Of a stretch of 42,149 nucleotides of DNA, positions 1 to 42,149 are shown piece after piece. Within the stretch, counting starts at the first letter, position 1. Each line of letters opens with the position of its first letter. The position numbers and the translations under genes were made by a program. The notes beneath the pieces were generated by a model. The model had not been told where the DNA came from. It saw only the letters and a list, made by a program, of their open reading frames with translations, and did not search any database. The DNA is from an uncultured Eubacteriales bacterium. GTDB lineage: Bacteria > Bacillota > Clostridia > Peptostreptococcales > Anaerovoracaceae. The DNA lies in contig CADBXM010000019.1 in the NCBI GenBank assembly GCA_902798745.1, forward strand, positions 1 to 42,149, read 5' to 3'.

Positions 1-9
1 GCAAGCTAA

Positions 10-46
10 AAGGACTGAGCCCTGTTCAATACAGAATTCAGTCCTT
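10..46 (+). terminator. Hairpin, possible terminator of an upstream gene
   Basis: A perfect 9-bp stem (AAGGACTGA at 10-18 with TCAGTCCTT at 38-46) carries an inner CTGT/ACAG stem. The plus-strand side has no run of T after the stem, so it is weak as an intrinsic terminator. Its place at the window edge, ahead of a promoter, suggests it closes a transcript from outside the window. Confidence 0.4.
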
Positions 47-240
47 GTTAGTAGCCTAATGTCCAGCCAAAATGTGTCTAACATTTTGGGTTCAGTTCAC
101 AGGGGGCATTTTTGTGGAGCAAATAAAGAATCGATTCGAGACGTATATTTCATAAACATGTATGCCTTTTATGCATTAGACATATTCTTTAATGTGATCG
201 TTTATGCCTGTTGCCCGCATACGGTGAATGAAATTGTATG

Positions 241-249
241 TGATATAAT
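241..249 (+). promoter_or_regulatory. Extended -10 promoter for the 273-1358 genes
   Basis: TGATATAAT is a full extended -10 element (TGnTATAAT) without a clear -35, 24 bases before the start codon of the gene at 273. Initiation would fall near 256. The same TGATATAAT string recurs at 22814-22822 before another gene. The stretch from 47 to 240 holds nothing else I can support. Confidence 0.5.
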
Positions 250-272
250 CTAAAAAGAGACGAGGTGATCAA

Positions 273-620
273 ATGGCAATCTACAAAAACAACGTACCAG
301 GTACGATAGACTCACTAAAAAATTATATATCAGCCAACGTGGGCGCTCTCGGCTTCTCTATCTCAGCAGAAGAGGAAGACGAGGGTATTGTCGGAAATAC
401 AAAATATTATATCGCCGGATTCGAGCGTTTCGGATACATTAGCCAGAACAGAGTATCGCTCAATATAACTCTGCTCGAATACGACGGCGGAGTTAAGGTA
501 ATAGCAACATCTCTTGGCGGAAGCGCAGGAGCTATTTTTAAAATCAACACCTGGAGTGAAGAAAACTTCCTCAATGACTTTGCGGACCTCATCGAAAGCT
601 ACAAAAAAGAGGAGACCTAA
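273..620 (+). CDS. DUF6054-like small protein
   Basis: A 115-residue soluble protein without signal peptide or membrane segment. An ATG is preceded by GAGGTGATC. The pattern of an N-terminal basic/hydrophobic start, a central RVSLNITLLEYDG segment, an SLGGS turn and an FKINTWSEENFL segment resembles, from memory, the uncharacterised DUF6054 family of Clostridia. No catalytic residues can be named and the function is unknown. It is the first gene after an extended -10 promoter and may be cotranscribed with the two small proteins at 681 and 1032. The family call is recognition by eye; that the ORF is a gene is well supported by codon structure and ribosome site. Confidence 0.72.
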   Translation: MAIYKNNVPGTIDSLKNYISANVGALGFSISAEEEDEGIVGNTKYYIAGFERFGYISQNRVSLNITLLEYDGGVKVIATSLGGSAGAIFKINTWSEENFLNDFADLIESYKKEET

Positions 621-680
621 TATGCGCAAGCATGAAAATGAGGCTTTTGAAGGAACCTTAAAAGTGGGAGGGTAAAAGAT

Positions 681-1013
681 ATGAGCATAACGGTGAATCT
701 ATATTATAAAGGCAATAATGGAAGCGCGAGGGCTTTCGCTGAGGAAATGGAATCGCAGGGAATCGCAGATGCTATTAGGGCCGAGGACGGGAATGAAAGA
801 TACGAGTACTTCATTCCGGTGAATGATCCTGAGACTATACTGCTCATCGACAGTTGGAAAGATCAGGAGTCGCTTGACAGACATCATGCTTCGTCCATGA
901 TGAAGGAGATCGTTAAGCTGCGTGATAAATACGACCTTCATATGAGTATGGAAAGATATATTTCAGATACAGATAGTGTGCCTGATAAGGACAGGGCGTT
1001 CATAAGAAAGTAG
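681..1013 (+). CDS. Antibiotic biosynthesis monooxygenase (ABM)-fold protein
   Basis: A 110-residue single-domain protein of the dimeric alpha/beta-barrel ABM type, whose members include quinol monooxygenases and haem-degrading enzymes. Supporting sequence is the strand NLYYKGNNGSARAFAEEME, the YEYFIPVNDPETILLIDSW strand pair, and the helix with DRHHASSMMKEI, matching the usual W-x-x-x-x-x-x-D-x-H-x-x-S pattern of this fold. GGGAGGG lies ahead of the ATG. The next gene, 18 bases downstream, is a carboxymuconolactone-decarboxylase-like protein; ABM and CMD proteins often travel together in small redox operons. The substrate cannot be told from sequence. Confidence 0.78.
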   Translation: MSITVNLYYKGNNGSARAFAEEMESQGIADAIRAEDGNERYEYFIPVNDPETILLIDSWKDQESLDRHHASSMMKEIVKLRDKYDLHMSMERYISDTDSVPDKDRAFIRK

Positions 1014-1031
1014 ATAATAAGGAGAAATAAA

Positions 1032-1358
1032 ATGAGTGAGAAAATAGTACAGACAGCGGGAAGAGACCAACTTGGGGAATTCGCTCCGATGTTCGCGCAT
1101 CTGAACGATGACGTGCTTTTCGGTGAAGTGTGGAATGAGGAAGCGATCGATGTCAAGACAAAGTGCATCATCACAGTAGTATCGTTAATGGCTTCCGGTA
1201 TCACAGATTCATCTCTGACATATCACCTGCAGAACGCAAAGGCACATGGCGTAACGAAGGACGAGATCGTTGCTATCATAACACATGCGACGATGTACGT
1301 TGGCTGGCCGAAGGGATGGGCAGTATTCCGCCTCGCTAAGGAAGTTTGGAATGACTGA
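1032..1358 (+). CDS. Carboxymuconolactone decarboxylase family protein
   Basis: A 108-residue all-helical CMD-fold protein. It begins with QLGEFAPMFAHLNDDVLFGEVW and contains the family core KTKCIITVVSLMASG followed by a helix ending in LTYHLQNAKAHGVTKDEI, then a T-x-A-T-M-Y-V-G-W-P-K-G segment. It lacks the CxxC of AhpD peroxidases, so a thiol-peroxidase role is not supported. It is like the small CMD proteins of anaerobes whose role is mostly unknown. It lies 18 bases after the ABM protein in the same direction, with AAGGAG before the ATG, and is probably cotranscribed with it. Confidence 0.85.
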   Translation: MSEKIVQTAGRDQLGEFAPMFAHLNDDVLFGEVWNEEAIDVKTKCIITVVSLMASGITDSSLTYHLQNAKAHGVTKDEIVAIITHATMYVGWPKGWAVFRLAKEVWND

Positions 1359-1384
1359 TTATTCCGCATGAGCCCTATGGGCTG

Positions 1385-1625
1385 GGTATGCGGCAAACGG
1401 GCCCTTGGCCTCATAAAAGGTGATAAGCATTATTCGTCGCGCGATATGAGGGGAAACACCGGTACTCAGATGGCGTCAGGAGTTATTACAGCGAGAAATA
1501 CGGAGAGCTCAGGATATTTCCTTGCCTGTTTGAACGGACGGGTATGCCGTGCTCACCACTCAGGATGGGAAGAAAATCTTGGTATAGCACCCGGAGGGAC
1601 TGAACTGATACGTGAGCTGTTGTAA
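1385..1625 (+). pseudogene. Frameshifted remnant of a PH-like membrane-protein domain
   Basis: No single frame gives a convincing protein, but joining three frames does. Residues up to GNTGTQMASG are read to about 1481. The frame then shifts to YYSEKYGELRIFPCLFER (1484-1537), then to DGYAVLTTQDGKKILV (1537-1584), and finally back to PGGTELIRELL ending at the TAA at 1623-1625. The joined sequence has the pattern of the C-terminal half of small bacterial PH-like proteins: a Y-G strand, an aromatic strand, then a T-x-D-G-K strand and a P-E-x-x-x-x-L-x-x-L helix. At least three indels separate the pieces, so I read it as a decayed gene. The family is inferred by eye; the frame mosaic is visible directly. 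Confidence 0.5.
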
Positions 1626-1657
1626 AAGATCTGAAAAAGAAGGAGAAATGATCGGGC

Positions 1658-2860
1658 TTGAAGACAAAGAATAGAGCAAGGCTTACAGTGGCAATCATTG
1701 TAATGCTGCTGCTGATATTTTTAGCAGCTTTCTTTCTGTTCTCGAAATCCCGGGAAAGCGTAAAAACCAGTTCTGCTGAGAATGCTGTTGGATCGTCAGA
1801 AGAAATAGTTACGGAAACAGAAGATCCTGAGACACTCGTTTTTGCTTCCGATTATCAGGACATGAGCGGGTGGGACAAGCCGTCTGAAACCTTGACAGCT
1901 ATTCTCAAACAAATAAAAAGTTCAGGCATAGTTCCTGCAAACGTTATCTATTGCGGGGATTACACGAATGACGCAGTATTGCATGATTATCAGCTTGCAC
2001 CGGATGACTCAATAGAGGAGATCCGGGATATAGTAGCGGAGGAATGCAGCACGGTATCGCAGGGTGATATGATCTTCGTGCAGGGCAATCACGATCAGCT
2101 GACTGATGCTATCTCAGACACAGGATTGCATGAGTATGATAAGTACCTTGTGTATGTTCTGAACACACAATATGAATTCCCATGGAAACAGGGGCGCGAT
2201 CCGGCTTTTAAAGACAGGGTCATTGCTGCCTCGGAAGAAATGAAAACTTGCTTTGATGGTTTGATCGCGAGTGGAGAGACGCGGCCGGTGATCATCGCAG
2301 GGCATGTGCCCCTTCATTTTACCGCCAGGACATCATCGAGGCACAACACCGGTGATAATATGTATGCCTCCTATATTTTTGATGTAGTAAATGAGGCAGG
2401 TGAATCACTCGACATCGTATATCTTTTCGGACACGATCATTCTAAAGGCTGGGATTGCTACCTTGGAGGATCCAGCGTTTTCATGGAAGCGGGGGAGGAG
2501 ATACTGATCCCTGATGCGGGAAACGATACAACCTTTACTGATGAGTTCACAACCAGAACGCTGAACTTTACATATATGAATGCCGGGTATACAGGATACT
2601 ATATGAACTGCGGATCAGAGGAACTAAGCAACGGAACGCTTTCCGATTATGCTGCGGCAGATGAGACACTTACGGCTACGACATGTGAGATATTGCCTGA
2701 TGAGCTTATCATTACAAGGTTCTCGACGGAAGGGCAGCACCCGCTCAGTTGGGAAGGCGAAGCCGATCCATATAAAGGAGGGATCGACGCAGGACTGATA
2801 AGGAGCGGAGCATACAGCAAACGTAAGGAGAGCCTTGCGCATGTTCTCAGAAAACACTAG
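1658..2860 (+). CDS. Membrane-anchored metallophosphoesterase
   Basis: A 400-residue protein with a TTG start; the nearby ATG at 1648 runs into a stop. AAGGAG lies 12 bases upstream. Residues 8-28 form an N-terminal signal anchor after a basic stretch, followed by a Ser/Glu-rich linker, so the catalytic domain should face outward. Calcineurin-type motifs are visible: SDYQ (64-67), GD (100-101), GNHD (143-146), a GHVPLH segment near 230 and GHDHS near 272. In the first motif the usual D-x-H reads D-Y-Q, so one metal-site histidine is replaced by glutamine. This may be a subfamily trait or reduced activity. Substrate unknown. It lies alone between the pseudogene and a two-gene membrane unit. 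Confidence 0.85.
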   Translation: MKTKNRARLTVAIIVMLLLIFLAAFFLFSKSRESVKTSSAENAVGSSEEIVTETEDPETLVFASDYQDMSGWDKPSETLTAILKQIKSSGIVPANVIYCGDYTNDAVLHDYQLAPDDSIEEIRDIVAEECSTVSQGDMIFVQGNHDQLTDAISDTGLHEYDKYLVYVLNTQYEFPWKQGRDPAFKDRVIAASEEMKTCFDGLIASGETRPVIIAGHVPLHFTARTSSRHNTGDNMYASYIFDVVNEAGESLDIVYLFGHDHSKGWDCYLGGSSVFMEAGEEILIPDAGNDTTFTDEFTTRTLNFTYMNAGYTGYYMNCGSEELSNGTLSDYAAADETLTATTCEILPDELIITRFSTEGQHPLSWEGEADPYKGGIDAGLIRSGAYSKRKESLAHVLRKH

Positions 2861-2936
2861 CGTATGTTAAAATACCTTTGTAATAAATAATTAATCTATA
2901 CTGGTTGCTCCGAAAGCTATTCATTAGGAGGAAGAG

Positions 2937-3443
2937 ATGGACAATACAGAAAGGGTGGATGTCAGAGTGGCCGTGGATGATGAACGGCAGTTATATACGC
3001 CTTTCAGTACTGAAGACGAATTCAGCGAATCATTTAAAAGATTCGTAAGAACAAAGATGGCAGGTGGAAAAGACAGTAAGGGTTATACCATGACTGTTGT
3101 TGCCAAGCAACCCTTAGATGAAGAACGATTCCGCAAGGCTATGACAAACTGGACCAGAGATGAGAGGACAGCCTTAATGACAAATGAGAGGAATACTCTC
3201 CGTATGCTTGTCGGATTGTTGATCTTTGGGTCCATCATGTTTGTTCTGAGCCTCTCACTTGTAAAGCAGAATGCTGTGCTTCAGTATTCATTGCTTCCGA
3301 TAATAGGGTCTCTGTCTCTGAGTAAAGCTGCAGGTATATTGGTCATTGATATACCTACTATCAGGGCAAAAAAATGGATAATCAAAGAAATGGAAAGCAA
3401 TAATTTGATAACATTTGAGTATGAGAATGAAAAAGCTTCCTGA
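2937..3443 (+). CDS. Small two-span membrane protein, unknown function
   Basis: A 168-residue protein with AGGAGG before its ATG. The N-terminal ~90 residues are polar and charged and probably cytoplasmic. Two hydrophobic segments follow at about 92-109 and 117-137, then a short charged tail. I do not recognise a family. Its 3' end overlaps the following phosphodiesterase gene by about 20 bases, which suggests translational coupling and a role linked to that membrane enzyme. The coding call rests on the ribosome site, the overlap and the typical membrane-protein composition. Confidence 0.7.
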   Translation: MDNTERVDVRVAVDDERQLYTPFSTEDEFSESFKRFVRTKMAGGKDSKGYTMTVVAKQPLDEERFRKAMTNWTRDERTALMTNERNTLRMLVGLLIFGSIMFVLSLSLVKQNAVLQYSLLPIIGSLSLSKAAGILVIDIPTIRAKKWIIKEMESNNLITFEYENEKAS

Positions 3444-5292
3444 CTTGATCAAAACCTGGTATGGATCGATAGTGGAGCCCTTTGAACTGATAAAGGACAA
3501 CTTCGGGAGCCTGGTTGCCTATGAGGTGATTTTCAGGGTCCTGGCTTTTTTGGTGCTGTTTCCGATCATTGCGTGGGCTGAAAAAATGTGGCTTGTGGGC
3601 AACAAAACAAATGTAATTGCCTGGTACAATGTCGGGTCCTTTATAAAGAATCCACTGTCATGGATCATTCTTATTTTTATGATCGCGGTGCTTACATGGG
3701 GGACTATGGTCGAGCAGTTCTCACTGTATGATGCTATGCATGCGTCAAAACAAGGATTGAGAACGCCGGTAAAGAAGATGATCTCTGCCGGATTTGGACG
3801 ATGTTTTGAGCGTTATAAAGGCGTGAATTGGTTGTTCATACCGTATGTATTTCTTGTACTCAGATTCGGCACCCTTACCGGTGACGTATCCGGCGTTATA
3901 TCTGTTATCAAAATACCGGGTTTCATACTTGAGGATTTCAGCAAACGCCCTTGGGAAGGGATCGCGTTTGCGTGTTTCCAGGTGATCGCGATCTATCTTT
4001 TTCTTCGTTGGATCTACGCGGTACCGGTCATGGTCGAAGAGGGTGAAGCAAGTTTTAAGGCTGCCTGCAAAAAAAGCGCGGTCATGACAAAGGGGAAGCA
4101 TTTTATAAAGGTCGCCCTGCTTGTAGTAGAATGGAGCCTGCTTATCGTATTTTTCTACTATGCGGGAACAGTCGTGATCATAATCGAATTGTATCTTCTG
4201 GCTCTGTGGCTGACGCGAGGAGCTGTCGGACCGTTCAAAGCTTTCTTTACCTCACACTTCGTACCGGTCAGCTTGATTTTCTATCTTCTCATACTATGGA
4301 TAGCGACACCGATCATTTTCGCAGCGATCCAGTGCGCATACTACAAGAGAAAACAGCAACTGGGTGAAGAAGTGCGTAAATACGCTGAACCTCCTCAATT
4401 CTTCCGCAGGTATCCATTGTTGAAGTGGTGGCTCATAGCGATTTGCGCGGTAAGCATATTCGTTTCGGGTCCGCAGAGATATGAACAGATCAAGTGGATG
4501 CTCAATACGGATTACGGGACAGCGATGATAATGGCGCATAGGGGTTTTTCGGCGCAGGCTCCGGAAAATACGACCCCGGCATTCCAGAAGTGTATAGATA
4601 ACAGGATCACTGCGGCGGAGCTTGACGTTCAGATGCTTGCCGACGGTACTATCGTTGTCCTTCATGACGACAATCTTAAGAGGACTGCCGGTATCGACAA
4701 GAATGTCTGGGAAGTCACGTATGGTGAGATCAAGGACCTTGATAATGGGTCATTCTTTGATAAAGCTTATTCCGGAACAACGATCCCGACTCTGGAAGAT
4801 ATAATGAGGCTATCAGCCAATAAAAAGGACAAGCTATATCTGAATATAGAGATCAAGCGCAATGGACATGATGACGGTATCGTGGAAAAGGTCGTTGATA
4901 TCATCAAGAAAAACAACTATATGGACTATTGCGATGTGACTTCTCAGGATTATGAGACACTCAAAGATGTGCGGAAGACAGATCCTACGATACTGACTGC
5001 TTACACGTCCGCTATAGGTATAGGCGACCTCGAGTCGCTCGACGCGGCAGACATCATCAGCATACAGGAGACATTCGCGACGTATGAGAATATCGACCGC
5101 ATCCACAGGGCCGGAAAGCGTGTTTTCGTCTGGACCGTCAATGAAGAGGATACGATGAAGAAACTTATAAGTCTCAATGTCGATGCGATACTCACCAATG
5201 ATCCTGTTTTATGCAGGACAGTTGTCGATCAGTACGATTCAAATATTATGAATATAGTGCAGAGGATACATTCAGCGTTCTCATTCCTGTGA
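3421..5292 (+). CDS. Glycerophosphodiester phosphodiesterase with N-terminal membrane domain
   Basis: About 623 residues. The N-terminal ~340 residues carry six to eight hydrophobic segments, the GDPD membrane-domain type seen in many Firmicutes. The C-terminal ~250 residues form a TIM-barrel GDPD domain with MAHRGFSAQAPENT, then AAELDVQMLADGTIVVLHDDNLKRT in two parts (catalytic E-x-D and HDD), NIEIK, and a late FVWTVNEED strand before the DAILTNDP end. It would hydrolyse glycerophosphodiesters or a lipoteichoic-acid-like polymer at the membrane. ATG codons at 3421 and 3427 are both possible, with only weak GAG ribosome sites; a TTG at 3415 extends the frame. It overlaps the preceding membrane-protein gene, so the two are probably coupled. 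Confidence 0.88.
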   Translation: MRMKKLPDLIKTWYGSIVEPFELIKDNFGSLVAYEVIFRVLAFLVLFPIIAWAEKMWLVGNKTNVIAWYNVGSFIKNPLSWIILIFMIAVLTWGTMVEQFSLYDAMHASKQGLRTPVKKMISAGFGRCFERYKGVNWLFIPYVFLVLRFGTLTGDVSGVISVIKIPGFILEDFSKRPWEGIAFACFQVIAIYLFLRWIYAVPVMVEEGEASFKAACKKSAVMTKGKHFIKVALLVVEWSLLIVFFYYAGTVVIIIELYLLALWLTRGAVGPFKAFFTSHFVPVSLIFYLLILWIATPIIFAAIQCAYYKRKQQLGEEVRKYAEPPQFFRRYPLLKWWLIAICAVSIFVSGPQRYEQIKWMLNTDYGTAMIMAHRGFSAQAPENTTPAFQKCIDNRITAAELDVQMLADGTIVVLHDDNLKRTAGIDKNVWEVTYGEIKDLDNGSFFDKAYSGTTIPTLEDIMRLSANKKDKLYLNIEIKRNGHDDGIVEKVVDIIKKNNYMDYCDVTSQDYETLKDVRKTDPTILTAYTSAIGIGDLESLDAADIISIQETFATYENIDRIHRAGKRVFVWTVNEEDTMKKLISLNVDAILTNDPVLCRTVVDQYDSNIMNIVQRIHSAFSFL

Positions 5293-5316
5293 TATACAAA
5301 AGAGGAGGTAACGGAA

Positions 5317-6111
5317 ATGAAGAAGAAACAACTTATCCTTTTGATCGCCGCTCTGCTGACGCTGCTGCTGACAGCATGCGGCAAAGACAGCACCGATTAC
5401 GAACACCTTCGCGACGTATCATGGGAAGGAACAGAGCTTACGATCACTCTGGGCGAAAACCAGAGCTCGGGATGCGTATGGTCTACCATACCGGAGGATG
5501 ATTCCGTGATCGACTACTCGATCAACCGAGTCTTCAATTTAGCTGACAGCAAGGCCACCAACGGAGAAGCCATCGGTTCACTCGAGGCCGGATTCGAGGG
5601 CAAGGGAGCCGGCACCAGCCGCATCTTATGCACTACTCCTGTAGGCTGGGATGGAACAGGAGACGGTTTTTCCTATATCGTGACCGTTACAGTCAATGAA
5701 GATGGGACTATAGAGAACGCGGTGGGAGAAGAAGGTGAGCCGGTGCCTGCAGAGGATGTTTCCGGTTCCGCTGCGACAGTGGAAGAGTACTTCTCTGTTC
5801 ACACAGATGAACTCGAGGCGGTAAAGGAGCAGCTCAACGCGAATGAAGACCTCAATCAGTATATGACGATCGACATATACGCGAAAGGAAATGATGTTTA
5901 TTACATCTATACTTTAAAAGAGACCTATCCGAAAGATCAGATAGAAGCAAATCTGCCGGAATTCAAGAGCAGCATGATAGGAGAAACAAGGGATAGTCTG
6001 AAAGAGCAGATCAAGACTATGGAGGACAGCCTTGGATTGGAAGGTATCAGGATAATTATTGAGTACCATAACGGAGACGGCAGCTTGATATTCAGTGATA
6101 CTGTTGAGTAA
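5317..6111 (+). CDS. Lipoprotein with chagasin-like and DUF4854-like domains
   Basis: A 264-residue lipoprotein. A basic N-terminus and a hydrophobic stretch end in the lipobox LLTAC, giving Cys21 as the lipidated residue. Residues ~40-130 resemble the inhibitor I42 (chagasin) fold: TITLGENQSSGCVWS, a DSVIDY strand, and GAGTSRILC followed by a GDGFSYIVTVTV strand. Residues ~150-264 resemble DUF4854: VEEYFSVHTDELEAVKEQ, a YAKGNDVYYIYT strand, and a final IIIEYHNGDGSLIFS. An I42 domain would suggest inhibition of extracellular cysteine proteases, but the usual NPTTGY motif is ENQSSGCVW here, so activity is uncertain. GGAGG precedes the ATG. It follows the GDPD gene by 24 bases. Confidence 0.78.
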   Translation: MKKKQLILLIAALLTLLLTACGKDSTDYEHLRDVSWEGTELTITLGENQSSGCVWSTIPEDDSVIDYSINRVFNLADSKATNGEAIGSLEAGFEGKGAGTSRILCTTPVGWDGTGDGFSYIVTVTVNEDGTIENAVGEEGEPVPAEDVSGSAATVEEYFSVHTDELEAVKEQLNANEDLNQYMTIDIYAKGNDVYYIYTLKETYPKDQIEANLPEFKSSMIGETRDSLKEQIKTMEDSLGLEGIRIIIEYHNGDGSLIFSDTVE

Positions 6112-6131
6112 GCGGATGAGTAACGGAGTTA

Positions 6132-6920
6132 TCAATGACGGCCACTTTTAAGCTGGTCGACCAGAAATCGCCTCTGATATTTCAGGACAGCGTAGTCACT
6201 GATCCTCTCCATATAAACGAAATCAGAGAGCCCGCCTATAACACCGACGACGGGTATCTTCTGAAGGAACTTCATAAGAAGCAGCGCGCGGCCGAGAGCC
6301 ACCGCTGCTTCATTTATTCTCTCATCGACCGTGCTGGTATCGGAAGAAAGGCCTTTTCTGATAAGCTGGTTGACCTCTTTGTTGGCAGCCAGCATTTCGT
6401 CACCCTCTTTGAGAGCTGCTTCGATCACTCTGAGAATGAACTTCTGCTCTTCTTCAGTGTCAAAGGCGTATCCGTACTTCATCGATATCTTATAAATGTT
6501 TCTTAGTAGGAGCGTGATGAAAAGAGCTATGTCGGGAATAGTACCGCCGACGAAACCAAGTGCAGCGCCGGTGACTGTGGAGAAAAGAGTGTGGGCTGTG
6601 CCGGTGAAGGAAGCGCGCCTTTTGAATCTGCGCAGCTGTCTGCCTCCTCCGAGTTCTTCAAGGTCGGCAGTATCTGCCTCAAACTCATCGATCAGCTTAT
6701 CCGTGGAAAACGTCTTGCTTATGATAGAGGAGCCTTTGGAAAAAATAAGATGGAAAGCCTTGGAAAAGGCCTTGTCAAGAGTGGCCTCCAGTTTTTCCGG
6801 GACCTTTTCTTCAAGAAAGAGATCAAGCTGGGTCGGTTCTCTGTTGAGCTGTTTTTTAAGAAACCTCCGCTCCGCTCTCCTGAGTGATTCTATTTCTTTT
6901 TCCAAGACTGTTTTTGACAT
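6132..6920 (-). CDS. EcsC family protein
   Basis: 262 residues from the ATG at 6920, which has GGGAGAA upstream; an in-frame TTG at 6998 lacks a ribosome site. The protein opens with MSKTVLEKEIESLRRAERRF. Its middle part has a hydrophobic GTAHTLFSTVTGAALGFVGG segment and a PDIALFITLLLRNIYKISMKYG segment, both hallmarks of EcsC-type proteins, and the end has VVGVIGGLSDFVYMERISDYA. EcsC proteins are membrane-associated and their biochemical role is not established. The gene converges on the lipoprotein gene, leaving only 20 bases between the stop codons, with no terminator visible. Confidence 0.85.
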   Translation of the reverse strand: MSKTVLEKEIESLRRAERRFLKKQLNREPTQLDLFLEEKVPEKLEATLDKAFSKAFHLIFSKGSSIISKTFSTDKLIDEFEADTADLEELGGGRQLRRFKRRASFTGTAHTLFSTVTGAALGFVGGTIPDIALFITLLLRNIYKISMKYGYAFDTEEEQKFILRVIEAALKEGDEMLAANKEVNQLIRKGLSSDTSTVDERINEAAVALGRALLLMKFLQKIPVVGVIGGLSDFVYMERISDYAVLKYQRRFLVDQLKSGRH

Positions 6921-7059
6921 CTGTTCTCCCGCTGATTTCTTCTGATTCAATAATAGCAAGAAACACAGTAAAATAGTGATCTTTCTTTTACCTTTCAAAA
7001 ATAATTGTAATCGATTTGTAAGTGTGATATGGACTATGCAAGGTAAACTATATGTGAAA

Positions 7060-7084
7060 GGGGGTCTACGATCCCCTGTTTTTT
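7060..7084 (+). terminator. Intrinsic terminator in the leader of sstT
   Basis: GGGGGTC (7060-7066) pairs with GATCCCC (7070-7076), a 7-bp stem including one G-T pair, with a three-base loop, followed by TG and six T. It lies in the divergent gap between the EcsC gene and sstT, only 15 bases before the sstT start. No plus-strand gene lies just upstream, so it most likely acts on the sstT leader itself, for example as an attenuator. Confidence 0.65.
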
Positions 7085-7098
7085 AGGGAGAGGTATTT

Positions 7099-8328
7099 AT
7101 GAATTTATTTCAGAAATGGATGAATATCAGTCTGATACTCAGGATATTCATCGGACTTGTTATCGGAGCGATCCTCGGATTTGTGATCCCGGGGCAGACA
7201 TGGATCTCCATCTTCGGAGACATCTTCGTAGGAGCTCTCAAGGGCATAGCGCCGATACTGGTATTCGTACTCGTCACTTCCTCGCTTGCTAACGCGAAGG
7301 GAGGAAATGCCAGCAGATTCAGAACAGTTATTTCGCTCTATCTGCTCAGTACTCTTATCGCTGCGATCGTAGCGGTTTGCGCTAACTTTATCTTCAAGGT
7401 CACTGTTCCTCTGACAGGCTTAGAGGAAGTAGCCGAAGACCTGACACCACCGAGCTCGGTATTCGAGGTTCTCAAAAATCTGTGCCTCAGCTTCGTAGCA
7501 AACCCTGTAGACGCCATTGCAAACGCCAACTACATCGCTATCCTGTTCTGGGCAGTAGTAACAGGACTTGCGCTTAAGGTGGCGGGCACGGGAACAAAAG
7601 CATTCTTCAGCGATATGGCTGACGCTCTTTCGAAGGTAGTTCGCTGGGTGATCAACTGCGCTCCATTCGGGATCATGGGTCTCGTGTTCAATGCTGTTTC
7701 TACAAGTGGACTTGCTATCTTCAAACAGTATGGACAGCTGGTCGCTCTGCTCGTATGCACTATGCTCTTCGTACTGCTTGGTGTCAATGCGCTGATCGTA
7801 GGAATTGCGCTCAGACACAATCCTTATCCGCTCATCTTCCACTGCATCAAGAAGAGCGCCATCACAGCATTCTTCACAAGGAGTTCCGCTGCGAATATCC
7901 CTGTGAACATGGAACTCTGCAAAGAGCTCGGCCTTGATGAAGATATGTACTCCGTATCCATCCCGCTGGGATCGACCATCAACATGGACGGAGCCGCTGT
8001 GACCATCACGACACTTACTCTTGTTGCATGCTGGACAACCGGCGTACAGGTAACGTTCCCGATGGCTATCCTGCTCAGTATCGTAGCAACACTTTCGGCA
8101 TGCGGAACTTCCGGAGTAGCCGGTGGATCGCTGCTGCTGGTACCGCTCGGATGCTCGATGTTTGGTATTCCTATTGATATCGCAATGCAGATGGTCGGTA
8201 TCGGATTCATCATCAGCGTTATCCAGGATTCCGTAGAGACAGCTCTGAATTCCTGCGGAGATGCTATCTTCACATCGACAGCAGAATTCATGATCTGGAA
8301 AAAGGAAGGACGCAAGCTGCCACTGTAG
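7099..8328 (+). CDS. sstT: Serine/threonine:sodium symporter SstT
   Basis: A 409-residue dicarboxylate/amino acid:cation symporter (DAACS family). It starts NLFQKWMNISLILRIFIGL, typical of SstT, with eight or more membrane segments. The substrate/ion-site motifs are STINMDGAAVT (near 297-307) and SACGTSGVAGGSLLLVPL (near 335-352), plus a TRSSAANIPVNM re-entrant-loop segment. It would import L-serine and L-threonine with sodium. GGGAGAGG precedes the ATG. A terminator hairpin just upstream points to leader control. Serine supply can feed pyruvate and glycine, so it fits the glycine cleavage and pyruvate genes further on, although it is not linked to them. Confidence 0.93.
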   Translation: MNLFQKWMNISLILRIFIGLVIGAILGFVIPGQTWISIFGDIFVGALKGIAPILVFVLVTSSLANAKGGNASRFRTVISLYLLSTLIAAIVAVCANFIFKVTVPLTGLEEVAEDLTPPSSVFEVLKNLCLSFVANPVDAIANANYIAILFWAVVTGLALKVAGTGTKAFFSDMADALSKVVRWVINCAPFGIMGLVFNAVSTSGLAIFKQYGQLVALLVCTMLFVLLGVNALIVGIALRHNPYPLIFHCIKKSAITAFFTRSSAANIPVNMELCKELGLDEDMYSVSIPLGSTINMDGAAVTITTLTLVACWTTGVQVTFPMAILLSIVATLSACGTSGVAGGSLLLVPLGCSMFGIPIDIAMQMVGIGFIISVIQDSVETALNSCGDAIFTSTAEFMIWKKEGRKLPL

Positions 8329-8371
8329 CATTCGTTGAACTTGCTGAAAAGCACTTAAGACAATCAAAAAT

Positions 8372-8397
8372 CGGAGGGCTTTCCCTCCGGTTTTTAT
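8372..8397. terminator. Bidirectional terminator between sstT and the alcohol dehydrogenase
   Basis: CGGAGGG (8372-8378) pairs with CCCTCCG (8383-8389) around a CTTT loop, followed by GTTTTTATT on the plus strand and preceded by CAAAAAT, which reads as ATTTTTG after the stem on the minus strand. It lies between the stop codons of two convergent genes. Confidence 0.85.
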
Positions 8398-8402
8398 TGC
8401 TG

Positions 8403-9482
8403 TTATTCAGGAAATACTATCGCGACTTTCCCGCATCTGCCGCTTGCCATAAGCGCATATGCCTCGGAAGCCTTTTCCAACGGGAACTCATCGGTTATCA
8501 AATCACCCGGGTGTATGCCCCAGCGGACAAGTCTTTCAACGAGATCCATCATCTTCCATGTCGAGGTGACCCACGATCCGAACACTGTTTTGCTTGGATG
8601 CATCAGGTCGGGACTTGGATTCAGTGATAGAGTATTGCCTTCTCCGACAAAGACTATCTTGCCCCAGTCACGGGTAGCCCTCACGGCTGTCTGACGTCCG
8701 CCGTCGCTGCCAGAGCAGTCCACAGCCTTTTCCACACCTTTGCCTCCCGTAAGGGCAAGGATCTCATCAACGGTCGTCTCAGAAGGCTTTACCACATGAT
8801 CGGCAAGGCCCATCGATTTGGCCATTTCTATCCTGTAGTCGTTCATTTCGACACCGATCAGCTTCTCGGCGCCCATCGCCTTCGCCAGCATGAGTGATGC
8901 GAGGCCTACAGGACCGAGGCCGACTACGAGTACAGCGTCATCCCCGCCTATACCTATCTTTTCAAGCGCCTCATACGCCGTGCCGAATCCACATGCTATT
9001 GAAGCTCCGTCTTTGAATGTGAGTTCATCAGGCAGAGCGACAAGGTCTTTTTCATCACAGAGTATATAAGGTGCCATGCCGCCGTTTCTCTGCCAGCCGT
9101 ATGCCTGGCGCAGAGGACTGGTGCATGCGATCATATATCCCTTTCTGCAGTTGTAACATACGCCGCATCCGGAAATATGATATACGATCGCTCTGTCGCC
9201 TTCCTTGAACATCTTGCATCCCGGGCCTGCCTTGACGATCACGCCGCTCGGCTCATGGCCTGCAACAGTGCCGGGAGCATATCCTTCAGGTCCCTTGCCC
9301 ACATGCTCATGATAGATGGCCCGGATATCCGAACCGCATATGGTGCTTGCTCTTGTTGCAACCAGTACCTGGCCATATCCCGGCTCAGGGACTTCAAACT
9401 CTTTGATCTCAACAGTACTGTTCCCGGGAAGGACAGCGCCTTTCATTCTTTCGGCAACGAATCCTCTCAGTGCTTCGTTCAT
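8403..9482 (-). CDS. Zinc-dependent medium-chain alcohol dehydrogenase
   Basis: 359 residues from the ATG at 9482 with GGAGG upstream; a longer frame to 9512 lacks a better site. The fold is classic MDR. Catalytic zinc ligands lie in STICGSD and in AGHEPSG. The structural zinc lobe is CGVCYNCRKGYMIAC (four Cys). The NAD-binding Rossmann motif is VVGLGPVGLA, followed by GVEMNDYR. The acidic residue after the second strand favours NAD. Such enzymes oxidise alcohols or polyols (iditol- or threonine-dehydrogenase-like); the substrate is not evident. It lies 82 bases after trpB2 on the same strand. A possible TATAAT (minus strand, 9526-9531) lies in the gap, so it may be read from trpB2 or on its own. 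Confidence 0.88.
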   Translation of the reverse strand: MNEALRGFVAERMKGAVLPGNSTVEIKEFEVPEPGYGQVLVATRASTICGSDIRAIYHEHVGKGPEGYAPGTVAGHEPSGVIVKAGPGCKMFKEGDRAIVYHISGCGVCYNCRKGYMIACTSPLRQAYGWQRNGGMAPYILCDEKDLVALPDELTFKDGASIACGFGTAYEALEKIGIGGDDAVLVVGLGPVGLASLMLAKAMGAEKLIGVEMNDYRIEMAKSMGLADHVVKPSETTVDEILALTGGKGVEKAVDCSGSDGGRQTAVRATRDWGKIVFVGEGNTLSLNPSPDLMHPSKTVFGSWVTSTWKMMDLVERLVRWGIHPGDLITDEFPLEKASEAYALMASGRCGKVAIVFPE

Positions 9483-9564
9483 TTCAAGACCTCCACTTTT
9501 TTGCGAAAGCATCTGTATATTTATGATTATACATTTGAAAGCAATGCGCGAAAAGACTTGTTGA

Positions 9565-10932
9565 TCATTCGACCGGCTGTGGCGGTACGAATGCGAGACC
9601 GGCTTCCAGATCTTCGTCTGTAGGGATGTAGTCTGTCATCTTGCCGGCGTTGTATTGCTTATATGCTATAAGGTCGAAGAAGCCCGTGCCCGAAAGGCCG
9701 AATAGTATGTTCTTCGCTTCGCCTGTTTCTTTGCACTTCAGAGCTTCGTCCATGGCTGCTTTTATAGCGTGGCTGCTCTCAGGAGCAGGGAGTATGCCTT
9801 CAGCTTTTGCGAAGATCTCGGCAGCTTCAAATACTTCGGTCTGCTCGTAAGCGACAGCTTCCATCATTCCCTGATCGTACAGTTCAGAAAGAATAGTGCT
9901 CATACCGTGGAATCTGAGTCCGCCTGCATGTATAGGAGAAGGCATGAAGCCGTTTCCGAGTGTGTACATCTTTGCGAGAGGGCACACCTTGCCCGTGTCG
10001 CAGAAATCATAGAGATATTTGCCTCTTGTGAAGCTCGGACAAGACGCCGGCTCAGCCCCTATGATCCTATAGTCTTTCTCTCCTCTGAGTTTTTCGCCCA
10101 TGAACGGAGCGATGAGCCCTCCGAGATTTGATCCGCCTCCTGTGCATCCGATTATTATGTCAGGGGAGACCCCGATCTTTTCAAATGCCTTGTGCGCTTC
10201 GAGACCTATTATGCTCTGGTGCAACAAGACCTGATTGAGAACACTGCCAAGCACATACCTGTAGCCGTCTCTGGTCACAGCGGCTTCGACAGCTTCCGAG
10301 ATAGCGCAACCGAGGCTTCCTCCCGTACCCGGGAATTCCTTAAGGATCTTGCGCCCGACCTCGGTGGTCTCGGAAGGTGAGGCGGTGACTTCCGCGCCGT
10401 AAGTCTTCATCACTTCACGGCGGAAAGGCTTTTGCTCATATGATGTCTTCACCATGAACACCTTGAGGTCGAGACCGAAATGAGCGCATGCCATCGACAA
10501 AGCGGTTCCCCACTGGCCGGCTCCGGTTTCAGTAGTGACTCCTTTGAGGCCCTGCTTCGCCGCGTAATACGCCTGCGCGGCAGCTGAATTCAGCTTGTGG
10601 CTGCCTGACGTGTTGTTTCCCTCGAATTTGAAGTAGATAGCAGCCGGAGTTCCGAGCGCTTTTTCCAGATTGTATGCGCGTACGAGAGGGGAAGGCCTGA
10701 AGGTCTTGTAATACTCTCTTACTTCTTCAGGTATCTCGACAAATGCTGTTTCATCATCGAGTTCCTGTTTTACAAGCTCGGAACAGAAAACGCCTTCCAG
10801 CTCTTCTGCCGTCATAGGCTTTAAAGTGGCCGGGTTGAGCAGAGGGGCAGGTTTCTTGCTCATGTCCGCTCTGAGGTTGTAATAATGCGTAGGGATCTCT
10901 TCTTCTGTAAGATAGGTGCGGTAATTGATCAT
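9565..10932 (-). CDS. trpB2: TrpB2-type tryptophan synthase beta chain
   Basis: 455 residues from the ATG at 10932, with AAAGGAGG upstream. The longer open frame to 11064 runs back through the T-box and is not translated sense. It is a PLP enzyme of fold type II. The PLP lysine is in SGSHKLNSA, the catalytic Glu is in TETGAGQWG (W where TrpB1 has H), and the phosphate loop is GGGSN. The length and the long N-terminus (TEEEIPTHYYNLRADM) mark it as TrpB2 rather than TrpB1. It makes L-tryptophan from serine and indole. No trpA or other trp gene is present, so indole salvage is likely. The Trp-specific T-box in front supports the product assignment. Confidence 0.93.
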   Translation of the reverse strand: MINYRTYLTEEEIPTHYYNLRADMSKKPAPLLNPATLKPMTAEELEGVFCSELVKQELDDETAFVEIPEEVREYYKTFRPSPLVRAYNLEKALGTPAAIYFKFEGNNTSGSHKLNSAAAQAYYAAKQGLKGVTTETGAGQWGTALSMACAHFGLDLKVFMVKTSYEQKPFRREVMKTYGAEVTASPSETTEVGRKILKEFPGTGGSLGCAISEAVEAAVTRDGYRYVLGSVLNQVLLHQSIIGLEAHKAFEKIGVSPDIIIGCTGGGSNLGGLIAPFMGEKLRGEKDYRIIGAEPASCPSFTRGKYLYDFCDTGKVCPLAKMYTLGNGFMPSPIHAGGLRFHGMSTILSELYDQGMMEAVAYEQTEVFEAAEIFAKAEGILPAPESSHAIKAAMDEALKCKETGEAKNILFGLSGTGFFDLIAYKQYNAGKMTDYIPTDEDLEAGLAFVPPQPVE

Positions 10933-10969
10933 GGTGATTATTCCTCCTTTTCCGTGAACCCCGGAACAG

Positions 10970-11011
10970 AAAAAACTCCTGTCCCAGACAAACTTTCGCT
11001 GGGACAGGAGT
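10970..11011 (-). terminator. T-box terminator of the trpB2 leader
   Basis: On the minus strand ACTCCTGTCCCAG pairs perfectly over 13 bp with CTGGGACAGGAGT, followed by a run of T (10975-10970). The CTCCTG at the start of the stem can pair instead with the CAGGAG end of the T-box sequence, which is the expected antiterminator exchange. Confidence 0.93.
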
Positions 11012-11268
11012 ATAGATCTCCTGCGGTGCCACCCGGCTTGACAGGTGTGACCCTGCCCACTCACTGCGTACCAACATACGCGTCATTTGTTAACGAAGTT
11101 TTCTCTCCGTCTCCCATACTCAGAATATCTTTGATCCCTTTCAGGTCGCCCTCATGAGTCCATTCAGCCCCGCCTTTGCATACCGCACTCTCACCATCTG
11201 CGGCTCGCTCATATGTAAGCGTCGCGACCTACTCACTCTCATTCATAGGTTTATCCAGTATTTAATTA
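10970..11268 (-). promoter_or_regulatory. T-box leader, tRNA-Trp specific
   Basis: Read on the minus strand. Stem I begins GAGTGAGTAGGTCGCGACG and includes the distal-loop region GAGCGAGCCGCAGATGGTGA. The specifier segment is GAATGGAC, so the codon at 11162-11160 is UGG, tryptophan. The T-box sequence TGGCACCGCAGG is at 11031-11020. The terminator stem follows at 11011-10975. In this class uncharged tRNA-Trp pairs with the specifier and the T-box sequence and stabilises the antiterminator, so trpB2 is switched on when charged tRNA-Trp is scarce. This element fills most of the 467-base gap between trpB2 and the divergent gene at 11400. Confidence 0.95.
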
Positions 11269-11274
11269 CTCACG

Positions 11275-11303
11275 AATATAGCACCGGTAACAGAAGGTGT
11301 CAA
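11275..11303 (-). promoter_or_regulatory. Promoter of the T-box/trpB2 transcript
   Basis: On the minus strand a perfect -35 TTGACA (11303-11298) is followed by a 17-base spacer and -10 TATATT (11280-11275). Initiation near 11268 would start the RNA just ahead of T-box stem I. Confidence 0.88.
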
Positions 11304-11335
11304 TAATAAAAAATTAATTTTTGTGTTTGCCCATG

Positions 11336-11364
11336 TTTCACGCAAATCGTGTGAGTGGTATAAT
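11336..11364 (+). promoter_or_regulatory. Promoter of the aromatic gene cluster
   Basis: An extended -10 TGGTATAAT (11356-11364) has a weak -35 TTTCAC (11336-11341) at a 17-base spacing. Initiation near 11371 gives a ~30-base leader before the ATG at 11400. It is divergent from the trpB2 promoter, with only about 33 bases between the two -35 boxes, so a regulator binding between them could affect both. Confidence 0.7.
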
Positions 11365-11399
11365 TTACGCCATATAAAGCATTTAAAGCAGGTGAAAAA

Positions 11400-12404
11400 A
11401 TGATAGTAATACTCAAACACGGCGTTACTGACGAAAAGCGCGATCAGCTGATCAACTGGTTCAAGACACAGGGCCTGGGCGTAGATGTATCAAAGGGAGA
11501 ATTCCAAACGATACTTGGCCTGATAGGAGATGTGCTCAGCCTCGATACCGATATGATCGAGAGCCTTGACATAGTGCAGGCGACACGTAGGGTCACAGAG
11601 CCGTTCAAGCGATGCAACCGAAAGTTCCAGCCTGATGACACAGTGATCTCCGTTGCGGGAGCAAGTCTGGGCGGAGGCAATTTCGCATTCATCGCAGGAC
11701 CATCCTCGATCGAGAGCGAAGAGCAGATAGTTCAGGTGGCTGAAGCGGTCAAAGCGGCCGGAGGGGATATTTTTACCGGCGGATCGATAAGCGCCAAGAC
11801 AGCCAGCCATAATCTTCAGAAGAAAAATCTTTTGGAGATAGATCGTCTTAAGCTGGCAAAAAAGGAGACAGGCATGCCTGTTGCAAAGGAACTGATCTCA
11901 GTGGAGGATATCCCAAAGTATGAAGACGTGGATATACTGATCATCGGTGAACGCAATATGTGCAATTATCCTCTCCTCGCAGCCGCGGGAGATACGGACA
12001 AGACCATCATCCTAAAGAGATCTGTTTCCGCGACGCTGGAAGAACTTCTGATGTCCGCCGAGTATATAATGGCAGGCGGCAATAAAAACATCATACTGTG
12101 CGAAAGAGGGCTGCGTACGTTTTCGAGTGAAACAAAAACGACCTTCGACATATCCGCTATCCCGCTGCTGAAGGAGATGTCACATCTTCCTGTTATAGCA
12201 GATGTCAGCCGCAGCACCGGCCTGAACAGACTGGTGAGACCTGTCTCGCTGGCGGCATGCGCGGCGGGAGCTGACGGACTGATGATAGATGTACATAACG
12301 ATCCTTCGGGCGCTGTCAGAAACGGTGGACAGGCCATTTCGACAGAGGCCTTCGGGACACTTGCTAAGGATATTTGCAGATTAAGAGAGGCTTTGGGCAA
12401 ATGA
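11400..12404 (+). CDS. DAHP synthase-like protein lacking all four metal ligands
   Basis: 334 residues, colinear with Thermotoga-type DAHP synthase: an N-terminal ferredoxin-like regulatory domain (1-~70, starting MIVILKHGVT) and a TIM barrel with IAGPSSIES, DILIIGERNM, TIILKRSVSATLEE, ILCERGLRTF and HLPVIADVS. The metal ligands of that family (Cys102, His272, Glu298, Asp309 in T. maritima, from memory) read here Ser102, Arg271, Asp297 and Asn308. The substrate motif KPRTS reads AKTAS (132-136), losing the arginine. Ordinary metal-dependent DAHP synthesis is therefore unlikely, although LKR and CERG are kept. An intact DAHP synthase lies at 18926. The gene overlaps tyrA by ATGA, so it may be a regulatory pseudoenzyme or have a changed reaction. 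Not truncated or frameshifted. Confidence 0.82.
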   Translation: MIVILKHGVTDEKRDQLINWFKTQGLGVDVSKGEFQTILGLIGDVLSLDTDMIESLDIVQATRRVTEPFKRCNRKFQPDDTVISVAGASLGGGNFAFIAGPSSIESEEQIVQVAEAVKAAGGDIFTGGSISAKTASHNLQKKNLLEIDRLKLAKKETGMPVAKELISVEDIPKYEDVDILIIGERNMCNYPLLAAAGDTDKTIILKRSVSATLEELLMSAEYIMAGGNKNIILCERGLRTFSSETKTTFDISAIPLLKEMSHLPVIADVSRSTGLNRLVRPVSLAACAAGADGLMIDVHNDPSGAVRNGGQAISTEAFGTLAKDICRLREALGK

Positions 12405-13228
12405 TCGTAGGTGTGGTAGGACTCGGCCTTATAGGAGGCTCTATAGCAAAGGCTTATCATGCGGCGGGGCATACCGTGTACGCATGGAACAGGACAGCGA
12501 GCACGCTGGGCTTTGCTTTGATAAGCGGCGATGTCGACGCGGAGCTCACAGAGAAAAACGTGTCGGAATGCGATCTCATATTCGTAAGCCTTTATCCTAA
12601 GGCATCGATAGAGTGGGTACGTCAGATGGCCCCGTATTTTGGGGAAAAGCCTCTGGTGATGGATGCCTGCGGAACAAAACGCGATGTATGCAACGCTTGT
12701 TTCAAGCTGGCAGAAGAGTATGGATTCACATTTGTAGGCGGCCATCCTATGGGAGGCACCAAAGACCGTGGATATAAGTATTCCAAGGCAGATATGTTCT
12801 ATGGCTGCCCTATGGTGGTAGTCCCTCCGAGATATGACGATATCGAGTTGTATTCCAGGATCAAAGAGCTGCTCGAGCCGCTCAAGCTGGGTCGCTATTC
12901 CATCACGACCGCAGAAGACCACGACAGCATGATAGCTTTCACGTCTCAGCTGTCACATGTCATAGCCAGCTCCTACATTAAGAGTCCATCAGCCGAGAGA
13001 CAGGGAGGTTTCTCGGGCGGTACTTACAGGGACATGACCCGTGTGGCATATCTGAACGCGCCTATGTGGTCCGAGATATTCATAAGCAACAAGGATCGAC
13101 TTCTGGCAGAGATCGATTCCCTTGTAACCAATATTAACAAGTACAGAGACGCCATCAGCAACGAGGATGTGGACACACTTCGCGAACTTCTTGAAGACGG
13201 ATCGCGCAGAAAAGAAAAACTGGGATAG
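12401..13228 (+). CDS. tyrA: Prephenate dehydrogenase
   Basis: 275 residues from the ATG that overlaps the previous stop (ATGA). The N-terminal Rossmann domain has GLGLIGGS (7-14), and the family signature GGHPMGGTKDRG (113-124) contains the catalytic-region His115. The C-terminal helical domain has TSQLSHVIASSYI and the FSGGTYRDMTRVA motif. There is no C-terminal ACT domain. It oxidatively decarboxylates prephenate to 4-hydroxyphenylpyruvate with NAD(P), the tyrosine branch. It lies upstream of the attenuator, so its transcription is not under that element. Confidence 0.93.
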   Translation: MIVGVVGLGLIGGSIAKAYHAAGHTVYAWNRTASTLGFALISGDVDAELTEKNVSECDLIFVSLYPKASIEWVRQMAPYFGEKPLVMDACGTKRDVCNACFKLAEEYGFTFVGGHPMGGTKDRGYKYSKADMFYGCPMVVVPPRYDDIELYSRIKELLEPLKLGRYSITTAEDHDSMIAFTSQLSHVIASSYIKSPSAERQGGFSGGTYRDMTRVAYLNAPMWSEIFISNKDRLLAEIDSLVTNINKYRDAISNEDVDTLRELLEDGSRRKEKLG

Positions 13229-13255
13229 TCAGACATTCAAAAGTGTTTAGTTTGC

Positions 13256-13284
13256 TTGACTTTACTTGGATATGATGTTAATGT
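13256..13284 (+). promoter_or_regulatory. Possible internal promoter before the leader peptide
   Basis: TTGACT (13256-13261), a 17-base spacer and TAATGT (13279-13284) form a plausible but imperfect promoter. A 12-base near-repeat, TCAGACATTCAA at 13229-13240 and TCAGACATTGAA at 13285-13296, flanks it. If used, the attenuator region would have its own transcript. Confidence 0.4.
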
Positions 13285-13329
13285 TCAGACATTGAATTAT
13301 CAGATGTATCCATCAAATCAGGAGGCATT

Positions 13330-13401
13330 TTGAAAGCATCAAGGACAGTTAAAGAATTTGGATTTAAGGGCTATTACTGGGGCTACTTCAAAGCCTTTTG
13401 A
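13330..13401 (+). CDS. Aromatic-rich leader peptide
   Basis: A 23-residue peptide starting at TTG, four bases after AGGAGG (13320-13325), and ending in TGA at 13399-13401. It contains Phe at 10 and 12, Tyr-Tyr-Trp at 15-17 (YYW), Tyr-Phe at 19-20 and Phe as the last residue: eight aromatics in 23 residues. Such a run next to a strong terminator and ahead of a chorismate mutase gene is the standard architecture of a phe/trp-type attenuation leader. The ribosome-site spacing is short and the start is TTG, so initiation may be weak, but no other in-frame start exists. It is too short for ordinary gene calling. Confidence 0.85.
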   Translation: MKASRTVKEFGFKGYYWGYFKAF

Positions 13402-13473
13402 TTTTACTGTCCTTAGATCATAAGATTTGTATATTCAGATCGGCTGTGTTCTAAAGGACGCAGCCGATTTTTT
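13341..13473 (+). promoter_or_regulatory. Transcription attenuator controlling the chorismate mutase and downstream aro genes
   Basis: Segment 1, AAGGACAGT (13341-13349), lies inside the leader peptide. It pairs perfectly with segment 2, ACTGTCCTT (13406-13414), just after its stop codon. Segment 2 can alternatively pair with segment 3, CTAAAGGAC (13451-13459), through GTCCTT/AAGGAC; segment 3 is part of the terminator stem. A ribosome waiting at the Phe codons 10 or 12 would cover segment 1, free segment 2 to pair with 3 and break the terminator. Finished translation would let 1 pair with 2 and the terminator form. The pairings are read directly; the mechanism is inferred. Confidence 0.8.
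13439..13473 (+). terminator. Attenuator terminator
   Basis: ATCGGCTGTGTTC (13439-13451) pairs with GGACGCAGCCGAT (13456-13468) over 13 bp with two G-T pairs and a TAAA loop, followed by six T (13468-13473). It lies 21 bases before the start of the chorismate mutase gene. Confidence 0.9.
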
Positions 13474-13494
13474 ACAAGCAGTGAGAGGTGTGAA

Positions 13495-14343
13495 ATGGAC
13501 CTGAACGAAGCAAGAGAAAAGATAAACAAAATCGACACAGAGATGGCAAAGCTGTTCGAGCAGAGAATGGAAGCTGTGAGAGAGGTAGCCGAATACAAGA
13601 GCGCCAGAGGGCTTCCTGTCGAAGATCTGGAAAGAGAACAGAGTCTTATCGAGAGCATGTCGGCAAACATCAGCGATGAAGAGGTGAGACCGTTCTATGT
13701 CAGCTTTCTTCAGAACACCATGGATGTAAGCAAGAACTGGCAGCACAGCCTGATAAGCGGGATCAGAGTCGCCTGCGCGGAGGACAAATATTCCGACGGA
13801 ACAAGCGCTGCGGAAAGTATATTCCCAAGCGAGAACATAACAACATACGGATCATTTGAGGAAGCGTACAAAGCCGTAGAGGACGGAGACTGTGAAGTGG
13901 CGGTACTCCCTCTCGAAAACAGCGATAAGGGCGATGTGGGAAAGGTGTACGATCTTCTCTTCGAAGGCAGTCTTCATGTCAACAGTATCAAGGCTGTTGA
14001 GACAGATGGGAGCACCACAAGATACGCGGTCCTTTCCAGAGCTGCAAATGAAGCAGATACCGACAAGGATACCGAGCGCATTCTGGTGATGTTCAGGGTA
14101 AAGGATGAAGTCGGAGGACTGGCCAAGGCCATAAACGTGATAAGCGCGTATGGATACAATATGCACGGACTCAGACCGAGACCGATCAAGGACGTACCAT
14201 GGCACTATTTCTTCTACGTTGAACTCGAGGGCAAAAGCAGCCCTGACAGCGAGGAAAGGATAGTCAGAGGCCTCAGCGCAGCCTGCCTTTCCGTCAAAAT
14301 AGTAGGCCGGCTGACAGATGATTCATTCGGTGCGGGGAGGTAA
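13495..14343 (+). CDS. Chorismate mutase (AroQ) fused to half a prephenate dehydratase lobe and an ACT domain
   Basis: 282 residues. Residues 1-85 are an AroQ chorismate mutase with its apparent catalytic set kept: R7, R24, K35, D44, R47, E48 and Q83. Residues ~91-170 resemble only the first lobe of prephenate dehydratase (FEEAYKAVEDGDCEVAVLPLEN matches the family in position and spacing). The second lobe and the catalytic T-R-F motif are absent. Residues ~190-275 are an ACT domain (VGGLAKAINVISAYGYNMHG) in which the usual E-S-R-P reads L-R-P-R. It should convert chorismate to prephenate, with the ACT part sensing an aromatic amino acid. A separate full dehydratase lies at 19951, so loss of that activity here is tolerable. 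It is directly behind the attenuator, with GAGAGG before the ATG. Confidence 0.88.
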   Translation: MDLNEAREKINKIDTEMAKLFEQRMEAVREVAEYKSARGLPVEDLEREQSLIESMSANISDEEVRPFYVSFLQNTMDVSKNWQHSLISGIRVACAEDKYSDGTSAAESIFPSENITTYGSFEEAYKAVEDGDCEVAVLPLENSDKGDVGKVYDLLFEGSLHVNSIKAVETDGSTTRYAVLSRAANEADTDKDTERILVMFRVKDEVGGLAKAINVISAYGYNMHGLRPRPIKDVPWHYFFYVELEGKSSPDSEERIVRGLSAACLSVKIVGRLTDDSFGAGR

Positions 14344-14346
14344 CTT

Positions 14347-15354
14347 ATGGTACTGAATATATCTCCGGGCGGAAAGAGCTATGATGTGACGGTCGAAAAT
14401 GGCTGTATGGATAGATCTTCGGAACTCCTTGATCTTGGCAGAAAGTGTCTGGTCGTGACTGATGACGGAGTACCGGCAGAATATTCGGAGAAGATCGCTT
14501 CTCAATGCAGTGAGCCTTTTCGGATCACAGTGGCACGGGGCGAAGCTTCCAAGAGCATGGAAATGCTTGAGAGACTTTTGGGCATGATGCTTGAGAACAG
14601 TTTTACAAGAAGCGACTGTGTCGTAGCAGTCGGAGGCGGAATGCCTGGAGATCTAGCCGGATTTGCTGCTGCGTCATACATGAGAGGGATCGATTTCTAT
14701 AATATCCCCACAACTATACTTTCACAGGCAGACAGTTCGATCGGAGGTAAGACCGCGGTCAATCTCGGAGGCGTAAAGAATATAGTAGGAGCTTTCCATC
14801 AGCCTAAAGGCGTGCTGATAGACCCGGATACTTTAGAGACCTTGAGTGAAAGACACAGGGCCGCAGGCATGGCCGAGATAATCAAATCGGGTCTTATAGC
14901 CGATGCCGGGCTTTTCAGCTATATAGAGGAGAAGGGCGCGAAAGACCTCGATATGATGAAGGTCATTGAAGCAGCTCTAAGAGTAAAGAAAAAAGTCGTG
15001 GAGGAAGATGAGCGCGAAAGCGGTATCAGGAGGATACTTAATTTCGGCCATACGATAGGACACGGCATCGAGAGCGTGACAGGCTTGCTCCATGGAGAGT
15101 GCGTAGCAATAGGCATGCTTCCTATGTGTTCGACAGAAGTTAGAGAGCGTCTTATCCCTGTGCTTGAGAGCGCGGGGCTTGGGACATCGGCAGAGTGCGA
15201 TCCTGAAGAAGTATTCGAGGCCGTGATGCACGACAAGAAGATCTCAGGCAGCGTGATAAGGACAGTGTATGTCCCTGAACCGGGAACAGCGGAGATCGTG
15301 GAGATGGAAGCGGAAGAACTCAAAAGCAGGATCAACAGCGTCTGTCATAAATAG
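14347..15354 (+). CDS. aroB: 3-dehydroquinate synthase
   Basis: 335 residues, slightly short of the usual ~355. It turns DAHP into 3-dehydroquinate with NAD and a divalent metal. Motifs are VAVGGGMPGDLAGF (94-106; the family usually has V or I where P100 stands), IPTTILSQADSSIGGKTAVN, AEIIKSGLI (metal Glu) and FGHTIGHGIE with HGE further on (metal histidines). GGGGAGG precedes the ATG, only three bases after the upstream stop, so the two are cotranscribed and probably coupled. This is step two of the shikimate pathway. Confidence 0.95.
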   Translation: MVLNISPGGKSYDVTVENGCMDRSSELLDLGRKCLVVTDDGVPAEYSEKIASQCSEPFRITVARGEASKSMEMLERLLGMMLENSFTRSDCVVAVGGGMPGDLAGFAAASYMRGIDFYNIPTTILSQADSSIGGKTAVNLGGVKNIVGAFHQPKGVLIDPDTLETLSERHRAAGMAEIIKSGLIADAGLFSYIEEKGAKDLDMMKVIEAALRVKKKVVEEDERESGIRRILNFGHTIGHGIESVTGLLHGECVAIGMLPMCSTEVRERLIPVLESAGLGTSAECDPEEVFEAVMHDKKISGSVIRTVYVPEPGTAEIVEMEAEELKSRINSVCHK

Positions 15355-15365
15355 AGGTTTTGAAC

Positions 15366-16469
15366 ATGAAGAATTCATTTGGCACAAGTGTTGCGGTAAC
15401 TCTATTCGGAGAAAGCCACGGCCCCGCTGTGGGAGCTGTGATAGATGGATTGGCCCCGGGGATCGACATCGATATGGAATATATCAGAGCCAGGCTCGAA
15501 TCGAGAAAACCCTATGGCAGCATCTCGACGCCGCGCCGTGAAAAAGATGACTTTCAGATAGTAAGCGGAGTGTTCGAGGGAAAGACGACGGGCACGCCCC
15601 TTTGCGTGATCGTTCCGAATACCGCTCAGAAAAGCTCAGACTACGAAGCGGACAGGCCACTTGCAAGGCCCGGACACGCGGACTATACCGCTTATGTTAA
15701 GTATCACGGATATGAAGACTACCGAGGCGGCGGACACTTCTCGGGCAGGATCACCGTGGCTCTTGTTGCCGCGGGAGCGATTTGTCAGTCTGCTCTATCA
15801 AAAAAAGGCATAAGCATCGGTACTCACATATCCCGTCTTGCAGGTATTGATGATAGTAGATTCAGCCTGAATGAAGGAGATCTAAAAAAAGAGATCGACT
15901 GCCTTGGCAATAGACGCTTTGCGGTCATCGATGAACAGAAGGCCGAAGTCATGCAAGAGGCAATAAAAGAAGCGGCGTCAGATGGGGACAGCGTTGGAGG
16001 CATACTCGAGACTGCTGTGGCAGGCCTGCCGGCCGGTATAGGCGAGCCTTGGTTTGACTCACTTGAAGGCGTGCTATCACATGCCCTTTTCTCGATACCG
16101 GGGATAAAAGGCGTACAATTCGGAGGCGGTTTCGACCTCGTGGATGCCAGGGGAAGCGAATACAACGATGCCCTTCGCATGAAGGGAAGCAGAGTCGTAT
16201 CGCTTACCAACAATAACGGCGGTATCAACGGAGGCATATCCAACGGAATGCCGCTTATGTTCAGCTGTGCCGTAAAGCCGACTCCTTCGATACATATCGC
16301 TCAGGAGACTGTAGATTTTGTAAAAGGAGAAGACGTAGATATAGAAACAGGCGGGAGACATGATCCCGCAATCATACACAGAGCGAGAGTAGTCGTCGAT
16401 TCCGTTACGGCTCTCGTGCTCGCCGACCAGCTTGCACTGAGATACGGGACTGACTGGTTGATGCCATAG
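15366..16469 (+). CDS. aroC: Chorismate synthase
   Basis: 367 residues from the ATG at 15366 with GAGG upstream; a TTG at 15360 would add two residues. It converts EPSP to chorismate with reduced FMN. The start reads SFGTSVAVTLFGESHGPAVG, typical of the family. Other signatures are RPGHADYTAYVKY, DYRGGGHFSGRITV and NNNGGINGGISNGMPL, with a final GRHDPAIIHRA. No flavin reductase domain is fused. It lies 11 bases after aroB in the same transcript. Confidence 0.96.
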   Translation: MKNSFGTSVAVTLFGESHGPAVGAVIDGLAPGIDIDMEYIRARLESRKPYGSISTPRREKDDFQIVSGVFEGKTTGTPLCVIVPNTAQKSSDYEADRPLARPGHADYTAYVKYHGYEDYRGGGHFSGRITVALVAAGAICQSALSKKGISIGTHISRLAGIDDSRFSLNEGDLKKEIDCLGNRRFAVIDEQKAEVMQEAIKEAASDGDSVGGILETAVAGLPAGIGEPWFDSLEGVLSHALFSIPGIKGVQFGGGFDLVDARGSEYNDALRMKGSRVVSLTNNNGGINGGISNGMPLMFSCAVKPTPSIHIAQETVDFVKGEDVDIETGGRHDPAIIHRARVVVDSVTALVLADQLALRYGTDWLMP

Positions 16470-16488
16470 CAAAAGGGGAAGACCGGAT

Positions 16489-17724
16489 ATGAGATGCGGA
16501 CTGATAGGCGAAAGACTGGGACACAGTTTTTCAAAAGAGATCCATCAGCAGTTTGGAAAATATGGATACGATCTCATTGAACTGGCTCCTGAAGAGCTGG
16601 AGAGTTTTATCATGTCCGGTGATTTCGATGGGCTCAATGTGACGATCCCATACAAACAGACCGTGATGCAATATCTGGACGAGATCAGCGACCTTGCCAG
16701 TGAGGCAGGAGCGGTAAACACTGTTGTGAACAGAGATGGTAAGCTGACCGGATATAATACGGATTGCGGTGGGATGAAGATGCTGATCGAAAGGATGGGC
16801 ATCGATCTGAAAGGAAAAAAAGCATTCATAGCAGGTTCCGGCGGCACGAGCCGGACAGCCGCAGCTGTGTGCAAAAGCCTGGGCGCGAAAGAAACCGTAC
16901 GCGCCAGCCGAAGCGGAAGAAACGGCGCGGTGACATACGAAGAAGCCTACAGAATTTGCAGCGATGCTGCTATCCTGATCAATACGACTCCCGCGGGGAT
17001 GTATCCGGACACAGACAGCGTGCCATTCGATATCGACCGCTTTGATAATCCTGAGGGCGTGCTCGATGTCATATATAATCCTCTCAATACCCGGCTCATC
17101 CAGAAAGCGAGACAGAAAGGCATAAAAGCAGAGAACGGGCTTTATATGCTTGTGGGGCAGGCAGTACTATCATCCGAATTCTTCACCGGAACCAAGGCCG
17201 ATGAAGGTATCACGGAGAAGATCTACCAGAGCCTTCTTGAGGAGAAACAAAACATCGTGCTTACGGGAATGCCCGGATGCGGAAAATCAACTCTCGGCAA
17301 GATGCTCGCGGAGAGACTTGGCAGAGATATGATAGAAACAGACGAGGTGATAGCCCGTGAAGCCGGTATATCAATTAAAGAAATATTCGCAAAACACGGG
17401 GAACGGTATTTCCGTGATCTGGAGAGTGAAGTCATAAAACGCTATGCTGTGAGAAACGGACTTGTCATTTCGACAGGCGGGGGAGCTGTTCTCAGGAAGG
17501 AGAACGTCGACGCTCTCCGCATGAACGGGGTAGTTGTGTTTATAGACAGGGCTCTCGACAAAATGAAGCCTTCGAGCGACAGACCCCTTTCCGATGATCG
17601 CAGCAAACTTGAGAGATTGTATGAGGAACGCTACGCGATTTATAAGGAAGCTGCGGATATCATTGTGAAAACTGACGGCACAAAAGAAGATTCAGCTGAA
17701 AGGCTGTGGGAGGCGCTGCAATGA
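16489..17724 (+). CDS. Shikimate dehydrogenase-shikimate kinase fusion
   Basis: 411 residues, two enzymes in one chain. Residues 1-~250 are AroE: GHSFSKEIH binds shikimate, VTIPYK56 holds the catalytic lysine, NTD (90-92) is kept, and AGSGGTSRT (115-123) is the NADP loop. A GLYMLVGQAVLSSEFF end closes the domain. Residues ~253-411 are AroK: the Walker A loop is GMPGCGKST (260-268), DEVI and RYFRDLESEV follow, STGGGAVLR is the shikimate-binding glycine loop, and DRPL contains the lid arginine. The fusion carries 3-dehydroshikimate through shikimate to shikimate-3-phosphate. It overlaps aroA by ATGA. A sequencing error is not needed to explain it, since the linker is clean. Confidence 0.94.
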   Translation: MRCGLIGERLGHSFSKEIHQQFGKYGYDLIELAPEELESFIMSGDFDGLNVTIPYKQTVMQYLDEISDLASEAGAVNTVVNRDGKLTGYNTDCGGMKMLIERMGIDLKGKKAFIAGSGGTSRTAAAVCKSLGAKETVRASRSGRNGAVTYEEAYRICSDAAILINTTPAGMYPDTDSVPFDIDRFDNPEGVLDVIYNPLNTRLIQKARQKGIKAENGLYMLVGQAVLSSEFFTGTKADEGITEKIYQSLLEEKQNIVLTGMPGCGKSTLGKMLAERLGRDMIETDEVIAREAGISIKEIFAKHGERYFRDLESEVIKRYAVRNGLVISTGGGAVLRKENVDALRMNGVVVFIDRALDKMKPSSDRPLSDDRSKLERLYEERYAIYKEAADIIVKTDGTKEDSAERLWEALQ

Positions 17725-18920
17725 AGGTAACGATCACTCCCAATGACAAAAGAACAGGTACGTTGAAAGCACCGCCTTCGAAGAGCATGGCACACAGATA
17801 TCTGATCTGTGCCGGACTTGCGGAAGGTACAAGCGTGATAAGCAACATCGCCGCTTCTGAGGACATACTCGCCACTATGGACTGCCTCAGGGCACTCGGT
17901 GCTGAGATTAGCTACTCGCCCGAGGATATGACCGCGGAGGTGAAAGGGACAGACCCTTCAACTAGGGGAGAGACTCTGATGCAATGCAGAGAAAGCGGGA
18001 GTACTCTCAGATTTATGATACCGATCTGCGCTCTCTCGGATCAGACAGCGGTGCTGAGTGGAAAGGGAAGGCTGATGCAGAGGCCTTTGACTGTATATGA
18101 AGATCTATTCGAAGCTCAAGGCATATCCTTTGACAGATCCGATTCATCGATCACGATCAAGGGAAGCCTGAAGGGCGGGGAATACAAAGTGCCGGGTGAT
18201 ATAAGCAGCCAGTTCGTGAGTGGTCTTTTGTTTGCCCTGCCGATTTGCGGAGAGGAAAGTCTCATAAGGCTCGAAGGAAACATCGAAAGCAGACCTTATA
18301 TAGACATGACGATAAAGGCTCTCAAGGAGCATGGTATCGATGTAGGTTGGAAGAATGAAACAGATCTTGCCGTGAGCGGAGCTCATCGTTACGTAGCTGC
18401 CGATACAATGGTCGAGGGGGATTGGTCAAATGCGGCCAACCTTATGGCTCTCGGAGCCAGAGTGACAGGAGTAGATCCTGAAAGCCTTCAGGGAGACAGA
18501 GTGTGCGATCGATACTTCGGCTTGCTGGAGAAAGACCGAGCCGAGCTTGATATTTCCGATTGCCCCGACCTCGGGCCTGTGCTGATGGCCTACGCCGCGC
18601 TAAACCACGGAGCAGTCCTCCGCGGGACAAGAAGGCTCAAGTTCAAGGAATCGGACAGGGGCAACGTCATGAAGGAAGAACTCGCGAAGTTTGATGTCGA
18701 TGTCGATGTATGCGATGATTCGATAACAGTAGGATGCGGAGTGAAGGCTCCGACCGAGACCCTGTCCGGACACAATGATCACAGGATCGTTATGGCGCTC
18801 GCGGCGATTTGTACCCGTACAGGCGGAACCATCGACGGCGCGGAAGCAGTAAGCAAAAGCTTCCCGGACTATTTTGAAAGAATGCGCGATCTGGGCATAG
18901 AGATCAGAAAGGAGATCTGA
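17721..18920 (+). CDS. aroA: 3-phosphoshikimate 1-carboxyvinyltransferase (EPSP synthase)
   Basis: 399 residues from the ATG overlapping the stop of the previous gene; GGGAGG lies upstream. It adds PEP to shikimate-3-phosphate. Motifs are LKAPPSKSMAHR (substrate lysine), RESGSTLRFMIPI, a QRPL loop, GDISSQFVSGLLFALP, FKESDRG (catalytic region) and GHNDHRIVMALA. Length is a little below the usual ~425 but all the signature blocks are there. Confidence 0.96.
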   Translation: MKVTITPNDKRTGTLKAPPSKSMAHRYLICAGLAEGTSVISNIAASEDILATMDCLRALGAEISYSPEDMTAEVKGTDPSTRGETLMQCRESGSTLRFMIPICALSDQTAVLSGKGRLMQRPLTVYEDLFEAQGISFDRSDSSITIKGSLKGGEYKVPGDISSQFVSGLLFALPICGEESLIRLEGNIESRPYIDMTIKALKEHGIDVGWKNETDLAVSGAHRYVAADTMVEGDWSNAANLMALGARVTGVDPESLQGDRVCDRYFGLLEKDRAELDISDCPDLGPVLMAYAALNHGAVLRGTRRLKFKESDRGNVMKEELAKFDVDVDVCDDSITVGCGVKAPTETLSGHNDHRIVMALAAICTRTGGTIDGAEAVSKSFPDYFERMRDLGIEIRKEI

Positions 18921-18925
18921 ACCGG

Positions 18926-19954
18926 ATGAATATGGAATTCAAACGCAAACTCCCACAGCCATCAGAGGTAAAGGAAATGTTCCCTCTGACAGAAGGCATG
19001 AAGGAGACTGTGAAGCAAAAGACTGAAGAGCTTCAGGATATATTCTCGAATCGCAGCGACAAACTGGTCCTTATAATAGGGCCATGTTCCGCTGACAATG
19101 AGAAAAGCGTGCTGGATTATATTTCCAGGCTTGCGGCTGTACAGGAAAAAGTCAAAGACAGGGTCATGATAGTCCCACGCGTTTATACGAATAAACCTCG
19201 CACAACAGGCGAGGGATATAAGGGCTTTGTTCATCAGCCCGATCCCGATGAGAGCCCGGACCTTTTCAAGGGGATAATCTTTACGCGTGAGATGCACATG
19301 AGCGCGATCAAGGAAGCAGGTTCTGTATGCGCAGACGAACTTCTCTATCCTGAAAATTACAAATACATAGACGATCTTCTGGGCTATGTTGCAATAGGGG
19401 CAAGAAGCGTGGAGGATCAGCAGCACAGGATGACAGCGAGCGCGGCAGACTGCCCGGTAGGTATGAAGAATCCAACCAGTGGAGACCTTTCCGTTATGAT
19501 GAACGCGATCACAGCCGCTCAGCACGAGCACGACTTTATATACAGAGGCTGGGAGGGCCATTCGAACGGCAATCCTTACGCTCACGCTATCCTGAGAGGA
19601 TATGTCAACAGACAGGGAGTCTCTCATCCGAATTATCACTATGAGACGCTCCTTTATCTGTCTGAGCTTTACAAGAATAGCGACCTGGTGAATCCGGGCG
19701 TGATAATCGACTGCAACCATGCCAACAGCGGCAAGGATCCGATGCAGCAACCGCGAATAATGAAAGATGTCCTGCTTTCCTGCAGATATAACGAAGATAT
19801 CAAGAAGCTGGTAAGAGGCTTTATGGTGGAAAGCTATATCGAAGACGGCAAACAGCCTGTGGGCGGCGGCGTGTACGGCAAGAGCATCACAGACGCGTGT
19901 CTTGGCTGGGACAAGACCGAGAAGATGATTTACGAAATAGCGGAGATGATATGA
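18926..19954 (+). CDS. aroG: DAHP synthase, AroG/AroF/AroH type
   Basis: 342 residues. It joins PEP and erythrose-4-phosphate, the first step of the pathway. All four metal ligands of the family can be seen: Cys54 in IIGPCSADN, His in IDCNHANS, Glu in GFMVESYIEDG and Asp in SITDACLGW. The PEP motif is NKPRTTGEGYKG. It belongs to the class of the E. coli isoenzymes, unlike the degenerate Thermotoga-type homologue that starts the cluster. AAGGAG lies 11 bases before the ATG; a second ATG two codons in is possible. It overlaps pheA by ATGA. Confidence 0.95.
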   Translation: MNMEFKRKLPQPSEVKEMFPLTEGMKETVKQKTEELQDIFSNRSDKLVLIIGPCSADNEKSVLDYISRLAAVQEKVKDRVMIVPRVYTNKPRTTGEGYKGFVHQPDPDESPDLFKGIIFTREMHMSAIKEAGSVCADELLYPENYKYIDDLLGYVAIGARSVEDQQHRMTASAADCPVGMKNPTSGDLSVMMNAITAAQHEHDFIYRGWEGHSNGNPYAHAILRGYVNRQGVSHPNYHYETLLYLSELYKNSDLVNPGVIIDCNHANSGKDPMQQPRIMKDVLLSCRYNEDIKKLVRGFMVESYIEDGKQPVGGGVYGKSITDACLGWDKTEKMIYEIAEMI

Positions 19955-20778
19955 TAATTGGATACCAGGGCGTAAGCGGAGCCTTCAGCGAAACGGCGGT
20001 CAAAATGCTCTTCGAAGGAAGAGAATATGAGGACAGGGGATACAGCGATTTCATTTCGTTGCTCGCAGATACCGAGAGCGGAGCTGTCGACTACGCGGTG
20101 ATACCTGTAGAAAATACTACGACCGGTATAATAGCCAGGACGTACGACCATCTGCAGAATTACGATATACATATAGTAGGAGAGGCGGTCGTGCCGATCA
20201 GAGAATGCCTGATCGCGAATCCGGGTTCGAAGATCGAAGATATCAAGGAAGTTTACAGCCATCCTGAAGCGCTGTCACAGTGCCAGGAATTGTTTACCAG
20301 ATATCCCAACATGACTCCTCACGCGCATGAAGATACGGCGCTCAGTGTCAGCTATATACGCGACACAGGCGATCCGACCAAAGCAGCGCTCGCTAGTGAG
20401 CTTGCTGCCGAGACATACGGGATGGAGATCCTTCTGCCCGATGTACAGGACAATAACGTGAACATGACAAGGTTTCTGTGCGTGACAGCCAGAGATGAAA
20501 AACCCGAAGACGCAGATAAAGTCAGCCTCAGGATGGTGACGTCTCACACCCCGGGGTCGCTTTTCAATGCTCTCGGGATATTCGCGTCTTTTGGAATAAA
20601 CGTACTCAAGCTTGAGAGCAGACCTATCTTCGGAAGAGTATTTGAATATTGCTTCTATCTGGATTTTGCCGGCAGTCTCGACGACCCGGATGTCAGAGAA
20701 GCTTTGAGAAGGCTTGAATATGATTGCACCGAAGTGAACGTTTTCGGTAATTACAAGGCAGCAATGGAGTACATGTGA
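19951..20778 (+). CDS. pheA: Prephenate dehydratase with ACT domain
   Basis: 275 residues from the ATG overlapping the aroG stop. Both lobes of the dehydratase are present: GYQGVSGAFSETA at the start, DYAVIPVENTTTGII in the middle and the catalytic NMTRFLCV (171-178, T173). Residues ~190-275 form the ACT domain with HTPGSLFNALGIFASFGIN and the ESRP phenylalanine-site motif intact. It makes phenylpyruvate from prephenate and is probably inhibited by phenylalanine. This complete enzyme contrasts with the half-lobe in the chorismate mutase fusion at 13495. Confidence 0.95.
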   Translation: MIIGYQGVSGAFSETAVKMLFEGREYEDRGYSDFISLLADTESGAVDYAVIPVENTTTGIIARTYDHLQNYDIHIVGEAVVPIRECLIANPGSKIEDIKEVYSHPEALSQCQELFTRYPNMTPHAHEDTALSVSYIRDTGDPTKAALASELAAETYGMEILLPDVQDNNVNMTRFLCVTARDEKPEDADKVSLRMVTSHTPGSLFNALGIFASFGINVLKLESRPIFGRVFEYCFYLDFAGSLDDPDVREALRRLEYDCTEVNVFGNYKAAMEYM

Positions 20779-20801
20779 TCAAAGAGCAAGAGGCATATCG
20801 A

Positions 20802-21593
20802 ATGAAGACCGTCAAAGTGAGGAATACAGTTATAGGCGAAGGGATCCCGAAGATCTGTGTGCCTGTATTCGAAAAGACAAAAGAAGAGATATTGAGCGAG
20901 GCGGGACAAATAGCCGGGCTTAAGCCGGATATAGTAGAGTTTCGCGCGGACCGTTTTGAGCGCTGCCATGATTTCGATAGCCTCGAGGATGTACTGACTG
21001 AACTGAGGACTGTTCTGGGGGAGATACCGCTGCTTTTCACTCTAAGGACTTTGGCTGAAGGCGGAGACGCGGACATAGGAGACGATGATTACACTGATAT
21101 CAACATAAAAGCCTGCAAAAGCGGAACTATCGATATGGTTGACGCAGAGGCACTAAGGGGAGCTGATATAGCACCGATCATCGAAGCCGCGCACTCACTG
21201 GGCGTTAAGATAGTTGCGTCGCATCATGATTTCGAGAAGACCCCTGAAAAAGATGTGATAATTGAGCAATTCCGGAAGATGCAGGAAACAGGTGCCGATA
21301 TCCTCAAGATAGCGGTGATGCCTCAAAGCAACAAGGACGTTTCAAGCTTGCTTGCTGCTGCAGAGGAAATGGTGACTGAGTATGCCGAGTGCCCTGTGGT
21401 GGCGATATCCATGGGTGAACTCGGAACAGTCAGCAGACTTGCCGGGGAAGCAGTAGGCTCGGCGATAACATTCGGTGCAGCATCCAATAAGTCTGCTCCG
21501 GGTCAGATAGGTATAGAGGAACTCAGAGAAGGGCTAAAAGATTTTCATGAAGAGCTCGTGGCAGAGACATCGGGCAGCAGAAAGGAACAGTAG
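20802..21593 (+). CDS. aroD: Type I 3-dehydroquinate dehydratase
   Basis: 263 residues from the ATG at 20802 with AGAGG upstream; a GTG at 20775 overlapping the pheA stop would add nine residues. It dehydrates 3-dehydroquinate through a Schiff base. The catalytic residues are E46 and R48 in VEFRAD, H142 in ASHHDF and the Schiff-base K169 in DILKIAVMP. The late ISMGELGTVSR segment and SAITFGAAS end are typical. It completes the shikimate pathway set in this cluster. Confidence 0.95.
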   Translation: MKTVKVRNTVIGEGIPKICVPVFEKTKEEILSEAGQIAGLKPDIVEFRADRFERCHDFDSLEDVLTELRTVLGEIPLLFTLRTLAEGGDADIGDDDYTDINIKACKSGTIDMVDAEALRGADIAPIIEAAHSLGVKIVASHHDFEKTPEKDVIIEQFRKMQETGADILKIAVMPQSNKDVSSLLAAAEEMVTEYAECPVVAISMGELGTVSRLAGEAVGSAITFGAASNKSAPGQIGIEELREGLKDFHEELVAETSGSRKEQ

Positions 21594-21594
21594 A

Positions 21595-22806
21595 ATGAAT
21601 TTTGTATTTATATCACCGAATTTTCCCGAGTCATACAAGCTTTTCGCTGACAGACTGAAGAGCAATGGGCTCAATGTGCTGGGCATTGGAGACAGCCCTT
21701 ACGAGGCTCTTAGCGAAGAACTCAAAAACGCTCTCACGGAATACTACAAAGTGGACAATATGGAAGACTATGACAGCATGTACCGCGCTGTAGCCTACTT
21801 TGCTTTCAGATACGGAAAGATCGACTGGATCGAGTCCAATAATGAGTACTGGCTCGATCAGGACGCAAGGCTTAGGGAAGACTTCAATGTCACCACCGGG
21901 GTGCTGCCGGCAGAACTCGCTCTTTGGAAGAGCAAATCTGCTATGAAGCCTGTATATAAAGAGGCAGGAATACCGACCGCAAGAAACCACAAAGTGATAG
22001 ACATTTCTGCTGCGGAAGCATTTATCGATGAGATCGGCGGCTACCCTGTATTCTGTAAACCGGATACAGGAGTCGGAGCGGCAGATACATATAAAATAGA
22101 CGATCATGAGGGGCTCGAAGCTTTCTTCAGAGATAAGCCTGATGAACCATATGTTATGGAAGAATTCATCGTAGGCGATGTCTACACTTATGACGCGATC
22201 TGCGATTCCAATGGTGATCCTCTGTTTGAGTCATCTCTCAAATGCCCTAATGTAGCGGATACTGTAAACAGCGATCAGGAGACTCTGGTCATGATACTCC
22301 CTGACGTCCATCCGCAAATAAGAGAGTACGGGCGCAAGGCCCTGAAGGCTTTCAAGGTGAAGAGCAGATTTGTGCACTTTGAGTTCTTCAGACTCAAGGA
22401 GCCGAGAAAAGGCCTTGGTGATGTAGGAGACCACCTGGGGCTCGAAGTCAATATGAGGCCTGCAGGCGGCATGCTCCCGGATATGATGAACTACGCTCAC
22501 TCATGCGATGTCTTTAAGATCTACGCGGATATGGTGGCGTTTGACGAAAGACGCGATCAGGCAGATGGAATCGACCGCTGCTGCATCTTCGCAGGCAGAA
22601 AAGACAGATTTGAACATGAACACTCACACGAAGATATACTCGACAGATATGGAGAGAACATAATCTCGGCGTTCAGGATGCCGGATGTTTTCTCAGAGGC
22701 AATGGGCAATCAGATTTACATGGCGCTTTTCGATGACGCGGAAAGTGCTCTCGAATACGGCGAATATATTCTGGAATATAATTTCGAATACGTGATGACA
22801 CACTGA
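21595..22806 (+). CDS. ATP-grasp enzyme, substrate unknown
   Basis: 403 residues. It starts at the ATG two bases after the aroD stop, with AAGGAA upstream; a longer frame from 21547 overlaps aroD. It has an N-terminal pre-ATP-grasp domain (MNFVFISPNFPESYKLFADRL, an ISPNFP start seen in biotin-carboxylase-like ligases). The ATP-grasp core has KSAMKPVYKEAGIPTARN, YPVFCKPDTGVGAAD, VMEEFIVGDVYTYDA and the metal-binding EVNMRPAGGMLPDMMNY. It should join a carboxylate to an amine or similar group with ATP. The tight spacing suggests cotranscription with the aromatic genes, but no known step of that pathway needs such an enzyme. The product is not assigned. Confidence 0.85.
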   Translation: MNFVFISPNFPESYKLFADRLKSNGLNVLGIGDSPYEALSEELKNALTEYYKVDNMEDYDSMYRAVAYFAFRYGKIDWIESNNEYWLDQDARLREDFNVTTGVLPAELALWKSKSAMKPVYKEAGIPTARNHKVIDISAAEAFIDEIGGYPVFCKPDTGVGAADTYKIDDHEGLEAFFRDKPDEPYVMEEFIVGDVYTYDAICDSNGDPLFESSLKCPNVADTVNSDQETLVMILPDVHPQIREYGRKALKAFKVKSRFVHFEFFRLKEPRKGLGDVGDHLGLEVNMRPAGGMLPDMMNYAHSCDVFKIYADMVAFDERRDQADGIDRCCIFAGRKDRFEHEHSHEDILDRYGENIISAFRMPDVFSEAMGNQIYMALFDDAESALEYGEYILEYNFEYVMTH

Positions 22807-22813
22807 AGAAAGG

Positions 22814-22822
22814 TGATATAAT
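22814..22822 (+). promoter_or_regulatory. Extended -10 promoter before the E2-like gene
   Basis: TGATATAAT, identical to the element at 241-249, lies 34 bases before the ATG at 22857. ATGACA (22795-22800), at a 16-base spacing from the hexamer TATAAT, is a possible -35. Initiation near 22829. Confidence 0.5.
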
Positions 22823-22856
22823 ACGTAGGATAAATTCAGCAAGGGGGACTACTGTA

Positions 22857-23723
22857 ATGAGAAGACCGGGGGATAGAAAAGACGCTAAGCTGCTAAGAGA
22901 TATCGATTCGATGCACTTTATCATGCCGCTTATGTATCCTAACCGCTGCGACAACGAAGCTTTCATTTCGGAGACCGTAGATCTTACAAACGTGATGAAG
23001 TATCTCGAAAAGAAGAACGCAGACGGCCCTGAATATAAATACAACTTTTTCCAGGTAATGGTAACGGCAGTGCTTAAAACAATAACTCTGAGACCTCAGC
23101 TCAACAGGTTTATCGCAAATTACAATCTGTACGAGAGAAACGAAGTCTCGGCGGCTTTTACTATCAAAAAGATATTCAAGGACGATGGAGAAGAGGGTCT
23201 GGCATTCATACATTCTAAGCCGACGGATACCATCGAGACTATCCATAACGAGATATACAGACAGGTCTCATATGTACGTCACGAGGGCAAAGATCAGTCG
23301 ACACAGAGTATGGACGCGCTTCAGAAGATATTCGGATTCCCGCCTCTCAAGAAAGCACTTGGAGCAGGAGCGAGATTCCTCGACAAACGCGGGCTGATGC
23401 CGGCTTCCGTCATTGCGACAGATCCGTTCCAGTCATCAGTCGTTCTTGCCAATCTCGGCTCGATAAAGCTGCGCGCGGGATACCACCATCTGACTAACTG
23501 GGGCACTACGTCGATGTTCGTTGTGATCGGCGAGATGAAGAAGCGTCCATTCTACAACGAGGATGGCAGCGAGGAGATGCGCATGAGCGTTGATCTCGGG
23601 CTTACGGTAGACGAGAGGATATCCGATGGGTATTACTGCTCTCGCGCTGTCAGACTTCTGAAGCATCTGCTTGACGAGCCTGAACTTCTCGAGCTTCCGC
23701 TTGGAGAAAAAGTAGAATATTAG
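22857..23723 (+). CDS. Stand-alone E2/CAT-fold acyltransferase-like protein
   Basis: 288 residues matching only the catalytic domain of 2-oxoacid dehydrogenase E2 or chloramphenicol acetyltransferase. There is no lipoyl or subunit-binding domain. It has YNFFQVMVTAVLKTITLRPQ, an FAIANYN-like LNRFIANYN segment, ATDPFQSSVVLANLGSIKL, and TTSMFVVIGEMKKRP. The active-site motif H-x-x-x-D-G reads ERISDG (253-258), so the catalytic histidine is glutamate while Asp257-Gly258 remain. No E1 gene is nearby; the lpdA at 33122 belongs with glycine cleavage. It may be a non-catalytic relative or use a different chemistry. AAGGGGG precedes the ATG. Confidence 0.8.
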   Translation: MRRPGDRKDAKLLRDIDSMHFIMPLMYPNRCDNEAFISETVDLTNVMKYLEKKNADGPEYKYNFFQVMVTAVLKTITLRPQLNRFIANYNLYERNEVSAAFTIKKIFKDDGEEGLAFIHSKPTDTIETIHNEIYRQVSYVRHEGKDQSTQSMDALQKIFGFPPLKKALGAGARFLDKRGLMPASVIATDPFQSSVVLANLGSIKLRAGYHHLTNWGTTSMFVVIGEMKKRPFYNEDGSEEMRMSVDLGLTVDERISDGYYCSRAVRLLKHLLDEPELLELPLGEKVEY

Positions 23724-23742
23724 GAGACCTAATCAGAACATA

Positions 23743-25236
23743 ATGGATCTTTCATCCGTTGTATACAAGATCATAAAATTTTTCACATGGCTCTTTTACC
23801 CGCATATCAAAGTGGTCGGCAAGGAAAACCTGCCAGAGGAGCCGTGTATTGTTGTGGGTAATCACGCTAAGATGAATGGCCCTATAGGGTGCGAACTGTA
23901 TTTTCCGGGTGACCGATTTATTTGGACGGCGGGAGAAATGATGCACATCAAAGAGGTGCCTGCCTATGCCTATAAGGACTTCTGGTCATACAAGCCTGTG
24001 TGGATCAAATGGTTCTTCAAACTGCTTTCGTATTTCATCGCTCCGCTTTCGGTGTGTATATTCAACAACGCGCACTGCATAGGCGTATATCACGACATAA
24101 GGCTCATGTCGACATTCAGAGAGACCGTCAAAAGACTGCAGGAAGGGGCGAATGTGATCATCTTCCCTGAGCGTGACGAAGAATACAACAACATTGTATG
24201 GGACTTTCATGAACATTTTGTAGATGTCGCGCGGTCTTATTATAAGCGCACAGGAAAGGATGTCTGCTTTGTTCCGCTCTACACCGCGCCAAATCTCAGA
24301 AGCATGTTTATCGGAAAGCCGGTAAGGTTCGATCATGAAGCTCCGATTGAAGAAGAGAGGAAGAGGATATGCAAGGCAATGAAGGACGGAGTGACAGAGC
24401 TCGCTGAGGCACAGCCTGTGCATACCGTGGTGCCTTATCCAAACATCCCAAGGAAGGATTATCCGATCAACAAGGAGACGATGTTCGTTCAGACAGACCC
24501 GGCGCCGAGGCCGAAGCATTTTACCTTCGGACCGCCGGTGGTCGATTACCGCAAGTTCAGGTTTTCAAAACTTAATGATCCTGAGTTCAAACATCTTAAA
24601 CTGCTTGGGGGCTGGATCGTATACTTCATTTTCTATTTCATTACCGAGAATCTGATACCGGAGTCCAGGCTCCATCTGATACATTGCGCGCTCGATGACA
24701 TCATACCGTTCAATGAGTATTTCTTTATATTCTATTGCTACTGGTATGTTCTCATCGTCATTTCGCTGCTGTACTTCTTGCTTTATGACATAGACAGCTT
24801 CTGCAAACTGCAGAAGTTCATAATGATCACACAGTTTGTAGCGATGGTCATATATATCGCGTATCCTAGCATCCAGGATCTGAGGCCTGCGGTGATGCCG
24901 AGGGATAATTTCTTCTGTCATGTCGCCGAACTCATATACTGGTTCGATACACCGACAGGAGTCTTCCCGTCGCTTCATGTGGCATATTCCTTAGGAATAG
25001 CTTCGGTATGGCTCAAGGACAAAAAGGCGCCGGACTGGTGGAAGGTGTTTGTTTTCATAAGCTGTGTCATGATCTCAGTATCCGTGACGTTCGTGAAACA
25101 GCATTCCGCGCTTGATGTATTGTCGGCTATCCCGGTAGGGATCATTGCTGAGCATATGGTATTCGGAAGATTGCATGCTGCCAGGCGCAGGTACTTAAGA
25201 TGGCGGGCCAGAAAACTGGCGCTTAGGATAAAGTAA
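23743..25236 (+). CDS. Acyltransferase (PlsC-like)-PAP2 phosphatase fusion
   Basis: 497 residues in two parts. Residues ~20-260 are a lysophosphatidate-acyltransferase-like domain with GNHAKMNGP (39-47) in place of N-H-x-x-x-x-D and FPERDEE in place of F-P-E-G; the aspartate of the HX4D motif is missing. Residues ~290-480 are a five- or six-span PAP2-type domain with FPSLH (408-412) and KQHSALD (452-458), the phosphatase histidines. A protein with both parts could remodel phosphatidate or a related lipid. It starts 20 bases after the E2-like gene and ends 15 bases before the AI-2E gene, so it probably shares their transcript. The ribosome site is weak (GGAGACC). Confidence 0.82.
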   Translation: MDLSSVVYKIIKFFTWLFYPHIKVVGKENLPEEPCIVVGNHAKMNGPIGCELYFPGDRFIWTAGEMMHIKEVPAYAYKDFWSYKPVWIKWFFKLLSYFIAPLSVCIFNNAHCIGVYHDIRLMSTFRETVKRLQEGANVIIFPERDEEYNNIVWDFHEHFVDVARSYYKRTGKDVCFVPLYTAPNLRSMFIGKPVRFDHEAPIEEERKRICKAMKDGVTELAEAQPVHTVVPYPNIPRKDYPINKETMFVQTDPAPRPKHFTFGPPVVDYRKFRFSKLNDPEFKHLKLLGGWIVYFIFYFITENLIPESRLHLIHCALDDIIPFNEYFFIFYCYWYVLIVISLLYFLLYDIDSFCKLQKFIMITQFVAMVIYIAYPSIQDLRPAVMPRDNFFCHVAELIYWFDTPTGVFPSLHVAYSLGIASVWLKDKKAPDWWKVFVFISCVMISVSVTFVKQHSALDVLSAIPVGIIAEHMVFGRLHAARRRYLRWRARKLALRIK

Positions 25237-25251
25237 AGAGGAAAGCGGAAC

Positions 25252-26382
25252 ATGAAAAAGAAGATAACAGAAAAAGCATGGTATCCATATGCAGTTGCCG
25301 CATGTATCGCGGTGGCTCTGTATGTGCTGCTTGTTCATCTCGGCAGCATCACAGATGGCATTGTCACATTCCTGGGATATTTCAAGACCGTGTTCATAGC
25401 GCTGGTGCTGGCTTATATAGTAAACCCTCTCGCGAAGTTCCTTAACAGAAAGGTGTTTTTCAGGGTCAAGAACGATAAACTCGAGTGGACATTGTCAGTA
25501 GCGTTCGCGGTGTTGATCATAGTACTGTTGGTGGCGTTTCTGCTCGGCACTCTGATCCCTCAGCTGGTGGACAGCATCACCATGCTGCTCAACAACATGG
25601 ACAGCTATGAGGACTCGCTGCGGGTATTGCTTAACAAGTGGGGACTTTCTAATACTCTCGATGTAGATAAATTGCTTAGCGACTCGGATGGGATCGTCAA
25701 AAACATACAGGCATATCTTACTCAGAACGCCGACCACATCCTGAATGCCGGCGCAAGGGCGGGAAGAGACATCGCGGCATGGGTGATAGCATTCATCCTC
25801 TCCGTTTATATACTTCTCAATAAGGATTCGCTCAAGAGCGGAGTCCTCAGGCTTATGCGTGCTGTATTCCCTGAAAAGCAGCTCTATAAAGTGCTGCGCT
25901 TTATTGCTCGTTGTGATGTCATACTTGTGCGTTACATAGTGTTCACCCTGATCGATTCTATTATCATCGCAGTTATAAACGCGCTATTCATGATCATTAC
26001 CGGCATGCAGTACGCTGGCCTCGTTTCGATGATAATCGCGATCTTCAACCTTATACCGACATTCGGGCCGATCATCGGCGGAGCGATCGGAGCTCTCATA
26101 CTCCTGCTCGTAAAGCCGATTCACGCGCTGATTTTCATAATTTTCACATTCGTGCTCCAGTTCTTCGACGCATATCTGATAAAGCCGAAACTCTTTGGAA
26201 ATTCGCTCGGAGTATCAGGCTTGCTCATACTGATAGCCATTATTGTGTTTGGGAGCATGTTCGGGATCGTCGGGATGCTGCTTGCGATCCCTATCGCAGC
26301 TATCCTGGACTTTGTGTATCACGAGGCGTTGCTACCGGCACTTGAGAGCAAGGCCGAGGCGCGAAAAAATAAAACCTCGTAA
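25252..26382 (+). CDS. AI-2E family transporter
   Basis: 376 residues with about seven or eight membrane segments. Signature parts are the N-terminal FKTVFIALVLAYIVNPLAKFLNR, the amphipathic middle portion, and the C-terminal block FNLIPTFGPIIGGAIGA followed by VLQFFDAYLIKPKLFGNSLG. Members export small molecules such as autoinducer-2 or act in ion homeostasis; the substrate cannot be told from sequence. GAGG lies upstream of the ATG. A neighbouring metal transporter and lipid enzyme give no clear lead. Confidence 0.9.
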   Translation: MKKKITEKAWYPYAVAACIAVALYVLLVHLGSITDGIVTFLGYFKTVFIALVLAYIVNPLAKFLNRKVFFRVKNDKLEWTLSVAFAVLIIVLLVAFLLGTLIPQLVDSITMLLNNMDSYEDSLRVLLNKWGLSNTLDVDKLLSDSDGIVKNIQAYLTQNADHILNAGARAGRDIAAWVIAFILSVYILLNKDSLKSGVLRLMRAVFPEKQLYKVLRFIARCDVILVRYIVFTLIDSIIIAVINALFMIITGMQYAGLVSMIIAIFNLIPTFGPIIGGAIGALILLLVKPIHALIFIIFTFVLQFFDAYLIKPKLFGNSLGVSGLLILIAIIVFGSMFGIVGMLLAIPIAAILDFVYHEALLPALESKAEARKNKTS

Positions 26383-26400
26383 GCTACCTCCGGAGGAAAG

Positions 26401-27330
26401 ATGGCAGGTCTGTTCGCAGATTCCTTAATAGATACTGTAAAAGATACGGCAACACTGGTGCCGTTTCTTTTCATAACATACATTGTGATGGAATGGCTTG
26501 AGCGCAGGACAGAAGAGCGGTCGGTAAGACTGCTGTCGGGTGTCGGCAGATATGGACATCTGATCGGAGCGGGGCTCGGACTTGTGCCGCAGTGCGGCTT
26601 TTCGGCCGGCGCAGCGAGCCTGTATTCTGGCGGAGTCATCACGGCAGGCACGCTCATCGCGGTCTTTTTGAGCACATCGGACGAGATGCTGCCGATCTTC
26701 ATTTCATCGGCAGTGGCGCCGGCCGCCATAGGAAAGATCCTGGCTGTCAAGTTTGCGATCGCCCTGATAAGCGGTTTTGCGGTAGACTTTATCTGGCGCA
26801 TGATCAGAAGAAAGACCCGACATTCGAATGAGCATACAACAGAAGATGATGAGCATTCCGTTTTTGGATTACATGAGGAAAAGCATATTCACGATCTATG
26901 CGAACAGGATCACTGTGGCTGTGAGGATGAAGAGGGAAGCATATTCCGCTCGGCTCTTGTACATACTCTCAAGATCACGGCGTTCATTTTTATAGTTTCA
27001 CTTGTGCTGAGTCTGCTGGTAGGCCTTTTCGGCCAAAGAGAACTGGCAGCGCTCATGACAGACGCTCCTGTCGCCGGCAGTCTGATTAGCGGGCTGATAG
27101 GGCTCATACCAAACTGCGCTGCATCGGTAGCGATCACGCAGATGTACCTTGAAGGAATGCTTACGGCAGGTCAGCTCATGTCAGGGCTGCTCACTTCAGC
27201 AGGAGTCGGTTTACTGGTGATGGTGCGCACCAATCATCATGCAAAGGAGAATGCAGCGGTGATTTGCACTCTGTGGGTACTTGGAGTTGCATGGGGCATT
27301 TTGATCGACATTGCCGGAGTCACATTCTAG
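26401..27330 (+). CDS. Putative manganese transporter
   Basis: 309 residues with roughly ten hydrophobic segments in two homologous halves. Each half has a PQCG/PNCA motif in a G-L-x-P context: LGLVPQCGFSAGAASLYSGG (near 61-80) and GLIPNCAASVAITQMYLEG (near 237-255). Between the halves is a His/Asp/Glu/Cys-rich cytoplasmic loop (about 141-180) with HEEKHIHDLCEQDHCGCED, a likely metal-binding region. This matches, from memory, the family annotated as putative manganese transporter. It starts 18 bases after the AI-2E gene with GGAGG upstream. Mn specificity is by family only. Confidence 0.8.
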   Translation: MAGLFADSLIDTVKDTATLVPFLFITYIVMEWLERRTEERSVRLLSGVGRYGHLIGAGLGLVPQCGFSAGAASLYSGGVITAGTLIAVFLSTSDEMLPIFISSAVAPAAIGKILAVKFAIALISGFAVDFIWRMIRRKTRHSNEHTTEDDEHSVFGLHEEKHIHDLCEQDHCGCEDEEGSIFRSALVHTLKITAFIFIVSLVLSLLVGLFGQRELAALMTDAPVAGSLISGLIGLIPNCAASVAITQMYLEGMLTAGQLMSGLLTSAGVGLLVMVRTNHHAKENAAVICTLWVLGVAWGILIDIAGVTF

Positions 27331-27359
27331 ACGCAAGCAAAGAGGCGAGGATGCGGCTA

Positions 27360-27388
27360 TTGCCGAAAAAGCGGCGGCAAGTTATAAT
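27360..27388 (+). promoter_or_regulatory. Promoter of the charged membrane protein gene
   Basis: TTGCCG (27360-27365), a 17-base spacer and a perfect TATAAT (27383-27388). Initiation near 27395 gives a ~120-base leader. TTGCCG and CGGCAA in the spacer are complementary, so the promoter DNA itself contains an inverted repeat. Confidence 0.7.
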
Positions 27389-27401
27389 AGACGCCGGATG
27401 C

Positions 27402-27488
27402 ATCTCTCTTTCTAATTGTATTGAGAGATACATGTTCGATCGTCGGCGTGAAGCGAATCTCTGCCGACGATCTCATGAGCTGACGCTC
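27402..27488 (+). promoter_or_regulatory. Hairpin-rich 5' leader
   Basis: Three stems follow one another between the promoter and the gene at 27517. ATCTCTC (27402-27408) pairs with GAGAGAT (27423-27429). GATCGTCGGC (27438-27447) pairs perfectly over 10 bp with GCCGACGATC (27463-27472). GAGC (27477-27480) pairs with GCTC (27485-27488). None ends in a T run, so they are not terminators. I do not recognise a riboswitch class. Confidence 0.5.
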
Positions 27489-27516
27489 CTATTTAAAATT
27501 CAGAAAAGGAAAAGAA

Positions 27517-28470
27517 ATGGCTGAGAAAGAAACTAAGAAAAACGAAGAAGTCAAAGAATACTCCTCGATGAAGAGAGATGAGCTTCTGGTGCTGGCAAAA
27601 AGTATGGGTGCCAAGGTAAACACAAAGACCAAAAAGGCAGACCTGATCGCTGCAATAGAGGCCATAGAGGCTGAAACTGAAATAGTAGAGGAAGCTAAGC
27701 CTGAAAAGGAAGCTGAAGCCGAAACAGATGAAGAGCCAGAGGCTGAGGAAAAAGCTGAGGAAGCAGTAGAAGAGACCGCAGCAGAGGCAGTTGAAGAAGC
27801 TGCTGAAAAAGAGGAGCCTGCGAAAGAAGAACCGGAGAAAATGCTTTCATCTACAGAAAGAAAGCGGAAGATGAAAGCTGAAAGGCGTGAAGCCAAGGCG
27901 GCGCGCAAAGAAGCTAACGTCAAAGAAGAGAAGAAGAAAAGACCTAGCAACCTCCTACTCGCCATCCTTATATTCGGCGTACTTATCGGAATGTTCGCAT
28001 TCATAAAAGGATACAATTACTTCACCAAACCGGCTTCCATTGAAAAATACATGGACGAACAGGGTATGACTGAAATGTATACCGATATTCCTTATGACGA
28101 GCACTCAACGATAACAGTCCGGGCAAAAGACAATACCATCAGGATGCTCATAAAGCTCGATGAAGACATTACTGATGAGGATCTCAAAGAGTATACCGGT
28201 GATGATGCGACGGAAGATCTCAAAGAGATGGGCGCAGGATTCCTCACATCGATGAAACCACAGGCCAGAGGTTTCGGCGGCACTGTAAAAGTCGGTGTTA
28301 AGAAAGGCGATGAAACGGTCAACTATGTGAAGCTCAGCTACAGCGAAGCCAAGAAGATCATGAAGGATCTGGAGAAAAAGGCTGAAGAGGAAGCCGATGA
28401 CGCAGAAGACGCGGCGGAAGATGCGGCTGATGACGCTGAGGATGAAGCAGAAGAAGCCGATGAAGACTAG
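27517..28470 (+). CDS. Charged single-pass membrane protein with DUF4854-like outer domain
   Basis: 317 residues. Residues 15-50 (SSMKRDELLVLAKSMGAKV, then KKADLIAAIEA) look like a Rho-N/SAP-type helix-loop-helix. Residues 51-108 are very acidic and 110-142 are very basic (Lys/Arg-rich). A single membrane span lies at about 145-164. After it comes a domain (SIEKYMDEQGM, TVRAKDNTIRMLIKL, GTVKVGVKKGDETVNYVKLSY) similar in plan to the DUF4854 part of the lipoprotein at 5317. An Asp/Glu/Ala-rich tail ends the protein. The topology would put the Rho-N-like part in the cytoplasm and the sensor-like part outside. Function unknown. AAAGGAAAAG precedes the ATG. Confidence 0.75.
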   Translation: MAEKETKKNEEVKEYSSMKRDELLVLAKSMGAKVNTKTKKADLIAAIEAIEAETEIVEEAKPEKEAEAETDEEPEAEEKAEEAVEETAAEAVEEAAEKEEPAKEEPEKMLSSTERKRKMKAERREAKAARKEANVKEEKKKRPSNLLLAILIFGVLIGMFAFIKGYNYFTKPASIEKYMDEQGMTEMYTDIPYDEHSTITVRAKDNTIRMLIKLDEDITDEDLKEYTGDDATEDLKEMGAGFLTSMKPQARGFGGTVKVGVKKGDETVNYVKLSYSEAKKIMKDLEKKAEEEADDAEDAAEDAADDAEDEAEEADED

Positions 28471-28514
28471 ACAAACAGAATTGTAAAACACGGAAAAGTG
28501 GCTTACTAAAGAAA

Positions 28515-28545
28515 CAGACCTGCGATCATGCAGGTCTGTTTTGTT
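28515..28545 (+). terminator. Terminator after the charged membrane protein
   Basis: CAGACCTGC (28515-28523) pairs perfectly with GCAGGTCTG (28530-28538) around a GATCAT loop, followed by TTTTGTT. Confidence 0.9.
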
Positions 28546-28602
28546 ATTTAATAAACAACCAAAACGCCAGTAATTGCAAGGCCTACAGCGCTCCTCGACT
28601 CA

Positions 28603-28632
28603 TTGACGCGCCATAAGTTTAAGTGCTATTAT
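28603..28632 (+). promoter_or_regulatory. Promoter of the glycine cleavage operon
   Basis: TTGACG (28603-28608), an 18-base spacer and TATTAT (28627-28632). Initiation near 28639 leaves about 50 bases before the gcvT ATG, too little for a glycine riboswitch; none of its conserved cores is seen. Confidence 0.65.
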
Positions 28633-28689
28633 TACAATAAGAATAACTAATGTCGCAATTAATCACAGGAGCATAGGAGGTGTATTACT

Positions 28690-29778
28690 ATGGAAAAGAA
28701 AACCCCGCTCTATGACACCCATATCAAATACGGAGGAAAGATAGTCGAATTCGGCGGATTCTTGCTGCCCGTACAGTACGGAAGCGGTGTCAAGGCAGAG
28801 CACATGGCTGTCAGAACTCAGTGCGGACTCTTCGACGTTTCTCACATGGGCGAGATCCTCGTTCAGGGTGAGAGGGCAAAGGACTACCTCAACCTGATCC
28901 TGACAAATGATTTCACAGACCTTAAGCCGGGCTTCGCAAGGTATTCTCCTATGTGTAACGAGGACGGCGGAACAATTGACGATCTGATCGTATATATGAA
29001 GGCCGAGAATGACTATTTTGTGGTAGTTAACGCAGCAAACACAGACAAGGATTTCGCCTGGATGGTCGAGCATAAGATCGACGGAGTGGATCTTTCGAAT
29101 GTAAGCGACAAATGGGGGCAGGTAGCCCTTCAGGGACCTAATGCAGACAAGATCCTGCACAAACTGGTCGACGACAAGTACATCCCTGCAGGTAATTACA
29201 CCTGTGTTTTCGATGGTGACTTCCAAGGCATTCAGGTGATGATCTCCCGGACCGGTTATACAGGTGAGGACGGATTCGAGATCTACATGCCGGCAGATAA
29301 AGCCGCTGACGTATGGGAGATGCTTATCGAAGCAGGCAAAGAGGATGGACTCATTCCTTGCGCGTTAGGCGCCAGAGACACTCTCAGGATGGAAGCGGCG
29401 ATGCCGCTATACGGTCATGAGATGAACGATGAAATCAGTCCGCTTACAGCGGGCTTGGGGTTTGCAGTCAAGATGGACAAACCTGACTTCATTGGAAAAG
29501 CGGCTCTCGAAGCAGGCCAGCCTCTTACTCACAGAAGAGTAGGTCTAAAAGTAACAGGGCGAGGCATCTTAAGAGAGCACCTCGATGTATACAAAGACGG
29601 CAAGATCATAGGTCACACTACTTCAGGAACATATCTGCCTTTCCTCGGTTCGTCTTACGGTATGGCTATCGTCGACTCAGAAGCCAGAGAGATCGGCTCA
29701 TCTTGCCAGGTCGACGTAAGAGGCCGGATGGTAGACTGCGAGATGGTAAAACTTCCTTTCTACAAGAGAGAAAAGTAG
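28690..29778 (+). CDS. gcvT: Aminomethyltransferase (glycine cleavage T protein)
   Basis: 362 residues. It moves the methylene group of aminomethyl-lipoyl GcvH to tetrahydrofolate and releases ammonia. Family features are TPLYDTHIKYGGKIVEFGGF at the start, FDVSHMGEI, GFARYSPMCNEDGGTIDDL with the catalytic Asp, ALQGPNADKIL, SRTGYTGEDGFEIY, and ALGARDTLRMEAAMPLYGHE in the middle. The C-terminal barrel ends in SSYGMAIVDSE. The ribosome site is AGGAGG before the ATG. It is the first of four plus-strand glycine cleavage genes. Confidence 0.95.
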   Translation: MEKKTPLYDTHIKYGGKIVEFGGFLLPVQYGSGVKAEHMAVRTQCGLFDVSHMGEILVQGERAKDYLNLILTNDFTDLKPGFARYSPMCNEDGGTIDDLIVYMKAENDYFVVVNAANTDKDFAWMVEHKIDGVDLSNVSDKWGQVALQGPNADKILHKLVDDKYIPAGNYTCVFDGDFQGIQVMISRTGYTGEDGFEIYMPADKAADVWEMLIEAGKEDGLIPCALGARDTLRMEAAMPLYGHEMNDEISPLTAGLGFAVKMDKPDFIGKAALEAGQPLTHRRVGLKVTGRGILREHLDVYKDGKIIGHTTSGTYLPFLGSSYGMAIVDSEAREIGSSCQVDVRGRMVDCEMVKLPFYKREK

Positions 29779-29838
29779 GCGGATCGAAACCGGAACGAGG
29801 ATAATCAACTATCAATAATAAAAAAGGAGAATTAGACG

Positions 29839-30207
29839 ATGAATACCCCAAAAGAACTCAAATATAGCAGAGATGATGAATGGATCCGCTATGAAGGAGA
29901 AGAAGCGTACATAGGCATCACAGACTATGCTCAGAGCGAGCTCGGCGACCTTGTGTTCGTCAACCTCCCTGAGGTGGATGACGAAGTCGTTGCAGGTGAG
30001 GCTCTCGGCGATGTTGAGTCCGTTAAGGCTGTAGCGGACGTGATATCACCGGTTTCAGGTGTCGTTTTAGAGATCAATGAGGATCTTCTTGACGACGCAT
30101 CACTTATCAATAGCGATCCTTACGGATCGTGGTTTGTAAAGGTCGGAAGTATAGGCGATAATGTCGAACTTCTCAGTGCCGATGAATACGAGGAATACAG
30201 AGGATAA
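29839..30207 (+). CDS. gcvH: Glycine cleavage H protein
   Basis: 122 residues, the lipoyl carrier of the system. The lipoyl lysine is in [12 protein letters not shown], the conserved lipoylation site. The flanking [17 protein letters not shown] and [13 protein letters not shown] segments are also typical. AAGGAG precedes the ATG. The lipoate-protein ligase that could load it is at 34564. Confidence 0.96.
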
Positions 30208-30243
30208 TTAACGTTTTCTTACCAGCAATAAGGAGGAATCAAA

Positions 30244-31587
30244 TTGGGCACTTTTATTCCTAACACCAAGGAAGAGCAACTTAAAATGCTCAACGAGATC
30301 GGATATAAGGATTTCGACGACCTCTTTAAAGTGATCCCTGATGCCGCAAAGGTCAAAGGCGAACTCGATCTTCCTGATGGACTGAGCGAGATCGAAGTTG
30401 ACCGCAAGGTAGAAGGACTCGCGGCAAAGAACGTTATCTTCCGTTCGATCTTCCGCGGCGCAGGCGCGTACAACCATTATGTACCGTCCGCCGTCGACGC
30501 GATCGCCAACAAAGAGGAATTTGTTACGGCGTATACACCATATCAGGCTGAGATCAGCCAGGGCATCCTCCAGTCGATCTTTGAGTATCAGACAATGATC
30601 GCAGAGATCACAGGCATGGACATCGCAAACGCTTCGATGTACGACGGCGCTTCGGCAGCCGCTGAGGCATGCTGGATGTGCAAGGACAGAAGACACAGCA
30701 CGTTCTATGTTTCCGGAGCTATCGACGAGAGGATACTCACCGTGATCAACACTTATTCATTCGGAAGAGAGAGCAAGGTAGTAGTCGTCCCGACTAAGGA
30801 CGGCGAGACCGATAAGGAAGCTCTCAAGAAGGCTCTTGCTGAAGATGACGCAGCAGCCTGCTTCCTGATGCAATACCCTAACTTCTACGGAATCGTAGAG
30901 GACGCTGAAGAGCTTTGCAAGATCACTCATGACGGCGGAGCGAAGTTCATCATGTACTGCCAGCCTCTCGCGCTCGGCGCTCTGAAGAGCCCAGGCGAGC
31001 TCGGCGCAGACATCGCTGTAGGTGAAGGACAGCCTCTCGGACTCGGACTCGAGTTCGGCGGACCATACCTCGGCTTCCTGTCGACAAAGCAGGAGAACAT
31101 GCGTCAGATCCCCGGCAGACTCATCGGCGAGACCGTAGATACAAGGGGCGACAGAGGCTTTGTTCTGACTATCCAGGCCAGAGAACAGCACATACGCCGT
31201 GAAAAGGCCAGCTCCAACATCTGCTCCAACGAGGCATGGTGCGCGCTGAGAGCGGGCATCTATCTTTCGACTATCGGCCCTAAGGGATTCGAGGATGTCG
31301 CGGCACTCTGCTCATCCAAGGCTCACTACATGGCTGAAGAGCTCGAGAAGATCGGCATGAAGCGCTGCTTCAAGGGCGAGTTCTGGAATGAATTCGCTAT
31401 GACATGCCCTGACGCTGACAAGCTGCTCGCGGCTCTCGAAGCTAAAGGCATCCTTGGCGGACTCAAACTCTGCTGCGGCTGCTGTGGCGAAGGCTGTGAT
31501 ACAGACTGCATCCTCTGGTGCTGCACAGAGCTGAACAGCAAAGAAGATATCGATGAAGTCGTAGCTATCGCAAAGGAGGTGTTCTAA
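30244..31587 (+). CDS. gcvPA: Glycine decarboxylase subunit 1 (P protein, N-terminal half)
   Basis: 447 residues with a TTG start after GGAGG. It forms the PLP-dependent P protein together with gcvPB. Matching features are FIPNTKEEQLKMLNEIGY, FRGAGAYNHYVPSAVDAI, TAYTPYQAEISQGILQSIFEYQ in two parts, the YDGAS loop, and REQHIRREKASSNICSNEA near 317-335. The usual C-terminal strand before T-E-x-N is replaced by a cysteine-rich stretch, CCGCCGEGCDTDCILWCC (410-427), with eight cysteines in 18 residues. The frame is intact around it and the family TELNSKEDID end resumes at once. It ends one base before gcvPB. Confidence 0.95.
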   Translation: MGTFIPNTKEEQLKMLNEIGYKDFDDLFKVIPDAAKVKGELDLPDGLSEIEVDRKVEGLAAKNVIFRSIFRGAGAYNHYVPSAVDAIANKEEFVTAYTPYQAEISQGILQSIFEYQTMIAEITGMDIANASMYDGASAAAEACWMCKDRRHSTFYVSGAIDERILTVINTYSFGRESKVVVVPTKDGETDKEALKKALAEDDAAACFLMQYPNFYGIVEDAEELCKITHDGGAKFIMYCQPLALGALKSPGELGADIAVGEGQPLGLGLEFGGPYLGFLSTKQENMRQIPGRLIGETVDTRGDRGFVLTIQAREQHIRREKASSNICSNEAWCALRAGIYLSTIGPKGFEDVAALCSSKAHYMAEELEKIGMKRCFKGEFWNEFAMTCPDADKLLAALEAKGILGGLKLCCGCCGEGCDTDCILWCCTELNSKEDIDEVVAIAKEVF

Positions 31588-31588
31588 G

Positions 31589-33007
31589 ATGAAATTGATA
31601 TTCGAGAAGAGCATTCCTGGTAGAGGACAAGATATCTTCCCTGCATGCGACGTTCCTTGCAAGCTCCCTGATGCTCCGCTTCGCGAGAAGAAGGCGCATC
31701 TCCCCGAGATCTCGGAAAACGAGATGGGAAGACACTACACAGCTCTCGCTAAGAGAGCGCACGGAGTAAACGACGGATTCTATCCGCTCGGCTCCTGCAC
31801 AATGAAGCACAATCCTAGGATCGACGAGAAGATGGCGGCGCTTCCCGGCTTCGCCAAGCTCCATCCGCTGCAGCCTGCTGACACTGTGAAAGGCGCTCAT
31901 GAGCTCATCGCCGAGCTCGAGAAGTTCCTCTGCGAGATCACAGGCATGGCAGGAGTAACATTTCAGCCTGCGGCCGGCGCTCACGGTGAGTTCACCGGAC
32001 TTCTCCTGATCAAGGCTTACCACACAGACAGAGGCGACATAGAGCGTAACGAGATCATCGTTCCTGACGCTGCTCACGGCACAAACCCTGCTTCGGCTAC
32101 AATGGCAGGCTACAAGACCATCGTCATCAAGTCGAACGAGAACGGAACAGTCGATATCGACGACCTCAAGGCTCACCTCGGTCCTAAGACAGCCGGTCTG
32201 ATGCTGACCAACCCTAACACGGTAGGTCTCTTCGATCCTAACATCATGGAGATCACAAAGCTCGTCCATGAGGCAGGCGGACTCTGCTACTATGACGGAG
32301 CCAACCTGAACGCTGTGATCGGCATCGTACGTCCTGCAGACATCGGATTCGACGTGATCCACATGAACCTGCACAAGACGTTCTCGACACCTCACGGCGG
32401 TGGCGGTCCTGGCAGCGGCCCATGCGCGTACAAGGATTTCCTTGCTCCGTTCGCGCCGGGTCTCGTATGCAAGGACGGCAAGAACTACGAGAGAGCTGAG
32501 AAGTCCATCGGTAACATGACGGGCTTCTACGGCAACTTCCTCGTAATGGTCAAGGCTTACACATACCTGCTGACCGTTGGTAAGGAAGTATACACTCTGG
32601 CTCAGAACGCCGTACTGAACGCTAACTACATGCAGGAAAAACTGAAAGACATCTATCCGATCGCTTTCGATACCACATGCATGCACGAGTTCGTAATCGG
32701 TCTCGACCCGATCTACAGAGAGACTCATGTATCTGCTCTGGATGTAGCAAAGGCGCTCCTCGACTATGGCATCCATCCGCCTACGATATACTTCCCTCTG
32801 ATCGTACACGAAGCTCTGATGATAGAGCCGACCGAGACAGAGACGAAGGAGACGCTCGACGAGGCTATCACAGCATTCCGCGAGATCTACGAGCGCATCT
32901 TCAACGCGCCTGAGACAGTCCAGAATGCTCCTCAGACCACACCGGTACTGAGACTCGACGACACAAAGGCTGCAAGAGAGCCGCATTTGCGTTACACATT
33001 CGAATAA
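31589..33007 (+). CDS. gcvPB: Glycine decarboxylase subunit 2 (P protein, C-terminal half)
   Basis: 472 residues. It carries the PLP lysine in MNLHKTFSTPHGGGGPGSGP. Other family blocks are YPLGSCTMKHNP, PAAGAHGEFTGLL, DAAHGTNPASA and MLTNPNTVGLFD. With GcvPA it decarboxylates glycine and hands the aminomethyl group to lipoyl-GcvH. AAAGGAGG lies inside the end of gcvPA, so translation is coupled. The operon ends at the hairpin at 33047. Confidence 0.96.
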   Translation: MKLIFEKSIPGRGQDIFPACDVPCKLPDAPLREKKAHLPEISENEMGRHYTALAKRAHGVNDGFYPLGSCTMKHNPRIDEKMAALPGFAKLHPLQPADTVKGAHELIAELEKFLCEITGMAGVTFQPAAGAHGEFTGLLLIKAYHTDRGDIERNEIIVPDAAHGTNPASATMAGYKTIVIKSNENGTVDIDDLKAHLGPKTAGLMLTNPNTVGLFDPNIMEITKLVHEAGGLCYYDGANLNAVIGIVRPADIGFDVIHMNLHKTFSTPHGGGGPGSGPCAYKDFLAPFAPGLVCKDGKNYERAEKSIGNMTGFYGNFLVMVKAYTYLLTVGKEVYTLAQNAVLNANYMQEKLKDIYPIAFDTTCMHEFVIGLDPIYRETHVSALDVAKALLDYGIHPPTIYFPLIVHEALMIEPTETETKETLDEAITAFREIYERIFNAPETVQNAPQTTPVLRLDDTKAAREPHLRYTFE

Positions 33008-33046
33008 CGCAATAGGATCGCGCAAAGAAATCGCGCAAAGAATAAG

Positions 33047-33074
33047 AAAGGGATCTGCAATTGCAGATCCCTTT
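33047..33074. terminator. Bidirectional terminator between gcvPB and lpdA
   Basis: A perfect 28-base palindrome: AAAGGGATCTGCAA (33047-33060) and its complement (33061-33074). The T stretch is part of the stem. It lies between two convergent operons. Just before it is a tandem 13-base repeat ATCGCGCAAAGAA (33017-33029 and 33030-33042, with one base changed). Confidence 0.75.
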
Positions 33075-33121
33075 GTATATGTCGAAATATTCCGCTTGGG
33101 CAAGACGGCCCACTGACACTT

Positions 33122-34498
33122 TTAAAGCCTTGCAGCCTCCATGATAGCTTCCACGAATGAAGGGTGAGGATGTATCGTATTCGCTATTTCTTCAAGTGTC
33201 ATGCCACGGGCAATAGCCAGTGAAAGCTCGCCTATAAGATCAGAGGCTCTTCCGCACAGAAGGTGAGCTCCGATAACAACATGATCGTCAGCCCTGGCCA
33301 CTAACTTGACAAATCCTCTGCCGAGCCCGGCGATCAGCGTCTTTCCGTTTGCCGACATAGGATATTTTTTTGTGAGGACTTCGATCCCGGCTTCCTTTGC
33401 TTCTTCGGCTGTGAGCCCGACAACGGCGATCTCGGGATCTGTATAGATGCAGCTTGGGACGGTATCCATGTTGATGGTAGCCTGAGCGCCGTTGATGATA
33501 GCTACGGCGTTTCGGCCTTCTGCCGCAGCTGTGTGAGCCAGCTGAACTCCGCCGATGCAATCACCTATGGCGTATACACTCTTTAATGGCGTTTCATATC
33601 TTTCATCGACTTTGATAAAGCCCTTGCTATCTTTGAGATCCGGATGCTTCTCAAGCAACTCATCGCTGAATACTCCTGCTGTATTAGGAATGCGGCCTAC
33701 GCACATGAGTACTTTATCCGCTTTTACGATGATCTCTTCATCTTTCTTGTTCTTCAGGGTGACGACCAGTTTGCCTGCATCCTTTTCAATTTTCTGTACA
33801 GGGGAAGATACATGCACATCGACGCCTTTTTTCTCCAGCGCCATTTTAATGCTGCGACCTATCTCCTTATCAATGATAGGCAGGAGTCTGTCCAAGCCCT
33901 CGATGACCGTTACGTGGTCGCCGAGGTCAGCATATATAGTTGCGAACTCGATCCCGATCACTCCTCCGCCTATGATCACGAATTCAGGGATCTCTTCGCC
34001 TCCCATGTCGATCAGCTCAGTGCTGTCTATTACACCCGGAAGGTCCGCGCCCGGGATAGGTGGGATAAATGGCTTGGATCCCGTGGCTATGATGATGCTT
34101 TTTGCGGAAACAGGAGCTCCGTCAACCATCACTTCATGTTCTCCCGTAACGACAGCAGTGCCCGTCAGAAAGTCTATTTTCTTTTTGGCTACCAGGCCTG
34201 ATATACCATTTCTGAGGGTGTCAAGAACCTCATCCTTTCTTTCTCCTATCCTCTTTCTGTTGGCCTTCAATCCCTCTATCTCAATGCCTGCATCCGCGCC
34301 TTGAGCAGCCTCTCTGTAGATGTCTGATGAGTGCATCAAAGCTTTGGTAGGTATGCAGCCTCTGTTGAGACAGGTGCCGCCAATGCGGTCCTTTTCGACC
34401 AGAGCCACATTCATGCCAAAGTCTGCAGCGTAAAAGGCAGCTTCATATCCGCCCGGCCCGGCGCCGATGATGATAAGGTCGTATCGATAATCATTCAT
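33122..34498 (-). CDS. lpdA: Dihydrolipoyl dehydrogenase (glycine cleavage L protein)
   Basis: 458 residues from the ATG at 34498 with AAAGGAG upstream; an open frame to 34564 runs into the lplA end and has no better site. It is an FAD disulfide oxidoreductase. It has IIGAGPGGYEAA (FAD), the redox-active cysteines in GGTCLNRGCIP (C43 and C48), FVIIGGGVIGIEFA (NAD), VYAIGDCIGG, and the catalytic His in HPHPSFVEA near the end. It reoxidises the lipoyl arm of GcvH. There is no lipoyl domain at the N-terminus. It lies downstream of lplA on the same strand and faces the gcv operon. Confidence 0.95.
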   Translation of the reverse strand: MNDYRYDLIIIGAGPGGYEAAFYAADFGMNVALVEKDRIGGTCLNRGCIPTKALMHSSDIYREAAQGADAGIEIEGLKANRKRIGERKDEVLDTLRNGISGLVAKKKIDFLTGTAVVTGEHEVMVDGAPVSAKSIIIATGSKPFIPPIPGADLPGVIDSTELIDMGGEEIPEFVIIGGGVIGIEFATIYADLGDHVTVIEGLDRLLPIIDKEIGRSIKMALEKKGVDVHVSSPVQKIEKDAGKLVVTLKNKKDEEIIVKADKVLMCVGRIPNTAGVFSDELLEKHPDLKDSKGFIKVDERYETPLKSVYAIGDCIGGVQLAHTAAAEGRNAVAIINGAQATINMDTVPSCIYTDPEIAVVGLTAEEAKEAGIEVLTKKYPMSANGKTLIAGLGRGFVKLVARADDHVVIGAHLLCGRASDLIGELSLAIARGMTLEEIANTIHPHPSFVEAIMEAARL

Positions 34499-34563
34499 TT
34501 TGTACTCCTTTTCAAATTGTGACAGTCCATTCGACTTTGATGAAACTATAGATGCGCGGGGCA

Positions 34564-35565
34564 TCAGATCGACGATGCGATAAGAACGAGCACCTCATAG
34601 GCGTTTGCAGATACTCCCTCAGGAAGCTTGAGTCCGAGGATATCGGCCCTGTCATATCTGCAACCTGTCAGCAGGCTCTCAAGTTCACTGAACATATCCG
34701 TCTCAAGCGAGTCAGAGTACAGCCGGCAGTCATCGATGTATCCGCCTTTCATCAAAAGCTGTATCTGCACCTCGCCCCAGTCAAACCTGTGGATCAATTC
34801 CTTTTCAAAACGTATGCGTTTGCCCAGCCTCCATTCTTCCGATGAATATTTTCCTATGAGTTCAGACGGTATGTCCGGCAACTCCATGACTACCTTACCA
34901 CCGCTGTATTCTCTTTCTGCCGCTTCCACTATCGCATCCTGCATCGCAGCGATAAGACTCGCGGTATCGAGTCCGGCAAGACCTGCACCCAGATGATCTC
35001 TCAGATTGGTGACCCTCGACCTGACAGACGAAACTCCCTTTGACTTCAGTTTGGAATCAGGCACAGTAAGGTATTTCGGAATGTCATCAGATATCACATC
35101 CATCATTATTGTGCCATGATGGTAGTTGTACCCGCGTGACGAGTAGTAAGCATGACCCGAAAACTTGCATCCGTCCACCGTGAGATCGTTGCGCCCGGTC
35201 TTTACCGCATTGACGCCCAAAAGTCTGCATGCCCTCAGTATCACATCAGTCTGTTTTGCCACGTCAAAGACTCCGTCCTTTGCGATGAATGTGAAATTTA
35301 GGTTCCCGAGGTCATGATAGACGGCACCACCGCCCGACATCCTGCGCGCCAGACATATGCCGTCCCGTTTGATCGCCTCCACATCGCACTCTCTCCATGG
35401 ATTCTGATTTCTGCCTATCACAACTGTTGGTTTATTCTGCCAAAGAAAGATCAGCATGACCCCATCCTCAGCGTTCATGGTAAGGAATTCCTCTGCTGCG
35501 AGGTTTGCATAGGGGTCAGTGCAGTCTGTTTTTATTACTTTGAGACGGACTTCCTTAGTTGTCAT
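34564..35565 (-). CDS. lplA: Lipoate-protein ligase
   Basis: 333 residues. It attaches lipoate to carrier proteins, here most likely GcvH. Motifs are WQNKPTVVIGRNQNPW, RRMSGGGAVYHDLGNLNF, and GRNDLTVDGCKFSGHAYY with the catalytic lysine. The C-terminal ~90 residues form the accessory domain (RFDWGEVQIQLLMKGG). It is 65 bases upstream of lpdA on the same strand, and the pair complements the convergent gcv genes. Confidence 0.93.
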   Translation of the reverse strand: MTTKEVRLKVIKTDCTDPYANLAAEEFLTMNAEDGVMLIFLWQNKPTVVIGRNQNPWRECDVEAIKRDGICLARRMSGGGAVYHDLGNLNFTFIAKDGVFDVAKQTDVILRACRLLGVNAVKTGRNDLTVDGCKFSGHAYYSSRGYNYHHGTIMMDVISDDIPKYLTVPDSKLKSKGVSSVRSRVTNLRDHLGAGLAGLDTASLIAAMQDAIVEAAEREYSGGKVVMELPDIPSELIGKYSSEEWRLGKRIRFEKELIHRFDWGEVQIQLLMKGGYIDDCRLYSDSLETDMFSELESLLTGCRYDRADILGLKLPEGVSANAYEVLVLIASSI

Positions 35566-35605
35566 TTTGTTCTCTCATTGACGGCATCACTCTTACTTCT
35601 GATTG

Positions 35606-35639
35606 AAAAAAACAGAGTCCGGGGGAATATGCCGGACTC
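35606..35639 (-). terminator. Terminator after the response regulator gene
   Basis: On the minus strand GAGTCCGG (35639-35632) pairs with CCGGACTC (35622-35615), followed by TGTTTTTTT. It separates the response regulator transcript from lplA. Confidence 0.9.
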
Positions 35640-35661
35640 GTGGAATATCAGCTTTTCTTTT

Positions 35662-36351
35662 TTAGTGCACGGTGAACCTGTATCCTAGCCCGCGCACCGT
35701 GATGAGGTATCTTGGGTTGGAAGGATCGTCCTCGATCTTCTGTCTCAGTCTGTTGACGTATACCATTATGGCATTCTCGTCGATTATGGTCTCACCCCAG
35801 ATGACACTGTAGATCATGTCCTTAGAGAAGATGTGATCTACGTTATCGATGAACAGCTTGATCATCGAATTCTCCTTTGCCGACAGTGGAATCTCCTCAC
35901 CGTTTTTATAGAACCTCAGAGTTGAGGTATTGTAGGTGAATGGACCCGCTTCGATAATGTTGCTCCTGCTTTGAGGAGAACTCTCACGGCTGCGTCTGAT
36001 GAGCGCCTTTGCCTTTGCTACGAGTGTGACCGGATTGAATGGCTTGATAATGTAGTCATCAGCGCCGATCTCAAGACCATAGAGAGCATCCTGATCTTCC
36101 TTACGACCACTGACTACCATGACAGGTGTCGTAAGCCCCTTGGCTCTGATGCGCTGTATCACTTCGAATCCGTTTATGCCTCTCATGTTGATATCAAGAA
36201 GTATCAGGTCGTATTGATTAACTTCAAGAAGTTCAAGCGCTGCCTCCCCGCTTATGGCGAGGTCGTTCTCTATCCCATTGGACTTGAGAGCTTTGTGGAG
36301 CATGGTCAGGATAGTTTTATCGTCATCTACTACCAGGACTTTATCAGCCAT
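35662..36351 (-). CDS. OmpR/PhoB-type response regulator
   Basis: 229 residues. The receiver domain (1-~120) has the acidic pair D9-D10, the phosphorylated D53 in LILLDINMRG, and K103 in IIKPFN. The C-terminal winged helix (~130-229) has PLSAKENSMIKLF, the recognition-helix region VYVNRLRQKIEDDP and the YLITVRGLGYRF end. AGGAGG precedes the ATG. It is divergent from the histidine kinase at 36538, its likely partner. An inverted repeat lies just before its ribosome site. Confidence 0.95.
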   Translation of the reverse strand: MADKVLVVDDDKTILTMLHKALKSNGIENDLAISGEAALELLEVNQYDLILLDINMRGINGFEVIQRIRAKGLTTPVMVVSGRKEDQDALYGLEIGADDYIIKPFNPVTLVAKAKALIRRSRESSPQSRSNIIEAGPFTYNTSTLRFYKNGEEIPLSAKENSMIKLFIDNVDHIFSKDMIYSVIWGETIIDENAIMVYVNRLRQKIEDDPSNPRYLITVRGLGYRFTVH

Positions 36352-36368
36352 ATATTCCTCCTAACACT

Positions 36369-36387
36369 GTCCGTGACGATCACGGAC
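36369..36387. promoter_or_regulatory. Inverted repeat before the response regulator
   Basis: GTCCGTGA (36369-36376) and TCACGGAC (36380-36387) form a perfect 8-bp inverted repeat with a three-base spacer, 18 bases from the start codon and just upstream of AGGAGG. It could be an operator for autoregulation or a leader hairpin. Confidence 0.45.
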
Positions 36388-36537
36388 CCATAAATACATC
36401 GTTATTTTACCACAAATCCACAATAAAATGTGGCATATACTTGATATATCTACACTATTTTGTGCCGAACGGGCTGTCTTCATGGTAAAATGTGTGTTGT
36501 TGATGCGCGGATATCGCGCAGATTGGAGGTAATCAGA

Positions 36538-38385
36538 TTGCGAAAAAAGTTTTCCGGACGTGAAGCAATGATAATTGCTCTAATTGCCGCAATAGCCCTC
36601 ATAGCAATTGGAGGCTACAATGCTTGGCGCGCTTTCCAGAGGTTTGATGAAAGCTTCCTCAATGAGAAGGACCGCCAACTTTACAGTCTGATGCGTTCAG
36701 ATGATATCAATATAGAGAATTCCATCAGCTCATTTGTGAGGGAAGCTGAAACGTTTTTGAACCGCAACAGTGTAAGCAACGCTCTTGACAAGTGGAGGAA
36801 GAACGGTAAAAAAGATGACCTTCAGAGTGTGATAGAAGACAACACAATGAAGACAAATCCTATTTACGCCGATCTTCTGGTGATACGCAAGGATAAAGTC
36901 GTAATGGCAGCTTCTGGCAACAAAGAATATACATTCCTCACGGGCAGAAACCCTTCCGGATTCCACGTGTGCAGAGACGATGCCGGAAATTATTACATGG
37001 CATACGAGCAAGACGTCACGAAAAACATAAGATTCGATGCTCTTATCAACCTTGCGAGTTTCTATAGCGCAGCCATTGGTTCCAACCCTGAAAGACAGGT
37101 GTTGCTGCTCGATGCAGGTGGCAGAGTTCTGTTGACGACAGACGGCAGTGTGACTCTTGAACTCGGGTCGGGTACCGAAGCTGAAGGTGATCTTGAAGAG
37201 ACCAGAAGCTTTATTGAGGAATGTCAGAAAAGCAATACTTCCGGCGGCAGGATGATGAACCTGACGGATAGTGAGGGTAATGGATATACTGCGAGGATGG
37301 TGGTGCTCCCGAGCGTTAATACTGTCAACGGCGAATTCGCCATCGGGATGATCGTAAACTATGAGGATGCGATCGCACCTTCAAGAACAGTCGCAGAGCA
37401 GATACTGATATTCGGCGGGCTTGCGTTGGCGGGCATACTGGCGCTTATTGTAATTATCTTTTATATGAGCCGAGCAAACAGGACCAGTTATGAAGAACTG
37501 CGTGCGCTCAAGAAAAAGAACGAGGCTATGGAAGAGATCAACCAGAAGATGCAGGCTCTGACTCACCACCAAAGACTCGAGACCATTGGAACGATGACAG
37601 CCAGCATAGCTCATGACTTCAACAACCTGCTGACACCGATCATGGGCTACAGCATCATGACGATGGAGATGCTTCCACCTGACGCGACCGATCTTCAGGA
37701 AAACCTGATGGAGGTGTACAACGCTTCCGTAAAAGCCAAGGACATAGTGACAAGACTCGCTGAGCTGACAAAGAAGGGCAGTGAGGCGAACTATACGGAT
37801 ATCGAGATAGATGAAGTGATCCAGAGCGCTCTCAAGGTGACACTCCCTGCAAAGCCAAAGGAAGTAGAGGTAAAGGCAGGCTTCGATGCGGAAGGAGTGC
37901 TGGTCAAGGCTGATCGGACCCAGATATCCCAGCTGGTAATGAATATAGTGCTGAACGCATATGATGCAATGAGGGATACCGGAGGTACCTTGATGGTGTC
38001 TACAAGGCAGTCCGGTGAAGAGGTGATAATGCGCTTCAAAGATACAGGCTGCGGTATGGACGCTGAGACGGTATCAAGGATATTCGATCCATTCTATACC
38101 ACAAAAGAATCCGGCAAGGGCACGGGGCTTGGACTCGCGATAGTTGCACAGATAGTCGAGACTCATGGCGGCAGGATATATGTTGAATCACAACCGGGCG
38201 AGGGCACCGAGTTCAGGATATACATACCTATAGCCGGCAGTGGCATGGATGGACTCAGCTGGGGAGCCGACCCGGAAAGCAGATACGATACCAAGCGCTA
38301 TACGGCCAAATTGTTCCGTCAGGAGCTTGCTAAGGCAGAGGCAGCCCGCCGCGAATTGGAAGCGGAAGGGCCTGAAAAAGAATAA
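36538..38385 (+). CDS. Membrane sensor histidine kinase
   Basis: 615 residues from a TTG at 36538 with GGAGG eight bases upstream; the longer frame from 36460 has no ribosome site. A membrane span at about 10-27 and another at about 289-310 enclose a ~260-residue outer sensor region. A coiled linker (YEELRALKKKNEAMEEIN) follows, then the H-box IGTMTASIAHDFNNLLTPI with His359, an N-box LVMNIVLNAYDAM, and DTGCGMD, FYTTKESGKGTGLGLA (G-box). The HDFNNLL form resembles NtrB-like and hybrid kinases rather than PhoR partners. A ~50-residue charged tail follows the ATPase domain. No receiver domain is fused; the regulator at 35662 is the likely partner. The signal is unknown. Confidence 0.92.
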   Translation: MRKKFSGREAMIIALIAAIALIAIGGYNAWRAFQRFDESFLNEKDRQLYSLMRSDDINIENSISSFVREAETFLNRNSVSNALDKWRKNGKKDDLQSVIEDNTMKTNPIYADLLVIRKDKVVMAASGNKEYTFLTGRNPSGFHVCRDDAGNYYMAYEQDVTKNIRFDALINLASFYSAAIGSNPERQVLLLDAGGRVLLTTDGSVTLELGSGTEAEGDLEETRSFIEECQKSNTSGGRMMNLTDSEGNGYTARMVVLPSVNTVNGEFAIGMIVNYEDAIAPSRTVAEQILIFGGLALAGILALIVIIFYMSRANRTSYEELRALKKKNEAMEEINQKMQALTHHQRLETIGTMTASIAHDFNNLLTPIMGYSIMTMEMLPPDATDLQENLMEVYNASVKAKDIVTRLAELTKKGSEANYTDIEIDEVIQSALKVTLPAKPKEVEVKAGFDAEGVLVKADRTQISQLVMNIVLNAYDAMRDTGGTLMVSTRQSGEEVIMRFKDTGCGMDAETVSRIFDPFYTTKESGKGTGLGLAIVAQIVETHGGRIYVESQPGEGTEFRIYIPIAGSGMDGLSWGADPESRYDTKRYTAKLFRQELAKAEAARRELEAEGPEKE

Positions 38386-38414
38386 AAAAACAGGCACAAG
38401 AATTGCTCCACACC

Positions 38415-38450
38415 GCTGTCCGGTCAGAAATGGACCGGACAGCCTTTTAT
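38415..38450 (+). terminator. Terminator after the histidine kinase
   Basis: GCTGTCCGGTC (38415-38425) pairs perfectly over 11 bp with GACCGGACAGC (38433-38443), followed by CTTTTATTTT. Confidence 0.9.
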
Positions 38451-38555
38451 TTTAAATTTCATGCAATATTATCCCCTCGCTTGTGATATTATATATACGG
38501 CTTATTTCGGCGCTATGCCGAGGAGATGATTAATAGATGAAAGGAATACAAGATC

Positions 38556-39752
38556 ATGATAATTCTGGTAGTTAACACGGGTAGTTCTTCCCTCAAGTAT
38601 CAGCTGATCAATATGGACGATGAGTCCGTGCTCGCTAAGGGCCTTTGCGAGAGGATCGGTATCGACGGTCACATGAATTACAAGACCGAAGAGGGAACCG
38701 TATTTGACAAGGACGTCGCACTTCCTGATCACGGTGTAGCTATGCAGCTCGTAATCGATGCTCTTACAGATAAGGAGCACGGAGTGATCTCTTCGATGGA
38801 TGAGATCGGAGCTGTAGGACACAGGATCGTACAGGGAGGCTATCTTTTTGATAAGTCCGAACTCATCAACGACGAGGTCGAAGCAGGCATCGAAGAGCTC
38901 TGCACACTCGGACCTCTTCACAACCCACCGGCACTGGTCGGTATCCGCGCCTGCAAGAAGGTTCTTCCGAACACTCCTGGCGCTGTAGTATTCGACACAA
39001 CATTCCACAGGACAATGCCTGATGAGTGCAAATACTATGCTATCCCTTGGGAATATGCAGAGAAGTATCATGTACAGAGATACGGAGCTCACGGCACAAG
39101 CCACCGTTATGTATCTGAGCGCTGCGCTGAGCTGATGGGCAAGGACCCTAAGGACCTCAACATCATCACATGCCACCTCGGCAATGGTTCTTCCATCACA
39201 GCTGTCAAAGGCGGCAAGTGCTATGACACATCCATGGGCCTCACACCTCTCGAAGGTCTCGTAATGGGAACACGCTGCGGTTCTATCGACCCTACAGTTG
39301 TAAGCTTCATCTATGAGCAGACAGGAATGCCTGTAAAAGAGATCACAGATATGATGACCAAGAAATCCGGTCTCCTCGCGATCTCCGAGATCTCCGCTGA
39401 CTGCAGAGACATCTGCAAGGCTGATGCAGAGGGCAATCACAAGGCTCATGTTGCAAGAGAGATGCTGCTCAGATCCGTCAAGAGATTCGTTGGCGCTTAC
39501 GCTGCTGAACTCGGACAGGTAGACGCAATGGTATTCACAGCCGGAATCGGCGAGAACGACATTGAGCTCAGAGAAAAGGTCTGCGAAAACCTCAGCATCA
39601 TGGGAGTCGTTATCGACAAGGAAAAGAACGACTGCCGCGGCAAAGAGGTCGAGATCACAGGCGAAGGATCCAAGATCCGCGTCTTCATCATACCAACCAA
39701 CGAAGAGCTGATGATCGCAAAGGATACACAGGCTCTCGTAGAAGGCAGGTAG
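38556..39752 (+). CDS. ackA: Acetate kinase
   Basis: 398 residues. It makes ATP from acetyl phosphate and ADP. The family signatures are ILVVNTGSSSLKYQLI at the start, GHRIVQGG, LGPLHNPPALVGI, VVFDTTFHRTMP, RYGAHGTSHRYV, CHLGNGSSITAVKGGK, MGTRCGSIDP and FTAGIGENDIELRE. It has its own upstream gap of about 100 bases after a terminator. No phosphotransacetylase gene is in the window. With the next gene it forms the pyruvate-to-acetate energy route. Confidence 0.97.
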   Translation: MIILVVNTGSSSLKYQLINMDDESVLAKGLCERIGIDGHMNYKTEEGTVFDKDVALPDHGVAMQLVIDALTDKEHGVISSMDEIGAVGHRIVQGGYLFDKSELINDEVEAGIEELCTLGPLHNPPALVGIRACKKVLPNTPGAVVFDTTFHRTMPDECKYYAIPWEYAEKYHVQRYGAHGTSHRYVSERCAELMGKDPKDLNIITCHLGNGSSITAVKGGKCYDTSMGLTPLEGLVMGTRCGSIDPTVVSFIYEQTGMPVKEITDMMTKKSGLLAISEISADCRDICKADAEGNHKAHVAREMLLRSVKRFVGAYAAELGQVDAMVFTAGIGENDIELREKVCENLSIMGVVIDKEKNDCRGKEVEITGEGSKIRVFIIPTNEELMIAKDTQALVEGR

Positions 39753-39878
39753 AGATAAAAGGGGCTATTTGCTGAGACCCTAATGAATCACGGGAATAAT
39801 TATTTCACCATATATTCCAAAAAAGTACTTTTTACTAATTATCACTTTTCAAACCTTTTGTAAGGAGAGATGAAAAAA

Positions 39879-42149
39879 ATGAAGAGACAATTCAAAACAA
39901 TGGACGGCAACAACGCTGCTGCTCATGTCTCCTATGCGTTCACGGAAGTTTCGGGCATCTACCCGATCACACCGTCTTCGCCAATGGCAGACTATGTAGA
40001 CCAGTGGGCTGCTGCCGGACGCAAGAACATCTTCGGATCGACTGTTGAGGTAGTCGAGATGGAGTCTGAAGCAGGTGCTGCAGGTGCTGTACACGGATCA
40101 CTCGGAGCAGGCGCGCTGACAACAACTTACACAGCTTCTCAGGGACTCCTTCTGATGATCCCTAACATGTACAAGATCGCCGGAGAACTTCTTCCTGCGG
40201 TATTCCATGTATCGGCCCGTACGGTTTCGACTCACGCGCTGAACATCTTCGGAGACCACTCAGACGTTTACGCCTGCCGTCAGACAGGTTTCGCAATGCT
40301 CGCTGAGGGTAGCGTTCAGGAAGTTATGGACCTTGGTCCTGTAGCACATCTTGCTGCTATCGAGGGCAGAGTTCCTTTCCTCAACTTCTTCGATGGATTC
40401 AGAACATCACACGAGATCCAGAAGGTAGCCGTATGGGATTACGAAGATCTTAAGGAAATGTGCGACATGGATGCTGTCAAGGCATTCCGCGATGCATCGC
40501 TCAACCCTGATCACCCGCATCTGAGAGGATCTCACGAGAACGGAGATATCTTCTTCCAGCACAGAGAAGCTTGCAACAAGTACTATGATGCTATCCCTGA
40601 GGTAGTTGAGAAGTACATGGCTAAGATCAACGAGAAGATCGGAACAGATTATCAGCTGTTCAACTACTATGGCGCTCCTGACGCTGAAAGAGTCATCATC
40701 GCTATGGGTTCCATCTGTGACGTTGCAGAAGAAGTTATCGATTATCTGAACGCTGCAGGCGAGAAGGTCGGTCTCATCAAGGTAAGACTCTACAGACCAT
40801 TCGCTGCAGACAGACTGATCGCAGCTCTTCCTAAGACAGCTAAGGCTGTTGCTGTTCTCGACAGAACAAAAGAGCCTGGCGCTTTCGCAGAGCCACTCCA
40901 CCTCGACGTTATGTCGGCATTCTCTGAGCACGGCGTTGACGTCAAGCTGATCGGCGGACGTTACGGACTCGGTTCGAAGGATACTCCTCCGGCATCCGTA
41001 TTCGCTGTATTCGAAGAACTCAAGAAAGATGATCCTAAGAAGAGATTCACTATCGGTATCGTAGATGACGTTACAAATCTCTCGCTCGAGGAAAAGCCTG
41101 CTCCTATCACAGCGGCTGCAGGAACGATCGAGTGCAAGTTCTGGGGACTCGGCGGTGACGGAACAGTCGGAGCCAACAAGAACTCCATCAAGATCATCGG
41201 AGACCACACAGACAAGTACGTACAGGCATACTTCCAGTATGACTCCAAGAAGACAGGCGGAGTTACAGTTTCTCACCTGAGATTCGGTGACAGCCCTATC
41301 AAGAGCGCGTACTACATCAACAAGGCTGACTTCGTAGCATGCCACAACCCTTCATACATCGAGAAGGGATTCAAGATCGTTCAGGATGTTAAGCCGGGCG
41401 GCACATTCCTGATCAACTGCCAGTGGAAGCCTGAGGAAGTCGGCAAGCACATCGATGCTGCTTCTAAGAAGTACATCGCTGAGAACAACATCCAGCTGTA
41501 CATCATCGACGCTATCGACCTCTGCGCTAAGATCGGAATGGGCAAGAGAACTAATACAACTCTCCAGTCCGCGTTCTTCGCACTCGCTGAGGTTATGCCA
41601 AAGGCTGACGCTGTACAGTACATGAAGGATGCAGCTACAAAGTCCTACCTCAAGAAGGGCCAGGATATCGTAGACATGAACCACAAGGCTATCGACGCCG
41701 GCGCTGACGCCATCGTCAAGATCGACGTTCCTGCTGAGTGGGCTAACCCTGAAGCAGACGCTGCTAAGGCTCCTCTCGAAGGACCTGAAGCACTTGTTAC
41801 ACAGGTCAAGAACATCCTCAACCCTGTTGACAGCATGGACGGAGACAGCCTGCCTGTATCCGCATTCCTGCCACATGTTGACGGTGAGTGGGAGCTCGGA
41901 GCATCCGCTTACGAGAAGAGAGGCGTTGCAGTTAACGTTCCTGAGTGGGATAGCACAAAGTGTGCGCAGTGCAACAGATGCGCATTCGTATGCCCACATG
42001 CTACTATCAGACCATATCTGCTTGACGAAGCCGAGATGGCAGCAGCTCCAGAAGGATTCAAGGCTGTTGATCACAAGCTGAGCAAGGGCGCATATAAGTA
42101 TGGTCTCGCTGTATCCCCACTCGATTGTATGGGATGCGGAGTATGCGTA
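39879..42149 (+). CDS. nifJ: Pyruvate:ferredoxin (flavodoxin) oxidoreductase, 3' end outside the window
   Basis: The first 757 codons are present and the frame is open at the window edge; the full enzyme is usually about 1170 residues. It oxidises pyruvate to acetyl-CoA and CO2, reducing ferredoxin. The start reads MKRQFKTMDGNNAAAHVSYA; AAGGAG fits the ATG at 39879 (11 bases) better than the one at 39870 (two bases). Visible blocks are YPITPSSPMADYVDQW, TTYTASQGLLLMIPNM (domain I), SICDVAEEVIDYL (domain II) and GADGTVGA-like LGGDGTVGANKNSIKII (domain III). The 8Fe ferredoxin insert begins with CAQCNRCAFVCPHA and CMGCGVCV at the edge. The thiamine domain lies beyond the window. Confidence 0.97.
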   Translation, partial: MKRQFKTMDGNNAAAHVSYAFTEVSGIYPITPSSPMADYVDQWAAAGRKNIFGSTVEVVEMESEAGAAGAVHGSLGAGALTTTYTASQGLLLMIPNMYKIAGELLPAVFHVSARTVSTHALNIFGDHSDVYACRQTGFAMLAEGSVQEVMDLGPVAHLAAIEGRVPFLNFFDGFRTSHEIQKVAVWDYEDLKEMCDMDAVKAFRDASLNPDHPHLRGSHENGDIFFQHREACNKYYDAIPEVVEKYMAKINEKIGTDYQLFNYYGAPDAERVIIAMGSICDVAEEVIDYLNAAGEKVGLIKVRLYRPFAADRLIAALPKTAKAVAVLDRTKEPGAFAEPLHLDVMSAFSEHGVDVKLIGGRYGLGSKDTPPASVFAVFEELKKDDPKKRFTIGIVDDVTNLSLEEKPAPITAAAGTIECKFWGLGGDGTVGANKNSIKIIGDHTDKYVQAYFQYDSKKTGGVTVSHLRFGDSPIKSAYYINKADFVACHNPSYIEKGFKIVQDVKPGGTFLINCQWKPEEVGKHIDAASKKYIAENNIQLYIIDAIDLCAKIGMGKRTNTTLQSAFFALAEVMPKADAVQYMKDAATKSYLKKGQDIVDMNHKAIDAGADAIVKIDVPAEWANPEADAAKAPLEGPEALVTQVKNILNPVDSMDGDSLPVSAFLPHVDGEWELGASAYEKRGVAVNVPEWDSTKCAQCNRCAFVCPHATIRPYLLDEAEMAAAPEGFKAVDHKLSKGAYKYGLAVSPLDCMGCGVCV

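Follow-up and report, generated by a model that had tools for sequence, protein, structure and literature searches.

A DAHP synthase homologue with a dismantled active site in gut-type Clostridia, probably a regulator of a neighbouring enzyme

Introduction

Why would a bacterium hold on to a DAHP synthase homologue whose four metal ligands have all been replaced? The question is raised by the first gene of an aromatic operon in the window, that is, the whole stretch of 42,149 nucleotides that was analysed. The comparisons described below suggest that some gut-type Clostridia keep a DAHP synthase with a dismantled active site, which is probably a regulator of a neighbouring enzyme.

A DAHP Synthase Homologue Without Metal Ligands

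The gene product, called pDAHPS here, consists of an FXD domain and a DAHP_synth_1 barrel, and its homology extends over the full length. As the initial annotation had claimed, it aligns end to end with the Thermotoga-type enzyme, residues 1-333 matching the Thermotoga maritima DAHP synthase (type I-beta, FXD; PDB 1rzm) with an E value of 1e-76 and one gap of one residue. The two proteins share the two-domain architecture and the fold (PDB 1rzm, 3pg9); the fold of pDAHPS is predicted to be intact, with a structural match to the T. maritima enzyme at 39% identity, and the model has pLDDT values below 50 at residues 131-138, the former KPRTS loop. The features of the gene are as follows.

11400..12404, + strand: pDAHPS, 334 residues, FXD domain and TIM barrel; homologue of type I-beta DAHP synthases that lacks the metal ligands (open reading frame, profile, alignment)
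11400..11627, + strand: FXD (ferredoxin-like, ACT-like) domain, residues 1-76 (PF18152, 67.8 bits; hyper-conserved in the clade described below)
11484-11486, + strand: codon of Asp29, in place of His29 of the FXD domain, in 7/7 clade sequences
11703..11705, + strand: codon of Ser102, in place of metal ligand Cys102 (alignment)
11790..11804, + strand: S-A-K-T-A (residues 131-135) where the KPRTS loop is expected (alignment)
12210..12212, + strand: codon of Arg271, in place of metal ligand His272 (alignment)
12288..12290, + strand: codon of Asp297, in place of metal ligand Glu298 (alignment)
12321..12323, + strand: codon of Asn308, in place of metal ligand Asp309 (alignment)

Compared with the T. 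maritima enzyme and with active type I-beta enzymes generally, pDAHPS thus lacks the four metal ligands (S/R/D/N instead), the KPRTS loop and Arg126, which is Thr, and carries Asp for His29 in the FXD domain. The four replacements had been read in the same way from the outset. The loss of KPRTS also stands, in that the motif is gone and Lys131 and Arg126 are lost in all seven clade sequences; the residues aligned with T. maritima positions 131-135 are S-A-K-T-A, not A-K-T-A-S as first given. Annotation pipelines may be misled by this protein: it clears the cut-off of the NCBIfam model PRK08673 (342.6 bits against 335), which is described as 3-deoxy-7-phosphoheptulonate synthase, and scores just below that of TIGR01361 (265 against 267.75 bits).

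In metal-independent KDO8P synthases, the Cys is replaced by Asn and the His, Glu and Asp ligands are retained. An identity of this kind was considered for pDAHPS and rejected, as the protein scores 65.2 bits with TIGR01362 against a cut-off of 314, its Cys is replaced by Ser, and the other three ligands have changed too.

Loss of the Ligands in the Genus and the Family

Of the 47 genomes of the GTDB genus to which the window belongs, 19 match the pDAHPS query. Whole ligand-less copies are present in ten, with S-R-D-N at the ligand positions in nine and S-H-N-S in G021, and an eleventh genome, G031, has a fragment at a contig edge that reads Ser102. The pDAHPS DNA is 100% identical in G026:C51, G039:C27, G043:C31 and G040:C131, which leaves seven distinct ligand-less sequences. 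These four identical genes sit in genomes classed as separate species, which would point to a common locus or to cross-binning of contigs; mis-binning is a possibility for the G040 copy, which lies on a 5-kb contig in a genome with an AroG operon from another lineage.

Canonical I-beta copies are found in eight of the 19 matching genomes. Those of G003 and G025 are placed in the tree outside the ligand-less clade, and in the other six the match starts no earlier than about residue 57, which leaves out the greater part of the FXD domain. Canonical ligands in sister strains had been named at the outset as the finding that would speak for local decay or an error; they were looked for in the genus, and no clade member has them. 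Chance or assembly error is ruled out by a loss common to seven distinct sequences, and local decay by its conservation over these seven sequences of one genus with dN/dS values of 0.05-0.09.

Outside the clade, the ligands are very stable. Cys102, His272, Glu298 and Asp309 are invariant in the canonical comparison set (107/107; the set holds some duplicates between collections). Among the best 80 of 590 confirmed relatives in GTDB contigs, two (84% identical) read S-R-D-N, and the other 78 (47-56% identical) read C-H-E-D. The I-beta query matches 188 of the 247 genomes sampled from the GTDB family, and 136 distinct further I-beta genes were read (137 rows, with G099 counted twice, as L188 and L234; two of the genes, from G003 and G025, belong to the genus of the window; fourteen listed family matches and all unlisted ones except G196 lie outside this set). 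C-H-E-D was found in 135 of them. The exception reads A-N-E-D and comes from G050, a 100% complete genome that also has AroG; this protein keeps His29.

L183:2630-3625, - strand: I-beta DAHP synthase of G050, A-N-E-D at the ligand positions, altered KPRTS loop, adjoining tyrA

Purifying Selection and a Reversal of Domain Constraint

The ligand-less genes are under strong purifying selection. The dN/dS values were 0.056 for window/G039, 0.053 for window/G041, 0.056 for G039/G041 and 0.055 for G032/G030, with rougher values of 0.089 (dS 2.58) for window/G033 and 0.073 (dS 3.06) for window/G021; synonymous sites are saturated for window/G032, window/G030 and G033/G021.

This constraint is distributed over the two domains in an unusual manner. 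Averaged over all pairs of the seven ligand-less sequences, identity is 0.89 for the FXD domain and 0.68 for the barrel, and the FXD domain is the more similar of the two in 21/21 pairs. For 5654 canonical pairs, counted after removal of pairs with at least 95% barrel identity, the corresponding means are 0.54 and 0.73, and the FXD domain is ahead in 0.2% of them; it is ahead in none of the 28 pairs formed by the eight nearest canonical sequences. Invariant columns in the clade number 56 of 72 in the FXD domain and 107 of 253 in the barrel; in 400 random canonical sets of seven, the FXD count never exceeded 27 and the barrel count never fell below 109. The FXD domain of the window is 54-61% identical to those of the nearest canonical proteins and the barrel 50-53%, from which it follows that the FXD domain changed on the stem of the clade and was then held. 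His29, which in the T. maritima FXD domain we take to contact the tyrosine hydroxyl, is Asp in 7/7 clade sequences and His in 97 of 107 canonical ones, and thus the ligand sensed by the domain may have changed.

This reversed constraint is the decisive feature of the system, catalysis appearing to have been lost and regulation kept, and a regulatory role is its best explanation. The suggestion of a pseudoenzyme made in the initial annotation is well supported, given the loss in seven distinct sequences, purifying selection, a predicted intact fold and the hyper-conserved FXD domain.

A Putative Regulatory Subunit and Its Candidate Clients

The reading that we prefer, with a probability of roughly 0.6, is that pDAHPS is a regulatory, non-catalytic subunit which derives from an FXD-type I-beta DAHP synthase, senses an aromatic amino acid and has TyrA as its first client. 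Judged from its residues, it would have lost the mode of binding the catalytic metal found in its relatives, probably could not hold erythrose-4-phosphate either, and would thus be devoid of DAHP synthase activity. Tyrosine or a closely related aromatic amino acid would be bound and sensed by the FXD domain, and the barrel would have been kept as scaffold and as interface with a partner. Control would presumably run from pDAHPS to that partner. TyrA is the likeliest client, as its gene overlaps the pDAHPS gene and its product has no ACT domain; AroG would come second, alone or in the same complex. The genes that follow pDAHPS in the window are these.

12401..13228, + strand: TyrA, prephenate dehydrogenase, 275 residues, without an ACT match; its start overlaps the pDAHPS stop (ATGA)
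13495..14343, + strand: chorismate mutase fused to a truncated prephenate dehydratase domain (about one third; PF00800 positions 13-72 of 181) and to an ACT-like part
14347..15354, + strand: AroB, 3-dehydroquinate synthase
15360..16469, + strand: AroC, chorismate synthase
16489..17724, + strand: AroE-AroK fusion
17721..18920, + strand: AroA, EPSP synthase
18926..19954, + strand: AroG, type I-alpha DAHP synthase with metal motifs kept, presumed catalyst of the first step
19951..20778, + strand: PheA, full-length prephenate dehydratase with ACT domain
20775..21593, + strand: AroD, type I 3-dehydroquinase, start uncertain

The stop codon of the pDAHPS gene and the start codon of tyrA overlap in 9/9 genomes in which both genes are whole, by four nucleotides (ATGA) in the window, G032, G030, G033 and G021, and by one (TAATG) in G026, G039, G043 and G041. 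The pair has also moved as a unit. In G033, it is divergent to the AroG operon, so that pDAHPS is no longer at the head of that operon, and in G021 it lies after pheA, at the opposite end of the run. Of the 119 family genomes with a TyrA of the window's type, 116 also have an I-beta protein, the type having been assigned by hand (a best E value of 5.6e-48 or lower in 119 genomes, a weaker TyrA next to AroG in 17, and 19 of the 155 TyrA-bearing genomes left unclassed); the Fisher test applied to the tally of TyrA type, AroG and I-beta protein ignores phylogeny. Two of the exceptions, G176 and G252, have this TyrA and AroG with no I-beta match, and G116 has it with neither, indicating that a TyrA of this type has no strict need of an I-beta partner. 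Around the I-beta genes themselves, a same-strand TyrA match lies within the fetched stretch for 96 of 137 rows and is absent from 41, some stretches stopping at a contig end. Canonical DAHP synthases (L003, L005, L006 and L037) are likewise followed by tyrA, and adjacency therefore partly reflects descent.

Absence of an ACT domain is general among the TyrA proteins of the family, including those next to AroG, and was dropped as a sign of dependence. A TyrA frame of 592 residues in G170 that might have been a fusion appears to be an ordinary TyrA whose reading frame happens to remain open before the start codon.

The initial annotation had proposed AroG as the allosteric partner and had noted an intact second DAHP synthase in the cluster. 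The latter is correct, as the AroG at 18926-19954 retains its metal motifs. In the genome of the window (1.97 Mb, 93% complete), PF00793 matches only pDAHPS and AroG, with no third protein of this kind. AroG accompanies the ligand-less protein in ten of eleven genomes, the eleventh being that of the contig-end fragment in G031. AroG as the sole client, with pDAHPS providing Tyr/Phe feedback to a type I-alpha enzyme that has no effector site of its own, in the manner of HisZ with short HisG, is an unlikely reading nonetheless. Co-occurrence is expected, because some enzyme has to make DAHP. AroG is moreover not the best-linked gene: AroG operons without pDAHPS exist in G014 and G016, both of the same genus (77% and 59% complete, with no match to the window's TyrA in either), and on G040:C21, a contig of a different lineage in a genome whose pDAHPS gene, identical to that of G026, may lie on a mis-binned contig; in G033 and G021, the gene has moved away from the start of the AroG operon and stayed with tyrA. 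At the level of the family, AroG occurs in 35 genomes, 20 of which have no I-beta match (none at E 0.001; the genomes are partly incomplete).

The state of the AroG effector site was also weighed. Compared with the type I-alpha structure 9j7h, the AroG of the window has Asp for Ser180, and the stretch around Ser211 is different and shorter; these positions presumably form the Phe site of Escherichia coli AroG, and the change would suit a need for external feedback. The altered stretch is found, however, in most of 19 aligned AroG proteins regardless of whether the pseudoenzyme is present, and the lost effector site was dropped as a sign of dependence. On balance, tyrA is more closely tied to pDAHPS than AroG is, with the proviso that linkage is not interaction.

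In AroG-bearing family genomes with no I-beta match (G091, G170, G049, G115, G131 and others), a second type of TyrA, about 30% identical to that of the window, is encoded directly before AroG, and such a TyrA is next to AroG in 16 of these 20 genomes. Each class of DAHP synthase would thus have its own tyrA neighbour.

The Former Active Site

Could the barrel have acquired a new reaction? The initial annotation had allowed for one, and a metal-free barrel acting on a PEP-like substrate might be imagined, with Arg271 and Asp297 in place of the metal site and Glu185 (T. maritima numbering, as in the rest of this section unless stated) reshaping the PEP pocket. The pattern of replacement residues has some of the regularity that such a change would require: Ser102 and Glu185 are found in 7/7 clade sequences, and Arg271, Asp297 and Asn308 (window numbering) in 6/7. 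Arg186 and Arg237 are retained in 7/7 and Lys207 in 6/7, three residues that we take to be ligands of the PEP phosphate, and a phosphate-like ligand may still be bound in the barrel. Four barrel changes, A185E, G209S, G146E and R247K, are both invariant in the clade and specific to it.

Other residues argue against a new activity. Positions 126 (Arg to Thr or Ile) and 131 (Lys to Ser or Asn) have changed, like Ala185 (to Glu), in 7/7 sequences, and the loop at 131-135 has six readings among the seven, in a region where the model is of low confidence. The pDAHPS of G021 reads H-N-S at the other ligand positions and has K207E and G184R in addition. Constraint has moved from the barrel to the FXD domain, and the reverse would be expected of a new active site. 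The constellation of residues looks like that of a protein with no conserved new active site, and the possibility of a changed reaction, weakened by the variable loop and by the loss of Lys207 and other site residues in G021, is in our estimate even slimmer than that of AroG as sole client. It is a matter of speculation whether Arg271 opposite Asp297 (window numbering), together with Glu185 beside the phosphate arginines, mimics a permanently occupied site.

A chaperone-like or translational-coupling role, in which tyrA expression or TyrA folding would rely on translation of the upstream gene, is suggested by the overlap of stop and start codons in every pair; it is quite improbable, as such a role alone would hold neither the protein sequence at dN/dS values of 0.05-0.09 nor 56 of 72 FXD columns invariant. 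That the gene is a decaying remnant, a pseudogene in progress, as the length of the stem leading to the clade (about 1.0 change per column) might suggest, is scarcely credible when the frame is open in 10/10 whole copies, purifying selection is strong, and the replacement residues are kept across the clade with synonymous sites near saturation.

Evolutionary History

In a mixture-model tree, the ligand-less clade has a support of 100/100 and a stem of 1.01 changes per column, and it is placed among canonical enzymes of other genera (97/95). The TyrA proteins of the clade have much the same neighbours in their own tree (96/90). When AroG is compared with the 247 family genomes and the genus itself is set aside, G170 gives the best match (72%); this genome has a TyrA-AroG pair and no I-beta match. 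The operon of the window seems to combine an AroG operon with a DAHP synthase-TyrA pair from elsewhere. A route can be proposed on this basis, whereby the arrival of the pair and of a type I-alpha AroG in one genome would have made catalysis redundant, after which the active site would have been lost and the sensing part kept.

The protein of G050 bears on this route. Its DAHP synthase and its TyrA are both in a different tree group from the clade of the window. FastTree had first grouped the G050 protein with the clade (support 0.80), and the mixture-model tree separates them; AU tests keep a joint group of G050 and the clade, with p values of 0.13 for DAHP synthase and 0.122 for TyrA. An independent loss of ligands in G050 is favoured by the trees. 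AroG and an I-beta match occur together in 15 of the 188 I-beta-bearing family genomes (8%), namely two of the clade, G050, ten with canonical enzymes, and G223 and G250, which are outside the set of genes read. Both ligand losses having taken place in AroG-bearing genomes fits redundancy, a pattern noticed after the fact, and a second DAHP synthase is not sufficient for the loss, as the ten canonical cases show. It is a tentative proposal, with the odds somewhat against it, that a prephenate dehydrogenase has taken over, in trans and with the dead barrel still attached, the sensor of a DAHP synthase, perhaps twice (in the clade and in G050), after a second class of DAHP synthase had made catalysis redundant. 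If true, this would represent a clean natural experiment in which a feedback sensor has outlived its enzyme, with a frozen sensor domain, a drifting barrel and canonical relatives in the same family. It also makes testable whether I-beta DAHP synthases and TyrA form complexes in general, a question that the gene pair of the Clostridia raises for the active enzymes as well.

Relation to Known Systems

HisZ is a degenerate homologue of tRNA synthetases and was thus derived from another family, unlike pDAHPS, which derives from the first-step enzyme itself. The DAHP synthase of Mycobacterium tuberculosis is a type II enzyme and, in contrast with pDAHPS, is catalytically active. Both systems offer parallels. 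HisZ is reported to be a separate regulatory protein through which the end product inhibits a first-step enzyme, the short-form ATP phosphoribosyltransferase (PMC9734150), and the M. tuberculosis DAHP synthase to form a non-covalent complex with chorismate mutase, in which it controls a later enzyme of the aromatic pathway, as proposed here for pDAHPS (PMC4281200). The TSB-like protein of core eudicots is reported to be a non-catalytic paralogue of the tryptophan synthase beta subunit that activates TSA (PMC12727527). It is a pseudoenzyme from an aromatic amino acid pathway, and its task is allosteric, as is proposed for pDAHPS; it differs in that it is a plant protein of another fold, has a demonstrated effect and works on what was its partner in the original complex. 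In Shewanella oneidensis, an aroA-I-beta ‘pseudogene’ is reported to be fused to AroQ-PheA (PMC1173090). There too, a degenerate I-beta domain is retained beside a later aromatic enzyme, in a fusion, in another phylum and with another partner. Titles and abstract openings in the open-access literature yielded no report of a separately encoded, ligand-less DAHP synthase pseudoenzyme.

Other Observations on the Operon and the Genus

At gathering scores, Rfam models have no match in the whole window. The sole weaker match near the start of the operon is on the opposite strand, a T-box leader (RF00230; 10997-11255, - strand; 75.6 bits, E value 1.2e-16, gathering score 93) upstream of a divergent TrpB-like (PALP) gene at about 9565-10929.

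Many members of the genus (e.g., G009, G019, G035 and G036; 94-97% complete) give no match with either DAHP synthase query, I-beta or I-alpha, which suggests aromatic amino acid auxotrophy or another class of DAHP synthase. The product of 13495-14343, which stands beside a full-length PheA (19951-20778), is possibly a second non-catalytic sensing unit of the operon. In G019, a stand-alone protein of about 200 residues (L197:5113-5730) has the same truncated prephenate dehydratase domain and ACT-like part without the chorismate mutase, and could be a free sensor of aromatic amino acids. Similar stand-alone matches are found in G009, G023, G035, G036 and other members of the genus in which neither DAHP synthase query matched, the Pfam scan having been carried out on the G019 copy.
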